The notes under the pieces: generated by a model
Database searches by the model: none
Told to the model about the DNA's origin: nothing
The model's input: the letters and a program-made list of their open reading frames with translations, nothing else
Made by a program: the position numbers and the translations under genes
Shown here: positions 1-64,000 of the stretch, piece by piece
Layout of the letters: each line of letters begins with the position of its first letter
Position numbering within the stretch: position 1 is the first letter of the stretch
Assembly (NCBI RefSeq): GCF_018882185.1
Contig: NZ_JACVOY010000001.1
Location: 248,001 to 312,000 of the forward strand
Source: Polynucleobacter sp. AP-Latsch-80-C2
GTDB lineage: Bacteria > Pseudomonadota > Gammaproteobacteria > Burkholderiales > Burkholderiaceae
DNA: 64,000 nucleotides
Direction: 5' to 3'

Positions 1-2
1 AG

Positions 3-974
3 GGTTGCTTCGTGAAGATTGATTCCGAAGAGGCTCCATGGTCATCAGGCGCAGAAATTGAAGGTGGTAATACTGGTCACCGTCCAGGCAAAAAAGGCGG
101 CTATTTCCCAGTTGCTCCAGTCGATACATTCCAAGACATGCGTTCTGAAATGTGTTTGATTCTTGAATCTTTAGGTATTCCGGTTGAAGTGCATCACCAC
201 GAAGTTGCTGGTCAAGGCCAAAACGAATTGGGTACGAAGTTCAGCACTTTAGTACAACGCGCTGACTGGACTATCTGGCAGAAGTACGTGATTCAAAACG
301 TTGCTCACGCTTATGGCAAAACAGCAACATTCATGCCTAAGCCAGTAGTTGGCGATAACGGTTCTGGTATGCACGTTCACCAATCTGTTTGGAAGAATGG
401 CGAGAACTTGTTTGCTGGTAACGGCTATGCAGGTTTATCAGAATTCGCATTGTTCTATATTGGCGGCATCATCAAGCACGCTAAAGCATTGAACGCGATT
501 ACTAACCCAGGTACAAACTCATATAAGCGTTTGGTTCCAGGGTTTGAAGCTCCGGTGAAATTGGCTTACTCAGCACGTAACCGTTCTGCTTCTATCCGCA
601 TTCCACACGTACCAAGCCCTAAGGGTCGTCGTATTGAAACTCGTTTCCCAGATCCATTGGCTAACCCATACTTGGCATTCTCTGCCTTGTTGATGGCTGG
701 TTTGGATGGCGTACAAAACAAGATTCATCCGGGTGAAGCTGCTGACAAGAATTTGTATGACTTGCCGCCAGAAGAAGATGCAAAGATCCCAACTGTTTGT
801 GCAAGCTTGGAAGAGGCATTGGATGCATTGAAGAAAGATCACGAGTTCTTAACTCGCGGTGGTGTATTCACTGAATCCATGATTGATGCATATATCAATT
901 TGAAGATGGAAGATGTCACACGTTTCCGTATGACAACCCATCCTATCGAATTTGATATGTACTACTCCCTGTAA
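3..974 (+). CDS. glnA: Glutamine synthetase type I, C-terminal part (5' end outside window)
   Basis: Condenses ammonia and glutamate to glutamine with ATP; a cytoplasmic dodecamer at the centre of nitrogen assimilation. The reading frame is open from the left edge, so the GTG at 12 is an internal Val codon and not the start; the whole gene would be about 470 residues. Visible signatures are the SEE...EGGNxGHRPG stretch, [12 protein letters not shown], the ATP-binding run [12 protein letters not shown], the NRSASIRIP catalytic segment and the adenylylation site NLYDLPPE, with Tyr codon 756-758. The Tyr suggests GlnE-type control by adenylylation. ntrB follows after 14 bases, the usual glnA-ntrBC order. 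Confidence 0.97.
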
Positions 975-988
975 GCGAAGGAGAGAAC

Positions 989-2122
989 TTGAGCGCAGGT
1001 CTGTTGCGCAATTCGTTCAAGGGAGCAGCTTCGGCTGCTCCTTTTTTTCCGACATTGCTTGATCAGATGCCCAATGCCATCGTGGTATTTGGGGCTGAGA
1101 ACCAACAATTGGTATATGTGAACCCAGCTGCCGAGTCAGCTTTGGATCTGTCACGTAAATCACTTGAGGGTCTGTCTGTGCATGATTTATTCGGTGATAA
1201 CGAAGCCTTAACTAGCATGATAGAAGAGGTTAAGCTCGGGCATGTAGCTGCTCAACGGCAAGAAATGATCTTGCACTCTTTGCCTGGCAGTATTCATCAA
1301 GACTCAATTCCTGCCCATGTGGTGGTGGCTCCTTTAGAAGACCCCGACTTAATCATGATGGAGTGGTTTCCAATCGATCAGCAGTTGCGTAGCGAACGTG
1401 ATGAACGCGTAACGCAGCAAGTGGAAGCTAATAAGCAGTTGATGCGTAACTTGGCGCATGAAATTAAGAATCCCTTAGGTGGAATACGGGGTGCAGCACA
1501 ACTCTTGGAGTATGAGCTTCCCGAAAAGGTTTTGCGTGAGTACACGCAAGTCATTATTAAAGAGTCTGATCGTTTGCAAACCTTGGTAGATCGCTTGTTA
1601 GCACCACATCGCAAGGCGCATGTGATGGAGTCCTTTAATGTGCACGAGGCCTTAGAGCGCGTCCGCAGCTTAGTTTTAGCAGAGTTCCCCAAAGGCCTCA
1701 GAATTATTCGCAACTACGACACTAGCTTGCCAGATGTTCTAGGTGATCGCGAGCAGTTAATACAGGCAGTACTTAATATTGTTCACAATGCGGCGCAGGC
1801 ACTCTCGGAGGAAATCCACTCGGGGGTTGCACAGATTGAACTCAAAACACGGATTGCTCGGTCAGTCACGATTGCGCGGCAGCGCTATAAATTAGCCATG
1901 GATTTACATGTCATCGATAACGGCCCCGGAATTCCGGAAGAGATAAGCGAGCGTATTTTCTTTCCATTAGTTTCCGGTCGGGAGGGTGGCAGTGGTTTAG
2001 GCCTCACTCTTGCTCAAACCTTTGTACAGCAGCACCAGGGTTTTATTGCATGCGATAGCCGCTCTGGACGCACCGATTTTCATATTCAAATTCCATACCG
2101 TAGGCAGGAGAAAGCATCATGA
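989..2122 (+). CDS. ntrB: Nitrogen regulation sensor histidine kinase NtrB
   Basis: Cytoplasmic two-component kinase that phosphorylates or dephosphorylates NtrC according to nitrogen status, normally through PII. 377 residues: PAS domain about 25-130, H-box NLAHEIKNPLGG with His157, N-box NIVHNAAQ with Asn267, G1 box DNGPGIP near 312-318 and G2 box GSGLGL near 335, so the kinase looks intact. The TTG start at 989 is chosen because AAGGAGAG (978-985) is a strong Shine-Dalgarno sequence, while the next Met (ATG 1067) has none. The first 25 codons contain the perfect glnA terminator hairpin. The stop codon overlaps the ntrC start (ATGA), indicating translational coupling. Confidence 0.93.
   Translation: MSAGLLRNSFKGAASAAPFFPTLLDQMPNAIVVFGAENQQLVYVNPAAESALDLSRKSLEGLSVHDLFGDNEALTSMIEEVKLGHVAAQRQEMILHSLPGSIHQDSIPAHVVVAPLEDPDLIMMEWFPIDQQLRSERDERVTQQVEANKQLMRNLAHEIKNPLGGIRGAAQLLEYELPEKVLREYTQVIIKESDRLQTLVDRLLAPHRKAHVMESFNVHEALERVRSLVLAEFPKGLRIIRNYDTSLPDVLGDREQLIQAVLNIVHNAAQALSEEIHSGVAQIELKTRIARSVTIARQRYKLAMDLHVIDNGPGIPEEISERIFFPLVSGREGGSGLGLTLAQTFVQQHQGFIACDSRSGRTDFHIQIPYRRQEKAS
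1022..1048 (+). terminator. Intrinsic terminator or attenuator of glnA, inside the ntrB 5' coding region
   Basis: A perfect 8-bp stem GGAGCAGC / GCTGCTCC (1022-1029, 1034-1041) is closed by a TTCG tetraloop and followed by seven T (1042-1048). It lies about 48 bases after the glnA stop codon. It is downstream of the only good ribosome binding site for ntrB, so it falls within codons about 12-20 of ntrB. It probably stops most glnA transcripts and lets a minority read through into ntrBC. Confidence 0.85.
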
Positions 2123-3570
2123 AACCAATTTGGATCGTCGACGATGACCAATCTATTCGTTGGGTTTTAGAAAAAGCCTTGGCGCGAGAAAATATTCCGC
2201 ACAAGAGTTTCTCTAATCCGAATGACGTTCTCAATGCCTTGGAAAAAGAGACTCCTCAAGTATTGATCTCAGATATTCGTATGCCTAGAGGTAACGGCTT
2301 AGATCTTTTACAGCACGTGAAGGCAAGTCATCCGAATTTGCCGGTCATCATCATGACGGCTTACTCAGACCTTGATTCTGCAGTGTCCTCTTTTCAAGGT
2401 GGCGCTTTTGAGTATCTGACCAAACCGTTTGATGTCGATAAGGCAATTGAATTGATTCGTCGGGCAGTCGAGCAGGGTATTCGGAACGATTCTGGATCTA
2501 AAGAGTCAGCAGGTTGGCGACAAGATGCTAGTGAGATTATTGGTCAAGCCCCAGCGATGCAAGAAATCTTCCGCGCGATTGGACGTTTGGCTCAATCTCA
2601 TGCAACGGTTCTGATTACCGGTGAGTCAGGAACGGGTAAAGAGTTAGTAGCGCATGCATTGCACAAACATAGCCCACGTGCAAAAGGACCTTTTGTTTCT
2701 TTAAGTACTTCAGCAGTGCCAAAAGATTTGCTGGAGTCTGAGCTCTTTGGCCATGAGCGTGGCGCCTTCCCGGGGGCACTGACTTTACGTCGCGGTCGTT
2801 TTGAACAAGCAGATGGCGGAACTTTATTTCTTGGTGAGATTGGTGATTTACCGTTTGATTTGCAAACAAGACTATTGCGTGTTTTATCAGATGGACACTT
2901 TTATCGCATTGGTGGCCAAGATCCTATTAAGGCTAATGTACGCATCATTGCCTCAACACACCAAAACCTAGAGTCACGAGTAGCATCAGGTTTATTTCGT
3001 GAAGACTTATTGCATCGTATGAATGTGATTCGCTTGCGTATGCCAGCCTTACGGGAGCGCAGTGAAGATATTCCTGTGTTAGCCAGACACTTCATGCTCA
3101 GTTGTGCCAAGTCTTTGAGTGTTGACCCTAAGAAGTTATCGGATGAGGTTCTCAAAGAGATGAGCACGATGCCATTCCCAGGCAATGTTCGTCAACTAGA
3201 AAACTTATGTCATTGGCTTACTGTGATGACGCCTGCAAATGTCATTGGTGTCAATGATTTGCCAGCAGATATTGTTGCTGAAGCAAACGCATCCCCGGTA
3301 ATATTGCATGGTGAGTCTTCTCAAGTCAACCCCATTACTGCCAAATCAACTCCTGGAGATTGGGAGGGTGGTTTGGGGCGCTTAGCGGTAAAGATGCTGC
3401 AAGATGGTGACAAAGAGGTTTACGATGCCTTGTGTGCTCGCTTTGAAAAGGCAGTATTGCAAGCCGCTTTAGAAGTGACTCGGGGACGTCGTGTTGAGGC
3501 TGCACAGCGGCTGGGTATTGGACGAAACACCATCACACGCAAGTTACAGGAATTGGGAATAGATGACTGA
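2119..3570 (+). CDS. ntrC: NtrC-family response regulator with a degenerate sigma-54 AAA+ domain
   Basis: Partner of NtrB. 483 residues: receiver domain with phospho-acceptor Asp52 (SDIRMP) and Lys102; AAA+ domain about 140-370 with a normal Walker A (GESGTGKE, 168-175); Fis-type helix-turn-helix at the C-terminus (GRRVEAAQRLGIGRNTITRKL). Three positions that are near-invariant in sigma-54 activators are altered. The Asn of the glutamate switch (normally LNMAAIP) is Ser196. GAFTGA is GAFPGA (Pro218). The Walker B Asp before the catalytic Glu is Gly239 (FLGE instead of FLDE). Receiver, arginine fingers (FRED, HR) and HTH are kept. Known families without GAFTGA, such as Rhodobacter capsulatus NtrC, act with sigma-70. 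Loss of sigma-54 remodelling here is inferred. Confidence 0.92.
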   Translation: MKPIWIVDDDQSIRWVLEKALARENIPHKSFSNPNDVLNALEKETPQVLISDIRMPRGNGLDLLQHVKASHPNLPVIIMTAYSDLDSAVSSFQGGAFEYLTKPFDVDKAIELIRRAVEQGIRNDSGSKESAGWRQDASEIIGQAPAMQEIFRAIGRLAQSHATVLITGESGTGKELVAHALHKHSPRAKGPFVSLSTSAVPKDLLESELFGHERGAFPGALTLRRGRFEQADGGTLFLGEIGDLPFDLQTRLLRVLSDGHFYRIGGQDPIKANVRIIASTHQNLESRVASGLFREDLLHRMNVIRLRMPALRERSEDIPVLARHFMLSCAKSLSVDPKKLSDEVLKEMSTMPFPGNVRQLENLCHWLTVMTPANVIGVNDLPADIVAEANASPVILHGESSQVNPITAKSTPGDWEGGLGRLAVKMLQDGDKEVYDALCARFEKAVLQAALEVTRGRRVEAAQRLGIGRNTITRKLQELGIDD

Positions 3571-4408
3571 TTTGGTTCGAATTGCGGCGTGGAATGTGAA
3601 TTCTTTAAAAGTTCGCCTTCCACACGTACTTCGTTGGTTACAAGATCAAGAGCGAGCCAAGGCACCCATTGATGCCCTTTGTCTGCAGGAGCTCAAGTTA
3701 ATAGATGATAAGTATCCTCATCAGGAGTTGGAGGAAGCTGGCTACGTCAGCTTAGCCGCTGGGCAAAAAACATACAACGGCGTTGCTATTATTGTGCGCA
3801 AGGCAGCTTTAGCCCCAATTGCAAGTGATATAGAAACTACTTTTTTAAAGCCCATTAGAAATATTCCGGGTAACGCTGACGAGCAACAGCGTATCTTGGC
3901 GGCAACGGTGTGTTTCAGCGGCATGCAGCCAATGCGTTTGGTTTCAGCCTATTTTCCCAATGGTCAGTCACCTGATAGCGACAAATTTATTTACAAACTG
4001 GGATGGCTTAGCGCTTTACATTCCTGGTTAGCTGCAGAGCTAGAGCAACATCCGCAGTTAGCATTGCTCGGGGATTTCAATATTGCTCCCGCGGATGCGG
4101 ATGTGCATGATCCCAAAGCTTGGGAGGGTCAGAACCTAGTTTCACCTCCAGAAAGAAATGCATTTCAAGAATTATTAGGGCTTGGTCTACACGATTCCTT
4201 TAGGATGTTTGAGCAAGCGCCTAAAACATTTAGCTGGTGGGACTATCGCATGATGGGGTTTAGAAGAAATGCCGGCATGCGGATTGACCACATTCTCCTC
4301 AGTAAGCCATTACAAGAAAAATGCACTTCCAGCATAGTCGATAAAGAACCTCGCACCTGGGAGCAACCATCTGATCATGCTCCTGTGATAGCAACTATTC
4401 GGAAGTAA
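3563..4408 (+). CDS. xth: Exodeoxyribonuclease III (AP endonuclease, Xth/ExoA family)
   Basis: Mg-dependent 3'-5' exonuclease and abasic-site endonuclease of base-excision repair. 281 residues with the full endonuclease/exonuclease/phosphatase fold signature: AAWNVNSLKVRLPHVLRWL at the N-terminus, the metal ligand in LQELKL, YFPNGQ, the catalytic GDFNIAPADADVHDP and the C-terminal SDHAPV. The ATG lies inside the last codons of ntrC (8-nt overlap), so the gene is probably co-transcribed and translationally coupled with ntrBC although its role is unrelated. Confidence 0.96.
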   Translation: MTDLVRIAAWNVNSLKVRLPHVLRWLQDQERAKAPIDALCLQELKLIDDKYPHQELEEAGYVSLAAGQKTYNGVAIIVRKAALAPIASDIETTFLKPIRNIPGNADEQQRILAATVCFSGMQPMRLVSAYFPNGQSPDSDKFIYKLGWLSALHSWLAAELEQHPQLALLGDFNIAPADADVHDPKAWEGQNLVSPPERNAFQELLGLGLHDSFRMFEQAPKTFSWWDYRMMGFRRNAGMRIDHILLSKPLQEKCTSSIVDKEPRTWEQPSDHAPVIATIRK

Positions 4409-4443
4409 TTCTCAGTTCGTTAGTCAGACAGCGATTGAGTTTT

Positions 4444-6567
4444 TTACGCAAGTCCACCGTGGCGGAGCAGAGCATCAATACTGGGTTCACGACCACGGAA
4501 AGCTTTGAAAGATTCTGCCGCAGGGCGACTGCCGCCAACTTCTAAAATCTCTTGGCGGTAACGCGTGCCGGTTTTAGCATCAAGCACGCTGCCAGTCAGT
4601 TTTGCAGCTTCCTCAAAAGCGGAATAAGCATCAGCAGATAAGACTTCAGCCCACTTATAGCTGTAGTAACCCGCAGCATAGCCTCCAGCAAAGATATGGC
4701 TGAAGGTATTAATCCAGCGTGAGATCTCCGGTTGAGGGATGATGTTGTATTCGTCTGCAATCTTTCTAGAGACATCTAGTACAGCATGCCCCTTCGCATT
4801 GGTAGTATCAAAGCTAGAATGCAAGCGCCAGTCTGTTAATGACATCACAATTTGACGTAAGGTGGCTAATCCGTTTTGGAAGTTTTTAGCAGCCAACATC
4901 TTTTCAAATAATTCACGGGGTAATGGTTTACCTGTTTCTGCATGAGCAGTCATGTTCTCCAATACTTCCCATTCCCAGCAAAAATTTTCCATAAATTGAC
5001 TGGGCAGCTCTACGGCATCCCATTCAACCCCATTAATCCCAGAAACACCCAGAGCACCCACTTGGGTTAAGAGATGATGGAGACCATGGCCACTTTCATG
5101 AAAGAGGGTGATCACATCATCGTGCGTAATAGTGGGTTGGCGTAAGACGCCATCTACTTTTACAGGGGGTGCAAAGTTGCAGACTAGATAGGCAACAGGC
5201 ACTTGAATTTCGCCATTAGGTAATTCTCTGCGACCACGCGCGTCATCCATCCAGGCGCCTCCCCGTTTTCCGGGTCGTGCATAAGGGTCTAAATAGAAAT
5301 AGGCTCTGACTATTTCGGAATGATCTTTAACCGAGAAGGACTGTACATCGCTATGCCATGTGGGCAAATCGGCAGCTTCAATCTTGACGCCAAATAAAGT
5401 CTGGATCACTTGAAAGAGCCCTTCAAGAACTTTAGGCAAAGGAAAGTACTGCTTTAGTTCATTTTCAGAAAAAGAATAGCGCTGCTGTTTGAGGTGCTCG
5501 GAAGCGAAAGGGATATCCCAAGGCTGCAGACCATCAGTCAGTTGTAATTCTGATTGAGCAAATTCTTGTAGTTCAATCCAGTCTTTTTGGGCAAAGGGTT
5601 TTGATTTAGCTGCAAAGGTACATAAGAAGGTATCTACTTCATTGACGCTGCCAGCCATTTTTGCAGCCAAACTTAAATCAGCGTAATTGGCAAAGCCCAG
5701 CATGCGAGCCTCTTCATCCCGCAGGCGAAGTTGCTCAATCATATTTTGTGTGTTGTCCCATGCCAACTTACCATTGGAAAATTGAGGCGCCAACTCGGAA
5801 GAGCGGGTCACATAAGCCTCATACATTAGGCGACGAAGCGCCCGATTTTCTGAGTATTGCATCACCGGATAGTAAGAAGGGAAATGCAGTGTAAAAGCCC
5901 AGCCCTGAAGGCTCTTCTGTTGTGCGGTATCAGCAGCTGCAGCAATGGCATCTTCTGGAAGTCCAGCCAACTCTTTTATATCTGTGACAACATGAACAAA
6001 TTCATCGGTAGCATCAAGCACATGATCTGAAAATGCTTTCCCCAGAACTGCTTGTTCATCTTGGATTTGGGCAAAGCGTGGTTTGTCTGCGTCGCTAAGC
6101 TCAGCACCGCCTAAACGAAAATCTCGCAAAGAGTTTTCAATCACTTTCTTGTGGGCTGGTGACAATGCTTTAAATTCTGGGCTAGCGCTGAGCGTTTTAA
6201 ACTTTTGATAGAGCGCTAGATTTTGACCTAGACTGGAAAAGAAGGCGGTAACTTTTGGGAGCATTTCTCCATAAGCAGCTCGTAATTCTGGAGTATCAGC
6301 GACACTATTGAGATGAGAAATGATGCCCCATGACCTTCCAAGAAATTCAGTGGCATTCTCCAGCGGCTCAACTAAGGCATCCCAGCTGGCAGTGGTGTCA
6401 GATTGGGTGGCAAGATCAACCGCATCTTGGGCATGCGTCAGCAAGAAGTCAATGGCAGGAGCAATATCCTTTGGCCTCACATCAGAGTAGGCGGCTATCC
6501 CGCGTCCAAAAGAGATTAGGGGATTGCTTTGAAGTGCTGGCGGAATTGAGGGGGAATAAGTAGTCAT
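4444..6567 (-). CDS. prlC: Oligopeptidase A, M3 family zinc metallopeptidase
   Basis: Cytoplasmic zinc peptidase that degrades short peptides, including cleaved signal peptides. 707 residues, in the usual size range for the family. The zinc motif HEXXH is visible as FHESGHGLHHLL near residues 488-499, with the third-ligand region VELPSQFMENFCWE following. The C-terminal FAGGYAAGYYSYKWAEVLSADAY block is typical of oligopeptidase A and its peptidyl-dipeptidase relatives. It lies downstream of folD on the same strand with 53 bases between them and converges on the exonuclease III gene with 35 bases between stops. Confidence 0.95.
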   Translation of the reverse strand: MTTYSPSIPPALQSNPLISFGRGIAAYSDVRPKDIAPAIDFLLTHAQDAVDLATQSDTTASWDALVEPLENATEFLGRSWGIISHLNSVADTPELRAAYGEMLPKVTAFFSSLGQNLALYQKFKTLSASPEFKALSPAHKKVIENSLRDFRLGGAELSDADKPRFAQIQDEQAVLGKAFSDHVLDATDEFVHVVTDIKELAGLPEDAIAAAADTAQQKSLQGWAFTLHFPSYYPVMQYSENRALRRLMYEAYVTRSSELAPQFSNGKLAWDNTQNMIEQLRLRDEEARMLGFANYADLSLAAKMAGSVNEVDTFLCTFAAKSKPFAQKDWIELQEFAQSELQLTDGLQPWDIPFASEHLKQQRYSFSENELKQYFPLPKVLEGLFQVIQTLFGVKIEAADLPTWHSDVQSFSVKDHSEIVRAYFYLDPYARPGKRGGAWMDDARGRRELPNGEIQVPVAYLVCNFAPPVKVDGVLRQPTITHDDVITLFHESGHGLHHLLTQVGALGVSGINGVEWDAVELPSQFMENFCWEWEVLENMTAHAETGKPLPRELFEKMLAAKNFQNGLATLRQIVMSLTDWRLHSSFDTTNAKGHAVLDVSRKIADEYNIIPQPEISRWINTFSHIFAGGYAAGYYSYKWAEVLSADAYSAFEEAAKLTGSVLDAKTGTRYRQEILEVGGSRPAAESFKAFRGREPSIDALLRHGGLA

Positions 6568-6620
6568 CCCTCTAGCTTAATGGACGATACTTATCTTTGC
6601 CAAAACTACTAGAAAATTCC

Positions 6621-7475
6621 TTAAGGTTTAGCGGCCTTTTCAGCTGCTTCCAGGGTATTCATTAGTAGCATGGTGATGGTCATTGGGCCAACACCGCCAG
6701 GAACTGGCGTAATCCAGCCAGCAACATATTTGGCAGCATCGAAGTCCACATCACCACAAAGCTTGCCATCGGGCAAGCGATTAATGCCCACGTCGATGAC
6801 TACAGCGCCATTCTTGACCATATCACCAGAGATCATCTTGGGTTTACCGGTAGCGACTACTAAGATATCGGCATCTTTAGTGTGGTGCGCTAAGTCACGC
6901 GTTTTACTATTGCAGATAGTGACAGTGGCACCAGCCTGAAGTAATAGCATGGCCATCGGCTTGCCCACAATATTAGAGGCGCCTACGATCACTGCACGTG
7001 CGCCGCGGATGGGGTATTCAATGCTTTCTAAAATCTTCATGCAGCCGTAAGGAGTACAGGGCTTAAACGACGGTTGACCAACCATCAGCGCTCCAGCATT
7101 AGCCACATGAAAACCATCCACATCTTTTTCTGGTGCGATGGCTTCTAAAACCCGTTCAGCTGCGATATGTTCTGGTAGCGGAAGTTGTACCAAGATGCCA
7201 TGTATAGAAGGATCAGCATTGAGTGTGGCAATGCGTGCCAATAGTTCCTCCTCACCCAACTCTGCAGAGTAGCGCTCTAACACTGAATGAAAGCCAACAT
7301 CTTCACAGGTCTTCACTTTATTGCGCACATACACTTGGCTGGCTGGATTATCACCAACGACAATCACTGCTAGACCGGGTCTTACCCCTTTGGCCGTCAC
7401 AATCGCGGCACGAGCGGCGATTTCAGTACGGAGTTTTTTAGAAAGTAGATTTCCGTCTAGTAATTGGGCAGGCAT
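6621..7475 (-). CDS. folD: Methylenetetrahydrofolate dehydrogenase / cyclohydrolase
   Basis: Bifunctional NADP-dependent enzyme interconverting 5,10-methylene-, 5,10-methenyl- and 10-formyl-tetrahydrofolate in one-carbon metabolism. 284 residues, standard length. Signatures are [14 protein letters not shown] with the catalytic Lys, QLPLPEHI, the dinucleotide-binding [22 protein letters not shown], and the C-terminal [16 protein letters not shown]. It starts 14 bases after the stop of the response regulator gene on the same strand, so it may share that transcript. Confidence 0.97.
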
Positions 7476-7489
7476 AAGGCAACAGAATA

Positions 7490-8137
7490 TTAATTAGGTT
7501 GAGGATCAGATAAGGCAAGGCGCAGCAAGTCTGCTACGGTATTAACGTTCAGTTTTTCCATGATGTTTGCGCGATGGGCTTCTACTGTTTTGATGGAGAT
7601 GCCTAGATCATCCGCAATTTGCTTGTTCAGGCGACCAGCAACAATACGCTCTAACACTTGACGCTCACGACCTGTCAATTTACTAAGCAAGCTTTGGGTA
7701 ATTTTGCGTTGGCTTGCTTGAGAGTAGTCAACACGCGCTTTGCTTAGCATGCGATCTACCAGTGCACAAAGATCATTTTCTTTAAATGGCTTTTCAATGA
7801 AATCCACCGCACCACGTTTCATGGTTGACACCGCCATAGAGACATCGCCGTGACCAGTAATGAAGGCCACTGGCATTGGAAGATTCTCGCTAATTAAGCG
7901 TTCTTGCAACTCGAGACCAGACATCCCTGGCATACGCACATCCAAAATAGCGCAAGAGATAGTGGATTTGTCGGTACTTTGTAGCGACTGTAAAAAACGC
8001 TCAGCGCTTGCATGGCATCGAACGACATAACCATTACTCTCAAGGAGCCAGGTGAGGGAGTCGCGCACCGCCTCATCATCATCAACTACATAAACAACTT
8101 CTGCTTGATTTGGTTTATTGGCGGCGCTTAAGTTCAT
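7490..8137 (-). CDS. FixJ/NarL-type response regulator (receiver + LuxR HTH)
   Basis: DNA-binding response regulator of 215 residues. The receiver domain has the acidic pair DDDE (19-22), phospho-acceptor Asp66 in [11 protein letters not shown], and Lys in EKPF. A LuxR/FixJ-type helix-turn-helix follows at about 150-210 ([35 protein letters not shown]). Its cognate kinase is very likely the PAS sensor encoded directly upstream on the same strand. The target is unknown. A palindrome in the kinase-aceE intergenic region (10773-10803) is a candidate site for autoregulation or pyruvate dehydrogenase control; this is inference from position only. Confidence 0.93.
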
Positions 8138-8173
8138 ATAGGGTCTCGCGGGATAATGCGGTTGATATTGCAG

Positions 8174-10687
8174 TTAAAGATTACCCAAGGAATCAGTTGA
8201 TTCTAGGGGTAGAAGTATTGTAAAGGTGCAGCCAACCAGCTTGGTTTGTGCGCCATCCATGATGTTTTTAGCCCATAGGCGGCCATGGTGGGATTCCACA
8301 ATAGAGCGGCAAATATTGAGTCCCATGCCCATTCCATCCGATTTTGTGCTGAAAAATGGCTCAAACATGTGTTCGATGACCGATTCTTCAATGCCGACCC
8401 CGTTATCCGTTACCTGAATTCTGAGCATAGCAGGGAAGATGCTGGTATCTAAGTCGGCACTAATTTTTACGGGAGGGGCTGACCAGCGAGAGGATAAGGG
8501 GTAGGCCTCCCGCAGGCTATCCAGACCATTTTTAAGTAGATTGACCAAAACCTGAAGAATTAAAACAGGATCTAAATTCACTTCCGGCAGATCCTGGGCA
8601 ATATCTGAGGTAATGCTCAGGCGATGTCGATGTGCCTCGATTTCCACAAGACCAACGGCATCGTTAATGATCTCCTTAATATCGGTGGCTTTTCTTTGAG
8701 GCTCACTGCGTTTCACAAATCCACGAATACGCTGAATAATGGTCCCAGCTCGATGTGCTTGTTCAGAGGCTTTTTCTAGTGCAGGCAGGATTTCTTTGCT
8801 CAAGGCGGGGTCGAGTTGACCATCCAGACGTTTTGCCACGCCCATGCAATAGTTTGAAATCGCAGAAAGCGGTTGATTTAATTCATGCGCAAGGGATGAT
8901 GCCATTTCACCCATGGTGGTGAGGCGACTAGTAAATTGCATACGCTCTTCTTGTTGGCGAGCAAGATCTTCGGCTTCTTTACGTTGCGTGATTTCCGTTG
9001 CAATCAGAAGTTGTGCTAGATGTCCATCAACCCAAGGAATAAAACGCGTACGAACCTCATACCAACGATTGCTACCATCAGCCAACTCAATTTCTTCTGA
9101 TTCAGATTCTTGATATAGAAAGGAGGTTGGAATACCTGGGGGAGAATCTTGCAAATCTTCAGCAATATCCCGCAAATTTTTATTGCTACGTTCATTGCCA
9201 ATTAAATTGAAGTGACCTTTAGAATCATTGCCAAAATTTTCACGATAGAAACGGTTTGCAAATAGTAACTCGTCAGTCTCGAGCGCAACAACTGATACCG
9301 CAGCATCCAATCCTTCCAGAACCGTTGTAAAGCGCTCTTGAGATGCGGCTAATTCTTCACGAATTTTCTTTGGCTCAGAAATATCAATTAAGGATGTGAC
9401 CCAGCCAGATTGCCGACCTTTTTCGTTGATTAAAGGCGCGATGAAAGTGCGGGTTTGGATTAAGGAGCCATCCTTACGCAAGATAGCGCCTTCGATGCCA
9501 GTCTTGATACCATCAGAGCTGAGAGCGCGATTCATTTTTTCTACCAACTCATCTTTTCTGCTCTCTGGCCAGAAGGGAAATGGTGGAGAGAGGCCTACTA
9601 GTTCTGAAGCCGTCCAGCCTGTCATTTCAGAAAATGCCCGGTTGACATAGGTGATACGTTTTTCCATGTCATGCGCCCGAATTCCAACGGGGGTGGAATT
9701 TTCCATGGCGCTACGAAAGCTGGTTTCAGTCCGCAAATTTGCTTCAGCCTCTTGGCGTACTTGCATTTGTTTTAAGACAGACCACAAACTCCAGATCACA
9801 AATGTACACAAGCCGATCACAACACCAATCAGCATTCGGAATGTGAGATTGGTTGGAGGTGGGTAGGTATCAATGCGCAAAGTTAAGTTAGGGCTAAGCA
9901 CACCCATGTCTAAGCTAGTTTGATTGCTAAATGCTCTTTTCGGAGTATCTCGATCCGATGAAATCGCTAAAAGCTTTTCGTTATCCGTTAAAAGAGTGAA
10001 GCGATATTGGCTTTTGAGTTCACCAGGGATAACATCCAAGATTCCCTGCGTGGTGTAGAGCGCGGCCAAATATCCGACAATCTCTCCGCCTGAAATATTG
10101 GGGACTACTTGCCAAAAGACATTTTTTCTTTCTCGCGCCAAGGGCTCGTCATTCGATATGTTCAGTGAGATGAACTGGCTAAAAGCTGCTCTATTAGTAA
10201 CGCGACTTAATTCAATGGTTGTCTTGAGTCCCTCATTAATAGCGGGGGCAATGTCAGATTGATTCATCCAGTCCGTTTTTGTGGTGGTCGGTGGAACCAT
10301 CCATTGGCGTTGATTATCTGCATTGAGCCAAATAATTCTCACAATCTCATGATTGCTAATAGCAAGATCATCTGCTTGCTCATACGCAATTTGCTTGAGC
10401 TTTTCTTGATCGGTGGTAGCCGCTATCTCTCGGTTAATCGTGATGAGTGAATCTGTGTTGTTGGCAAAGCGCAGTTGAATGCGTTGTTTAGCGAACGCAA
10501 GCTCGCGAAAGAGTGCAGACTCTTGTTGGCTTTTTTCTTGTAGTTGTAGAGTGCCCAAAATGACGCCCATAACAGCCGTAAAGAGCACGATCGCTAAGAG
10601 AGGGGTGTAAACCAGCCTAAAGCCCCGAATTTTTCGGAGCCATTTAATGGGACTAAGTCGCCAGATGGAGAATGCTGAAAATTTCAT
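8174..10687 (-). CDS. Membrane-bound PAS sensor histidine kinase
   Basis: 837-residue two-component kinase. The N-terminus has one membrane helix (about 26-48), then a periplasmic sensor region to about 282 and a second helix (about 283-305). Two PAS domains follow (about 325-440 and 450-570), the first with the RITYVNRAFSEMTGWTASELVG signature. The HisKA domain has LAHELNQPLSAISNY with His about 601, and the ATPase domain carries DNGVGI and GMGMGLNICRSIVESHHG. The arrangement resembles FixL/DctB-like kinases. The ligand cannot be read from the sequence. It is divergent from aceE (204 bases between starts) and precedes its response regulator by 36 bases, so the pair may monitor carbon or redox state. 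Confidence 0.92.
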   Translation of the reverse strand: MKFSAFSIWRLSPIKWLRKIRGFRLVYTPLLAIVLFTAVMGVILGTLQLQEKSQQESALFRELAFAKQRIQLRFANNTDSLITINREIAATTDQEKLKQIAYEQADDLAISNHEIVRIIWLNADNQRQWMVPPTTTKTDWMNQSDIAPAINEGLKTTIELSRVTNRAAFSQFISLNISNDEPLARERKNVFWQVVPNISGGEIVGYLAALYTTQGILDVIPGELKSQYRFTLLTDNEKLLAISSDRDTPKRAFSNQTSLDMGVLSPNLTLRIDTYPPPTNLTFRMLIGVVIGLCTFVIWSLWSVLKQMQVRQEAEANLRTETSFRSAMENSTPVGIRAHDMEKRITYVNRAFSEMTGWTASELVGLSPPFPFWPESRKDELVEKMNRALSSDGIKTGIEGAILRKDGSLIQTRTFIAPLINEKGRQSGWVTSLIDISEPKKIREELAASQERFTTVLEGLDAAVSVVALETDELLFANRFYRENFGNDSKGHFNLIGNERSNKNLRDIAEDLQDSPPGIPTSFLYQESESEEIELADGSNRWYEVRTRFIPWVDGHLAQLLIATEITQRKEAEDLARQQEERMQFTSRLTTMGEMASSLAHELNQPLSAISNYCMGVAKRLDGQLDPALSKEILPALEKASEQAHRAGTIIQRIRGFVKRSEPQRKATDIKEIINDAVGLVEIEAHRHRLSITSDIAQDLPEVNLDPVLILQVLVNLLKNGLDSLREAYPLSSRWSAPPVKISADLDTSIFPAMLRIQVTDNGVGIEESVIEHMFEPFFSTKSDGMGMGLNICRSIVESHHGRLWAKNIMDGAQTKLVGCTFTILLPLESTDSLGNL

Positions 10688-10754
10688 GAATGTGACCCAT
10701 TTTGCCCTATTGGAGCGACCATTCGGGTATTCAAGGCCGTGGGCCTATTTTTAT

Positions 10755-10765
10755 TTGCGCTGCAA
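10755..10765. promoter_or_regulatory. TTGCG-N-TGCAA palindrome upstream of aceE
   Basis: TTGC-GCT-GCAA, an 11-bp interrupted palindrome in the divergent kinase/aceE region, followed by TAAAA. The same core occurs at 17030-17040, in the phasin promoter (33397-33407) and, with one mismatch, before sdhC (51818-51828). The binding protein is not known; a PhaR-like regulator is one possibility. Confidence 0.5.
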
Positions 10766-10772
10766 TAAAATA

Positions 10773-10803
10773 CCACATTATGAGAAATACTATCATTATG
10801 TGG
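10773..10803. promoter_or_regulatory. Interrupted palindrome between the sensor kinase and aceE
   Basis: Arms CCACATTATGA (10773-10783) and TCATTATGTGG (10793-10803) are inverted repeats with one mismatch and a 9-base spacer. The right arm ends 8 bases before the predicted aceE -35. The site is suited to a dimeric regulator acting on one or both divergent genes. The LuxR-type regulator of the neighbouring pair is the obvious candidate, by position only. Confidence 0.5.
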
Positions 10804-10811
10804 AAAATTGC

Positions 10812-10840
10812 TTGTTTACACCCATATACCTTCCTAGAAT
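10812..10840 (+). promoter_or_regulatory. Predicted sigma-70 promoter of aceE
   Basis: TTGTTT (10812-10817), a 17-base spacer and TAGAAT (10835-10840). The -10 matches the consensus at 5 of 6 positions and the -35 at 3 of 6. The transcript would start near 10847 and have a leader of about 45 bases carrying the GGAGG ribosome site just before ATG 10892. Confidence 0.4.
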
Positions 10841-10891
10841 ATTGCCTATAGAGTGAGTAGCTAATAGAGAAACATCTAACGGAGGCAGTTT

Positions 10892-13588
10892 ATGGCAGCG
10901 GTACCAGATCAAATCTTAGGTAAGACCAGCGCACAAGATGCGGATCCCGGCGAGACGCAGGAGTGGTTGCAGGCACTAGATGGTGTCATTCATAACGAAG
11001 GCCCCGAAAGAGCTGCTTACTTAATAGACCAGCAAATCTCTCATGCGCGTGTGAATGGTGTTGTTCAACCATTCCATGCAGAGACCCCGTATATCAATAC
11101 GATTCCGGTTGAAAACCAAGCTCGCTTACCAGGCGATCAAAATGTTGAACACCGTATTCGTTCATACACACGTTGGAATGCTATGGCCATGGTGCTACGT
11201 GCAAATAAGGACACCAACGTTGGTGGACATATTTCCTCATTCCAATCGGCTGCAACTTTGTATGACGTAGGCTTTAATCACTTTTGGCATGCACCTTCAC
11301 CAGAGCATGGTGGAGATCTGATTTTTGTTCAGGGCCATTCATCACCTGGAGTCTACGCGCGTGCATACATGCTTGGTCGTTTATCCGATGATCAGCTAAA
11401 TAATTTCCGTCAAGAAGTGGGTGGTAAGGGTATCTCTAGTTATCCGCACCCATGGTTGATGCCTGACTTCTGGCAGTTCCCAACCGTATCAATGGGTCTT
11501 GGCCCGATCATGGCGATTTATCAAGCGCGCTTTATGCGCTATTTACAAGATCGTGGCTTTATCAAACATGAAGGAAGAAAAGTTTGGGCCTTCTTGGGTG
11601 ATGGTGAGACCGATGAGCCAGAATCACTCGGTGCTATTGGTATGGCCGGTCGTGAAAAACTCGATAACCTCATTTTTGTCGTCAATTGCAACTTGCAGCG
11701 TTTAGATGGACCTGTACGCGGTAACGGAAAAATTATTCAAGAGTTAGAGGGCGAGTTCCGTGGTGCTGGTTGGAATGTCATCAAAGTCTTATGGGGCGGT
11801 CAATGGGATGCCTTGTTTGCACGCGATAAAAAAGGCATCTTGATGCAGCGTCTTGCAGAGATCGTGGATGGTCAGTACCAAACAATGAAGTCAAAGAATG
11901 GTGCTTACGTACGTGAGATCGTATTTAATACACCAGAACTCAAAGCACTAGTCAGTGACTGGAGTGATGATGAAATTTGGCAACTCAATCGTGGCGGTCA
12001 TGATCCTCACAAAGTGTATGCCGCCTTTCATGCTGCGGTAAATCACAAAGATCAGCCAACTGTCATTCTTGCTCATACTATTAAAGGTTACGGTATGGGC
12101 GGTTCCGGTGAAGCAATGAATATTGCTCACCAAGCGAAGAAGATGAATGACGATGATGTCCGTCGTTTCCGTGATCGTTTCGAGATTCCTGTTAAGGATG
12201 AAGAGCTCGATGACATGCCTTTGGTTAAATTTACCGAAGGCAGTCCAGAGCTTGAGTACATGAAGGCGCGCCGTCAAGAGTTGGGCGGATATTTGCCGCA
12301 ACGTCGCACCAAAGCTGAGAGCTTGCCTGTGCCAGCGCTCGATGCTTTCACACCATTACTTGAGGCTACCTCTGAAGGGCGCGAGATCTCAACCACGATG
12401 GCCTTTGTGCGCATGCTCAATATTGTGGTGCGCGATAAGACGATTGGTAAGCGTGTTGTTCCGATCGTGCCAGACGAGTCACGTACCTTTGGTATGGAAG
12501 GTATGTTCCGTCAATTGGGCATTTGGAACCAATTAGGGCAACTCTATACCCCAGAAGATCATGATCAATTGATGTTCTATAAAGAGGATAAAACGGGTCA
12601 GATTTTGCAAGAAGGTATTAACGAAGCCGGCGGTATGTGTGATTGGATTGCGGCAGCGACTTCGTATTCCACTCATGGCGTTCCAATGTTGCCGTTTTAT
12701 ATTTTCTATTCGATGTTTGGTTTCCAGCGCATTGGCGACTTAGCATGGGCTGCCGGCGATATGCGTAGCCGTGGCTTCTTGCTCGGTGGAACTGCGGGTA
12801 GAACAACCTTGAACGGCGAAGGCTTGCAACACGAAGATGGCCATAGTCATTTATGGAGTGGGGCAGTTCCAAACTGCATCAGCTATGACCCAACCTTTGC
12901 ATTTGAATTGGCCGTGGTGATTCAAGATGGTATGCGTCGTATGTTGGAAGTGCAGGAAGACGTTTACTACTATGTCACTTTGATGAATGAGAACTATGCC
13001 CATCCTGCAATGCCTAAGGGTGTAGAGCAAGACATTATTAAGGGAATGTATAAACTCAAGTCAGTCGGCGACAGCAATGCGAAGTTGCGCGTTCAGTTGC
13101 TGGGTTCGGGCACTATTTTCCGTGAAGTAATTGAAGCTGCTGAGATCTTGCATAAAGATTGGGGTGTATCTTCCGATCTGTGGGGATGCCCAAGCTTTAC
13201 TGAGTTGGGGCGTGATTGGGCTTCAGTACATCGCAGCAATCTTTTGAACCCAACCGCTGCCCCCCAACTTTCTCATGTCGAGAAGTGTCTTAAAGATACT
13301 TCAGGTCCTGTGATTGCAGCAACCGACTATGTTCGCTTATTTGCCGAGCAAATTCGTCCTGCGATTCAGCACATGGGTCGTCGCTATGAAGTGTTGGGTA
13401 CTGACGGCTTTGGTCGCTCTGATACCCGTGAAAAATTACGTGATTTCTTCGAGGTCGATCACCGCTGGGTAGTTCTAACGGCCCTGAGATCTTTAGTGGA
13501 TGCTGGACAGATGGATCGTCAAAAGTTGGCTGAAGCAATCAAGAAATACGGGATTGATGCCACTAAACCAAATCCAATGACGGTTTGA
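10892..13588 (+). CDS. aceE: Pyruvate dehydrogenase E1 component, homodimeric type
   Basis: Thiamine-diphosphate-dependent decarboxylase that oxidises pyruvate and acetylates the lipoyl groups of E2, the entry to acetyl-CoA. 898 residues, typical of the homodimeric E1 of Gram-negatives. The N-terminal part holds GGHISSFQSAATLYDVGFNHF and the ThDP/Mg motif GDGETDEPES...NCNLQRLDGPVRGN; the second half carries the pyrimidine-domain PDESRTFGMEGMFRQ and the EGLQHEDGHSH loop. A GGAGG site precedes the ATG. aceF follows after 15 bases and lpdA 10 bases later, forming one operon closed by a terminator at 17003. Confidence 0.98.
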   Translation: MAAVPDQILGKTSAQDADPGETQEWLQALDGVIHNEGPERAAYLIDQQISHARVNGVVQPFHAETPYINTIPVENQARLPGDQNVEHRIRSYTRWNAMAMVLRANKDTNVGGHISSFQSAATLYDVGFNHFWHAPSPEHGGDLIFVQGHSSPGVYARAYMLGRLSDDQLNNFRQEVGGKGISSYPHPWLMPDFWQFPTVSMGLGPIMAIYQARFMRYLQDRGFIKHEGRKVWAFLGDGETDEPESLGAIGMAGREKLDNLIFVVNCNLQRLDGPVRGNGKIIQELEGEFRGAGWNVIKVLWGGQWDALFARDKKGILMQRLAEIVDGQYQTMKSKNGAYVREIVFNTPELKALVSDWSDDEIWQLNRGGHDPHKVYAAFHAAVNHKDQPTVILAHTIKGYGMGGSGEAMNIAHQAKKMNDDDVRRFRDRFEIPVKDEELDDMPLVKFTEGSPELEYMKARRQELGGYLPQRRTKAESLPVPALDAFTPLLEATSEGREISTTMAFVRMLNIVVRDKTIGKRVVPIVPDESRTFGMEGMFRQLGIWNQLGQLYTPEDHDQLMFYKEDKTGQILQEGINEAGGMCDWIAAATSYSTHGVPMLPFYIFYSMFGFQRIGDLAWAAGDMRSRGFLLGGTAGRTTLNGEGLQHEDGHSHLWSGAVPNCISYDPTFAFELAVVIQDGMRRMLEVQEDVYYYVTLMNENYAHPAMPKGVEQDIIKGMYKLKSVGDSNAKLRVQLLGSGTIFREVIEAAEILHKDWGVSSDLWGCPSFTELGRDWASVHRSNLLNPTAAPQLSHVEKCLKDTSGPVIAATDYVRLFAEQIRPAIQHMGRRYEVLGTDGFGRSDTREKLRDFFEVDHRWVVLTALRSLVDAGQMDRQKLAEAIKKYGIDATKPNPMTV

Positions 13589-13603
13589 TAAGAGAACAAC
13601 AAT

Positions 13604-15193
13604 ATGAGTCAAATAATCGAAATCAAAGTGCCGGATATTGGTGACTACAAAGATGTACCAGTCATTGAAGTCTTGGTTAAACCAGGTGACAAAGTCGAAA
13701 AGGAACAATCCATTGTTGTTCTGGAATCTGACAAAGCCACGATGGATGTTCCTTCATCACACTCCGGTGTTGTGAAAGAAGTCAAAGTCAAGATTGGTGA
13801 TAACTTATCTGAAGGATCAGTAGTAATTACTTTGGAAGAGGGCGCTGCATCTGCGGCAGCTCCTGCACCAGCGTCTACAGCTCCGGCTGTAGCGGCAAGT
13901 ACGGGGAGTGCCCCAATCGAAATCAAAGTGCCGGATATTGGTGACTACAAAGATGTACCAGTCATTGAAGTCTTGGTTAAACCAGGTGACAAAGTAGAAA
14001 AAGAACAATCGATTGTTGTTCTGGAATCTGACAAAGCCACGATGGATGTTCCTTCATCACACTCCGGTGTTGTGAAAGAAGTCAAAGTCAAGATTGGTGA
14101 TAACTTATCTGAAGGTTCGGTGGTTGTGATCCTGGAAGCAAACACTGGCGCAGCTCCAGTAGCAAGTCCAGTGGCCACACCTGCAGCTGCTAAGCCTGCG
14201 GCAGTTGAGCCGCCTATCCCGCGTGCACCTGCACCTCCTCCAATGAGCAACACTCCCCCAGCAGTGGATGCTGCGGTTAGTCATGCTAGTCCGTCAGTGC
14301 GTAAATTTACGCGCGAACTTGGTGTCACGATTACTCAGGTCAAAGGATCAGGCCACAAGGGGCGCATTACACAGGAAGACGTACAAGCCTTTGTAAAAGC
14401 GGCCATGAGTGGTGGTGCTAGCAGCTCTGCGGCAGTATCGAGCGGTGGAAGCTTAGGTGGTCTGAATCTGATTCCTTGGCCAAAAGTGGATTTCACGAAG
14501 TTTGGCGAGATTGAGCGTAAACCATTAAATCGTATCAAGAAACTGACTGCTGCCAATTTAGGTCGCAACTGGGTCATGATTCCGGCGGTGACATATCACG
14601 AAGATGCCGACATTACCGATCTCGAAGCTTTCAGGGTATTAACCAATAAAGAGAATGAGAAAAAAGGCGTCAAGATTACGATGCTGGCCTTCTTAATGAA
14701 GGCGGCTGTTGCGGCTTTGAAGAAATATCCTGAGTTCAATAGCTCACTGGATGGTGATGATCTCATTTTGAAGAAATATTTCAATATTGGTTTTGCTGCC
14801 GACACCCCTACAGGTTTGGTCGTGCCGGTCATTAAAGATGCAGACAAGAAAGGCATCTTTGAGTTAGCCAAAGAAACTTCAGAGTTAGCAGCACTTGCAC
14901 GTGACGGCAAATTAAAGCCGGATCAAATGCAGGGCGCTAGCTTTACTATCTCATCTCTGGGCGGTATCGGTGGTACGTATTTCTCACCAATCGTCAATGC
15001 TCCTGAAGTCGCCATTATGGGCGTGAGCAAGGCATCCATGAAGCCAGTATGGGATGGTAAGCAATTTGTGCCACGCCTCATTTGCCCATTGTCACTTTCT
15101 GCAGATCATCGCGTGATTGATGGTGCCTTAGCTACACGCTTTAACGTGTATATTGCGCAGCTCTTAGCCGACTTCCGTCGCGCTAGTCTGTAA
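13604..15193 (+). CDS. aceF: Dihydrolipoamide acetyltransferase (PDH E2) with two near-identical lipoyl domains
   Basis: E2 core of pyruvate dehydrogenase; transfers acetyl from lipoyl-lysine to CoA. 529 residues: lipoyl domain 1 (about 3-78, lipoyl Lys44 in ESDKATMD), Ala/Pro linker, lipoyl domain 2 (about 104-178, Lys144), longer Ala/Pro linker, peripheral-subunit-binding domain (about 230-266, SPSVRKFTRELGV) and catalytic domain with DHRVIDG near 501-507. The two lipoyl domains are almost the same at the DNA level (see the repeat entry), which indicates recent duplication or gene conversion. It sits between E1 and E3 genes with short spacers. Confidence 0.98.
   Translation: MSQIIEIKVPDIGDYKDVPVIEVLVKPGDKVEKEQSIVVLESDKATMDVPSSHSGVVKEVKVKIGDNLSEGSVVITLEEGAASAAAPAPASTAPAVAASTGSAPIEIKVPDIGDYKDVPVIEVLVKPGDKVEKEQSIVVLESDKATMDVPSSHSGVVKEVKVKIGDNLSEGSVVVILEANTGAAPVASPVATPAAAKPAAVEPPIPRAPAPPPMSNTPPAVDAAVSHASPSVRKFTRELGVTITQVKGSGHKGRITQEDVQAFVKAAMSGGASSSAAVSSGGSLGGLNLIPWPKVDFTKFGEIERKPLNRIKKLTAANLGRNWVMIPAVTYHEDADITDLEAFRVLTNKENEKKGVKITMLAFLMKAAVAALKKYPEFNSSLDGDDLILKKYFNIGFAADTPTGLVVPVIKDADKKGIFELAKETSELAALARDGKLKPDQMQGASFTISSLGGIGGTYFSPIVNAPEVAIMGVSKASMKPVWDGKQFVPRLICPLSLSADHRVIDGALATRFNVYIAQLLADFRRASL
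13615..14115 (+). repeat. Direct repeat encoding the two aceF lipoyl domains
   Basis: Bases 13615-13815 recur at 13915-14115, exactly 300 bases downstream, with three differences in 201 positions (at 13696, 13702 and 13711). Similarity fades after that through 13840/14140. The spacer encodes the Ala/Pro linker. The copies are in frame, so unequal recombination would change the number of lipoyl domains by exactly 100 residues. Confidence 0.95.
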
Positions 15194-15203
15194 GGGGGGA
15201 TCT

Positions 15204-16976
15204 ATGGCTAAGCAAACGATCCTCGTTCCAGATATTGGCGACTATTCAGATGTCCCTGTGATTGAGGTATTGGTCAAAGTGGGTGATGTCATTGAAAAAG
15301 AGCAGCCTTTATTAGTACTAGAGTCTGATAAAGCGACCATGGAAGTTCCAGCTGATGCAGCAGGAACCATTATTAGTATTGCGGTGAAGCTTGGCGACAA
15401 AGTTGGCAAAGGTACTGTGATTGCAGAAATTGAGGCTAGTGGTGAAACGACTAAACCAGCTCCCGCTAGTGCTCCAGTACCTGCTCCTGCACCGGCTGCA
15501 ATTGCTCCCGCACCCAAGGCTGGACAGTACAACGGCAAAGTGGATCACGAGTGTGAGGTATTGGTTTTAGGTGCAGGGCCTGGTGGTTATAGCGCAGCCT
15601 TTAGAAGTGCTGATTTAGGGGTGAGTACTATTTTGGTAGAGCGTTATCCAACTCTAGGTGGCGTTTGTCTCAATGTGGGCTGCATTCCATCAAAGGCACT
15701 ATTGCACACCACCTCTGTCATGGATGAAGTCAAGACTATGGCAAAGCACGGCATTACTTTTGGCGCGCCTAAGATTGAGATCGATCAATTGCGCGGCTAC
15801 AAAGAATCCGTCATTGCCAAATTGACAGGTGGTTTGGCTGGTATGGCCAAAGCACGTAAAGTTAAAGTGGTGCGTGGTTTGGGTAAATTTTTAGATGCAA
15901 ACCATGTAGAGGTCGAGCTCACTAATGGCACTGGCCAAGATTTAACTGGTCAAAAAGAAGTGGTACGTTTCCAGAAGGCGATTATTGCTGCGGGTAGTCA
16001 GCCAGTGAAATTGCCATTTTTGCCTGAAGACCCTCGCATTGTGGATAGTACTGGCGCCTTGTTGCTCAAGAGTATTCCAAAAAGAATGTTGGTCATTGGT
16101 GGCGGCATTATTGGTTTGGAGATGGCCACGGTTTACAGCACATTAGGCTCACGGATTGATATCGCAGAGATGATGGATGGTCTGATGGCAGGCGCTGACC
16201 GCGATTTAGAAAAGGTCTGGGAGAAGTTCAATGCCGGACGTTTTGAAAAAATTATGCTCAAGACCCGTGCAGCCAAGGCAGAAGTAAAGCCTGATGGTAT
16301 TCAGGTGAGCTTTGAAGGTGAGAATGCTCCAGCGGAACCGCAAACCTATGATTTGGTTTTGGTTGCAGTGGGCCGTACGCCAAATGGTAAGAAGATTGAT
16401 GCAGGTTTGGCTGGTGTGCAAGTAGACGAGCGTGGCTTCATTCCGGTCGATAAACAAATGCGCACTAATGTCCCAAATATTTTTGCGATTGGTGATTTAG
16501 TTGGTCAGCCGATGTTGGCTCATAAGGCGGTGCATGAAGGTCACGTAGCTGCTGAAGCTGCTGCAGGCGAGAAGTCATTCTTTGATGCGAAACAAATTCC
16601 ATCAGTCGCTTATACCGACCCAGAGGTAGCTTGGGCTGGATTAACGGAAGAGCAGTGCAAAACACAAGGCATCGCCTATGAAAAGGGCCTCTTCCCTTGG
16701 GCTGCTAGTGGGCGCGCGATCGCCAATGGACGTGATGAAGGATTCACTAAGCTCATTTTCGATGCGACAACACATCGCATTATTGGGGGCGGTATTGTGG
16801 GTACGCATGCGGGTGATTTAATTGGAGAGGTATGTTTGGCAATTGAGATGGGTGCAGATGCAGTTGATATTGGCAAAACCATTCATCCACATCCAACCCT
16901 TGGCGAGTCTGTTGGCCTAGCTGCAGAAGCTGCACACGGTCATTGCACAGATTTACCGCCAGTGAAGAAAAAATAG
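15204..16976 (+). CDS. lpdA: Dihydrolipoamide dehydrogenase (PDH E3) with N-terminal lipoyl domain
   Basis: FAD enzyme that reoxidises the dihydrolipoyl groups of E2 with NAD+. 590 residues, longer than a plain E3 (about 475) because of an N-terminal lipoyl domain (about 3-78, Lys43 in ESDKATME) and a Pro/Ala linker to about residue 108. The FAD-binding GAGPGGYSAAFRSADLG is followed by the redox-active disulfide GGVCLNVGCIPSK, the NAD-binding GGGIIGLEMATVYSTLG and the C-terminal HPHPTLGE with the catalytic His. E3 proteins with a lipoyl domain are known in betaproteobacteria and Neisseria. It is the last gene of the aceEF-lpdA operon. Confidence 0.97.
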   Translation: MAKQTILVPDIGDYSDVPVIEVLVKVGDVIEKEQPLLVLESDKATMEVPADAAGTIISIAVKLGDKVGKGTVIAEIEASGETTKPAPASAPVPAPAPAAIAPAPKAGQYNGKVDHECEVLVLGAGPGGYSAAFRSADLGVSTILVERYPTLGGVCLNVGCIPSKALLHTTSVMDEVKTMAKHGITFGAPKIEIDQLRGYKESVIAKLTGGLAGMAKARKVKVVRGLGKFLDANHVEVELTNGTGQDLTGQKEVVRFQKAIIAAGSQPVKLPFLPEDPRIVDSTGALLLKSIPKRMLVIGGGIIGLEMATVYSTLGSRIDIAEMMDGLMAGADRDLEKVWEKFNAGRFEKIMLKTRAAKAEVKPDGIQVSFEGENAPAEPQTYDLVLVAVGRTPNGKKIDAGLAGVQVDERGFIPVDKQMRTNVPNIFAIGDLVGQPMLAHKAVHEGHVAAEAAAGEKSFFDAKQIPSVAYTDPEVAWAGLTEEQCKTQGIAYEKGLFPWAASGRAIANGRDEGFTKLIFDATTHRIIGGGIVGTHAGDLIGEVCLAIEMGADAVDIGKTIHPHPTLGESVGLAAEAAHGHCTDLPPVKKK

Positions 16977-17002
16977 AGTTTAGATAACTCTTGCCTACTG
17001 GA

Positions 17003-17030
17003 AGCCCTGAGAAATCAGGGCTTTTTCTTT
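17003..17030 (+). terminator. Intrinsic terminator after lpdA
   Basis: Perfect 8-bp stem AGCCCTGA / TCAGGGCT (17003-17010, 17015-17022) with a GAAA tetraloop and the run TTTTCTTT. It ends the pyruvate dehydrogenase operon. Confidence 0.9.
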
Positions 17031-17040
17031 TGCGGTGCAA
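17030..17040. promoter_or_regulatory. TTGCG-N-TGCAA palindrome upstream of the AraC-type gene
   Basis: TTGC-GGT-GCAA, directly after the lpdA terminator and 50 bases before the AraC-type start. With its flank TAAAA it matches the aceE-upstream copy (10755) at 15 of 16 bases. It probably lies in the promoter region of the AraC-type regulator. Confidence 0.45.
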
Positions 17041-17089
17041 TAAAAAAATTTGCCTATGAATAGTGCCGCTATGTGAGATGATTTAACGC

Positions 17090-17950
17090 ATGTCAAAAGT
17101 AATTCGACTCCTTCATGGTGATTTTGGTAGGGTAGCGCTCCTTGAGATGGATGCGCCCTTGGTAACCCATGCCCACCATCACTGCCACATTTTATGTAAG
17201 GTGGCTGGACCAGATATTGCTTTTCAGGTAAGAGGACAGCTTTGCCCATTGACGGATGACAATGCAGTTCTCATCAACGCCTGGGAAGAGCATTCTTATC
17301 TTCATTTGCCAGTTAATGGTGAAAATCCTATTCTGCTTGCGTTATACCTAGAGCCAAAGTGGTTAGCATCCTTTAGCAAAAAATTCTTAGCAAGCAGTCA
17401 TCCTCGTTTCTTTATCAATAACTTATCTAGCTTAGGCGCCCATCAAAAACAGGTATTAGAAAAGATATCAATGGAGTTATGGTGGGCGGATCAAATTACC
17501 CATGACTACCTTGAGTCGATCTTGCTTGAGCTCGTATTAAGCTTTATGGATGATGCCGATCTTCTAACCCAGGGTGATTTGCGTAACTCTGGTAATTCAT
17601 TGGCATTTATGGATCCTAGGATACGCAAAGCAATCCATATCATGCGTACCTCCCCTCAAGGGTTTAGTGATATTTCCATGGTTGCTCAAAGCGTTGATCT
17701 TTCGCGATCTCACTTTTTTGAGCTCTTTAGGCGCTGCACTGGGCTTTCACCGGTTGTATTTGCGAATGTTCTTAGGATGGAGTTTGCATTCGATGCTCTT
17801 GCTGATAAGGGTGAGAGCCTAATTCATATTGGCGACGAGCTTGGGTTTTCTGCCCAAAGTCATTTCACTAGATTCTTTAAGCAGCATCAAGGGGTTACTC
17901 CAAGCCTCTATCGTCAGCAAGTAGAAAAGGCTCCCAAGCTAGACTCTTAG
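17090..17950 (+). CDS. AraC-family transcriptional regulator, probable activator of the downstream furoate-type operon
   Basis: 286 residues. The N-terminal half has a cupin-like effector-binding pattern (HAHHHCHILCKVAG, then NAWEEHSYLHLP). The C-terminal half has the double HTH of the AraC/XylS family: about 175-275, with FSDISMVAQSVDLSRSHFFELFRRCTGLSP and IHIGDELGFSAQSHFTRFFKQHQGVTPSLYRQ. It is encoded on the same strand just before the molybdenum hydroxylase operon. The 126-base gap between them holds two direct repeats 20 bp apart, the arrangement expected for an AraC-type operator. The effector would be the pathway substrate or its CoA ester, by inference. Confidence 0.9.
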   Translation: MSKVIRLLHGDFGRVALLEMDAPLVTHAHHHCHILCKVAGPDIAFQVRGQLCPLTDDNAVLINAWEEHSYLHLPVNGENPILLALYLEPKWLASFSKKFLASSHPRFFINNLSSLGAHQKQVLEKISMELWWADQITHDYLESILLELVLSFMDDADLLTQGDLRNSGNSLAFMDPRIRKAIHIMRTSPQGFSDISMVAQSVDLSRSHFFELFRRCTGLSPVVFANVLRMEFAFDALADKGESLIHIGDELGFSAQSHFTRFFKQHQGVTPSLYRQQVEKAPKLDS

Positions 17951-17969
17951 GGTTTTCCTGATATACATA

Positions 17970-18007
17970 ATCGGACTCTAAGGTAAGTTATCGGACTTAG
18001 GGGTAAG
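17970..18007 (+). promoter_or_regulatory. Predicted AraC-type operator: two direct repeats, 20-bp period
   Basis: ATCGGACT-N4-GGTAAG occurs at 17970-17987 and again at 17990-18007. The 14 fixed bases are identical in both and only the 4 central bases differ. A period of 20 bp places both on the same face of the helix, as in AraC/XylS-family sites. The proximal repeat ends 69 bases before the TTG start of the operon, so it would abut the -35 region. Confidence 0.7.
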
Positions 18008-18076
18008 CATCCTTTTTGCGCCATCATTAAGCTTCTTTCAGTATTAATTATTCTTAATTTAGCTGAAAAGATTGCA

Positions 18077-21061
18077 TTGAAAACAAGTTCAAACTATTTA
18101 GGCAAGTCATGTGAGCGTGTAGAAGATACCGCTTTACTGACGGGGGGAGGTCGCTACCTAGATGATCTTCCCTTGCCCGTTGGAACCCTATATGCAGCGG
18201 TTGTGCGCTCTCCGATTGCCCACGGAAAAATTATTTCTGTAGATATTGAATCAGCACTGCAGCTTAGGGGTGTTAGAGCAATTTTGACGATTGATGATGT
18301 GCAGGCTTGGTCTAACCCATTGGTGGTTGCTGTTAAAACTCCAATGCGCCAATGGGTATTGGCAAATGACTATGTGCGTTATGTTGGCGAGCCTATAGCG
18401 GTGGTTATCGCTGAATCAAGGGCATCAGCAGAAGATGGCGTAGAGAAGATTGTTTTGAACATTCAACCATTACCCGCTGTGGTCGATGTAGATGTTGCGT
18501 TAGCCCATACATCTATAGTTCTGCATAAGGACATCGGTAGCAATTGTGTTTTGGATCGATCATATCGATACGGTGACCCAGAGAGCGCATTTAAAAATGC
18601 AGCACGCATCGTTGAGGTGGATATTCGTTATCCTCGAAACTCCTGTACACCCATTGAAACGGGCGGGGTAGTGGCGCAATGGCGAGCCGCAGACTCCTCA
18701 TACGAAGTAACGTCAAATTTTATGGGGCCATTTTCATTGCATGTCGTAATGGCTGCTGCGCTGAAAGTCCCCGGAACAAAATTGCGTCACCATGTTGCCC
18801 CAGATTCTGGTGGTAGTTTTGGTGTTAAACAATCGGTATTGCCATACGTCATCATGAGCTGTTTGGCATCGCGTAAAGCAGGTGCTCCAGTGAAATTTAT
18901 AGAGGATCGTTTGGAGCACCTTCAGGCTGCTACATCTGCTACATCCCGTCATACGCATCTTCGCGCTGCAGTGGATGGCAATGGAAAAATTCTGGCCTTA
19001 GATTACGATCAAATTGAAGATTGCGGTGCATATCTGAGAGCGCCTGAGCCTGCAACGCTTTACCGCATGCATGGCTGTGTGACTGGCCCCTACCAAATTC
19101 AGAATTTGAATGTTCGCAACCGTGTCGTCCTTATTAACAAAACGCCTACTGGTCTAGTGAGGGGTTTTGGTGGTCCTCAGGTTTATTACGCACTTGAGCG
19201 CTTGATTCAGAAAATTGCAAAATCTTTAGGTAAAAGTCATCAAGAAATAGCTGCAATAAATTATGTTCAAAAAGATCAGTTTCCCTATCGAGCAGCGGCA
19301 GGGGCATTGCTAGATTCGGGTGATTACCAACAGGCCTTAAAAACGCTTGAGGGTTCACCTGAATTTCAAAAGATACTAGAACGTAGAGACCAGGCGAAAA
19401 AGAAAGGTCGTTACTACGGTATTGGTATTGCATCGATTATTGAGCCTTCAGTATCCAATATGGGTTACATCACCACTGTTCTTACAAAGGAGCAAAGAGC
19501 AAAAGCAGGCCCTAAAAATGGCGCCATCACTTCAGCGACAGTCAGCGTAGATCCTTCTGGAAATATTGCCGCAAATATCGCATCAGCCCCTGCCGGACAG
19601 GGTCATCAGACAGTTATTAGCCAGTTATTGGCGGATGTTTTTGGGGTCTTACCATCTCAGATCCAGGTGAACGTTGATTTTGACACTGCAAAAGATCCAT
19701 GGTCTATTGCTGCCGGAAATTATTCAAGTCGTTTTGCTGGCGCAGTTGCGGGGACGGTATTTTTAGCGGCTGAAAAGTTAAAGGCTCGGATTGCGGATTA
19801 TGCTGCTCATGTACTTAAGGTTAAGCCTGATCAATTAATTTTTGTAAACGGCAATATATCCGTGGTTGGAGATGAGGATGGCGGCATCCCATTTTCTAGA
19901 GTTTGCGGAAACTTTCACTGGTCGCCCGGATTGATTCAAGCGGCCCTAGGGCGTGATACCACTCTAGCGCTGCAAGAAACGCAATTTTGGAGCGCAGATG
20001 TACTAGAGGCGCCCGATGAGGATGATCGAATTAATACATCGGCAGCATATGGTTTTGCTCTTGATGCTTGCGGTATTGAAATAGATCCTGAAACCTGTTC
20101 TGCAAAGATTGATCAGTACATTACAGTGCATGATGCCGGGAGAATATTAAACCCGGCCTTAGCGGATGGTCAGATTTATGGTGCGTATGCACAGGCGGTA
20201 GGCGCAGCCCTTTTTGAAGAGTTTGTCTATAGCAGTGATGGTAATTTTCTCTCCGGTACTTTCGCGGACTATCGCTTGCCTACTGCAAGTGATGTCGGTG
20301 TTCCAAAAATTTACCATCAAGAGTCTCCCAGCCCTTTTACGCCTTTAGGCGCTAAAGGCATAGGTGAGGGTAACAGTATGAGCACCCCAGTTTGTATTGC
20401 TAATGCCATTGCAGACGCTTTAGATCTCGAGAATGTCGTTCTGCCTGCAACACCCAGTCGCATTCATGCGTTACTTGTGGAAAAAGGTGCGCTAAAGCTT
20501 GATAAACCTTCGAGTCAAGTTTCGTCAATGACTACAAATACCGACTATCCATTAAAAGCGCAAGGCGAGGTTAAGTTGGAGGTCCTTCCGGAGGATATCT
20601 TTGCCGTACTGATGGATCCAGAAAGATTAAAGAATGTCATACCAGGTTGTGAGTCCATTCATAAGAAATCTATAGCTAACGGTATTCGGTATGACTGCAT
20701 TGCGGTTGTACGTATTGGTATCGCAAAAGCACGATTTGCTGCTCAGGTTGATTTAACTAACGTTCAAAGTCCGGATAGTTTCGTCTTAGGTGGAGAGGGG
20801 CGGGGGTCCTTAGGAATGGCGCTTGGAATGGGTCAAGTTAGCCTTAAAAAAGAAGGCACCACAACTATTCTGATCTACGACTACCAAGCCCAGGTGTCTG
20901 GCAAGCTTGCTGCAATTGGTAGTAGGTTATTGGAGGGCGCAATCCGCTTAGTGTTGGATCAACTATTTAGAGCACTTGCAAAAGAGGCTGGCGCAAAACA
21001 TGAGGGTCTACTTAAAAGCCTAATTACAAAATTATTTGTTTTATTGGGGGTGGCTAAATGA
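18077..21061 (+). CDS. hmfA: Molybdenum hydroxylase large subunit fused to a CoxG-type domain; probable furoyl-CoA dehydrogenase large subunit
   Basis: Xanthine oxidase-family molybdopterin subunit. 994 residues: residues 1-about 800 are the aldehyde oxidase/xanthine dehydrogenase a/b-hammerhead and Mo-binding regions, with GFGGPQVYYALERL, AGQGHQTVISQLLADVFGV and the KGIGEGNSMSTP loop carrying the catalytic Glu near residue 759. From about 823 to the end is an SRPBCC/CoxG-like domain (GEVKLEVLPEDIFAVLMDPERLKNVIPGC). The TTG start at 18077 is favoured because the family N-terminus begins there; the ribosome site is weak. It overlaps the FAD-subunit gene by 4 bases. The substrate, 2-furoyl-CoA, is inferred from gene order only. 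Confidence 0.85.
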   Translation: MKTSSNYLGKSCERVEDTALLTGGGRYLDDLPLPVGTLYAAVVRSPIAHGKIISVDIESALQLRGVRAILTIDDVQAWSNPLVVAVKTPMRQWVLANDYVRYVGEPIAVVIAESRASAEDGVEKIVLNIQPLPAVVDVDVALAHTSIVLHKDIGSNCVLDRSYRYGDPESAFKNAARIVEVDIRYPRNSCTPIETGGVVAQWRAADSSYEVTSNFMGPFSLHVVMAAALKVPGTKLRHHVAPDSGGSFGVKQSVLPYVIMSCLASRKAGAPVKFIEDRLEHLQAATSATSRHTHLRAAVDGNGKILALDYDQIEDCGAYLRAPEPATLYRMHGCVTGPYQIQNLNVRNRVVLINKTPTGLVRGFGGPQVYYALERLIQKIAKSLGKSHQEIAAINYVQKDQFPYRAAAGALLDSGDYQQALKTLEGSPEFQKILERRDQAKKKGRYYGIGIASIIEPSVSNMGYITTVLTKEQRAKAGPKNGAITSATVSVDPSGNIAANIASAPAGQGHQTVISQLLADVFGVLPSQIQVNVDFDTAKDPWSIAAGNYSSRFAGAVAGTVFLAAEKLKARIADYAAHVLKVKPDQLIFVNGNISVVGDEDGGIPFSRVCGNFHWSPGLIQAALGRDTTLALQETQFWSADVLEAPDEDDRINTSAAYGFALDACGIEIDPETCSAKIDQYITVHDAGRILNPALADGQIYGAYAQAVGAALFEEFVYSSDGNFLSGTFADYRLPTASDVGVPKIYHQESPSPFTPLGAKGIGEGNSMSTPVCIANAIADALDLENVVLPATPSRIHALLVEKGALKLDKPSSQVSSMTTNTDYPLKAQGEVKLEVLPEDIFAVLMDPERLKNVIPGCESIHKKSIANGIRYDCIAVVRIGIAKARFAAQVDLTNVQSPDSFVLGGEGRGSLGMALGMGQVSLKKEGTTTILIYDYQAQVSGKLAAIGSRLLEGAIRLVLDQLFRALAKEAGAKHEGLLKSLITKLFVLLGVAK

Positions 21062-21897
21062 AATCTGCACCATTCGTGATGCACCAAGCCCACTCCCAAT
21101 CTAATATTTTGGATTTACTGGATCAATATGGTGAGGATGCCCGCGTTATTGCTGGAGGTCAAACTCTGGTCCCTGTGTTAGCAATGAGGGTAGCTAGCCC
21201 TGATCATTTAATTGATATAAATAAGGTCATAGATCTAAAAAATTTCGGCGTTACTGATGGCGCACTGCAAGTTGGGGCCGGCGTTAGGCAGTCTGAATTG
21301 GAGCATTGGAGTGAGCTTCGTAAGACTCAGCCACTTTTAAACATGATGTTTCCGTGGATAGCTCATACCCCTATTCGAAATCGGGGTACGGTATGTGGAT
21401 CGATTGCGCACGCAGACCCCAGTGCTGAGTTGGTTCTTGGCTTGGCTGTACTAGAGGGCTCAGTCACTCTAGCAAGCAAGAAAAAGAAGCGAGTAGTGCA
21501 GGCCAAAGATTTTTTCTTGGGAGCGCTTCAAACCAGTCGTCAGTCAAATGAATTCATCGAAGCTGTCCAGTTTCCTATTCGTGGCCCTCATGCGGGATTT
21601 GGATTTGCAGAATATGGATATCGACACGGCGATTTTGCGGTGGTGGCCGTTGCAGTTATTAAAGAAGATGATGTCTGGACCATTGGGTTTGGCGGCATTG
21701 ATGATGTTGTAAGGATCTACAAATGCACTGCCATCTCGCTTGATCAGGTTAAGCAGTTTATCGACGAACTAGCTGCAGAGACTGAGGTAAGAGAGGATCC
21801 CACCGCAACTTCAGGGTTGCGTAGACATTTGATGCGCACATTAGGAGCGCGCGCCTGCCAACAAGCTATGGAATTTAAAAGTGGTGAAATAAGATGA
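21058..21897 (+). CDS. hmfB: Molybdenum hydroxylase FAD-binding subunit; probable furoyl-CoA dehydrogenase medium subunit
   Basis: 279 residues of the CoxM/FAD-binding PCMH family, which passes electrons from the iron-sulfur subunit to the acceptor. FAD-contact motifs AGGQTLVPVLAMR (about 36-48) and RNRGTVCGSIAHADPSAEL (about 109-127) are clear. The ATG overlaps the large-subunit stop and its own stop overlaps the 2Fe-2S gene, both as ATGA, so the three subunits are translationally coupled. Subunit order large-FAD-FeS is that of hmfABC in furoate degraders. Confidence 0.86.
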   Translation: MKSAPFVMHQAHSQSNILDLLDQYGEDARVIAGGQTLVPVLAMRVASPDHLIDINKVIDLKNFGVTDGALQVGAGVRQSELEHWSELRKTQPLLNMMFPWIAHTPIRNRGTVCGSIAHADPSAELVLGLAVLEGSVTLASKKKKRVVQAKDFFLGALQTSRQSNEFIEAVQFPIRGPHAGFGFAEYGYRHGDFAVVAVAVIKEDDVWTIGFGGIDDVVRIYKCTAISLDQVKQFIDELAAETEVREDPTATSGLRRHLMRTLGARACQQAMEFKSGEIR

Positions 21898-22388
21898 AGA
21901 TCCAGCAGGTAAAACTAACTTTAAATGGGGTTGAGCGTGAAGGGACTTGCGAATCACGTACGACATTACTGGATTTTATTCGCCATGATTTAGGATCAAC
22001 GGGTACCCATGCAGGTTGCGAGCATGGTGTATGCGGAGCATGCACAGTTGAACTTGATGGGCAAATCGTTCGCTCTTGCCTCATGTTTGCATGCCAGGCT
22101 GATGGCGCAAAGGTTACTACGGTAGAAGGCATTGCAAAGTCAGGAGAAATGTCTGACTTACAAAATGCATTTAAAAAACACCATGCATTGCAATGTGGAT
22201 TTTGTACCTCAGGATTTTTACTTTCAGCAGAAGATCTACTTAAAAAGAACCCTTATCCAAGCGAGTTAGAGGTGCGCGAGGGTTTGTCAGGAAATTTATG
22301 TCGTTGTACTGGTTATGTTGGAATTGTCGAGGCAGTTTTAGAGGTTGCCGCAGCCAGAGCACGCCAAAATGGAGGAGAGCATGCTTGA
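21894..22388 (+). CDS. hmfC: Molybdenum hydroxylase 2Fe-2S subunit; probable furoyl-CoA dehydrogenase small subunit
   Basis: 164 residues. The N-terminal plant-type ferredoxin domain has the first cluster ligands in GCEHGVCGACTVELDG plus a downstream Cys (RSCL). The C-terminal four-helix domain binds the second cluster through QCGFCTSGF and GNLCRCTGY. This is the standard CoxS/XdhC layout. The stop lies 8 bases inside the next gene, whose GGAGGAG ribosome site is within this coding sequence. Confidence 0.88.
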   Translation: MKIQQVKLTLNGVEREGTCESRTTLLDFIRHDLGSTGTHAGCEHGVCGACTVELDGQIVRSCLMFACQADGAKVTTVEGIAKSGEMSDLQNAFKKHHALQCGFCTSGFLLSAEDLLKKNPYPSELEVREGLSGNLCRCTGYVGIVEAVLEVAAARARQNGGEHA

Positions 22389-23916
22389 TCTAGGTCGAAC
22401 TTTTTTGCAGGCTGTTGAGCGTGAGCCTGATAAGTTGGCGATTGTTGATGGGGCTAGGCGTCACACCTACGCGGAGTGGGCGCTTCATATTGGCGCCATT
22501 CAGCAATTTTTTAACGATCAGGGTCTCAAGCGTGGCGATCGGATCTTGACTGTTTTGCAAAATCGCTATGAGGCGGCAACAATTCATTGGGCGTGTCAGA
22601 TGGCAGGCATAGCTATCGTTCCTTTGAATTGGCGCTCTAAGCCAGATGAAATTGATTACTGCGCACAAAATGCTGATGTGAAATTGGCCTTTGTTGAGGA
22701 GATATCGCTCAATAACTACCTGGAATCGGAAACGAGTAAATCTATTTCGGTAATTCTATGTATGGGGAAGGTATCTTTAGATGGATATCGCTATTTTGAT
22801 CAGTTAATTCAGAAGGGGGCTGAGCCAGAGGCACGCGGTCATGTTGAAGATATATCAGTCATGCTTTTTACCTCTGGCACCACAGGTAAGCCGAAAGGCG
22901 TTCCGAGAAAGCAGCGCGCAGAGCGTGCGGCAGGCATTGCGCACGTTGCGCAAAACCAGTATGCAATGGGTGAGGTGACATTGGGTGTGATGCCGCTTTA
23001 TCACACGATGGGTGTAAGAACGCTGTTATCGCTATGTATTGTGAATGGAACTTATGTGGCAGTACCGCGTTGGGATGTGAATAAGGCGATAGAAGCAATT
23101 GAGAGTGAGGCGGTTACACATCTTTATTTGGTTCCAACGCTTTATCACGACATGATTCAGTCAAACAATTTCAACTCAAATCGGGTAAAGACCGTAAAGA
23201 AGCTTGGATTTGCAGGTGCCCCCATGCATGATGCTTTATTGCTTAAATTAAGCGAGGCCTTTTCTCCTGAATTGTTTGTGAATCATTATGGTTCAAGTGA
23301 GATTTACACATACACCATCAATCAAAATGCCGTATTAAAGCCAGGCTGTGCTGGAAAAGCGGGCATCAATGCACGCATCAGAGTGGTTAAGTTGGATCAA
23401 GGATCTGCGCAAACACAGCCAAGTCAAATAGCGGCTTGTCACGAAGAGGGGCAGATCATTTGCGATCTATCGGGGGATGAAGCATTCGAAGGGTATTGGA
23501 AGCGTCCCGATGCTGATCAAAAATCTATTCGTGATGGCTGGTATTTCACGGGTGATACGGGCTACTTTGATGAATCTGGTGACTTATTTGTTACAGGTCG
23601 GGTCGATGACATGATTATTTCTGGCGGAGAAAATATTTCCCCCGTTGAAATTGAGTCTATTTTATCTCTGCATCCATCTGTAAGTGAGGTGGCTGTCGCT
23701 GGGTTGAAGGATGACCGTCTTGGACAAAAAGTAGTTGCCTTTATTAGGGCATCGGGGGATGTTGATTCAGACGCCTTAGATGAATATTGCCGCAGATCAG
23801 ATTTGATCAACTTTAAACGTCCTCGAGAGTATGTATTTGTTAAAGAGATTCCCAAGTCGCCTGTGGGAAAGGTATTGCGACGCATGTTAGTCGCCGGCGA
23901 ATATGAAAGAGCTTAA
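22381..23916 (+). CDS. hmfD: AMP-forming acyl-CoA synthetase; probable 2-furoyl-CoA synthetase
   Basis: ANL-superfamily ligase, 511 residues from ATG 22381. This start is chosen over an upstream in-frame codon because GGAGGAG (22370-22376) sits directly before it. Motifs: P-loop FTSGTTGKPKGVPR, the YGSSE motif, GWYFTGDTG, the hinge GRVDDMIISGGENISPVEIE and the C-terminal catalytic Lys in KSPVGKVLRR. It would activate the ring acid to its CoA thioester before ring hydroxylation by the preceding Mo enzyme. Benzoate-like substrates cannot be excluded from the sequence alone. Confidence 0.85.
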   Translation: MLDLGRTFLQAVEREPDKLAIVDGARRHTYAEWALHIGAIQQFFNDQGLKRGDRILTVLQNRYEAATIHWACQMAGIAIVPLNWRSKPDEIDYCAQNADVKLAFVEEISLNNYLESETSKSISVILCMGKVSLDGYRYFDQLIQKGAEPEARGHVEDISVMLFTSGTTGKPKGVPRKQRAERAAGIAHVAQNQYAMGEVTLGVMPLYHTMGVRTLLSLCIVNGTYVAVPRWDVNKAIEAIESEAVTHLYLVPTLYHDMIQSNNFNSNRVKTVKKLGFAGAPMHDALLLKLSEAFSPELFVNHYGSSEIYTYTINQNAVLKPGCAGKAGINARIRVVKLDQGSAQTQPSQIAACHEEGQIICDLSGDEAFEGYWKRPDADQKSIRDGWYFTGDTGYFDESGDLFVTGRVDDMIISGGENISPVEIESILSLHPSVSEVAVAGLKDDRLGQKVVAFIRASGDVDSDALDEYCRRSDLINFKRPREYVFVKEIPKSPVGKVLRRMLVAGEYERA

Positions 23917-23938
23917 TTTTTTTTACTAGAAAGACCTT

Positions 23939-24748
23939 ATGACTACTATTTTGAAACATCCTTTTAGCAATATCCTAGACAACCTTGACGGGTTCTATGT
24001 GGAAATTGATGAGGCTCATCAAAGGGCTGACATTGTTTTAAAGAGGCCTCCATTTAACGTCATACAAATGCCTCAGCGCGATCAATTACGAGCTGCATTT
24101 GAGGCTTTAGATGCTGATGACCGTGTCCGCATCATTGTATTGAGGGCAGAAGGCGAACATTTCTCTAGCGGTGGCGATATTAAAGGCTTTTTAGAGGCAA
24201 CACCCGAGCATGTATCCAAGCTTGCTTGGAATATTGCCGCACCTACGCGCTGTACTAAACCTGTGATTGCAGTAAATCATGGCTACTGCTTCGGAGTGGG
24301 CTTTGAAATTTCACTAGCATGTGATTTCCGTATAGCGGCTGAATCAACTTTGTATGCTTTGCCAGAGCAAAAGTTAGGACAAATTCCTGGCTCAGGCGGA
24401 TCGGCACGTTTACAAAAAATGGTAGGAATCACCCGAACTAAAGATATTGTGATGCGCTCCAGACGTATTAAGGGTCAGCAAGCCTATGAGTGGGGTGTTG
24501 CAACCGAATGCGTTCCAGACGCAGAGCTTGCGAGCGCCACATCTAAATTGGTTGATGAATTGCGCGCATTCTCACCTATGGCCCAGAGAACGGCCAAAAA
24601 GATGCTTAATGAAACGGAGGACTGCTTGTTAACTACAGCTATTGAAGTTGAAGGCCATTGCTACAGCCGCTTGCGTAACTCAGAAGATTTTAAAGAAGGG
24701 GTTGAAGCATTTCATGGAAAGCGCCAACCAAATTTTGTTGGTCGTTAA
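23939..24748 (+). CDS. hmfE: Enoyl-CoA hydratase/isomerase-family protein; probable 2-oxoglutaryl-CoA hydrolase step
   Basis: Crotonase-fold protein, 269 residues. Oxyanion-hole segments are AEGEHFSSGGDIKGF (about 64-78) and the second helix region FGVGFEISLACDFRIAAEST. PEQKLGQIPGSGGSARLQKMVG follows, as in crotonases. In the furoate pathway the fifth hmf gene encodes a protein of this family thought to release 2-oxoglutarate from its CoA ester. The position after the synthetase gene, 22 bases downstream, fits that role. Exact chemistry is inferred from context. Confidence 0.82.
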   Translation: MTTILKHPFSNILDNLDGFYVEIDEAHQRADIVLKRPPFNVIQMPQRDQLRAAFEALDADDRVRIIVLRAEGEHFSSGGDIKGFLEATPEHVSKLAWNIAAPTRCTKPVIAVNHGYCFGVGFEISLACDFRIAAESTLYALPEQKLGQIPGSGGSARLQKMVGITRTKDIVMRSRRIKGQQAYEWGVATECVPDAELASATSKLVDELRAFSPMAQRTAKKMLNETEDCLLTTAIEVEGHCYSRLRNSEDFKEGVEAFHGKRQPNFVGR

Positions 24749-24770
24749 TTTATTAAAGGAGACGTACATA

Positions 24771-25952
24771 ATGAAAAAGCAATTTCAAACAAAGAAAATC
24801 GCTCTAGCGGTTGCCTTAAGCCTTGGCGCATCATTGGTTTACGCACAAACCGGCCCAATCAAAATCGGTGTTGTGACGCCTTTATCGGGTACGTACACAC
24901 CAATTGGTGAGCAGGTAAAAATGGGTTTAGATCTAGCGGCAAAAGAAATTAATGCAACCGGCGGTATTAATGGTCGAAAAATTGATTTGATTTACGAGGA
25001 CGAAGAAGCAAACCCGGCAGTTGCAACTCAAAAAGCAGAGAAGTTATTTCAGGTAGAAAAAGTAGAGTTTTTAACTGGAACAGTTAACTCAGGATCTACT
25101 TTAGCTGTAGGGCAGTTGGCCGAGCGAAATAACAAGCTGATAGCAACGACAGTTTCATTTGCTGATTCAATTACAGCAGATAAATGCTCGCCAAACGTTT
25201 TTCGTGTGAATGCTCGCGCTGGAATGCAATCTGCAGCATTGGCAGCTTGGGTGGATAAGGAGATTCCGAAGGCTAATATTTTCTTTATAGGCCCTGACTA
25301 TGAGATGGGACGCAGTACCGTATCAGCTTTTAAGAAAGCATCTACTGAAAAAGGTGCCAAGGATGTTGGTGAAGTCTTTGCACCACTCGACAATAAAGAC
25401 TACTCACCATATTTTGGTCAGGTAAGAGCTGCTAAGCCTAATGTTATTTATACCTCTGTGGCCGGTAACGACACGGTACGCTTATTTACTCAAATGGATG
25501 AGTATGGCGTGAATAAAGGAGTAACCATTATTGGTGCTTCTGGGACAGTCACATCGCAAAATATGGGTGCGATTGGAAAATCTGCAAATGGATTCGTTAC
25601 TGGTGTTGGCTACTCTCCTAAGTTAGATAACCCAGCTAATAAAAAGTTCGTAGCTGATTTCCAAAAAGCCTATAACAAGCTTCCTGATCTTTATGGTGCT
25701 GACTCCTATGGCCTTTTATATTTTTATAAGGCCGCGGTTGAAAAAGCGAAATCTACAGAAACCGACAAAGTTCGAGCTGCCATGAATGATCTTAGTTGGC
25801 AAACTCCACAGGGCACGAAGAAAATGCGTGCCGGTGATCACCAGGCGATGCAAGATATGTTTGCGGTTCGCGTAGAGAATGGCGAGTTCAATATTGTTGG
25901 AAGAGTACCTTCAGACCAGGCAATTGGGCCTGATACATGCGCTCGTTTTTAA
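24771..25952 (+). CDS. Branched-chain-type ABC transporter substrate-binding protein
   Basis: Periplasmic binding protein of the LivK/HAAT family, 393 residues from ATG 24771, with the strong ribosome site AAAGGAGA before it. An N-terminal signal peptide (KKIALAVALSLGASLVYAQ) ends near residue 25. GPIKIGVVTPLSGTYTPIGEQVKMGLDLAAKEINATGGI is the classic start of the type I periplasmic fold. Members next to aromatic-acid genes often bind aromatic acids rather than amino acids. Here furoate or furandicarboxylate is the likely ligand, by context. Confidence 0.9.
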   Translation: MKKQFQTKKIALAVALSLGASLVYAQTGPIKIGVVTPLSGTYTPIGEQVKMGLDLAAKEINATGGINGRKIDLIYEDEEANPAVATQKAEKLFQVEKVEFLTGTVNSGSTLAVGQLAERNNKLIATTVSFADSITADKCSPNVFRVNARAGMQSAALAAWVDKEIPKANIFFIGPDYEMGRSTVSAFKKASTEKGAKDVGEVFAPLDNKDYSPYFGQVRAAKPNVIYTSVAGNDTVRLFTQMDEYGVNKGVTIIGASGTVTSQNMGAIGKSANGFVTGVGYSPKLDNPANKKFVADFQKAYNKLPDLYGADSYGLLYFYKAAVEKAKSTETDKVRAAMNDLSWQTPQGTKKMRAGDHQAMQDMFAVRVENGEFNIVGRVPSDQAIGPDTCARF

Positions 25953-25966
25953 TTAATTAGTCAATT

Positions 25967-26001
25967 ACTCCACATCCTTCCTGTGCGGATGTAGAGTTTT
26001 T
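25967..26001 (+). terminator. Hairpin between binding-protein and permease genes
   Basis: An 11-bp stem ACTCCACATCC / GGATGTAGAGT (25967-25977, 25987-25997) with one C-A mismatch and a 9-base loop, followed by TTTT. It probably acts as a partial terminator or 3'-end stabiliser, giving more binding protein than permease. Confidence 0.6.
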
Positions 26002-26035
26002 GGCTTGAGAATTTCATTAAGGGATTGGGTTTTCA

Positions 26036-26920
26036 ATGCTAGAGAGCTTGCAATATATTTATGCGCCACAGATAGTCAATGGACTTTCAATCGGCGTTGC
26101 TGTGGTCCTCATGGCCTTGGGTTTAACCATTATTTTTGGCTTGCTAGACGTCATTAATATGTCGCATGGCGAATTTTACGCAGCTGGCGCATTTATCAGC
26201 GTGAGTCTGATGGCGATGGGTGTGTCATTTTGGTTATGCCTATTATTAGTTCCTTTGTTATTGATTCCAATTGGTTTTGCAATGGAAAGGCTGTTGATTC
26301 AAAAAGTATTTCACTATAAAGACCGACATATTCTGACTCTGCTACTGACATTTGGTGTTGCGATGGTTTTGGAAGATGGTTATAAGATTGTTTGGGGTGC
26401 TAACCCAATCAAGCCTAGCGCTCCAATCTCTGGCGCCAGTGAATTATTGGGAGTAATGTTTCCAAATTACCGACTATTTCTAATGGTGTTCGGTGCTTTA
26501 ATTATTTTCTCTGTATGGGCTCTAATTTATAAAACTCAGCTTGGGGCGATTGTGAGGGCTTCAGCATATGACAAAGATATGAGCTCTTCGCTAGGAATAC
26601 CGGTGATGCGAGTTTATGCGCTGACTTTTGCATTTGGCGTTGCCTTGGCTGGCCTAGCGGGGGTGTTACTTGCTCCAATCTATTCAGTTTTCCCCACTAT
26701 GGGAAGAGATTTTATTTTAATGGCCTTTAGCGTCGTCATTGTCGGCGGTCTTGGAAGTATTAAGGGTGCAGTTATTGCAGGAATTTTATTAACGCAATTG
26801 CAATCCATCTCTTCGTTATTCATTTCGCCGGTCTGGTCCGATCCCCTAGTCTTTACGGTAATGGTGCTGGTATTGATGTTTAAACCATCTGGTTTATATG
26901 GGGGCATGAAAAATGCGTAA
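26036..26920 (+). CDS. Branched-chain-type ABC transporter permease (LivH-like)
   Basis: 294-residue integral membrane protein with about eight hydrophobic segments, e.g. GLSIGVAVVLMALGLTIIFGLLDVINMSHGEFYAAGAF, the typical LivH N-terminus. The cytoplasmic loop ASAYDKDMSSSLGIPVMRVYALTFAFGVALAGLAGVLLAP contains the EAA-like coupling helix that contacts the ATPases. It overlaps the LivM-like gene by 8 bases. With the neighbouring genes it makes a complete importer. Confidence 0.93.
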   Translation: MLESLQYIYAPQIVNGLSIGVAVVLMALGLTIIFGLLDVINMSHGEFYAAGAFISVSLMAMGVSFWLCLLLVPLLLIPIGFAMERLLIQKVFHYKDRHILTLLLTFGVAMVLEDGYKIVWGANPIKPSAPISGASELLGVMFPNYRLFLMVFGALIIFSVWALIYKTQLGAIVRASAYDKDMSSSLGIPVMRVYALTFAFGVALAGLAGVLLAPIYSVFPTMGRDFILMAFSVVIVGGLGSIKGAVIAGILLTQLQSISSLFISPVWSDPLVFTVMVLVLMFKPSGLYGGMKNA

Positions 26921-27896
26921 TCCCCAGGTCAAGGCTATTCGTCTGATTGAAATACTTTTGCTGGTCTCCGCAGTTGGCTTATTTGTCATTGGCAGTATTT
27001 TGGGTGACACCTTTTTCTTGAGATTGGCTACAGAGTCGTTAATCTTTGGTGGATTAGCGATGTCTGTAGATCTTTTACTGGGAATAGTAGGGTTGCTATC
27101 TCTCGGGCAAGCATTGTATTTTGGTTTTGGCGCCTATCTATCCGCTTTAGTTTTAAAAGAAATTTCCCCATCATTTTTCTTGGCCATAGGCGTTGTCACC
27201 CTATCATCTATCGTATTGGGGTGGTTAGCGAGTTTTGTGGCGCTGAGATCTAAGGGTGTCTACTTTGCATTAATAACCTTTGGATTAGCGCAAGTAGCTG
27301 CTAAGGTTGTCTACAACGCTCGAAGTCTCGGGGCATCAGATGGGATGATGGGCGTACCCATTTTGCAAATCTGGACCCCATTTGGTGTTGTTGATGCTGG
27401 CCATCCAGGTGCATTTTTTGTAATTACTATGCTTACTATTGGCGCCTTGTATGCAGTCTTAAAATATTTTTTGACTACTCCTATGGGTTCTATTTGGCAT
27501 GCAATTAGTTCTAATGAGGATCGTTTGGCTTACCTCGGTTATAAATCCAAAGGGCCAAAACAGGTGGCATTTATTTTGGCATCAGTAGTTGCAGCGGTTT
27601 CTGGCGCCCTCTATCCGATGTTAAGAGGTTTTGTTTCTCCCGAGCTGATGTTCTTTAGTGTCTCTGGAAATGCTGTTGTAACCGTTGTTTTGGGTGGGGT
27701 AGGAACTTTAATCGGACCCATATTGGGCAGCGTTCTTCTAACCTCATTTAAGTCCATCATTGGTACCTGGACAGTACATCATCATATTGTTATCGGACTT
27801 ATCTTTGTGGTGGTAGTAGTTTCCGCTCCCAAGGGCATTGCTGGTCTGCTAACAAAATATTTTGGAAAAATTCATTCTCACAAAGGAGGGGAGTGA
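26913..27896 (+). CDS. Branched-chain-type ABC transporter permease (LivM-like)
   Basis: 327-residue permease. The hydrophobic N-terminus is followed by GLAMSVDLLLGIVGLLSLGQALYFGFGAYLSALV, the LivM signature. The coupling segment HAISSNEDRLAYLGYKSKGPKQVAFILASVVAAVSGALY comes before the last helices. The start overlaps the LivH-like gene and the stop overlaps the ATPase gene. Confidence 0.93.
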   Translation: MRNPQVKAIRLIEILLLVSAVGLFVIGSILGDTFFLRLATESLIFGGLAMSVDLLLGIVGLLSLGQALYFGFGAYLSALVLKEISPSFFLAIGVVTLSSIVLGWLASFVALRSKGVYFALITFGLAQVAAKVVYNARSLGASDGMMGVPILQIWTPFGVVDAGHPGAFFVITMLTIGALYAVLKYFLTTPMGSIWHAISSNEDRLAYLGYKSKGPKQVAFILASVVAAVSGALYPMLRGFVSPELMFFSVSGNAVVTVVLGGVGTLIGPILGSVLLTSFKSIIGTWTVHHHIVIGLIFVVVVVSAPKGIAGLLTKYFGKIHSHKGGE

Positions 27897-28651
27897 TGAA
27901 GAATGAAGAAATGATTCTTAAGGCAAAAAGTCTTAGTAAGCGCTTTGGCGGTCTTACCGCTGTAGACGATGTGAGCTTTGAAGTAACGCGTTTAGGTGTT
28001 ACTTCGATTATTGGTCCAAACGGCGCAGGCAAGAGCACGCTCTTTAATTTGTTGAGCGGTACTTTTATGGCTGATTCTGGATTGGTGGAGCTTGACGATC
28101 AAAATATTACACGCATGAGTCCTGAGGGGCGCTTGTCATGCGGGATGGCTCGATCATTTCAGATTACCAACCTCTTTTTTGATCTCTCTGTGATTGATAA
28201 CTTAAGAATTGCAAGTCAAGCATTAGAGTCGCGTTCTAATTTGTTCTTACCTTTAAGCAAAAGCACTATCGCAATGGATCGAGCTAACGAATTATTAGAA
28301 GAATTTGGTTTGCTGGAATGCCGTGATCAGCTTGCAGGGGCCTTATCCCATGGTCAGCAAAGACGTCTTGAGATTGCTGTGACATTGGCAACTCGGCCAA
28401 AACTTTTGTTATTAGATGAGCCAACCCAAGGCATGTCTCAGGGTGATACTCAGGATACGGCTGAGCTCATTAAGCGCCTGGGATTAAAAATTACAGTTTT
28501 ATTGATTGAGCATGACGTGGATCTTGTGATGGATTTATCTAAAACGGTGATCGTCATGGCGCAAGGCAAGAAATTAGCGGAAGGCATTCCTAGTGATGTA
28601 CGCGCTAATCCGCTTGTTCAAACGGCATACTTTGGTGAGGAGTTGGCATGA
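27896..28651 (+). CDS. ABC transporter ATP-binding protein (LivG-like)
   Basis: About 251 residues. Walker A GPNGAGKST, Q-loop in SFQITNLFFDLSVIDNL, signature LSHGQQRRLEIA, Walker B LLLLDEPTQGMS and the H-loop IEHDVDLVMDLS. The signature motif LSHGQ is a common variant in this subfamily. ATG 27896 is preferred to GTG 27893 because AGGAGG (27884-27889) is then 6 bases upstream. It is coupled to the LivF-like gene by an ATGA overlap. Confidence 0.93.
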   Translation: MKNEEMILKAKSLSKRFGGLTAVDDVSFEVTRLGVTSIIGPNGAGKSTLFNLLSGTFMADSGLVELDDQNITRMSPEGRLSCGMARSFQITNLFFDLSVIDNLRIASQALESRSNLFLPLSKSTIAMDRANELLEEFGLLECRDQLAGALSHGQQRRLEIAVTLATRPKLLLLDEPTQGMSQGDTQDTAELIKRLGLKITVLLIEHDVDLVMDLSKTVIVMAQGKKLAEGIPSDVRANPLVQTAYFGEELA

Positions 28652-29358
28652 TTTTGGAGATGCATGATGTACATGTCAACTTGGGTTTGTCCCATGTTTT
28701 ACAGGGCGTCAATTTATCTATTAAGCCTGGCGAGACTGTAGGCGTATTTGGAAGGAACGGGGTTGGGAAGACTACTATCGTCAAAACCATTGCCGGCTGG
28801 CATAAACCTTCCCAAGGAAAGATATTATTTCAAGATCAAGCTATTGAAGCCTTACCCCCAAATGAAATTACCCGCTTGGGTATGGGTTTGGTGCCTGAGG
28901 ATCGAAGAATATTTCCTGGCTTAAGTGTTGAGGGAAATCTGAAACTAGGGTTAATGCAAGTTCAGGCAAGCGAGCGTAAAGTCGCTGAGCAACGTATACA
29001 AATGGTCTTTGAGCGATTTCCGCGATTAAGCGAACGCCGAAATCAATCAGGTACTACTTTGTCTGGTGGCGAACAGCAAATGCTAGCAATGGCTCGTGTA
29101 TTAATAGGCAATCCAAAATTACTATTAATTGATGAGCCGACAGAAGGTCTTGCCCCAATGGTAGTGGCAGATATCTTCCGTCTAATGGAGGAGCTTAAGG
29201 CTCAGGGAATTTCAATTCTATTAATTGAGCAAAATATTCATAAAGCCATTCATTTGTGCGATAGACATTATGTGGTTGAGCGGGGTAGGGTTGTGCTTGA
29301 AGGTAACTCTCAAGACCTTGAAGAGCGTAAAGAATTAATTAGGCGCGTTAGCGTTTAA
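28648..29358 (+). CDS. ABC transporter ATP-binding protein (LivF-like)
   Basis: 236 residues. Walker A FGRNGVGKTT, LivF-type PEDRRIFPGLSVEGNLKLG, signature TLSGGEQQMLAMARVL, Walker B LLLIDEPTEGLAP and switch His replaced in the segment LLIEQNIHKAI, as usual for LivF. It completes a five-component importer (binding protein, two permeases, two ATPases). The next gene follows after 19 bases. Confidence 0.93.
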   Translation: MILEMHDVHVNLGLSHVLQGVNLSIKPGETVGVFGRNGVGKTTIVKTIAGWHKPSQGKILFQDQAIEALPPNEITRLGMGLVPEDRRIFPGLSVEGNLKLGLMQVQASERKVAEQRIQMVFERFPRLSERRNQSGTTLSGGEQQMLAMARVLIGNPKLLLIDEPTEGLAPMVVADIFRLMEELKAQGISILLIEQNIHKAIHLCDRHYVVERGRVVLEGNSQDLEERKELIRRVSV

Positions 29359-29377
29359 AACAATACGGGAGATATTT

Positions 29378-30364
29378 ATGAGAACTAAAACAGTAGCTTA
29401 TTTTCTTTCATTAGCAGTTGGCATGCTTGGGCTTACTTCAGGCCAATTATTTGCGCAAGGCTCTGCGGCATATCCAGAGAAACCGATCACCATCATTGTT
29501 CCTTATCCTCCTGGCGGCTTTAACGATACGCTTGGTAGGATTGTTGGAAAAAAATTGAGCGATGCATGGGGCGTAAATGTAATCATAGAAAATAAGCCGG
29601 GTGCAGGCACTACTATTGGGACTAACTTTGTCGCCAGATCTGCGCCAGACGGTTACACAATATTGGTTGCTCAATTCCCATTTGCTGCCAATCCATTTAT
29701 TTACAAGTCGCTTCCATATGACAGCAGTAAGGCATTTGCACCAGTTGTACTGGCAGGTAGAGCCCCTATGGTTTTGGTTGTGAATGAAAACTCCAAGATT
29801 AAATCGCTTGCTGACTTATTGGCTGCCGCCAAGAAAAGTCCTAGCAAGATCGACTATGGTTCCTCAGGGTCAGGATCTTCGGAGCATTTAGCAATGGCCC
29901 TATTTGAGAATATGGCTAATGTTAGCCTTAATCAAATTCCTTATAAGGGAAGCACTCCATTGTTAACGGATTTGGCTGGTGGTCAAGTAGAGGTTGCATT
30001 CGATGTATTTCCAATGGTTCGTCCATTTATTCAATCAGGAAAAATTAGGCCTATTGCTATTGCCACTGATGTACGGTCTCCGCTTTTACCTCAGGTTCCA
30101 ACTGTTGCTGAGGCTGGATTAAAGGGGTACGAGGTATCTTCATGGCATGGGTTTATGGTTCCCTCAGGTACTCCACCTGCAATTATTGATAAGTTAAATA
30201 AACAGATTAATAGTATCTTGACTCAAGAGGATATTAAAAAGACGTTTAATGAGCAGGGGGTAGTACCTGATGGTGGAACAGCAAACCAATTTGATGCGTT
30301 TATTCGAAAACAAATGGAAATCTGGAAAAAAGTTGTTGTCCAGGCGGGAATTATTCCAGAGTGA
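29378..30364 (+). CDS. Bug/TctC-family periplasmic solute-binding protein
   Basis: 328 residues with a signal peptide ending near LFAQG (about residue 26). Bug/TctC features are YPEKPITIIVPYPPGGFNDTLGRIVGKKL, ENKPGAGTTIGTNFVARSAPDGYT and a Venus-flytrap C-terminal half (QVPTVAEAGLKGYEVSSWHGFMVPSGTP). This family is greatly expanded in Burkholderiales and usually binds carboxylates. No TctA/TctB membrane genes are adjacent, so it is an orphan binding protein. It may bind furandicarboxylate or another pathway acid for a transporter elsewhere, or act in sensing. Confidence 0.92.
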   Translation: MRTKTVAYFLSLAVGMLGLTSGQLFAQGSAAYPEKPITIIVPYPPGGFNDTLGRIVGKKLSDAWGVNVIIENKPGAGTTIGTNFVARSAPDGYTILVAQFPFAANPFIYKSLPYDSSKAFAPVVLAGRAPMVLVVNENSKIKSLADLLAAAKKSPSKIDYGSSGSGSSEHLAMALFENMANVSLNQIPYKGSTPLLTDLAGGQVEVAFDVFPMVRPFIQSGKIRPIAIATDVRSPLLPQVPTVAEAGLKGYEVSSWHGFMVPSGTPPAIIDKLNKQINSILTQEDIKKTFNEQGVVPDGGTANQFDAFIRKQMEIWKKVVVQAGIIPE

Positions 30365-30396
30365 TATTTATTCTCCATATCTTATAGGCTGCCTCG

Positions 30397-31821
30397 ATGA
30401 AAAAATTTACCGAACTTCGAACATGGCTAGCCCATCTTGCGAATACCAATCGCCTGCTTGCTACAAAAAAGAATGTCCTACTTAAGCATGAGTTAGCGGC
30501 AATAGCTAAGAAGCTAGATGGAAAAAGTAGTGTCTTTTTTCCCAATCCAAATGGGCACGTAATGCCGGTAGTTTCTGGTTTTATGTCTTCACGCTCCTGG
30601 ATTGCCGAAGCAATGGGTGTTAGCGAGGCGGATTTACTGAATGCCTATCGTGTGGCAGCCGATAATCCGCTACCTTGTCACTTGGTTAAAGAAGCGCCTT
30701 GCCAGGAAGTTGTACATCAGGAGTTTGATGTGAGGACTCTATTGCCCGTGCCAACCCATAGCGAACATGATAGTGGGCCGTACATTACTGCTGGCTTGGT
30801 CATAGCGAAAAATTCTAAGACAGGTATTCAGAATGTATCAATTAATCGAATTCAAGTGAATTCAAAAGATCGTATGGCCGTGCTGATTTTGCCAAGACAT
30901 CTTCATGCCTTTCAACAGGCTGCAGAAGAAATGAATCAGCCATTGCCTGTTGCCGTGGTGATAGGAGTTGACCCATTGACGCTTTTGGCTTCTCAAGCAA
31001 TTGCACCGATTGATTCGGATGAGCTTGAAATTGCTGGCGCTCTGCACGGAGCACCTCTGGATGTAGTGAAATGCATAAGTAATGATGTATTGGTGCCGGC
31101 AAATGCAGAAATAGTCATTGAGGGTCATATTCCACCTAGGGTACGTGAGCTTGAGGGCCCCTTTGGTGAATATCCCAAATACTATAGCTCTCAAGAGAAG
31201 CGCCAAGTTATTGTGGTCGACATGGTTACACACAGAGAAGATCCAATCTTTCACACCATTGTTCCGGCAGAGTTAGAGCATCTATTGCTTGGTTCAATTC
31301 CAAGGGAGGCGACAATCTTGTCGCATCTGCGTAGAAGTTTTCCTGGTGTATTGGATGTTCATTTATCGCTCGGTGGAGTTGGGCGCTATCATCTTTATGT
31401 TCAGATCAAAAAGACACATGAAGGTTTACCTAAAAATGTAATTTCGGGCGCCTTCAGCTCTCACTATGATGTAAAGCACGTTGTGGTCGTAGATGAGGAT
31501 GTCGACGTTCATGATCCAGCTCAGGTCGAATGGGCTATTGCAACTAGATTTCAGGCTAAACGTGGCTTGGTAGTTATTCATGACACGCAAGGTTCGGTTT
31601 TGGATCCGTCGACAACCGTTGGGTTGCCTGTTGATGCGGATGGAGTCATTCCGGCTCAATTTCAGGGTATGAGTTCAAAAATGGGTCTAGATGCAACTAA
31701 GCCGCTTACTTATGAGGGGCACGTATTTACCAAGGTGAAGGTTCCCGGTGAGGATGCGGTAAATCTAGATGCTGTGCTTGATCCTCAGTTTCCTATTGCT
31801 TCATATCTGAAATCAAATTAA
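30397..31821 (+). CDS. hmfF: UbiD-family prenylated-FMN decarboxylase; candidate 2,5-furandicarboxylate decarboxylase
   Basis: 474 residues of the UbiD/Fdc1 family, which reversibly (de)carboxylate aromatic or unsaturated acids using prenylated FMN. Visible are the ASN/Arg region NVSINRIQV (about 146-154) and the acid pair of the catalytic triad in ELEGPFGEYPKYY (about residues 252-257). The LGGVGRYHLYVQIKK segment is in the substrate and metal region. It is followed 15 bases later by a ubiX gene supplying the cofactor. Next to furoate-type genes it matches HmfF, which converts furandicarboxylate to 2-furoate. The substrate is an inference; pyrrole- or hydroxybenzoate-type acids are alternatives. 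Confidence 0.8.
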   Translation: MKKFTELRTWLAHLANTNRLLATKKNVLLKHELAAIAKKLDGKSSVFFPNPNGHVMPVVSGFMSSRSWIAEAMGVSEADLLNAYRVAADNPLPCHLVKEAPCQEVVHQEFDVRTLLPVPTHSEHDSGPYITAGLVIAKNSKTGIQNVSINRIQVNSKDRMAVLILPRHLHAFQQAAEEMNQPLPVAVVIGVDPLTLLASQAIAPIDSDELEIAGALHGAPLDVVKCISNDVLVPANAEIVIEGHIPPRVRELEGPFGEYPKYYSSQEKRQVIVVDMVTHREDPIFHTIVPAELEHLLLGSIPREATILSHLRRSFPGVLDVHLSLGGVGRYHLYVQIKKTHEGLPKNVISGAFSSHYDVKHVVVVDEDVDVHDPAQVEWAIATRFQAKRGLVVIHDTQGSVLDPSTTVGLPVDADGVIPAQFQGMSSKMGLDATKPLTYEGHVFTKVKVPGEDAVNLDAVLDPQFPIASYLKSN

Positions 31822-31836
31822 TTACTAGGAATCATT

Positions 31837-32412
31837 TTGAACAAACGCTTAATTGTCGCCATTACAGGAGCATCGGGAACGATCTATGGGATACGCATTC
31901 TTGAGGCCTTGAGGGATATTGGCGTTGAATCTCATTTGGTAATGAGTGACTCAGCAAAGTTGACTATGGCAGCTGAAACAAGTTACAAGCCAGCCCAAAT
32001 TGAGGCTATGGCTGACGTTGTCCATTCGGCAAAAAATGTTGGCGCTTCCATCTCTTCGGGATCATTTAAAAGTCTTGGCATGGTCATTGCTCCGTGTTCA
32101 ATTAGAACGTTATCAGAGATTGCCTGTGGGGTGACTAGTAGCTTGGTTTCTAGAGCTGCTGATGTGGTATTGAAGGAGCGCCGCCGCTTGGTATTGTTAG
32201 TAAGAGAGACGCCCTTACATTTAGGCCATTTACGTTCGATGTCTCAGGTTACTGAGTGTGGTGCGATTGTGATGCCTCCAGTACCCGCTTTCTATGCCAA
32301 GCCAAACTCTCTAGATGATATGGTAAGTCACACAGTTGGAAGATGCCTAGACCTTTTTGATTTAGATAATACGCTTGTAACTCGTTGGAATGGAATGGAT
32401 GGCGGCAAATGA
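31837..32412 (+). CDS. ubiX: UbiX-family flavin prenyltransferase
   Basis: 191 residues. Makes prenylated FMN from FMN and dimethylallyl phosphate, the cofactor of UbiD enzymes. It has the flavoprotein start RLIVAITGASGTIYGIRILEAL, SGSFKSLGMVIAPCS, LKERRRLVLLVRETPLHLGHLR and MPPVPAFYAKP. TTG 31837 is the start, with AGGA 6 bases upstream. In this operon it would serve the adjacent UbiD (an HmfG role), but it may also be the only ubiX of the genome and serve ubiquinone synthesis. Confidence 0.9.
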   Translation: MNKRLIVAITGASGTIYGIRILEALRDIGVESHLVMSDSAKLTMAAETSYKPAQIEAMADVVHSAKNVGASISSGSFKSLGMVIAPCSIRTLSEIACGVTSSLVSRAADVVLKERRRLVLLVRETPLHLGHLRSMSQVTECGAIVMPPVPAFYAKPNSLDDMVSHTVGRCLDLFDLDNTLVTRWNGMDGGK

Positions 32413-32690
32413 ATTTATATGTTTACTTTAAATTTGTTGTTGGCGATCATCCACTGGTCTTGCGGTGTATTGGAGACATGCAAGATCAATTAGCGCTTGA
32501 ATTTCCAGGTTTAGTTTGCGAATTGCTCAAAAGGCCTTTACCTGATCAGGATGGGAAGGAGACTTGGATGGAGGTATACCACGGGGTGGCAGCTGATTCA
32601 GTTGATTTCATAGAGCGACTTTCGCAGTTGGCCTTAAAAAATGCATTACCTCAGCCTCGACGAAATGAAGTATTTATTCCAATTGAGTAG
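32409..32690 (+). CDS. DUF4936-family protein
   Basis: 93 residues from ATG 32409, which overlaps the ubiX stop as ATGA. The pattern MNLYVYFKF...RCIGDMQDQL...LLKRPLPDQDGKETWMEVYHGV matches the DUF4936 family of Burkholderiales; the function is unknown. It has no signal peptide or membrane helix and looks like a small alpha/beta (dimeric-barrel-like) domain. Coupling to ubiX may reflect a conserved pair rather than a role in the catabolic pathway. Confidence 0.8.
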   Translation: MNLYVYFKFVVGDHPLVLRCIGDMQDQLALEFPGLVCELLKRPLPDQDGKETWMEVYHGVAADSVDFIERLSQLALKNALPQPRRNEVFIPIE

Positions 32691-32704
32691 CATCTCTAAA
32701 AATA

Positions 32705-32733
32705 AAAAAGCCCCGATGATTCGGGGCTTTTTT
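32705..32733. terminator. Bidirectional intrinsic terminator
   Basis: AAAAAGCCCCGA (32705-32716), TGAT loop 32717-32720, then TCGGGGCTTTTTT. It sits between the convergent DUF4936 and phasin genes and has A and T tracts on both sides, so it ends both the catabolic operon and the phasin transcript. Confidence 0.93.
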
Positions 32734-32751
32734 ATTCAGATGAATTCTGAA

Positions 32752-33306
32752 TTATTTCTTTTTAGCAGCCTTGCTTGCTGTAGCTGCTGTTTTCATCACA
32801 GCATCAGTAGCGCTGTTTAAGTTGGTTTGAGCAACTTCAACTGCATGCTTTACTGCTTTTTGACTTGTTTCAAAAACATTGTTTGCAGAAGCAATGGCTT
32901 GCTTCATTGCTTGAACAGCAGCATCAGATCCTGCTGGGGCATTCTTGGTCCAGTCTTCAACTAATGCATTTACTTTCTTTTGACCAGCTTGCAATTCTTT
33001 TTCAGCGGACTGAGTAAAGCTTGCTTGAGTTTCATGAGCTAAGTCATAAAGGTGACGGCTATAAGCCATAATTTTTTCTGCCATTGGCTGAACTGCTTCA
33101 GCTTGATGGGCGAGAAGTTGTTGAATATCTTTTACTTCCAAAGCTTTCTTGGCGCTGTTCATACTGTCGCTCAAACTTTGTTTAGCGATCTGCATATTTA
33201 ATTCAACCAATTTCTCAATACTCTGGAGTGCTTGGTTTGTGAGGCCGCTCAAGGTTTCTAAATTGGCTTTTTGTGCAGCTGCGATTTGTTCTGGCGTTAA
33301 GTTCAT
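32752..33306 (-). CDS. phaP: Phasin family protein (PHB granule-associated)
   Basis: 184 residues, a small amphipathic, Ala/Lys-rich and mostly helical protein with the phasin_2 pattern: NLTPEQIAAAQKANLETLSGLTNQALQSIEKLVELNMQ at the N-terminus and LNSATDAVMKTAATASKAAKKK at the end. Phasins coat polyhydroxybutyrate granules. The gene is monocistronic, with a strong promoter whose -35 lies in a perfect palindrome (33390-33414), as expected for control by a PHB-sensing repressor of the PhaR type. This fits with the 3-hydroxybutyryl-CoA dehydrogenase gene elsewhere in the window. Confidence 0.9.
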   Translation of the reverse strand: MNLTPEQIAAAQKANLETLSGLTNQALQSIEKLVELNMQIAKQSLSDSMNSAKKALEVKDIQQLLAHQAEAVQPMAEKIMAYSRHLYDLAHETQASFTQSAEKELQAGQKKVNALVEDWTKNAPAGSDAAVQAMKQAIASANNVFETSQKAVKHAVEVAQTNLNSATDAVMKTAATASKAAKKK

Positions 33307-33379
33307 ATCAATCCCTTTCGTCTGGATTTACTGTTTGTTTGTACTCTTACTGGGTAAGGGTGTAAATAGCGTATGCACC

Positions 33380-33407
33380 ATTATAAATCATTAATGTTGC
33401 AACGCAA
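33380..33407 (-). promoter_or_regulatory. Predicted sigma-70 promoter of the phasin gene
   Basis: On the minus strand: TTGCGT (33407-33402), a 16-base spacer and a perfect TATAAT (33385-33380). The transcript would start near 33373, about 67 bases before the phasin ATG. Confidence 0.6.
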
Positions 33408-33414
33408 CATTAAT
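33390..33414. promoter_or_regulatory. Perfect 25-bp palindromic operator in the phasin promoter
   Basis: Arms ATTAATGTTGC (33390-33400) and GCAACATTAAT (33404-33414) are perfect inverted repeats around an AAC spacer. Its core, read on the minus strand, is TTGC-GTT-GCAA (33397-33407). It covers the -35 hexamer and most of the spacer of the phasin promoter, so a bound protein would block RNA polymerase. Confidence 0.75.
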
Positions 33415-33517
33415 ATTCCCCCAAGGGCTGATAAGAAGGATTAGCAGGGGGATTCTCAAAATAAGCCTAAAATCGAGGATTCGAGAGAAAAATCCTAATA
33501 ATTTCAGTAAGTTATCC

Positions 33518-34405
33518 ATGAATCTACCCCTTGATAAGGTCATAGCGCCCATATTTGTTCTGATATGGAGTACGGGATTTGTGATTGCAAGGTTGGCAAT
33601 GCCTTACGTGGAGCCTGCTACTTTCTTGTTTTGGCGATTTGCCGGTGTATTAATGGCTATGGCGGCCCTCAGTATGGTGTGGAAAATCACATGGCCCAAC
33701 AGGGATCAGATAAAGCACATAGCTATAGCAGGGACAATGCTGCAATTTGGCTATTTAATGGGTGTTTGGGTGGCTGTTAGGTTGGGTATGACTGCAGGCT
33801 TAGTGGCGCTGATAGTCGGGCTACAGCCCATTCTGACCGCTTGGTTTGCTGCTTGGGTTTCAGAAAAGGTAACGCCGAAGCAGTGGATTGGTTTGGCATT
33901 TGGTTTTGCTGGTGTAGCTTTAGTTGTGGCGGCAAAAGTAGGCTTTCTCAATATTCCACTTATTAGCTATTTACTAACAATCGCTGCATTACTTTCGATT
34001 ACCTTTGGGACGATCTATCAAAAAAAATACTGCCCAGTGTTTGATCTACGCGCTGGATCCTCGATTCAGTTTGGTGTCTCTGCAGTGCTCTCATTCCTTT
34101 GTATGTTCTTCTTTGAGACTGGCGTGATGGTTTGGAATGCCCCGGTAATTGGTGCTTTACTCTGGGCAATATTTCCCATCTCGATTGGCTCCATTAGCTT
34201 GCTGTTTATGATGATTCGCAAAGGGGCTGCAACTAAGGTCACTAGTTTGCTGTATCTCACGCCACCTACAACAGCGGTGATGGCATGGCTCTTATTCGAT
34301 GAGCCCTTTACTATATTGATGGCTGCAGGCTTGGGATTAACGATGACTGGAGTTGTGTTGGTCAATGCGCGCCAGACTAATACGGTGGCAACCATTGCGG
34401 AGTAG
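33518..34405 (+). CDS. EamA/DMT-superfamily permease
   Basis: 295 residues with about ten hydrophobic helices in two EamA repeats: VIAPIFVLIWSTGFVIARLAMPYVEPATFLFWRF near the start and a second repeat from about residue 150. The WSTGF...PATFLFWRF pattern is common in RhaT/YdcZ-like drug and metabolite exporters. The substrate cannot be predicted. The 211-base region upstream is shared with the divergent phasin promoter. Confidence 0.88.
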   Translation: MNLPLDKVIAPIFVLIWSTGFVIARLAMPYVEPATFLFWRFAGVLMAMAALSMVWKITWPNRDQIKHIAIAGTMLQFGYLMGVWVAVRLGMTAGLVALIVGLQPILTAWFAAWVSEKVTPKQWIGLAFGFAGVALVVAAKVGFLNIPLISYLLTIAALLSITFGTIYQKKYCPVFDLRAGSSIQFGVSAVLSFLCMFFFETGVMVWNAPVIGALLWAIFPISIGSISLLFMMIRKGAATKVTSLLYLTPPTTAVMAWLLFDEPFTILMAAGLGLTMTGVVLVNARQTNTVATIAE

Positions 34406-34502
34406 GTGGAATGGAATAACCAAGATGGGGCTAATAAATCGCCTTGTTCTGGAGAAATTAATTATCATCTCGTATGTTGAAAGTTTTGGAAGGTATTTTG
34501 GG

Positions 34503-35501
34503 ATGCATTTGAATCGATTTTGGCTCTTGGTTTGCGCAGTGCTATTCACCGGTGGTGTCTTAGTCAATGCACCTGCGTTTGCTGCCACTAAGGACAAGCA
34601 GAGCAAAACTACCAAAGTGGCTATCAAATCAGTTAAGAAACCCAAATCCGTTCGCGTTACCGTTACTCGCTCAACCGAACCTGTCGTAGCTGCAAGACCA
34701 TCATTAGCATCTGCGCTTGGTATGCGCGGACAGCATGACGACTTGAGTCTTAAATCTAGTGTGGCCATGGTGGTGAATCAAGATACCAAAGAGGTTTACT
34801 TCGAAAAGAATCCCTCTGTCAGTTTGCCAATCGCTTCGATTACAAAACTCATGACAGCAATGGTAGTTCTCGATTCCAAACTGCCTTTAGATGAATCACT
34901 CGTCATTAATGCAGATGATGTGCATATCTATCGCACTTCACGCCTTGCGGGTGGGACAGTGTTAACCCGTGAAGAGGCGCTTTTGTTAGCGCTCATGTCC
35001 TCTGAGAACCGCGCTGCATATACCTTAGGCAGAAATTACCCAGGTGGCATACCGGCATTTGTAGACGCCATGAACCGTAAGGCTAAAGAGCTGGGTATGG
35101 ATCATTCTCACTTTGCAGACCCTACTGGTTTGCTTAGTGAAAACGTTGCTTCCGCAGAAGATCTCACTCGCATGCTTAGCGCTGCCTATCAATACAAAAT
35201 GATTCGGGAGTTTTCTACTTGGCCGGATCTCACAATGGTGATTGCTAAGCGCCCACAAAAATTCTTGAACACTAATCGCTTAGTGCGTGCAGGGGATATG
35301 AATATTGGTTTGCAAAAAACCGGTTTTATTAATGCGGCAGGAAAATGTTTGGTGATGCAGGCAAGGGTGAATAACACACCGTTGTTATTGGTTTTCTTGG
35401 ACTCGGTTGGAACTCAGTCGCGTTTTGCTGATGCAGTGCGTGTGCGTGACTGGTATGAGCGCATGCCTTCAGGTGCGCAGCCTATTAGACGCTTGATGTA
35501 A
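34503..35501 (+). CDS. pbpG: D-alanyl-D-alanine endopeptidase (PBP7/PbpG, S11 family)
   Basis: Periplasmic penicillin-binding serine peptidase that trims peptidoglycan cross-links. From ATG 34503 it has 332 residues. That start is preferred because it begins a signal peptide (FWLLVCAVLFTGGVLVNAPAFA) and has GGAAGG (34488-34493) upstream; the open frame extends further 5' into the permease gene. Active-site motifs are SxxK in SITKLMT (Ser about 112), SxN in SSENRA and KTG in QKTGF (about 272). It converges on the IclR gene with only 9 bases between the stops and no obvious terminator. Confidence 0.93.
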   Translation: MHLNRFWLLVCAVLFTGGVLVNAPAFAATKDKQSKTTKVAIKSVKKPKSVRVTVTRSTEPVVAARPSLASALGMRGQHDDLSLKSSVAMVVNQDTKEVYFEKNPSVSLPIASITKLMTAMVVLDSKLPLDESLVINADDVHIYRTSRLAGGTVLTREEALLLALMSSENRAAYTLGRNYPGGIPAFVDAMNRKAKELGMDHSHFADPTGLLSENVASAEDLTRMLSAAYQYKMIREFSTWPDLTMVIAKRPQKFLNTNRLVRAGDMNIGLQKTGFINAAGKCLVMQARVNNTPLLLVFLDSVGTQSRFADAVRVRDWYERMPSGAQPIRRLM

Positions 35502-35510
35502 AGTGGGGAG

Positions 35511-36353
35511 CTAGGTAGAGGCACCTGGCTCTAAAGACTTAGGCTTATAGCCCATCCCTTTAGAAATTTGTATGGCAGTTTCTTGTAGCGCTCTTAACCA
35601 ATCGGCTTGAATACGATCAGTTGGTGCGCTCAGCGAGAGACCAGCTACTAATTTTCCAGTGTCATCTAAAATGGCGGCAGCAAGGCAGCTCACGCCAAGT
35701 TCTAATTCTTCATCATCGCGAGCATTACCCACTTTTCTGACTTGATTCAGTTCGGACTCGAGTTTGCTTAAATCAGTAATACTGTTTCTGGTGTGACCAG
35801 ATAATCCAGTGCGAGTGACATAGGCACGAACTTGATTTGCATCATCACTGGCTAAAAATAGTTTGCCAACAGAGGTCAGATGTAATGGTGCTCTGCCACC
35901 AATTGCACGAACCACCTGCATGCCGGAGCGCTCGCTATATGCACGATCAATATAAACAATTTCATCGCCTTGGCGGACAGACAGGTTTACTGTTTCGCCG
36001 GTCAACTTATGAAGGGTGCGCATCGGAACTTGCGCGGCTTCTCGCACGGATAAGCGCGCCTTAACTAAGTTGCCTAGCTCTAAAAGCTTCAGCCCCAAGC
36101 GGTAGGTGCCACCATCACCGCGTTCTACCAAGCGGCAGGCAACCATGTCATTGAGGATGCGGTGTGCTGTTGAGGGATGCAATCCAGTGTCCTCGGCTAA
36201 GAACTTGAGACTGCTCGATTCTTCCTGCTCAGCTAGGGCATCAAGCAAATTCATCATGCGCTCAACCACCTGGATCGCTGTTTTACCAACTTCACCAGTA
36301 CTTTTAGAGGTTTTGACGATTTTGCTATTGCTCATGGGGTTTATTGTAGCCAT
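35511..36353 (-). CDS. IclR-family transcriptional regulator
   Basis: 280 residues: N-terminal winged HTH about 25-85 (VVERMMNLLDALAEQEESSSLKFLAEDTGLHPSTAHRILNDMVACRLVERGDGGTYRLG) and C-terminal IclR effector domain (GRAPLHLTSVGKLFLA, then ELELGVSCLAAAILDDTGKLVAGLSLSAP). The start may be ATG 36353 or ATG 36335; neither has a good ribosome site. An inverted repeat at 36381-36398 upstream could be its own operator. The target genes cannot be told from context; neighbours are housekeeping. Confidence 0.92.
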   Translation of the reverse strand: MATINPMSNSKIVKTSKSTGEVGKTAIQVVERMMNLLDALAEQEESSSLKFLAEDTGLHPSTAHRILNDMVACRLVERGDGGTYRLGLKLLELGNLVKARLSVREAAQVPMRTLHKLTGETVNLSVRQGDEIVYIDRAYSERSGMQVVRAIGGRAPLHLTSVGKLFLASDDANQVRAYVTRTGLSGHTRNSITDLSKLESELNQVRKVGNARDDEELELGVSCLAAAILDDTGKLVAGLSLSAPTDRIQADWLRALQETAIQISKGMGYKPKSLEPGAST

Positions 36354-36380
36354 TCCCAGGCAAATTGCATATTGTGAAAT

Positions 36381-36398
36381 GGGATTTTACGAAATCCC
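36381..36398. promoter_or_regulatory. Inverted repeat upstream of the IclR-type gene
   Basis: GGGATTT-TACG-AAATCCC, with perfect 7-bp arms, lies 28-45 bases upstream of ATG 36353 and within 21 bases of the pyrD stop. It could be an IclR-type autoregulatory site. A downstream poly-T tract is lacking on either side, so it is less likely to be a terminator. Confidence 0.35.
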
Positions 36399-36418
36399 AA
36401 GCAAAAAACCCAATAAAT

Positions 36419-37450
36419 CTAATGTCTTAGGGCGTTTGCGCACTCGGTGACTAGCTCGGGTCCTCGGTAAATGAGGCCGCTATAGAGTTGTACCAAGCTG
36501 GCTCCAGCCATGATCTTTTCACGGGCATCAGCGCCCGACATAATGCCGCCGACGCCAATGATGGGTAAATCATTTCCTAGTCTAGCTTTGAGTGTTTTGA
36601 TCACTTGGCTAGAGGCCTGACGAACCGGCGCTCCAGATAGTCCACCAGCTTCATTACCAGATGCCATACCTTGAACTGCTTCACGCGAGATAGTGGTGTT
36701 GGTGGCAATGACGGCATCCATTCCAAATTCTAATAAGAGGTCAGCGATGAGATGTATGTCATCTTGATTAAGATCTGGTGCAATTTTTAAGAAGAGGGGT
36801 TTTTTAACGCCATAACGATCACTGAGTTTTTTTCTTTCTTCACTCAGTTCTCGTAAGAGCGCTCGTAACATTTCTTCACTCTGAAGGGAGCGTAGATGTT
36901 GAGTGTTGGGGGATGAGATGTTAACAGTGATGTAAGCGCTGATTTCATAGACGGCCTCCATTGCAGCAACATAATCTTTCGAGGCTTCTTCAATGGGCGT
37001 GCTGGCATTCTTGCCAATATTCATACCCAGTACGCCACCGTTCTGCCAAAATTGCGAGCGACGGACTCGGGCAACGCATGCCTCAACACCATCATTATTA
37101 AATCCCATGCGATTAATAATCGCTTGTGCCTCAGGCAATCTAAACATGCGAGGCTTAGGATTTCCAGGTTGTGGACGCGGGGTTACTGTGCCAATTTCTA
37201 AAAAACCAAAACCTAAGGCAGCCAAGGCATCAATATGTTTGCCATCTTTATCAAGACCTGCTGCCAGGCCTACTGGATTTGGAAACTCAATACCGCAAAG
37301 GGTATGGGGGTCGGCAACTGGCTTGCTAACAAAGCGCTGTAAGAGGCCCCAACGTTGCGCGCGATCTAAATTGCTGAGCGTGAGATTGTGAGCTTGTTCG
37401 GGATCAAGACAGAAAAGCCAAGGGCGTAAAAAGGAATAACTATCGATCAT
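36419..37450 (-). CDS. pyrD: Dihydroorotate dehydrogenase (quinone), class 2
   Basis: Membrane-associated FMN enzyme oxidising dihydroorotate to orotate with quinone, step four of pyrimidine synthesis. 343 residues from ATG 37450 (MIDSYSFLRPWLFCLDPEQAHNL), the typical class 2 N-terminal amphipathic helix. An upstream TTG in frame would overlap the preceding gene. Motifs: NPVGLAAGLDKDGKHIDAL, the active-site segment NISSPNTQHLRSLQ with the class 2 Ser, KIAPDL and the phosphate-binding GVGGIMSGADAREKIMAGASLVQLYSG. It follows the leucyltransferase stop by 8 bases. Confidence 0.96.
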   Translation of the reverse strand: MIDSYSFLRPWLFCLDPEQAHNLTLSNLDRAQRWGLLQRFVSKPVADPHTLCGIEFPNPVGLAAGLDKDGKHIDALAALGFGFLEIGTVTPRPQPGNPKPRMFRLPEAQAIINRMGFNNDGVEACVARVRRSQFWQNGGVLGMNIGKNASTPIEEASKDYVAAMEAVYEISAYITVNISSPNTQHLRSLQSEEMLRALLRELSEERKKLSDRYGVKKPLFLKIAPDLNQDDIHLIADLLLEFGMDAVIATNTTISREAVQGMASGNEAGGLSGAPVRQASSQVIKTLKARLGNDLPIIGVGGIMSGADAREKIMAGASLVQLYSGLIYRGPELVTECANALRH

Positions 37451-37458
37451 GGTGGATA

Positions 37459-38205
37459 TTATGAACCAGACAGTAACTGCCAATGATCATCGATCAAGCC
37501 TTCCATGGGCTGGTACTTTGCCTTATAGGACATCTTTTCACTCTCTTTAATATAGTAGCCAAGATAGAGATAGGGCAAATGCAGATCTAAGCACTGTTGA
37601 ATTTGCCAGAGGATGCTGTAACTACCGTAGCTGGCTGTACTGCTGCTGGTATCAAAAAAGGTATAGACCGAAGAGATTCCTTGCTCCAGAATATCGATCA
37701 TACTCACCATGCGTAAGCGTCCTGGATGAGAGTCATGCGGCCCATCTCGAAACTCCACAATGCGTGAATTCACTCGGCTTTGAAGTAAAAACTGCATATA
37801 TTGGTCTTGATCATCGCGATCCATCTCCCCACCAGCGTGCCGCTCATTTTGATAACGTTGATACAGTTGGTAGTGCTCATCCTTATAACCAAGATTGAGT
37901 ACATGTGCCTCTAATCCGGCATGTTTTTTCTGGGCGCGTCGTTGGCTACGAGTCGGAACAAATTGATTTACCAGAATTCTTGTAGCAATGCACGCTCTAC
38001 AACTATCGCAATAAGGGCGATAGGTATACAGGCCGCTTCTACGAAACCCTGCATTAATGAGTTCACCATAGACATCCGCATGAATCAGATGGGATGGCGT
38101 TGCCACCTGTGAGCGTGCCATGCGATTGGGAAGATAGCTGCATTCATAGGGAGCGGTAGCATAAAACTGTAGCGCAGTGAGGGGAAGTTCTTTGAGCTGG
38201 GTCAT
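37459..38205 (-). CDS. bpt: Aspartate/glutamate leucyltransferase (N-end rule)
   Basis: Transfers Leu from Leu-tRNA to proteins with N-terminal Asp or Glu, marking them for ClpS/ClpAP. 248 residues of the bacterial ATE1-like family. Features are [15 protein letters not shown] near the N-terminus, a Cys pair in [16 protein letters not shown], and the C-terminal half [25 protein letters not shown]...[26 protein letters not shown]. It overlaps the aat gene by 4 bases, so both branches of the N-end rule pathway are co-expressed. Confidence 0.95.
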
Positions 38206-38939
38206 AACCAGTGAGCTAAGATAGTTTTATTAAAAGTCCAAGGTCTCTCAATAGTAGATGGGTTTAAAGATGTTTGCAGCTTAGCTAGAAACTCTGTACG
38301 GGGAATGGGTGCCGCCCCAAGGGAGTGAAGATGTGCAGTCTCTTGCTGGCAATCAATCATGCTAACTTGATTTTGTAGACACCAAGCGCTTAAAGCGGCT
38401 AATGCGAGCTTAGAGGCATTAGTTTCATAACTAAACATCGATTCGCCGAACACCATTGCTCCAAACGAAACGCAATAGAGGCCGCCAATCAGTTGCCCTT
38501 GATGTGCTACTGCAATGCTGTGGGCATGGCCTTGTTCATGAAGTGCTGTATATGCCTCCATGATTTCATGGGTAATCCAAGTGCCATCTTGATCTTTGCG
38601 TTTGCTCGTAGCGCAGGCACGAACTACCGCACCAAAGTCAGCATCGACGAGCAATTCTGATTCGGGATCTTGGCAAAAGTGACGCAGATGCTTTTTCAGA
38701 GAGTCGCTGCACTTAAAGTTTGCGGGATCTAAGACCATGCGGGGATCTGGAGACCACCATAGTACGGGTTGATTATCTGAGTACCAGGGAAAGATTCCAG
38801 TTTGATAAGCACGCGCGAGCTGCCCTGGATAGATTCTTTCGCTAACAGCCACTAAGCCAGGAACGCTTGGGTCCGGATCTGCATGGGTCAGCGGATCTGG
38901 AAAGGGGTCTTGTGGACCCAGCCAAATAATCTGACTCAT
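38202..38939 (-). CDS. aat: Leucyl/phenylalanyl-tRNA-protein transferase
   Basis: Adds Leu or Phe to N-terminal Arg or Lys of proteins. 245 residues; family blocks [94 protein letters not shown] and [25 protein letters not shown] are all present. It is directly upstream of and overlapping bpt, with pyrD behind. Confidence 0.97.
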
Positions 38940-38947
38940 CGTACTAA

Positions 38948-39508
38948 TTAAATCTTTTCAGAGGGAAGAACATCGCGGCTACGCACATGAAATTCTTTTC
39001 CTGCTTCAAGAAGGCCGGCAGCACGATCTGCAAAAAACCATTCCAAAGTCTGTTTCACGGTAGGGAAGGCTAAGTCATCCCAGGGAATTTCATGTTCATG
39101 AAATAGGGCCACTTCAAGGCTCTCTTCACCAGCAGAAAAATCGGCATTGGCCATTTTTGCTAAGTAAAAGAGATGTACTTGCTCTGCATGAGCAACGTTG
39201 AGGAGGGAATATAGAGGACCAATTTCTACGATTGCACCAGCCTCTTCGAGGGTTTCGCGAGCGGCCCCTGCGCCAGTGCTCTCACCAAGCTCCATAAAGC
39301 CGGCGGGAAGAGTCCAGTAACCATGACGCGGAGCAATGGCGCGACGACACAATAAAACTTGCTCACCATAGACTGGAATACTGCCAACAACATTCCTGGG
39401 GTTTTGATAATGAATGCTGCTGCAGGCATCGCACACATATCGTTCACGAGAATCATCTGCCGGGATTTTTACGGAAAGGATATTGGCGCAGATAGGGCAA
39501 AACTTCAT
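38948..39508 (-). CDS. NUDIX hydrolase with N-terminal zinc ribbon
   Basis: 186 residues. The N-terminus has two CxxC pairs (FCPIC and VCDAC) forming a zinc ribbon. The Nudix box is complete in GFMELGESTGAGAARETLEEAGA (about 71-93). The layout resembles ADP-ribose/NADH-pyrophosphatase-like and similar housekeeping NUDIX proteins of Burkholderiales. The exact substrate cannot be read. It is 9 bases downstream of pabBC and 8 bases upstream of aat, so probably in one transcript. Confidence 0.9.
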   Translation of the reverse strand: MKFCPICANILSVKIPADDSRERYVCDACSSIHYQNPRNVVGSIPVYGEQVLLCRRAIAPRHGYWTLPAGFMELGESTGAGAARETLEEAGAIVEIGPLYSLLNVAHAEQVHLFYLAKMANADFSAGEESLEVALFHEHEIPWDDLAFPTVKQTLEWFFADRAAGLLEAGKEFHVRSRDVLPSEKI

Positions 39509-39517
39509 GACAGCTTT

Positions 39518-41350
39518 CTAAAAATGAGCCTGGATCGCTCCGCGAAGGGCATTCGTAAGCATAATCTCTTCCGCCATTGAAACATCTTTAATAGTCAAGT
39601 TAGCTTCACGGGCATTCAGGAGGGGGTCTGCGAGTAAGTTTGCGCGCATGACGCCCGGTAGCAGCCCTGCGGAAAGGGGTGGGGTCAGCCACTGTTTGCT
39701 GTCTTTTGGTCGAATGAAGATGCTGCTTCTTCCACCTTCGGTAACAAAACCCTGTTCATTAAGAAACAGGGCATCGAACCCCCCAAGCTCAACGGATTTT
39801 TGCCAAGCTTGGTCATAAAGCGCACGTTTGCTAACTTTATGTTGAAGTAGGGGGTCGCCAGAATACATCAAGCAATCACCTTGCAATATATCGGTTGCCC
39901 AAAATATTTTTACAGAATCGTGAAGCACATCTAGCGGGCCGATCGTACATGAGAAATGGCCGTCCATCGAAAGATCGAGTCTTAGTCGATAAACATGGTT
40001 CACATCGAGATTGTTACAGGCATCTAAAACACGAGTATTTGCGACGGAGCGATCAAATGAAATACCCAAAGCACATGCTGATGATTGCATGCGATCCAGG
40101 TGTGCAGATAAATTCAAGGGAGATGCATTCTTCAGGGCAATTGTTTCAAATATTCCAACAGCACTGGGAAGATCCATTAAAAAAGCAGACTTAATTCGAC
40201 ACTCTTCCCATTCTTGCGCAGCATCTGAGTCAATCGTGATGCCTGCGCCAACACCTAGCGTAAAAGTATTGCTATGCGATTGCGGGTCTTCTTCAATTTC
40301 AATCGTGCGAATCGGTACGCTAAAAGCAAAGTCGCCATCAGGATCAAGCCAGCCCAGCGCACCGCAGTAATACTCGCGGTCTTGTGCCTCTAATTCTTGA
40401 ATGATTTGCATACTCCGCTTCTTGGGCGCGCCTGTTACTGAGCCACAGGGAAAAACAGCCTGCAGAACATCGGCTAAAGCAGTTTCGGGTTTAATCTGCC
40501 CTTGAACGGTAGAGGTCATTTGCAGAACGTCACCATGCCGTGCCACTTCAAATAAGCTTGGAACGGAAACTGTGCCTGGCAAGGAAATACGACTTAAGTC
40601 ATTGCGCAGAAGATCTACGATCATCACATTTTCAGCTTGATTTTTTGGATCATCAGAGAGGTCGCTTGCACCAGAAGACAAAGCATTTGCCGTACCCTTC
40701 ATCGGCATCGCTTTAAGAATCTCTCCTTGCTTTTGGATAAACAGTTCAGGAGATTGAGAAAGCAAATATCGATTGCCATTCGTATTCGATTGCGCGATAT
40801 AAGCACCAAACCGACCAGGCTGACGCTTGCGGAGTCTGCTGTACAGCGCTAGAGGTGGCCCGTAAGTCTTGCCAGTAATTCGATAGGTGTGATTAATCTG
40901 ATACGTATCGCCATTACGAATGTATTCCTGAATGCGAGCAATATCCTCAGTAAATTTTTCTTGGGTGATGGATTCAACTACATCCATTACGCCTGCAAGA
41001 ACTTCCTCATTCCCTAAGCTTTTTAGTTGTTGCTCTAAGAATGCATCAACCTGTTCTTTAGAGAGCGTTTGATGAGTCTCAAATGACCAAGCTTCAATCA
41101 GAGGGTGGGAAGAGGTCTGTGCTCGTGGAGTCAGTTGATGAATAAATTTACCAAGCTCATAGGCAAAAGTTACTACAACAAAGTGCCCTTGCTGAAGGGC
41201 TTGCTGGATTTCAGCTAAGCACAGCTCAATTGCGCGCTGATCTTTGCCAAGGTCGCCACTAGGAAGAACGCACCATGATTGCAGCGGTGAGTCATAGAGG
41301 CGACTTGAGGGCTTAGCTGCGCTGCTTTGTGAATCGTCGAGCAGAATCAT
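39518..41350 (-). CDS. pabBC: Aminodeoxychorismate synthase component I fused to aminodeoxychorismate lyase
   Basis: 610 residues making p-aminobenzoate for folate. The N-terminal about 385 residues are PabB (chorismate-binding): GDTYQINHTYRI, LLSQSPELFI, MPMKGTA, DLLRNDLSRI and PCGSVTGAPKKRSMQIIQELE. The C-terminal part (about 390-610) is a class IV PLP aminotransferase-fold lyase (PabC-like) with KVSKRALYDQAW, where the Lys fits the PLP position, and NEQGFVTEGGRSSIFI. The glutamine amidotransferase PabA is not in this window. PabB-PabC fusions are frequent in Burkholderiales. Confidence 0.94.
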   Translation of the reverse strand: MILLDDSQSSAAKPSSRLYDSPLQSWCVLPSGDLGKDQRAIELCLAEIQQALQQGHFVVVTFAYELGKFIHQLTPRAQTSSHPLIEAWSFETHQTLSKEQVDAFLEQQLKSLGNEEVLAGVMDVVESITQEKFTEDIARIQEYIRNGDTYQINHTYRITGKTYGPPLALYSRLRKRQPGRFGAYIAQSNTNGNRYLLSQSPELFIQKQGEILKAMPMKGTANALSSGASDLSDDPKNQAENVMIVDLLRNDLSRISLPGTVSVPSLFEVARHGDVLQMTSTVQGQIKPETALADVLQAVFPCGSVTGAPKKRSMQIIQELEAQDREYYCGALGWLDPDGDFAFSVPIRTIEIEEDPQSHSNTFTLGVGAGITIDSDAAQEWEECRIKSAFLMDLPSAVGIFETIALKNASPLNLSAHLDRMQSSACALGISFDRSVANTRVLDACNNLDVNHVYRLRLDLSMDGHFSCTIGPLDVLHDSVKIFWATDILQGDCLMYSGDPLLQHKVSKRALYDQAWQKSVELGGFDALFLNEQGFVTEGGRSSIFIRPKDSKQWLTPPLSAGLLPGVMRANLLADPLLNAREANLTIKDVSMAEEIMLTNALRGAIQAHF

Positions 41351-41371
41351 TGCAGCTAGCCTAAGTGCGTT

Positions 41372-41947
41372 TTATTTCAGAATGGTGGCAGATTCGATAG
41401 TGACCGTTTTGCTAGGCACATCAGCCATACGTCCCATGCGCGGTGCATTAGCAACCATCGTGGGTACTTTACGAATAGCATCAATGGTTTGAGTACCGGA
41501 GATCACCTTTCCAAAGACGGTGTAGCCATTGCCCATCGCATTTGGATAATCCAATGCTTGATTGTCTTTGACGTTAATAAAAAATTGGGCAGTAGCAGAG
41601 TCAGGATCAGAGGTCCGCGCCATAGCAATGGTATACGTATTGTTCTTCAAACCATTTTGCGCTTCTGATACTACCGGTGCATCCGTTGGCTTTTGTATCA
41701 TGTCAGCAGTAAAGCCACCACCTTGAATCATGAAGCCATCAATCACTCGATGGAAAATAGTGCCGTTGTAAAAACCGCTTTTGACATAGTTCAAAAAGTT
41801 TGCAGTTGTCTTAGGCGCTTTATCGCCGTCTAGCTCTACTACAAAATTACCGAGGTTGGTCTTGAATTCTACTTTTGGACCTGCGAAGGCTGCATGAGTA
41901 GTTAGGCTGGCAATGCAGAAAATGAGGCTGGCAAAAATCTTGCGCAT
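41372..41947 (-). CDS. ppiA: Periplasmic peptidyl-prolyl cis-trans isomerase (cyclophilin type)
   Basis: 191 residues from ATG 41947, chosen because AAGGAGTA lies just upstream and the protein then begins with a signal peptide (MRKIFASLIFCIASLTTHAAFA). The cyclophilin domain shows FHRVIDGFMIQGGGF, ARTSDPDSATAQFFIN and NGYTVFGKVI with the catalytic Arg in FHR. It helps protein folding in the periplasm. The gene lies 21 bases after pabBC in the opposite reading order on the same strand. Confidence 0.95.
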   Translation of the reverse strand: MRKIFASLIFCIASLTTHAAFAGPKVEFKTNLGNFVVELDGDKAPKTTANFLNYVKSGFYNGTIFHRVIDGFMIQGGGFTADMIQKPTDAPVVSEAQNGLKNNTYTIAMARTSDPDSATAQFFINVKDNQALDYPNAMGNGYTVFGKVISGTQTIDAIRKVPTMVANAPRMGRMADVPSKTVTIESATILK

Positions 41948-42019
41948 AAATACTCCTTGAATAAATGAAAACGAACACCTCATTGTATTGCGCAATGACC
42001 TACTGGGAGTGCAGTGAAA

Positions 42020-42646
42020 TTAGCCTAATCCGTTAGGGACATTGCCGGCATAGGCATAAGAGGCTTCCTCAAACATCCCGGGTCTGGCGAGGTAGTCCAA
42101 GGTCCAGTCAATGGCATCTACACCCCAGAAACAGTGCTGATTGACTATCAGGGCAGGTATTCCAAAGGCACCATCAAGTTTGGCCTGATTCGTATTGGCA
42201 ATCAGTTGCGCTTTGACTTCGGGATTTTCTGGTCTTGGGGTGTCTGCAGGCAAGCCTAGGTAAACGCAAAATTCTGACCAAGAAAGATTGGGGTCTTTGC
42301 CTTCTATCCACACATAGTCAAAAGCCCGTTCAACCATTGCCCAGTCGGCTTTTTCTTGAATCAGCAGACGCTGCGCTGCTATGGTTGTAAAGGGGTGGTG
42401 TTCCGGAAAGCGGAAAGGAATTCCCAGTTTTTCAGCTTGCCAAACGCAGAACTGATACGTGTGAGGGCGCTTGGCGGCAATTTCACCCGGGCCTTTGTTA
42501 TCAGCCGCTCTTAACAAGCCTCCCAAGAGTATTGCTACTGGCGTGATATCCAATTTAGTTTCTAGGCGTGAGCGTTGCTTGAGATATAAGTAGGCAAATG
42601 GCGAAATAATGTCGTAAAAAAAAGTGGCCAGTACTTTTGCGCTCAT
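42020..42646 (-). CDS. DsbA-fold 2-hydroxychromene-2-carboxylate isomerase family protein
   Basis: 208 residues. The start VLATFFYDIISPFAYLYLKQR carries the kappa-GST/HCCA isomerase motif with Ser in place of the Dsb CxxC. The C-terminal LDGAFGIPALIVNQHCFWGVDAIDWTLDYLARPGMF is typical of the family. It uses glutathione and is classically a naphthalene-pathway enzyme, but here it is a housekeeping-region paralogue and its substrate is unknown. It overlaps rarA by 4 bases. Confidence 0.88.
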   Translation of the reverse strand: MSAKVLATFFYDIISPFAYLYLKQRSRLETKLDITPVAILLGGLLRAADNKGPGEIAAKRPHTYQFCVWQAEKLGIPFRFPEHHPFTTIAAQRLLIQEKADWAMVERAFDYVWIEGKDPNLSWSEFCVYLGLPADTPRPENPEVKAQLIANTNQAKLDGAFGIPALIVNQHCFWGVDAIDWTLDYLARPGMFEEASYAYAGNVPNGLG

Positions 42647-43956
42647 TTCTTTTTGGCCTCTAGATCGAGATTGCGTAAAAAAGCCATCTTCTCCCCAATT
42701 TGGGTTTCGAGTCCACGGGGGACTGGCTCATACCAATGAGGTTCTACCATTCCATCGGGAAGATAGGTTTCACCAGCAGCATAGCCATGAGCCTCATCAT
42801 GTGCATAGCGATATTCTTTGCCATGACCAAGCTCTTTCATAAGCTTAGTGGGGGCATTACGTAAATGATTGGGGACGGGCTGGGATTGATCTTTGGCAAC
42901 ATAGGCGCGTGCGGCATTAAAGGCTTTATAGCTCGCATTACTTTTAGAAGCCACGGCCAAATACACTACCGCTTGGCCTAATGCTAATTCACCTTCTGGT
43001 GAGCCCAGTCTTTCATAAGTTTGGGCGGCGTCGTTGGCTAGCTGCATAGCTCTTGGATCGGCTAAGCCGATATCCTCCCAGGCCATTCGAATAATGCGAC
43101 GAGATAGATAACGGGGATCGACGCCGCCATCGAGCATACGGCAAAGCCAATACAGTGCTGCATCTGGGTTAGAGCCTCGTACCGATTTATGCAGCGCTGA
43201 TATTTGATCATAAAACTGATCCCCGCCTTTATCAAAGCGACGCGCTTGTACGGTGAGTGCATTCTCAATGAAGAGTTGATCAATCACCTTGACTGGATTG
43301 CTTGGATTTGATGCTGCATTCCGAATCTGTTCGACGACATTAAGCAAACGTCTTGCATCACCATCGGCATTGTTGATTAAGGTATCAATCGCACTCTCTT
43401 CAAACGCGATCTCAGGCATTACAAATGCTTGTGCGCGCACAAATAATTGCTTGAGCTCAGCAGCATTTAAGGACTTTAGTACATAGACCTGCGCACGAGA
43501 GAGTAGGGCTGAATTCACTTCAAAAGAAGGATTCTCGGTAGTGGCACCAATAAAGGTAAATAAGCCAGATTCCACATGTGGAAGTAAAGCATCTTGTTGG
43601 CTTTTATTAAAGCGATGGATTTCATCAACAAATAAGATGGTTTGCTTGCCATACTGCGCCATGCTTTGTTGCGCCTGCTCAATCGCCTCACGAATTTCTT
43701 TGACTCCCGCTAACACTGCGGAGATCGCAATGAACTCACGATCAAAGGCTTTTGCTGAGAGACGTGCCAAGGTCGTTTTGCCAACACCTGGAGGCCCCCA
43801 CAGAATCATCGAGTGAGGTTTGCCGGAAGCAAAGGCCAGATTGAGGGGTTTGCCTGCTGCTAATAAATGGGTTTGACCAATAACCTCTTCAATCGTTTTA
43901 GGACGTAGCGCTTCCGCTAGAGGCGGCGGCGGAGTGCTGTCAAAGAGACCGCTCAT
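42643..43956 (-). CDS. rarA: Replication-associated recombination protein A (RarA/MgsA AAA ATPase)
   Basis: 437 residues from ATG 43956 ([19 protein letters not shown]); the frame extends further upstream but would overlap the next gene. It acts at stalled forks and binds SSB and DNA. Walker [14 protein letters not shown], Walker B FVDEIHRF, sensor [21 protein letters not shown], and the C-terminal tetramer domain with [47 protein letters not shown]. Confidence 0.97.
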
Positions 43957-43963
43957 CGAAGCA

Positions 43964-44443
43964 TCACGCCTGAATAAACAATATGACGAGTGCTGCCCAA
44001 GTAAGGCAGGCGGCAGCAACATAGGTTAAGCGATTGCGCATCGTCATGAATGCAGTGCGGGCTTCATCACTCGAAAAATAGTATTGATAGGTATTTTGAT
44101 CAATATTGCGCTGAATAATTAAAGTCGCAGCTAAGATCAAGAGCCCGACTGGAATATAGATGTGCAAGGCTACCCACGCAACTAAAGCTGGAATCACTCC
44201 CCAAATCCAGGCATTACGATCTTCCCATCTATCGCCTGGAGGGGTCTTACCTAAAGTATGTAAGTTGGCGCCCCAATGCAAGGCTCCCATAAAGGAAGTA
44301 ATGACTGCACCATAGCCTGCCAAAGATTCTGCACTTAAATAATTGAGCGGTGTTGGTGCCAACTGAACTAACAAAGCGAGGCCAACAAACGGAATTAATC
44401 CGGCATAAGCTAATTTAAGGACAAGAGGTGATATTGGGTTCAC
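43964..44443 (-). CDS. DUF3429 family membrane protein
   Basis: 159 residues with about five hydrophobic helices, including LVLKLAYAGLIPFVGLALLVQLAP at the start and a LAGYGAVITSFMGALHWGANL segment diagnostic of DUF3429. The Trp and His in GALHWG are conserved in the family. Function unknown; commonly found as a single gene in betaproteobacteria. It precedes rarA by 7 bases and may be co-transcribed. Confidence 0.85.
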   Translation of the reverse strand: MNPISPLVLKLAYAGLIPFVGLALLVQLAPTPLNYLSAESLAGYGAVITSFMGALHWGANLHTLGKTPPGDRWEDRNAWIWGVIPALVAWVALHIYIPVGLLILAATLIIQRNIDQNTYQYYFSSDEARTAFMTMRNRLTYVAAACLTWAALVILFIQA

Positions 44444-44475
44444 GTATTTTCTATTTTCTATTGAAATAAAAAGAA

Positions 44476-45330
44476 TTACTTATCGTAGGAATAGACGCCG
44501 CGCCCAGTTTTACGACCAAGATATCCTGCGGCTACCATTTCACGCAGGAGTGGGCAAGGGCGGTATTTGGAGTCGCTGAAGTTTTCAAAATAGACTTCCA
44601 TGACTGCTAAGCAAGTATCTAACCCAATGAGGTCTGCAAGAGCAAGAGGACCAATGGGCTGATTGCAACCTAACTTCATACCGGCATCAATATCTTCTGG
44701 GCTAGCCAGTCCTTCAGAAAGAACAAAGAAGGCTTCATTAATCATCGGTAACAAGATGCGATTCACAACAAAGCCGGGGGAGTTCTTCACGGTAATGGGT
44801 TCTTTACCAACGCGCTTAGCCATTTCAATAATCGCTGCGTGGGTGGCATCGCTGGTCTGAAGACCGCGTATCACTTCGACTAGAGCCATCATGGGTGGGG
44901 GGTTAAAGAAGTGCATGCCAATAAAGCGCGCAGGATTTGAGTCCAGTGCAGCGAGCTTAGTAATAGACAGGGATGAAGTGTTGGTAGCAATGAGGGTATC
45001 CTTGCTCACAATCTCATCGACCTGATGCAAGATCTTTTCTTTGATGGCTTGATTTTCAGTAGCCGCCTCAATCACCAAACCAAGGCCCCTGAAGTCTTCA
45101 TAAGAGGTGCTGCCTTTAATGCGCTTCAGGGCTGCATCTTTTGCCTCAGGCGTTAAAGTTTCTTTTTTAACTAAGCGGTCTAAGCTTTTGCTAATTTGCT
45201 CTAAGCCGCGAGTCACCGCTGCTTCATTGATATCAACCATGACGACGTCAAGACCGGCAACCGCACATACTTGTGCAATGCCATTACCCATAGTGCCCGC
45301 ACCGATCACACCGACTGATTGAATCTTCAT
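44476..45330 (-). CDS. hbd: 3-hydroxybutyryl-CoA dehydrogenase
   Basis: NAD(P)-dependent oxidation of (S)-3-hydroxybutyryl-CoA to acetoacetyl-CoA in fatty-acid and C4 metabolism. 284 residues from ATG 45330, with GGAAATGA upstream. Rossmann motif VGVIGAGTMGNGIAQVCA at residue 4, catalytic His in IGMHFFNPPPMMALVEVI, NSPGFVVNRIL and the C-terminal helical domain LADLIGLDTCLAVMEV. The GST gene precedes it by one base. Confidence 0.95.
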   Translation of the reverse strand: MKIQSVGVIGAGTMGNGIAQVCAVAGLDVVMVDINEAAVTRGLEQISKSLDRLVKKETLTPEAKDAALKRIKGSTSYEDFRGLGLVIEAATENQAIKEKILHQVDEIVSKDTLIATNTSSLSITKLAALDSNPARFIGMHFFNPPPMMALVEVIRGLQTSDATHAAIIEMAKRVGKEPITVKNSPGFVVNRILLPMINEAFFVLSEGLASPEDIDAGMKLGCNQPIGPLALADLIGLDTCLAVMEVYFENFSDSKYRPCPLLREMVAAGYLGRKTGRGVYSYDK

Positions 45331-45331
45331 T

Positions 45332-46060
45332 TCATTTCCTTTTTTGATACTGGGTTGAACCAAACAATTGCTCTCTTGCTTTAGCGTCGTGCAAGGGTTT
45401 ACGTAATGCTGTTAATACTTCACATCCTCGCTTTACTTCTGGACGCTCACTCATTTTTTCAAACCACTTTTTAAAATACGGGTAATCATTCAAATCCATT
45501 CCCTGATTTTTCCAATTGCGCGTCCAGGGATAAATTGCCATATCGGCTATTGAATAGGTTTTACCAGCAATATAGGGATTATCTTTCAGTTGACGATCCA
45601 ATACGCCATATAGACGCTTTGCCTCATTGGTATAGCGATTGACTGCATAGTCGATTTTCTCAGGAGCATAGATTCTGAAGTGGTGGTTTTGCCCAAGCAT
45701 GGGGCCTAATCCGCCCATTTGGAACATTAGCCATTGGAGAACTTCGTATTTGCCGCGAGTAGACGAGGGTAAAAACTTACCCGTTTTGCCTGCGAGGTAG
45801 AGCAAGATTGCGCCAGACTCAAAAATGCTTATAGGCTTTCCATCTGGCCCATTTGGATCGACTAAAGCAGGGATCTTATTGTTTGGACTAATTTTCAGAA
45901 ACTTGTCAGCAAACTGATCACCCGCGCCAATATCAATCGGATGGGCAATCCAATCGCGACCGAGCTTGTAACCACACTCTTCAAGCATGATGTGCACTTT
46001 ATGACCATTGGGTGTGGGCCAGCTGTATACATCAATCACATCTTGTTTGGATTTGCTCAT
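45332..46060 (-). CDS. Glutathione S-transferase family protein (YghU/YfcG-like)
   Basis: 242 residues. The N-terminal thioredoxin-fold domain starts DVYSWPTPNGHKVHIMLEECGYK, with Thr-Pro-Asn in the GSH-contact position typical of the nu class (YfcG/YghU). The ESGAILLYLAGKTGK segment binds glutathione. C-terminal all-helical domain with PYIAGKTYSIADMAIYPWTRNW. It probably acts as a GSH-dependent disulfide reductase. It is directly upstream of hbd. Confidence 0.9.
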   Translation of the reverse strand: MSKSKQDVIDVYSWPTPNGHKVHIMLEECGYKLGRDWIAHPIDIGAGDQFADKFLKISPNNKIPALVDPNGPDGKPISIFESGAILLYLAGKTGKFLPSSTRGKYEVLQWLMFQMGGLGPMLGQNHHFRIYAPEKIDYAVNRYTNEAKRLYGVLDRQLKDNPYIAGKTYSIADMAIYPWTRNWKNQGMDLNDYPYFKKWFEKMSERPEVKRGCEVLTALRKPLHDAKAREQLFGSTQYQKRK

Positions 46061-46090
46061 GGGGTCTCCGAGATTTTTTAGTTGATTTAT

Positions 46091-47293
46091 CTAAAGTTTT
46101 TGTAAACGCTCTAATGCATTCGACAGGGTTTGCTCTTTTTTAGCAAAGCAAAAACGAATCACGCCGGACTCTGTAGGCTCTTCATAAAAAGCAGAGACTG
46201 GAATTGCAGCCACTCCAATTTCTTTTGTCAACCATTGACAAAAGTCTGACTCATTGAGTTTTGCTTGCGGAATATTGAGCTTGGAATAATCGACGCATTG
46301 AAAGTACGTTCCTGGGGTAGGAAGTAATTTCAGTTTTGTAGATGTCAAACCAGATCTAAAAAAATCACGCTTGGCTTGATAAAACTGCGGCAGATTTAAA
46401 TAATGACTTGCATCGGCTAAATAAGAAGAAAGTCCATATTGCATAGGCGTATTCACGGTGAACACGTTGAATTGATGGACCTTTCGAAACTCTGCTGTCA
46501 TGGCGGCTGGGGCGGCAACATAGCCTACTTTCCAGCCAGTCACGTGATAAGTCTTGCCAAAGCTAGAGATGAGAAAGCTTCTGGCTGCCAGTTCTGGGTG
46601 AGAGGCTACGCTGTGGTGTTGCGCGCCATCATAGACCATGTGTTCATACACCTCATCACTCAAAATGAGTGCAGAAGTATCTTTGACCAATAGAGCAAGA
46701 CGTTCAAGATCGGCTCTTTCCCAGACCATTCCTGTTGGATTGTGTGGCGTATTAATAATGATGAGCCGCGTTTTTGAATTAATCGCAGCAGTTAATGCTT
46801 GCCAAGGAATTTCATATGCACTGACTTGACCATTTTCATCGCGCGTTGCTTGCAAAGAAACTGCCCTGACTTTTCCACCAGCCAATTCAATTGAAGGTCT
46901 ATAGCTATCGTATGCTGGTTCAATGAGGACGACTTCATCGCCGGGGCTGACACAACATAAGATTGCGGTCAAAATTCCTTGGGTACCACCTGCGGTAATC
47001 GTAATCTCAGATTCTGGATCATATTGGTGGCCATATAAATTGGCGATCTTGTTAGCGATCCCATCGCGTAACTCAGAAATGCCAATCATGGGCGGATATT
47101 GATTGTGATTGGCAATCATGGCTTGGTTTACCCCAGTAATTAACTGAGGGTCGCATGGAAAGTCTGGAAATCCTTGTCCTAAATTAATGGCTTGATGGTT
47201 CGCAGCGAGTGCAGACATCACTGTAAATACCGTAGTCCCAACTTTAGGTAGGCGACTTGGAAATAGAGGGGTGGGGTCCTGAATTTGGCTCAT
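46091..47293 (-). CDS. Class I/II PLP aminotransferase (methionine-type, YbdL-like)
   Basis: 400 residues, fold type I. NLGQGFPDFPCDPQL at the N-terminus is typical of YbdL/kynurenine aminotransferase-like enzymes. The PLP-binding motifs are AGGTQGILTAILCCVSPGDEVVLIEPAYDSY, NTPHNPTGMVW, DEVYEHMVYDG and the Schiff-base Lys in SFGKTYHVTGWKVGY. It may transaminate methionine or aromatic amino acids. It is divergent from yaaA with 78 bases between starts. Confidence 0.92.
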   Translation of the reverse strand: MSQIQDPTPLFPSRLPKVGTTVFTVMSALAANHQAINLGQGFPDFPCDPQLITGVNQAMIANHNQYPPMIGISELRDGIANKIANLYGHQYDPESEITITAGGTQGILTAILCCVSPGDEVVLIEPAYDSYRPSIELAGGKVRAVSLQATRDENGQVSAYEIPWQALTAAINSKTRLIIINTPHNPTGMVWERADLERLALLVKDTSALILSDEVYEHMVYDGAQHHSVASHPELAARSFLISSFGKTYHVTGWKVGYVAAPAAMTAEFRKVHQFNVFTVNTPMQYGLSSYLADASHYLNLPQFYQAKRDFFRSGLTSTKLKLLPTPGTYFQCVDYSKLNIPQAKLNESDFCQWLTKEIGVAAIPVSAFYEEPTESGVIRFCFAKKEQTLSNALERLQKL

Positions 47294-47371
47294 GGAAAGG
47301 GTGCGTAGGGATTTAAGGCAGAGTAATCTTGTAGTCGCTAGAATGGAAGTAATACATAGACAAATTGTGCC

Positions 47372-48148
47372 ATGCTGATCGTACTTTCCCCTGCTAAATC
47401 CTTAGACTATAAAACGCCTGCCAAGGTCAAAGAACCTACTTTGCCTGAGTTTGTCTCAGAATCGGCTAAGTTAATTGCTGACCTCAAGAAACTAGCGCCC
47501 CAAGATGTGGCTAAATTAATGGGTTTATCCGACCAATTGGCAGTGCTTAACGTGGGTCGTTATCGTGATTGGTCTAAAAAATTTACCGAGAGTAACAGTA
47601 AGCCAGCAATCTATGCTTTTGATGGCGATGTTTACGATGGCTTTGATGTCAAAACCCTGAATGCCAAAGCTGTGGAATTTGCTCAAGCCCATATTCGCAT
47701 CCTTTCAGGCTTATATGGTGCACTAAGACCTTTGGATCTCATGCAAGCCTATCGCCTGGAGATGGGTACTGCTTTTAAGAATGCGCGCGGTAAGGATTTG
47801 TATGCATTTTGGGGCAGTAGGGTGACAGATTCTCTGAAGAAGATTCTAGCGAAAGAGAAGAAGCCGGTATTGCTGAACTTGGCTTCGGAGGAATACTTTA
47901 AGGTGTTGCAAGCCAAAGATCTGGACTGTCCTGTGATTGCTCCAGTGTTTCAGGATGCCAAAGACGGCAAGTACAAGATTATTTCCTTCTATGCCAAGCG
48001 GGCTCGTGGCTTAATGGCTCGCTATGTTGTCGAAAACCGCATTAGTGACCCCGCTGATTTAAAGGGGTTTAATTTAGATGGTTATCAATATTGTGCTGCT
48101 GAATCAACAGCCATGAAGCCAGTCTTTAGACGTGCAGAAAGAAAATAA
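47372..48148 (+). CDS. yaaA: Peroxide stress protein YaaA
   Basis: 258 residues of the DUF328/YaaA family, which limits free iron and DNA damage during peroxide stress and has a DNA-binding fold. Blocks: [67 protein letters not shown] and [19 protein letters not shown]. The stop overlaps the next start as TAATG. Confidence 0.96.
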
Positions 48149-49359
48149 TGGCTGTACATCGCACTAAGTCCTCGCAGCGAAGCTCTCCCGATGTGGAGCG
48201 CTTGGTTGCTGATGCTATTTCTCTAGCTGCTTCTGGCAGTCAGGTAGAGGATCGATTTTGGGAAGAGCGTCTCAATGTTCGTCTGATGCGCTTACTTAAA
48301 AGCCAGAATCAGAATGTGATTGATGCAGCATTAGATCAAACCTTCCGTATCAATACCGTAGCCTTTGAAGTCTTGGCAGATTGTGCTGAAACTTTAGCGG
48401 AATCCTTGCGTATTGAGCATCAGGGTCAAGAGTGGGATGTTCTTTTATTGGCTTTACCGATTGTGGCCCATACGCGTTATCAAATTCCTTCGGGGCCATT
48501 ACCAGTCAATATCATTGAGTCCACCGCACAAGCCTTGCATGCTGCGATTGCTGCTAGTGATACCCGCTTAGCAATCGTTCCCTGGCTCTACAGTATTGAT
48601 CAGATGCCCCATTCGCATTGTCAAACTCGAGTATTAACTGAGGCCTTAGCTAATGCTGCGATCTCCTCAAATGAGGTGAAGTTAGAGTTGCGAGACATGA
48701 CTGAAACAATCGCAGTGCTTGCGGATCCTCGCTTTATCATCACTGCATTATGTGCGCCTACCGGCTCACCGATATTTCGTTGGCAGGCAGAACCACCAAC
48801 ACGCCAAGAGCGTGGCGTTAGTTTGATCGGTTGGCAAAATGCCATGCATGATCCGATTGCCTCATTACTCCCGGGTTGTGAATTCGAACTATTGCTACCT
48901 GAGGCCTACTTCACCAACTGTCGCCTAGCAGACAAGCATGTTCGACCCTTAAGCATTCGTGCCGCAGTCAACTTCTTAGAGAGTAGTTTGGGTATTTTGC
49001 CGGCAGGACTGTCATGTGTTGTTGGTGCTTTTGGTGAAGAGCAGGCCGATGAATATCGTATTTCATTTAGCGCAAAAGGCTCCTCAGAAATCATCTATGG
49101 CGTAATCTGGCCTTTATATGATCGTGAAAGCGTCAGTAACGATGCCTTGAATGATTTGTCAGATGACGAGAGTCCTATCAAGAAAATATGCGATGCATTG
49201 CATGATGCTGGTGTGGAGGATGTATTCCGTCATGCCATGCTATTTGATCCAGAATTATGTGATGACTGTGGTGCGCCTTTGTTTCCAGATCGCTCTGGAG
49301 AGGCAGTGCATGCGGAGATGCCTGATGATGCACCCACGCAACAACCCTTATTTCATTAA
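48148..49359 (+). CDS. DUF2863 family protein
   Basis: 403 residues, soluble, no signal peptide or membrane helix. The N-terminal half is mostly helical (DVERLVADAISLAASGSQVEDRFWEERL). A middle region carries VAHTRYQIPSGPLP, and near the end there is a CDDCGAPLFPD zinc-knuckle-like motif. It matches the Burkholderiales-specific DUF2863 family; function unknown. Coupled to yaaA by overlap, which may hint at a related stress role, though that is only context. Confidence 0.8.
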   Translation: MAVHRTKSSQRSSPDVERLVADAISLAASGSQVEDRFWEERLNVRLMRLLKSQNQNVIDAALDQTFRINTVAFEVLADCAETLAESLRIEHQGQEWDVLLLALPIVAHTRYQIPSGPLPVNIIESTAQALHAAIAASDTRLAIVPWLYSIDQMPHSHCQTRVLTEALANAAISSNEVKLELRDMTETIAVLADPRFIITALCAPTGSPIFRWQAEPPTRQERGVSLIGWQNAMHDPIASLLPGCEFELLLPEAYFTNCRLADKHVRPLSIRAAVNFLESSLGILPAGLSCVVGAFGEEQADEYRISFSAKGSSEIIYGVIWPLYDRESVSNDALNDLSDDESPIKKICDALHDAGVEDVFRHAMLFDPELCDDCGAPLFPDRSGEAVHAEMPDDAPTQQPLFH

Positions 49360-49396
49360 AGCAAATCTCTAAGCAATTCTTTTAAAATAGGACAAT

Positions 49397-49425
49397 AAAA
49401 AAGCCGAGGATCGCTCGGCTTTTTT
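49397..49425. terminator. Bidirectional intrinsic terminator
   Basis: AAAAAAGCCGAG (49397-49408), loop GATCG, CTCGGCTTTTTT (49414-49425). It separates the convergent DUF2863 and small secreted-protein genes. Confidence 0.93.
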
Positions 49426-49441
49426 ATTGAGTGCTAATTAT

Positions 49442-49813
49442 TTAGTTTGGTACAAAAGGTTCTGCACCTGCAAACAAGTAAGGTAATTTGCCTGATTTCA
49501 TTTCTGCTGTTTGGCAGAAATCAGCCAGACGAACGCCTGCCTTAATGTTAAAGAGCATTGCCTTGTTGCCAAGCACTACAAGATCATGACCAGAGGTTGT
49601 GTTCTTGTAACGCAAGCTACCAGGTAAGGAAGTTTGACGATCTAAGTCATAAGATTTGGCTTCCCAAATAATACGAATTTTCTCAGTTGTACCTGCGGTT
49701 TTGAACTGTTTATTTTCGCTACACGTCCAAACCACTTCTTCATTTGCAATCGCGTTGGCAGTAAAGCCTAAGCCTGCAATCGCAACGCTTACAGCAAGAA
49801 GAGTTTTTTTCAT
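49442..49813 (-). CDS. Small secreted protein, MliC-like (lysozyme inhibitor-type) fold suspected
   Basis: 123 residues with a clear signal peptide (MKKTLLAVSVAIAGLGFTANAIA). The mature part begins VVWTCSENKQF and includes IIWEAKSYDLDRQTSLPGSLRYKNTTSGHDLVVLGNKAMLF and FCQTAEM, a pattern of one Cys near each end and short beta strands. This is reminiscent of the MliC/PliC C-type lysozyme inhibitor fold, but the similarity is weak and the function is not established. It lies 12 bases downstream of mdh, so it is probably on the mdh transcript. Confidence 0.65.
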   Translation of the reverse strand: MKKTLLAVSVAIAGLGFTANAIANEEVVWTCSENKQFKTAGTTEKIRIIWEAKSYDLDRQTSLPGSLRYKNTTSGHDLVVLGNKAMLFNIKAGVRLADFCQTAEMKSGKLPYLFAGAEPFVPN

Positions 49814-49825
49814 TGGGTATTTTCC

Positions 49826-50815
49826 TTAAGAGAGCAAATGCTTAACGCCAGCTTGCTCTTCGAGTAATTCATTGAGGGTGTGATTCATGCGCTCGCGAGA
49901 GAACTCATCGATCTCTAAACCTTCGATCATTTTATATTCACCATTTTCGCAAACTACTGGGAAGCCATAAATGACTTCGGCTGGAATGCCGTATTCACCT
50001 TTTGACGGAATGCCCATAGTGACCCATTTGCCATTTGTACCCAGTACCCAATCATGGATGTGATCAATTGCGGCATTCGCCGCAGAAGCTGCAGATGAAA
50101 GGCCGCGAGCATCAATAATGGCTGCACCACGCTTGCCAACAGTTGGAATGAAAACATCTTTATTCCATGCTGCATCGTTGATGGAATCTTTTACAGACTT
50201 GCCATCAATCGATGCGAAGCGATAGTCTGGATACATTGTTGGGCTGTGGTTACCCCAAACAACCAACTTCTCGATATCAGCAACAGGCTTATTCAATTTG
50301 TTAGCCAATTGTGAGAGTGCGCGGTTGTGATCAAGGCGTAACATCGCTGTGAAGTTCTTCGCAGGAATATCTGGAGCAGACTTCATGGCGATGTAAGCAT
50401 TGGTATTAGCTGGATTACCAACTACCAATACCTTGACAGTTTTCTTGGCAACGGCATTCAATGCTTTACCTTGCGCTGTGAAAATTTGCGCGTTAGCGGA
50501 GAGCAAATCTTTGCGCTCCATGCCGGGGCCGCGTGGACGTGCACCTACCAAGAGGGCAACATCAATGTCTTTAAATGCAGTCATTGGATCTGAATGAGCG
50601 CTCATGCCTGCTAAAAGCGGGAATGCGCAGTCTTCGAGCTCCATCATGACGCCGCCTAATGCTTTTTGTGCTTTTTCGTCTGGAATTTCAAGTAATTGCA
50701 GGATAACGGGCTGATCTTTGCCCAAAAGGTCGCCATTGGCGATACGGAATAAGAGTGAATATCCGATTTGACCGGCTGCACCGGTTACAGCGACACGCAT
50801 TGGGGCTTTTGCCAT
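49826..50815 (-). CDS. mdh: Malate dehydrogenase
   Basis: NAD-dependent malate/oxaloacetate interconversion in the TCA cycle. 329 residues of the group found in betaproteobacteria and plant-chloroplast-like MDHs. [24 protein letters not shown] (NAD site), [15 protein letters not shown] with substrate Arg, [15 protein letters not shown], and [14 protein letters not shown] with catalytic His. GGAG lies 10 bases before the ATG. Divergent from the GntR regulator that precedes sdh. Confidence 0.97.
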
Positions 50816-50879
50816 TACTTATTACTCCAGAGGATGGTTAAGAGGGTTAATTAATGAAAACTTTTCTATTATCCATTCA

Positions 50880-50909
50880 AGTGTATGGACTTTCCATTTA
50901 CACTGTCAA
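50880..50909 (-). promoter_or_regulatory. Predicted sigma-70 promoter of mdh
   Basis: Minus strand: perfect TTGACA (50909-50904), 18-base spacer, TACACT (50885-50880). A start near 50873 gives a leader of about 58 bases. Part of the promoter is an imperfect inverted repeat (AGTGTATGGA...TCCATTTACACT). Confidence 0.55.
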
Positions 50910-50913
50910 TGAT

Positions 50914-50927
50914 GTCTTATATAAGAC
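50914..50927. promoter_or_regulatory. Perfect 14-bp palindrome between mdh and the GntR gene
   Basis: GTCTTATATAAGAC. It lies just upstream of the mdh -35 (50909) and in the -35/-10 spacer of a likely promoter of the GntR gene (-10 TAGAAT at 50929-50934). This is a suitable place for repression of gntR and activation or repression of mdh by the adjacent GntR protein. Confidence 0.6.
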
Positions 50928-50975
50928 TTAGAATTAGCTGAATTTTATCCAATGGATGCTTGTCATGGAGTTAAT

Positions 50976-51713
50976 TTGTCAGAAATAATCCTGCCCACCC
51001 CTTCATTTAGCCCTCTGTACCAGCAGATTAAGGCCATGATCTTGGCCAGTCTGCAAGCCTCAGAATGGCTGCCTGGGGCTGCTATTCCAAGCGAAATGGA
51101 GCTCGCAGCCCGTTATGCCGTCAGCCAGGGTACCGTCCGCAAGGCAATTGATGAGTTAGCCGCTGAGAATCTGCTCGTGAGACGCCAGGGTAAGGGCACT
51201 TTTGTTGCTACCCATCAGGAAGACGATTGGCAGTTCCGTTTTTTGCGCCTGGCTCCGGATTCTGGTGAGAAATTTCACCATACCAACCAGTTTTTGGCCT
51301 GTGAAAAGGTCTCTGCAGTTCCGTATATTGCCCATTTGCTTAAATTAAAGGCAGGGGACCCTGTCATTCATATCGATCGAATCCAGAGTTTTGCTGGGAA
51401 GCCCATTGTTTTTGAGGAAATCTGGCTACCTGGCAATCGTTTCAAGGGCCTCAGCCTTGAAGTCATTAATGAATGGCATGGTCCGATGTATGCCTTTTAT
51501 GAGAGTCAATATGCCACCCATATGGTTCGAGCTGAAGAGAAGATTAAGGCCGTAGCAGCGGACGAAAAATTAGCCTCCCATCTGCACTTGCCCGTGGGCT
51601 CTCCTTTGCTTTCTGTAGAGAGGGTGGCATTTACCTACGGGAATAAACCAGTAGAAATTCGTCATGCTCGGTACGATACTGCTGAACAGCATTACGAGAA
51701 CAAATTGAACTAA
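50976..51713 (+). CDS. GntR/HutC-family transcriptional regulator
   Basis: About 245 residues. N-terminal winged HTH (FSPLYQQIKAMILASLQ...GAAIPSEMELAARYAVSQGTVRKAIDELAAENLLVRRQGKGTFVA) and C-terminal UTRA effector domain (FLRLAPDSG...VIHIDRIQSFAGKPIVFEEIWLP...VERVAFTYGNKPVEIRHARYDT). TTG 50976 has GGAG 6 bases upstream and suits the predicted -10 at 50929. ATG 50952 in frame is the alternative and would leave a leader of only about 11 bases. Located between mdh and sdhCDAB-gltA, it is a candidate TCA-cycle regulator. Confidence 0.9.
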   Translation: MSEIILPTPSFSPLYQQIKAMILASLQASEWLPGAAIPSEMELAARYAVSQGTVRKAIDELAAENLLVRRQGKGTFVATHQEDDWQFRFLRLAPDSGEKFHHTNQFLACEKVSAVPYIAHLLKLKAGDPVIHIDRIQSFAGKPIVFEEIWLPGNRFKGLSLEVINEWHGPMYAFYESQYATHMVRAEEKIKAVAADEKLASHLHLPVGSPLLSVERVAFTYGNKPVEIRHARYDTAEQHYENKLN

Positions 51714-51817
51714 GCTTATCCGCATACATTGAAGCTTCCTTATCTGTAAAAACCAGTATTTAGACCCTAAAAACCCTATAAAATCCACACCACGTTCAAG
51801 GTTTCCAATAGAATATG

Positions 51818-51828
51818 TTGCGTTACAA
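51818..51828. promoter_or_regulatory. TTGCG-N-TACAA motif before sdhC
   Basis: TTGC-GTT-ACAA, one base off the TTGCG-N-TGCAA palindrome seen upstream of aceE, the AraC-type gene and the phasin gene. It is 42 bases before the sdhC ATG and just after a TAGAAT hexamer (51809-51814) that could be a -10, near the transcription start. Confidence 0.3.
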
Positions 51829-51869
51829 CAAAATCACACTGAACCTCCACCTAAAGATTGAGATTGCCC

Positions 51870-52289
51870 ATGGTTGATGCACAGCAAGAAGTAAAAAAAG
51901 ACAGACCTGTATACCGAAACATCGGTCTAGCCCAATTGATTAAATACCGCCTTCCTTGGGCAGGTAAAGTTTCCATTCTTCATCGCATTAGCGGAGCAGC
52001 ATTGTTCCTCTTGTTGCCATTTATTTTGTATCTCTTTGATCAGAGTCTCGCATCTGAGATGAGTTACCAAAAGTTCCAGGCTTTTACTAGCAACATCTTG
52101 GTAAAAATTATTTGCCTCGGTTTGATTTGGTGTTTCTTGCACCACTTCTGTGCTGGTATTCGCTATCTCTTGCTCGATTTAGAAATCGGCGTTGAGAAGT
52201 CAGAAGCCAATCGTTCAGCAATTTTTGTGCTGTTTCTTGGTTTGGCTTTGACTGCAGTTGTTGGCCTCAAATTATTCGGCTTGTATTAA
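51870..52289 (+). CDS. sdhC: Succinate dehydrogenase cytochrome b556 subunit
   Basis: Membrane anchor of complex II that binds heme b and quinone. About 139 residues from ATG 51870; a TTG 12 bases upstream is less likely. Three membrane helices: GAALFLLLPFILYLF, IICLGLIWCFLHHFCAGI and SAIFVLFLGLALTAVVGLKLF. The SILHRISG segment near the N-terminus includes the quinone-site Ser/Arg region, and HHFCAGIRYLLLD contains the heme His. First gene of sdhCDAB. Confidence 0.95.
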   Translation: MVDAQQEVKKDRPVYRNIGLAQLIKYRLPWAGKVSILHRISGAALFLLLPFILYLFDQSLASEMSYQKFQAFTSNILVKIICLGLIWCFLHHFCAGIRYLLLDLEIGVEKSEANRSAIFVLFLGLALTAVVGLKLFGLY

Positions 52290-52313
52290 GCGCACATCAT
52301 TTAAGGAAATTTC

Positions 52314-52679
52314 ATGCCTATTTATCAGATTGGACCAAAGCGCTTAGTAGTAGGTGCTCATTACGGTCTCAAAGAGTGGATTATTCAGCGCGTTACTGCC
52401 ATTGTGATGGTGGTGTTTACGGTTGTTCTATTAGTTGACTATTGCATCACTGGTAGCGCGACATACGAAGGTTGGGCTGGTTTGTTTAGTAATCAGTTCA
52501 TGAAGCTTCTAACGCTTTTGGCTTTTATCAGCTTGTTCTACCACGCCTGGATTGGTGTGCGTGATATCTGGATGGACTACATCAAGCCAGTCAGCATTCG
52601 TTTAACACTGCAAGTGTTAACCGTTTTGTATCTCGTAGCGTGTGCGGCCTATGCCGTTCAAATTTTGTGGAAAGTGTAA
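52314..52679 (+). CDS. sdhD: Succinate dehydrogenase membrane anchor subunit
   Basis: 121 residues with three membrane helices. WIIQRVTAIVMVVFTVVLLVDYCI is the first, and FISLFYHAWIGVRDIWMDYIKP carries the heme-ligand His and the SdhD Asp-Tyr signature (DYIKP). AAGGAAA precedes the ATG. Second gene of the operon; sdhA begins 4 bases after its stop. Confidence 0.95.
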   Translation: MPIYQIGPKRLVVGAHYGLKEWIIQRVTAIVMVVFTVVLLVDYCITGSATYEGWAGLFSNQFMKLLTLLAFISLFYHAWIGVRDIWMDYIKPVSIRLTLQVLTVLYLVACAAYAVQILWKV

Positions 52680-52683
52680 TTCG

Positions 52684-54462
52684 ATGACTGCAATTAAAAA
52701 ATCATTGCCACGTCGCCGTTTTGATGCGGTTATTGTGGGTGCAGGCGGTTCAGGTATGCGTGCTTCATTGCAGTTAGCAGAAGCCGGCTTGAATGTTGCC
52801 GTATTAACTAAAGTATTTCCAACGCGTTCACATACTGTTGCAGCACAGGGTGGTATCGGTGCTTCATTGGGTAATATGAGCGAAGACAATTGGCACTATC
52901 ACTTTTATGACACCATCAAAGGTTCTGACTGGTTAGGTGACCAAGACGTTATCGAGTTTATGTGTCGCGAAGCTCCAAAAGTGGTTTATGAGTTAGAGCA
53001 TTTTGGTATGCCCTTTGACCGTAACCCTGACGGCACTATTTATCAGCGTCCATTCGGTGGTCACACTGCAAACTATGGCGAGAAAGCAGTTCAGCGCGCT
53101 TGTGCTGCTGCTGACCGAACTGGCCATGCCATGTTGCACACTTTGTATCAACGTAACGTACGCGCCAAAACCAATTTCTTTGTAGAGTGGTTGGCGCTTG
53201 ATTTGATTCGTGATGATGCCGGTGACGTTGTTGGTGTTACTGCACTCGAAATGGAAACGGGTCAGGTATATATCCTCGAAGCCAAGATAGTGATGTTGGC
53301 AACCGGTGGTGCTGGCCGCATTTGGGATGCATCTACCAACGCATTTATTAATACTGGCGATGGCATGGGTCTTGCTGCTCGTTCAGGCATTCCATTGGAA
53401 GATATGGAGTTCTGGCAATTCCACCCAACCGGCGTAGCTGGTGCGGGCGTGCTGTTGACAGAAGGTTGCCGCGGTGAAGGCGGTATCTTGCGTAATAAAG
53501 ATGGCGAGCGTTTTATGGAGCGCTATGCACCAACTTATAAAGATTTGGCGCCACGTGATTTCGTATCACGCTGTATGGACCAAGAAATTAAAGAAGGTCG
53601 TGGTTGTGGACCGAATGGCGACTATGTGGTTCTTGACTTGACCCACATTGGCGCTGAAACCATCATGAAGCGTTTGCCTTCTGTATATGAAATCGGTATT
53701 AACTTTGCTAACGTTGACGTTACAAAAGAGCCAATTCCAGTTGTGCCAACCATTCACTATCAGATGGGCGGTATTCCAACCAACATCAATGGTCAAGTTG
53801 TTGTGCCAGGTAACGGCAAGCACAATGAAATCGTGAACGGTCTCTATGCCATTGGTGAGTGCTCATGCGTTTCTGTACACGGTGCAAATCGCTTGGGTAC
53901 TAACTCCTTGCTTGACCTCTTAGTGTTTGGTCGTGCAGCAGGTAACCACATCGTTAACTTGGATCTCAAGAATCGTGAGTTCAAGCCATTGCCTGCAAAT
54001 GCTGGTGAGCAGACTTTGGAGCGTATTGCTGCTCTCGATAACTCTACCTCTGGTGAGTATGCTCAAGATGTAGCAAATGACATTCGTAAGTGCATGCAAA
54101 AGTATGCAGGCGTATTCCGTAATCAAGAATTGATGGATGAAGGTGTTCGTCAAATGGCTAAGTTGACCGAGCGCGCAAAGCACTTATGGCTCAAAGATAA
54201 GTCCGAGATTTTCAATACTGCCCGTATTGAAGCTTTGGAAGTGGCTAACTTGGTTGAGACTGCAAACGCAACCATGATTTCTGCAGCAGCACGTAAGGAA
54301 AGTCGTGGCGCTCACTCGCACGATGATCATCAAGAACGTGATGATGAAAACTGGATGAAGCATACGCTTTGGTACAGCGAAGGTAATAAGCTGACCTATA
54401 AGCCAGTTGTATTGCAGCCATTGACTGTTGAGTCCTTCCCACCTAAAGAACGTACTTTCTAA
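52684..54462 (+). CDS. sdhA: Succinate dehydrogenase flavoprotein subunit
   Basis: Oxidises succinate to fumarate through covalently bound FAD. 592 residues from ATG 52684; the frame opens earlier inside sdhD. FAD motif VIVGAGGSGMRASLQLAEAGLN, the flavinylated His in TRSHTVAAQGGIGA, active-site HPTGVAGAGVLLTEGCRGEGG, dicarboxylate-contact YQMGGIPTN, and GANRLGTNSLLDLLVFGRAAG. Flavinylation would need SdhE, whose gene is downstream. Confidence 0.98.
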   Translation: MTAIKKSLPRRRFDAVIVGAGGSGMRASLQLAEAGLNVAVLTKVFPTRSHTVAAQGGIGASLGNMSEDNWHYHFYDTIKGSDWLGDQDVIEFMCREAPKVVYELEHFGMPFDRNPDGTIYQRPFGGHTANYGEKAVQRACAAADRTGHAMLHTLYQRNVRAKTNFFVEWLALDLIRDDAGDVVGVTALEMETGQVYILEAKIVMLATGGAGRIWDASTNAFINTGDGMGLAARSGIPLEDMEFWQFHPTGVAGAGVLLTEGCRGEGGILRNKDGERFMERYAPTYKDLAPRDFVSRCMDQEIKEGRGCGPNGDYVVLDLTHIGAETIMKRLPSVYEIGINFANVDVTKEPIPVVPTIHYQMGGIPTNINGQVVVPGNGKHNEIVNGLYAIGECSCVSVHGANRLGTNSLLDLLVFGRAAGNHIVNLDLKNREFKPLPANAGEQTLERIAALDNSTSGEYAQDVANDIRKCMQKYAGVFRNQELMDEGVRQMAKLTERAKHLWLKDKSEIFNTARIEALEVANLVETANATMISAAARKESRGAHSHDDHQERDDENWMKHTLWYSEGNKLTYKPVVLQPLTVESFPPKERTF

Positions 54463-54478
54463 GTAAAAGAGATAGAAG

Positions 54479-55183
54479 ATGAGTGATATCCGTATATTTG
54501 AAATTTACCGCTACGATCCAGATGTTGATGCAGCTCCACGTATGGAGCGTTATGAGTTAGAACTTACTGGTGAGCGGATGTTGTTGGATGCTTTGATTTC
54601 CTTGAAAAAGCAAGATGAAACCATTTCGTACCGTCGCTCATGCCGTGAAGGTGTGTGCGGTTCTGATGCGATGAACATCAACGGTAAAAATGGCTTGGCT
54701 TGCTTGACCAATATGTTGACTTTGCCTAAGGTCATCACATTGCGCCCATTGCCTGGCTTGCCAGTAGTGCGCGATTTGATCGTCGACATGACATTGTTCT
54801 TCAAACAATACTTGTCGATTAAGCCTTACTTGGTAAATGATAATCCACCTCCAGAAAAAGAGCGTCTCCAGAGTCCTGAAGAGCGTGAAGAGTTGAATGG
54901 TTTGTATGAGTGCATCTTGTGTGCGTCTTGCTCAACTTCATGCCCATCATTCTGGTGGAATCCGGATAAGTTTGTTGGACCAGCTGGCTTGCTGCAAGCC
55001 TATCGCTTCATCGCCGATAGCCGTGACGAAGAAACCGCACAGCGTCTTGATAACTTAGAAGATCCGTACCGTTTATTCCGTTGCCATACCATTATGAACT
55101 GCGTGGATGTATGTCCTAAGCACTTGAATCCAACGAAGGCGATTGGCAAGATCAAGGAGTTGATGGTCCGTAGGGCGGTATGA
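54479..55183 (+). CDS. sdhB: Succinate dehydrogenase iron-sulfur subunit
   Basis: 234 residues carrying the three clusters: [2Fe-2S] in [22 protein letters not shown], [4Fe-4S] in [16 protein letters not shown] and [3Fe-4S] in [17 protein letters not shown]. It relays electrons from FAD to quinone. Overlaps sdhE as ATGA. Confidence 0.98.
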
Positions 55184-55449
55184 CCCTAGGAAATGCAGAG
55201 TTATATCGTTTAAAGAGCGATGCCCGTAGGGGTTTGCTTGAGAACGATTTAATTCTGCAACGTTTCTTTGAGCGCCATGGTGCTCAGCTAAACGAAGAGG
55301 ATGGAAAAGTGTTAACTCAGCTGTTAGCTTTAGATGACAACGATCTAATGGATTTATTGATTGGACGTAAAGATTCTGTTGCAACACTGGAGAAGGAGAT
55401 GGAGTCAGGATCCTTTAAAACAGTTTTACAAAAGCTGAGAGAGAAGTAA
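55180..55449 (+). CDS. sdhE: FAD assembly factor SdhE (succinate dehydrogenase assembly factor 2)
   Basis: 89 residues. The family start [21 protein letters not shown] holds the conserved RGxxE motif (RRGLLEND) that promotes FAD attachment to SdhA. Translationally coupled to sdhB, as is common in betaproteobacteria. Confidence 0.94.
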
Positions 55450-55531
55450 TTCAGTCTTTTGGTGCAGTGGTAGCGGAAGCGTGTGATCGAATAGTGTATT
55501 AATCATAATTTTGAATGACTAAGGATTAGAA

Positions 55532-56845
55532 ATGATTGAATCGGACATCAAGGCAAAACTCTCGTTTTCAGATGGCACCCCAGATATTGATCTGCCAATT
55601 TACAAAGGGACTGTGGGTCCTGACGTAATTGATATTCGCAAGCTCTACGGCCAGACTGGTAAATTTACATACGACTCAGGCTTTCTTTCTACTGCTGCTT
55701 GTAATAGCAAAATTACCTATATTGATGGCGACAAAGGCGAGCTTCTGTATCGCGGTTATCCGATTGAAGATTTGGCAGGAAATTGCGACTTCTTAGAAGT
55801 TTGCTACCTCTTGCTCAATGGCGAGTTGCCAAACGCAACTGAGAAAAAAGGCTTTGAAGAAATGGTCATGCACCACACCATGGTTCATGAGCAAATGCAA
55901 TTCTTCTTGCGCGGCTTCCGTCGTGATGCACATCCAATGTCTGTATTGACAGGCTTGGTTGGTGCAATGGCTGCTTTCTACCATGATGAAATTGATTACA
56001 GTGATGAATATGCCCGTGAAGTAGCACAAATTCGTTTGATCGCAAAGATGCCAACTTTGGTTGCGATGGCCTATAAGTATTCCGTTGGGCAGCCATTTAT
56101 CTATCCAGATAACTCTTTGTCTTATACCGCTAACTTTATGCGCATGATGTTTGCAACACCATGTGAAGAGTACAAAGTAAATCCAGTATTGGTACGTGCT
56201 TTGGATCGCATCTTCACATTGCATGCAGACCATGAGCAAAATGCATCTACTTCTACTGTGCGTTTGTGCGGATCTTCAGGTACCAATCCGTTTGCAGCGA
56301 TTTCTGCTGGTATTGCTTGTCTCTGGGGTCCAGCGCATGGCGGTGCTAATGAAGCTTGCTTGCAGATGCTCAATGAAATTCAAGCCAATGGTGGCGTTGA
56401 AAAGATTCATGAATTCATTGCACAAGTTAAAGATAAAAACTCTAGCGTTCGTTTGATGGGCTTTGGTCACCGTGTTTATAAAAACTTTGACCCACGTGCA
56501 AAATTGATGCGTGAAACTTGCTATGAAGTATTGAATGAGTTGGGTCTCCAGGATGATCCATTGTTCAAGTTGGCAATGACACTCGAGAAGATTGCTTTGG
56601 AAGACGACTATTTTGTTAGCCGTAAGCTTTATCCAAACGTAGACTTCTACTCAGGTATTGTTCAGCGCGCACTTGGCATTCCAACAGAAATGTTCACTTG
56701 TATCTTTGCGCTGGCAAGAACAGTGGGTTGGATTGCTCAGTGGGAAGAAATGATTACTGATCCTGAGTACAAGATTGGTCGTCCACGCCAGCTGTACGTT
56801 GGTGAAACTGCCCGCAAGGTTCCAAACATTTCTGTTCGTAAATAA
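55532..56845 (+). CDS. gltA: Citrate synthase (type II, hexameric)
   Basis: Condenses acetyl-CoA and oxaloacetate. 437 residues, typical of the NADH-sensitive Gram-negative form. His in [30 protein letters not shown], the catalytic [15 protein letters not shown] and the Asp region [13 protein letters not shown] are visible. The 82-base gap after sdhE has no clear terminator. leuC begins 17 bases after the stop. Confidence 0.98.
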
Positions 56846-56862
56846 AGGTCTTAAGGTCCCTC

Positions 56863-58272
56863 ATGTCTCGTACGCTTTATGACAAATTGTGGGATGACCA
56901 CGTTGTTTACTCTGAAGAGGATGGCACAGCCACAATCTATATTGACCGTCAGTTATTGCATGAGGTAACCAGTCCTCAGGCATTTGAAGGTTTGAATTTA
57001 GCTGGCCGTCCGGTTTGGCGCATTTCTGCCAACCTTGCTGTATCCGATCACAATGTGCCAACGACAGATCGCTCAGAAGGTATTGCTGATCCTATTTCTA
57101 AGTTACAAGTGGATACCTTGGATCAGAACTGCGATGCCTTTGGTATTACGCAATACAAGATGAATGATGCCCGCCAAGGAATTGTTCATGTCATTGGGCC
57201 AGAGCAGGGTGCAACTTTGCCTGGCATGACAGTAGTTTGTGGCGATTCTCATACTAGTACACACGGCGCATTCGGTGCCCTGGCTTTCGGTATCGGCACT
57301 TCTGAGGTAGAGCACGTCCTTGCCACTCAAACTTTGCTGATGAAAAAGAGCAAGAATATGTTGGTGCGCGTGGATGGTCGTTTGCAACCAGGTTCAACCG
57401 CGAAAGATATTGTCTTGGCAGTGATTGGCAAGATCGGTACAGCGGGTGGCACTGGTTACACCATCGAATTTGCTGGCGAAGCGATTCGCAATTTATCAAT
57501 GGAGGGTCGTATGACCCTTTGCAATATGGCGATTGAAGCTGGTGCCCGCGCTGGTTTGGTTGCTGTCGATGAAACCACTATCGAATATATTCAAGGTCGT
57601 CCTTACGCTCCTAAAGGCCCAGCATTGCTTCAGGCCTTGCAGTATTGGAGAACCTTGCATTCTGATCCTGATGCCAAATTTGACGCAGTAGTTGAATTGC
57701 GTGCCGAAGAGATTGCACCTCAAGTAACCTGGGGTACATCACCAGAAATGGTTTTGGCAATTAGCGAACGAGTACCTGATCCAGAAAAAGAGCGGGACCC
57801 TAATAAGCGCTCTGCGATGGAGCGCGCATTGGAATACATGAATCTGATTCCGAATACGCCGCTCAGCAATATTACGATCGATAAAGTATTTATTGGCTCA
57901 TGCACTAATAGCCGCATCGAAGATATTCGGGCTGCTGCTAAAGTCGTTGACCGCCTCGGTAAAAAAGTGTCACCAAATGTGAAGTTGGCGTTAGTGGTTC
58001 CGGGTTCTGGTTTGGTTAAAGCCCAGGCTGAACGTGAAGGCTTAGACCGTATTTTTAAAGCTGCTGGCTTTGAATGGCGTGAGCCAGGTTGCTCTATGTG
58101 TTTGGCGATGAATGCTGATCGCTTAGAGCCAGGCGAGCGTTGCGCTTCTACTTCAAACCGTAATTTCGAGGGGCGTCAGGGTAACGGTGGTAGAACCCAT
58201 TTAGTCAGTCCTGCAATGGCTGCCGCCGCTGCCATCGAAGGCCATTTTGTTGACGTTCGAAAAATTTCATAG
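56863..58272 (+). CDS. leuC: 3-isopropylmalate dehydratase large subunit
   Basis: [4Fe-4S] aconitase-family enzyme isomerising 2- to 3-isopropylmalate in leucine synthesis. 469 residues. [32 protein letters not shown], cluster ligands in [15 protein letters not shown] and [11 protein letters not shown]. Located with leuD and leuB; a small lipoprotein gene lies between it and leuD. Confidence 0.98.
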
Positions 58273-58282
58273 GGGTATTACA

Positions 58283-58483
58283 GTGCGCAAATTTCTTTCT
58301 TTATCCTTAATTGCTCGTCTTGCCTTGATTGGCCTAGCAGGCTTGTTGATATCTGCTTGTAGTAGCACCATGGAAGGTATGGGTAAGGATTTGCAAACCA
58401 TGGGTAATGCCATGGGTGGCTCACAAAGCAATAATCCATCCCAGACCAAGGGCAAGGATGTTGTAGTTACTCCAATTAAATAA
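58283..58483 (+). CDS. Entericidin-like small lipoprotein
   Basis: 66 residues from GTG 58283, with AGGGG 6 bases upstream; the frame is open further 5' inside leuC. A signal peptide with lipobox LISAC (cleavage before Cys) is followed by a short Gly/Met/Ser-rich mature peptide (SSTMEGMGKDLQTMGNAMGG), much like entericidin A/B. It would be anchored in an outer or inner membrane leaflet. The role next to leucine genes is unknown, and the position is shared by many Burkholderiales. Confidence 0.8.
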   Translation: MRKFLSLSLIARLALIGLAGLLISACSSTMEGMGKDLQTMGNAMGGSQSNNPSQTKGKDVVVTPIK

Positions 58484-58516
58484 GTTACGCATTTACTCAG
58501 AAGCAAAGTCAGAATC

Positions 58517-59164
58517 ATGGAAAAATTTACGGTATACAAAGGTTTAGTTGCTCCGCTTAATCGCGAGAACGTGGATACCGACGCGATTATTCCGAAGCAG
58601 TTTCTCAAGTCGATTAAAAAAACGGGCTTTGGTCAAAACTTATTTGATGAGTGGCGTTACTTAGACCATGGCGAACCAGGACAAGATTGCAGTAATCGAC
58701 CAATGAATCCTGACTTTGTATTGAATCAAGCACGTTACAAAGATGCTGGAATCTTATTGGCACGTAAAAACTTTGGCTGCGGTAGCTCAAGAGAGCATGC
58801 GCCTTGGGCATTAGATCAGTATGGTTTTAGAGCGGTGATTGCTCCGAGCTTTGCGGATATCTTTTTCAATAACTGCTTTAAAAACGGTCTTTTACCGATC
58901 GTTTTGACTGAGCAGCAGGTTGATCATCTTTTTAATGAAACGATGGCATTTAATGGCTATCAGCTCACTATTGACCTTGAAGCCCAGCAAGTTATCGCTC
59001 CTGATGGCACCGCTTACAGCTTTGATGTAGCCCCTTTTAGAAAGTTCTGCCTACTCAATGGCTTGGACGATATTGGCTTAACCCTGCGCCATGCAGATAA
59101 AATCAAGGCTTATGAAGCCGAGCGCATTCTCAAGATGCCTTGGCTTACGACACAATTGCCGTAA
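58517..59164 (+). CDS. leuD: 3-isopropylmalate dehydratase small subunit
   Basis: 215 residues. [24 protein letters not shown] at the start, [17 protein letters not shown] as the active-site swivel segment, and [22 protein letters not shown]. Forms the dehydratase with LeuC. leuB follows after 23 bases. Confidence 0.98.
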
Positions 59165-59187
59165 TTTTGTAGAGTTAAGGGTCTTTC

Positions 59188-60258
59188 ATGAAAATTGCAG
59201 TTCTCCCGGGCGATGGTATTGGCCCGGAAATCGTCGCTCAAGCCGTTCGTGTTCTCAAAGCACTTGGACCTCAATTTGATTTAGAGGAGGCTCCTGTTGG
59301 GGGAGCTGCTTATGACATTTCGGGTCATCCTTTGCCGCCGGCTACTTTAGAGCTGGCGAAAAAAGCAGATGCTATTTTGTTTGGTGCAGTAGGGGATTGG
59401 AAATACGATACCTTGGCTCGCGAACTACGTCCTGAGCAGGCTATTCTCGGTTTGCGTAAACACTTAGAATTGTTTGCAAATTTCAGACCCGCTATTTGTT
59501 ATCCAGAATTAACCGCCGCTTCTAGCTTGAAGCCAGAAATCATTGGCGGGCTAGATATTTTGATTGTGCGCGAACTGAATGGTGATATTTATTTTGGCCA
59601 GCCTCGTGGCATTCGCACTTCTGAGCTGCCTTTATTTAAAGGTGCCCGCGAAGGCTTTGACACAATGCACTACAGTGAGCCAGAAGTAGAGCGCATTGGT
59701 CGAGTTGCCTTTGAGGCTGCACGTAAGCGCGGCAAAAAAGTCTGCAGTGTTGATAAAGCAAACGTATTGGAAACTTCTCAGTTATGGCGTGAAGTCATGA
59801 TTCGGGTTTCAAAAGAGTATCCGGATGTTGAGTTATCCCATATGTATGTGGATAACGCGGCGATGCAATTGGTCAAAGCGCCAAAAGCATTTGACGTCGT
59901 TGTCACTGGCAATTTGTTTGGCGATATTCTGTCGGATGAAGCGGCTATGTTGACTGGCTCCATTGGAATGCTGCCATCGGCCTCATTAGATAAAAATAAC
60001 AAGGGCTTGTATGAGCCAAGTCATGGTTCAGCTCCTGATATCGCTGGTAAAGGTATAGCCAACCCATTGGCTACGATTCTATCGGCCGCCATGATGTTGC
60101 GTTACTCCTTGGGAATGCCGGCTGAAGCCGATCGAATTGAGAAGGCTGTACAAAAGGTATTGGCGCAAGGTTTACGTACAGCTGATATCTATACCGAAGG
60201 TACAAAAAAGGTTTCTACCATTGAGATGGGTGATGCGGTTGTAGCAGCCCTCGCCTAA
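59188..60258 (+). CDS. leuB: 3-isopropylmalate dehydrogenase
   Basis: NAD-dependent oxidative decarboxylation of 3-isopropylmalate. 356 residues: [18 protein letters not shown], substrate Arg segment [63 protein letters not shown] and [24 protein letters not shown]. The asd gene follows 55 bases on. Confidence 0.98.
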
Positions 60259-60313
60259 ATATTAGAAACACATTGCAAGAAAATCATTCATCTTATTTAT
60301 TCGATAGTTCATC

Positions 60314-61471
60314 ATGGCAAATACAAAAACTCCTTTAGTAGGTCTAGTCGGCTGGCGCGGCATGGTGGGCAGTGTGCTCATGGAAAGAATGCTCGCTGAA
60401 AAAGATTTTGATTTTATTGAGCCAGTATTTTTTAGTACTAGCCAAGCTGGTGGTGAAGTGCCATTGCTCAATGGTCAAAAGGTCACCAAGAGCGAAAGCA
60501 CTTTGCAAGATGCCAATGACATTAAGGCCTTGTCTCGTTGCGACATTATTTTGACTTGCCAGGGCGGCGATTACACCAATGAGATTTTCCCTAAGCTGCG
60601 TGCTGCTGGCTGGAATGGTCATTGGATTGATGCTGCTAGTGCCTTGCGCATGAAAGATGATGCGGTATTGGTCTTGGATCCAGTAAATCGCTCTGTGATT
60701 GATAAGGCATTAGCTGCTGGTGGCAAAAATTGGATTGGTAGTAACTGCACCGTCAGTTTAATGATGATGGCTATGGGTGGCTTGGTAAAAGCAGACATGG
60801 TTGAGTGGATCAGTGCTATGACCTATCAGGCTGCTTCTGGTGCAGGCGCTCAAAATATGCGCGAACTCCTCTTGCAAATGGGCGCTTTGCGCGACAGCGT
60901 TGCTACCGAGTTGGCGGATCCTTCTTCATGGATCTTGGATATCGATCGCAAAGTCACTGAAACTTTACGCTCTACAGATTTTCCAAAGAAAAATTTCCGT
61001 AATACCGCTCTGGCTGGAAGCTTGATTCCGTGGATTGATGTTCCAGTAGAGAATGGTCAAACTAAAGAAGAGTGGAAGGGTGGCGCTGAGTTCAATAAGA
61101 TCTTAGGTCGTCCAGCATTCCGTACTCCTGGCAGTATTCCAATTGATGGTTTATGTGTCCGCGTGGGCGCAATGCGTTGCCACTCACAAGGCTTGACGGT
61201 CAAACTCAAGAAAGATATTCCACTCAAGGAAATCGAAGCCATTTTGGCCAATGACAATCAATGGGTCAAAGTGGTTCCGAATGATCGTGAAACAACTGAG
61301 CGTGATTTATCTCCTGCTGCAGTTAGCGGTACCTTGACAGTGCCTATTGGGCGTTTGCACAAAATGGCCATGGGACCTGAGTACTTAGGCGCATTTACTG
61401 TTGGTGATCAATTATTGTGGGGTGCTGCAGAACCATTGCGTCGCATGCTCCGCATTCTGCTTGAACATTAA
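60314..61471 (+). CDS. asd: Aspartate-semialdehyde dehydrogenase
   Basis: NADPH-dependent reduction of aspartyl phosphate, the branch point to lysine, threonine and methionine. 385 residues, Gram-negative type. [17 protein letters not shown] (NADP site), catalytic Cys in [16 protein letters not shown], and catalytic His in [17 protein letters not shown]. The last base of its TAA is the first base of the next start. Confidence 0.97.
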
Positions 61472-62844
61472 TGTCGCGATCAAGCCAACTAAGCTGCTTT
61501 AAAGCACTTTGCATTGTTTGGCTGAGTTGGTCTTGCTCTGCCTGGGCAGTCTCATTGGGCTCGCCTCAATTGCTTTCTCGCCCAGGAGAACCACTCCGCG
61601 TTGAAATCCCGATTCGCATCGGCTCTAGCGAAGAAGAAGCGCTGTCTACTCTTAAAGCTGTTCTACCAAACAAGGCGGCATTTGAGCGTCTTGGCATTTC
61701 TCCAAAAATCTTAGAGCTCAACCCGCAGGTAATGGTGTATCGCAACCGTCAGGAGCAATTGATGGTCTTGCTGGAGACTGTGAATCCAGTTCCATTAACA
61801 GATGATCCATTTATTGATGCGCTCATTAATATCAATTGGGCTAGCGGTAGTCTCACGAAAACCTATACCTTGCTATTGGGTGACGTGCAAAAGGTAGTGA
61901 TAAAACCAGGCCAAACATTATCGGAAATCGCTGCCTTGATGCTGCCTCAGTTAGATGGCGCGACATTGGATCAAGCCATGTTGGCTTTATTTAAAGCGAA
62001 CCCAGATGCATTTGCTAGCGGTAGCATTAATCGCTTAGCTGCTGGTGCTGAACTCAACAAACCTAGTCAAGCACTCTTGAGATCGATTAGTCCTGCCGAA
62101 GCCAATCAATTTGTTGCGGATGCCAATGAGCAATGGCGTGAAGGTAAGGGCGCAACCAAATCTTCTGATGTATCTTCCAAGACTGGATCAAGTCAATCAG
62201 CAGAGTCAGGACAAAAAGACCGTCTCAAGATTGGATCAAGCGCAGATAGCGGCAATGATGAAAAGCGCTTTACTGAAGAGCTGGTTGCCCAAGAGAAAGC
62301 TCTAGAGCAAGCTAAGGCTCGTGTTTCTGAGCTTGAGAAAAATATTGCAGACTTGCAGCGCTTGTTGGATAAATCCAAAGAGAAGAAAGCGGTTGAAAAT
62401 AATTTTGGGCTAGGGGGTTTTGGTCCAGCTATCTTAGGGGTTGGCTTAATCTTGCTGACGGGGATATTACTGTGGGCTTTGGCTCGCAATGCACGTCGCT
62501 CAGAGCTCACTGTATTGAAGGTGCCGACAGGCCATGGTGATGCAAAGCATGAGCCTCAATTGCCAAGGGTAATGCCAGAGCGTGCCAAAGCATTGTTTGC
62601 TGGAATTGACCTCGATTTATCTAAACCATCTTCAAATCCTGCGCCTGTGCTGCCCAAGTCAAATCCGCTGTTAGATGCATTGCGAGTGAAGCTCAATCTT
62701 GCTCGTGCCTACATCACTATTGAGGATTATGCGGCAGCCAAAAAGTCACTTGATGAAATTTTGCGCGTCAGCAACTCCGTGGATCCAGCGTTGACGATTG
62801 AGGCTCAAGGGCTGTTATCTGAGCTGAATCATCGCAAGGCCTAA
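61471..62844 (+). CDS. fimV: FimV-like peptidoglycan-binding/pilus-associated protein
   Basis: 457 residues, short for FimV (often 700-1000). Signal-like hydrophobic start ([19 protein letters not shown]), then the FimV N-terminal domain [21 protein letters not shown], a LysM-like region ([39 protein letters not shown]), a coiled-coil (about 270-310), a membrane helix ([19 protein letters not shown]) and the C-terminal TPR-like FimV motif [31 protein letters not shown]. It probably organises polar or pilus machinery at the cell wall. The asd-fimV-truA-trpF order is conserved in betaproteobacteria. Confidence 0.9.
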
Positions 62845-62852
62845 GACTTCAA

Positions 62853-63683
62853 ATGCGAATAGCGCTTGGTCTCCAGTACGACGGTAGCTCTTACTCGGGT
62901 TGGCAAACGCAATCCAATGGCAACACAGTTCAAGATGAATTAGAAAAGGCGATCTCTGCCTTTATTGGAGATCAGGCAAGTAAAGCCCATCCGGTGAGTA
63001 CGATTACTGCTGGTAGAACGGATGCAGGGGTTCATGCATTGGGGCAAGTGGTGCACTTTGATAGCAATGTAGAGCGCGATCCTTTCTCATGGGTGAGGGG
63101 GATCAATTCTTTTTTACCCAAGTCTATTGTTGTGAACTGGGCTAAAGAAGTGTCAGATGAATTTAGTGCACGATTCTCTGCATTTGAGCGTACTTATATT
63201 TATGCTCTGCATGCTGGACCATGTCGTGCGCCGCTCGTTAATTCTCGCGCTGGATATCTACTACTGCCTCCTCAAAAATGGTTTGATATTGATGCCATGA
63301 AAAAATCTGCTCAGTGTTTAATTGGTGAGCATGATTTTTCTGCGTTTAGATCTTCAGAGTGCCAAAGTAAAACGCCAGTAAAAACGATTTACTCAATAGA
63401 CATCCTTTCGCAAGAGCCTTGGCTGTATTTCCGGATCAGAGGTAATGCGTTTTTGCACCACATGGTACGCAATATAGTCGGTTCTTTTTTGCAAATTGGT
63501 ACGGGCAGACAAGATCCTGAATGGATGGCGCAATTGCTACTGGCTAAAGACCGTCGTTTGGCAGCCCCAACCTTTATGGCAGACGGTCTGTATTTGGCCA
63601 AAATTGCCTATCCTGATCAATTTGATATTCCTATGCCTTGGTTAGAAAACTCTTGGCTCCCGAATGAGCTCACAGGCGCTTAA
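62853..63683 (+). CDS. truA: tRNA pseudouridine(38-40) synthase
   Basis: 276 residues. Converts uridines 38-40 of the tRNA anticodon arm to pseudouridine. [28 protein letters not shown], the catalytic Asp in [33 protein letters not shown] and [17 protein letters not shown] are present. trpF begins 25 bases after the stop. Confidence 0.97.
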
Positions 63684-63708
63684 GGGTCGACGGCCTTATT
63701 ATTGATAT

Positions 63709-64000
63709 ATGGGCTTACTGACATATTCTCCGACCCGTACGCGGGTCAAAATCTGCGGATTACGCACTCCAGCGGATATTGATGCTGCTGTGGCCGCAGG
63801 GGTGGATGCGGTAGGATTTGTGTTTTATCCGCCCAGCCCACGTGCTGTAAGTCCTAATATCGCTGCCCAGCTGATTTCTAGGCTTCCAGCAGGGGTAGAT
63901 GCGGTTGGCCTACTTGTAAACGCAACAGATGCTGATTTTGCTGCGATTAAAGCCATTGCACCCATCACCTTATGGCAGTTTCATGGGGATGAGTCCCCAG
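63709..64000 (+). CDS. trpF: Phosphoribosylanthranilate isomerase, N-terminal part (3' end outside window)
   Basis: The reading frame from ATG 63709 is open to the right edge (97 codons of about 220). It begins YSPTRTRVKICGLRTPADIDAAVAAGVDAVGFVFYPPSPR, the TrpF start with the catalytic Cys in KICG. It catalyses the Amadori isomerisation in tryptophan synthesis. Probably leads a trpFBA operon beyond the window. Confidence 0.95.
   Translation, partial: MGLLTYSPTRTRVKICGLRTPADIDAAVAAGVDAVGFVFYPPSPRAVSPNIAAQLISRLPAGVDAVGLLVNATDADFAAIKAIAPITLWQFHGDESP

Follow-up and report, generated by a model that had tools for sequence, protein, structure and literature searches.

A probable direct-repeat operator for an AraC-family regulator upstream of hmf-like furoate genes in Polynucleobacter

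Direct-repeat operators have been described for several regulators. XylS is reported to bind two 15-bp direct repeats with a box A (TGCA) and a box B (GGTA), and to carry two helix-turn-helix (HTH) motifs (PMC5481539). BenR sites have the form TGCA-N6-GGNTA (PMC6449761), and the CphR sites, at -35 to -49 and -55 to -69, recur with a 20-bp period (PMC6205950). The furoic-acid pathway encoded by hmfABCDE was described for Cupriavidus basilensis (PMC6678421). In Pseudomonas pseudoalcaligenes CECT 5344 (BN5_2307) and P. putida Fu1, as in the locus treated here, an AraC-family regulator lies by the hmf genes. One source names the AraC gene of the P. umsongensis cluster as regulator of the lower pathway and also lists a LysR-family regulator for the upper pathway (PMC12064950). 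In the AraC protein of the P. pseudoalcaligenes hmf cluster, a substitution in the HTH region, given as L261R in the abstract and L262R in the text, accompanied growth on furfural; when this AraC gene was inactivated in the adapted strain, the growth was lost (PMC6678421). The passages on the furoate regulator in PMC6678421, PMC12064950, and PMC13320085 describe no operator, and a study of betaproteobacterial aromatic-compound regulons contains no word beginning with furo or hmf (PMC6449761).

The window analyzed here is a stretch of 64,000 nucleotides from Polynucleobacter sp. AP-Latsch-80-C2 (NZ_JACVOY010000001.1, positions 248,001 to 312,000). A tandem repeat with a 20-bp period had been predicted in it, between an AraC-family gene and the operon that this gene should control, and the letters, coordinates, and placement of that prediction are all exact. 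Positions 17970-17987 (ATCGGACTCTAAGGTAAG, the distal copy) and 17990-18007 (ATCGGACTTAGGGGTAAG, the proximal copy) are direct copies of ATCGGACT-N4-GGTAAG, with 14 of 14 named bases identical and 4 of 4 spacer bases differing. The pair lies inside a 126-bp gap that runs from the stop of the araC-family gene (17950) to the TTG start of an hmfA-like gene (18077). The features of the locus are as follows.

17090-17950, plus strand: AraC/XylS-family regulator (Pfam HTH_18, 5.2e-19; modeled with an N-terminal cupin-like barrel and a C-terminal double HTH)
17970-17987, plus strand: putative distal operator copy, box A GAC at 17974-17976, box B GGTAAG at 17982-17987
17990-18007, plus strand: putative promoter-proximal operator copy, box B GGTAAG at 18002-18007, about -38 to -33 of the presumed start
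18028-18033, plus strand: -10-like hexamer TAAGCT, 20 nt after the proximal copy, with a presumed start near 18040
18077-21061, plus strand: hmfA-like molybdopterin subunit with a C-terminal CoxG domain, assigned by domains; TTG start
21058-21897, plus strand: hmfB-like FAD subunit, assigned by domains
21894-22388, plus strand: hmfC-like 2Fe-2S subunit, assigned by domains
22345-23916, plus strand: hmfD-like AMP-binding acyl-CoA synthetase; the ORF starts at TTG 22345, and the true start may be further in
23939-24748, plus strand: hmfE-like enoyl-CoA hydratase family protein, assigned by domains

It is highly probable from sequence comparison that 17970-18007 is a two-site region for the adjoining AraC protein (17090-17950) and serves as the direct-repeat activator site of the furoate (hmf) operon, with a box B presumably at -35. 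Each 18-bp copy would accommodate a single double-HTH domain, with one of its HTH motifs contacting box A (around TCGGAC) and its second motif contacting box B (GGTAAG). The two protomers would sit head to tail on the same face of the DNA, 20 bp or two helical turns apart. We infer that the proximal box B replaces the -35 element, that the bound activator brings RNA polymerase to TAAGCT at 18028-18033, and that hmfABCDE would be switched on when furoic acid or its CoA ester is present.

The genes at 18077-24748 look like hmfABCDE in that order, with hmfABC as dehydrogenase subunits followed by hmfD and hmfE, the names being taken from gene order and domains. The hmfE-like protein is 70-78% identical in the 7 other loci that match it over most of its length. 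On the same strand after hmfE, 24768-32412 holds branched-chain-type ABC transporter genes, a TctC-type binding protein, a UbiD decarboxylase, and a UbiX-like flavoprotein, which looks like furoate uptake and a furandicarboxylate branch. Donoso et al. 2021 is cited in PMC12064950 as a survey of hmf genes.

In the regulator, both HTH_18 and HTH_AraC score above their curated cut-offs, and Pfam calls no domain in its N-terminus. An AlphaFold model built with 28 sequences (mean pLDDT 80.4) has an N-terminal beta barrel, with strands at residues 2-87, and a helical double-HTH C-terminal domain. Compared with the PDB, the model matches ToxT and Rns over the full length at the fold level only. Single-domain fold matches include AraC, RhaR (at the N-terminal domain), and others, and the DNA-binding domain also matches the AraC and MarA domains by sequence. 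The protein therefore has the two HTH motifs of the AraC/XylS family and, as predicted by the model alone, an N-terminal ligand or dimerization domain. Its nearest relatives are in Polynucleobacter. R261 is invariant in 28 aligned sequences, and our guess, made from the numbers alone, is that the Pseudomonas L261R/L262R position corresponds to it. The cupin-like domain contains an HAHHHCH motif at residues 27-33 (17168-17188), a possible metal or ligand site; all 28 aligned sequences share H27, H29, C32, and H33.

As judged from sequence, the pair has two features of a direct-repeat operator, namely two head-to-tail copies about two helical turns apart and two sub-boxes, with a box B like GGNTA or GGTA. 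Like the XylS-dependent Pm promoter of the Pseudomonas TOL plasmid, it has two direct repeats with a box A and a box B, and the XylS box B GGTA is contained in its GGTAAG; unlike Pm, its box A is centered on GAC rather than TGCA, and the protein and inducer are others. The cphA2A1 promoter of Rhodococcus sp. YH-5B, controlled by CphR, shares the architecture, the 20-bp period, a similar box B, and presumably the placement, but it has another box A and phenol-type inducers, and its sites were tested by mutation, whereas the operator here is a putative one read from sequence. The TGCA box A of XylS, BenR, and CphR is not present in either operator copy, which has the GAC-centered box instead, and the operator is thus not an XylS/BenR-type site in the narrow sense. 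Box B reads GGTAAG in the genus, and in many distant loci the first copy has GGATAG or GGTCAG instead. The putative operator would be ordinary in kind, as an AraC/XylS-type direct repeat, and new as a member, and comparison supports it well.

Within the genus, a Polynucleobacter-type alignment of 16 distinct sequences from 17 loci shows which bases are held. Of the 18 positions that GAC and GGTAAG make up in the two copies, 16 are invariant, compared with 1 of 8 in the spacers and 0 of 2 in the linker, and the named bases are invariant at 11 of 14 positions in the distal copy and 9 of 14 in the proximal copy. The fixed part of each copy in these sequences is therefore GAC-N5-GGTAAG, narrower than the 14 bases originally named. 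The following segment, 18008-18023, is invariant at 1 of 16 positions but does not vary in length among 15 loci compared. The segment that separates the end of araC from the distal copy, 17951-17969, is invariant at 13 of 19 positions in the 16 rows and bears no likeness to a third unit.

Across 186 genomes of the genus, hmfA occurs in 22. The pattern TCVGACTN4GGTAAG, which was derived from sites of Polynucleobacter itself, occurs in 21, and 16 of these also have hmfA. A hand count puts 28 of its 34 places directly upstream of hmfA. The remaining six comprise one in G151 and one each in five genomes that lack hmfA, the latter being about the level of the reversed pattern (16 places in all in the 186 genomes). 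Six genomes have hmfA without the exact pattern. In G204 the contig is cut; G073, at the level of Polynucleobacter hallstattensis, has single-base variants (compare L043); and G173, G174, G193, and G206 form a sister group with variant boxes (compare L053, L055, L056, and L058), the last five genomes having been matched to these loci by equal identities.

Beyond the genus, 46 distant loci with araC homologues were scanned with a matrix built from nine distinct Polynucleobacter pairs, spacings of 19-22 being allowed. In 37 of the 46, the best pair has a spacing of 20 and is equaled by at most 2 of 200 dinucleotide shuffles. The nine loci that fall short of this are L054, where the best spacing is 22, and L057, L064, L084, L085, L092, L096, L097, and L098. 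L054, L057, L064, L085, and L092 adjoin hmf genes and yet fall short, L096 and L097 are partial, remote matches, and L064 and L085 show three-unit arrays under a second matrix, which was itself obtained by iteration over these loci at a fixed period of 20. When the spacing was left free between 18 and 40, the best value was 20 or 40 in 33 of 43 representatives, as against about 9% of shuffles. The control consisted of the 28 best-scoring hmfA loci of the same family outside the genus, 26 of which have no araC in about 1.5 kb upstream. A pair of the same quality was found in 1 of these 26 (2 of 26 if another spacing is admitted), whereas both control loci with araC (L142 and L147) have strong pairs. 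The contrast between 37 of 46 loci with araC and 1 of 26 without it argues that the site is tied to the regulator rather than to hmfA itself.

Among 369 genomes of the class, the own genome included, the regulator was found in one further genome, G748 (E up to 1e-30). Its regulator is 39-41% identical and its araC lies beyond hmfE, yet TTCAGACTCTCGGGCAAACG TCCGGACTCCGGTGCAG still stand in front of hmfA, which argues that the site goes with the promoter and not with the end of the araC gene. Of 14 plasmid records carrying the regulator, 10 were examined, by a scan at period 20 only and without shuffles. Pairs precede hmfA on plasmids of Caballeronia, Azospirillum, Dinoroseobacter, Bosea, Rhizobium, Ensifer, and Shinella, and more weakly of Paracoccus; on alphaproteobacterial plasmids the second copy is often degenerate. 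In Variovorax sp. RA8 (L161:7780-8060), a 33% identical paralogue of the regulator stands beside a hydrolase operon that is preceded by a pair with a 20-bp period and then GACACT 21 nt on. Judging from this paralogue, the operator type may be wider than furoate genes. A period-20 scan found no pair behind the araC of the Burkholderia anthina paralogue. Many Betaproteobacteria, alphaproteobacterial plasmids, and a few others retain the half sites in front of their orthologous operons, as expected if the original prediction of an AraC-type operator is sound.

The less ordinary feature of the operator, as compared across these loci, is a clade-wise difference between two and three copies. By the second matrix, 33 of 61 loci have three units, 22 have two, five have one, and one has four; the third unit in L103 and the fourth in L068 are weak and were read as absent. 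Three units are the rule in Comamonadaceae-type loci, and two are found in Polynucleobacter, in L091, L093, L094, L142, and L147, and on plasmids. On a tree of 60 regulators with hand-set labels, L053, L056, and L058 being labeled against the second-matrix counts by reading their sequences, the copy-number label changes 4 times, at least 3 of these changes being forced by starred branches, compared with a shuffled mean of 18.4. In a reduced tree that leaves the weak rows L053-L058 unlabeled and excludes the far plasmid rows L161-L163, a single starred branch splits 27 three-copy from 22 two-copy rows (shuffled mean about 16). Near-copies among the rows help the label to cluster on the tree.

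These counts allow a tentative proposal, which we hold to be somewhat less probable than its opposite, that the operator is modular and variable in copy number. It would consist of two 20-bp units in Polynucleobacter and several lineages and of three in one well-supported clade of Comamonadaceae and kin, at a constant distance from the -10, with a third protomer binding head to tail and tuning induction. If this is true, the third head-to-tail protomer would be an arrangement beyond the usual AraC dimer; a literature search for three direct repeats with AraC found no paper. Arrays of two and three copies would form a natural series on how AraC-type activators use their sites.

It is improbable that the pair is bound by another regulator traveling with the operon, such as a LysR protein or a global regulator, instead of the adjoining AraC protein. 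Further hmf regulators do exist, including the LysR-family regulator listed for the upper pathway (PMC12064950). However, the motif goes with araC and not with hmfA, it is built of two boxes in direct repeat, as AraC/XylS sites are, and its number of copies agrees with the tree of the regulator. If the adjoining AraC protein is the one that binds, GAC-N5-GGTAA in a 20-bp tandem would be a consensus for finding operons under the presumed furoate regulator in Proteobacteria. The promoter would likewise be a defined candidate for detecting furoic acid, which arises as an intermediate when lignocellulose by-products and furandicarboxylic acid are degraded.

The position of the pair relative to the promoter bears on how the AraC protein would act. 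A hexamer of the form [TGC]A..[CT]T follows the proximal copy in 41 of 42 representatives (13 loci having been excluded beforehand), at 20 nt in 20 and at 21 nt in 21. The form was composed after the sequences had been inspected, and about 5% would be expected to match at one or other position. The hexamer is TAAGCT in the window and GACACT, TATGCT, or TACGCT elsewhere. If TAAGCT is the -10, the proximal box B would lie at -38 to -33 and take the place of the -35. A plain sigma-70 scan found no promoter in the 126-bp gap and missed TAAGCT. The window promoter has a poor -10 and lacks a recognizable -35, as an activated promoter might, but a wrongly placed promoter would look the same. Together with the conservation at orthologues and the linkage to araC, the fixed distance to the -10-like hexamer supports the predicted AraC-type operator.

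That the AraC protein instead represses read-through from araC into hmfA, or works as a two-way switch rather than a pure activator, is very unlikely. Since the two genes lie on the same strand and no plus-strand terminator was found by scanning the 126-bp gap, read-through is possible. The presumed place of box B at -35 and the loss of growth on furfural in the Pseudomonas araC mutant (PMC6678421) argue instead for activation.

Judged from the window alone, the near-repeat is within chance expectation. At spacings of 18-40, 2 pairs in the window agree at 14 or more of 18 bases, compared with a mean of 3.9 and a maximum of 9 in 60 first-order Markov sequences. The exact 8-N4-6 form occurs once in the window and averages 0.0 in the controls, although it was picked post hoc. 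The contrast between conserved bases and differing spacers, which had been offered as a sign of selection, is accordingly weak when taken from a single sequence. It is the conservation of the pair in other genomes that removes the doubt. Although pairs this alike are no commoner in the window than in the controls, a functionless chance tandem duplication in a short gap has a negligible probability, given that the boxes are conserved against free spacers and linker and that the same period recurs in distant genomes.

In the own genome, 17970-18007 is the single good place of the pair. Allowing up to 3 mismatches in the 16 fixed bases, it alone is free of mismatches, and the other pairs, all at 3 mismatches, number 9, whereas the reversed pattern gives 25. 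A search for the single site that tolerated 2 mismatches gave 12 places, 2 of them perfect (reversed pattern, 9), and no further copy has fewer than 2 mismatches. Additional regulon members, which the original prediction had suggested might be found by scanning the whole genome, did not emerge from either the pair or the single-site pattern, the counts being near or below the level of the reversed patterns.

The hmfA leader contains, near the presumed start, inverted arms CTTTCAG (18035-18041) and CTGAAAAG (18063-18070) around a variable loop, and these arms are largely conserved in the genus. A leader hairpin was considered and rejected. The folding energy of 41 leaders has a mean z of -0.71, compared with -0.76 for equally long operator stretches, z falls below -1.5 in 10 leaders and 11 control stretches, and RNAalifold on the alignment gave no such stem. 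The apparent TTG start of hmfA (18077) is invariant in the 16 distinct rows; it lacks a good Shine-Dalgarno sequence in the window, and in the outgroup L053 the TTG is preceded by GGAGG.
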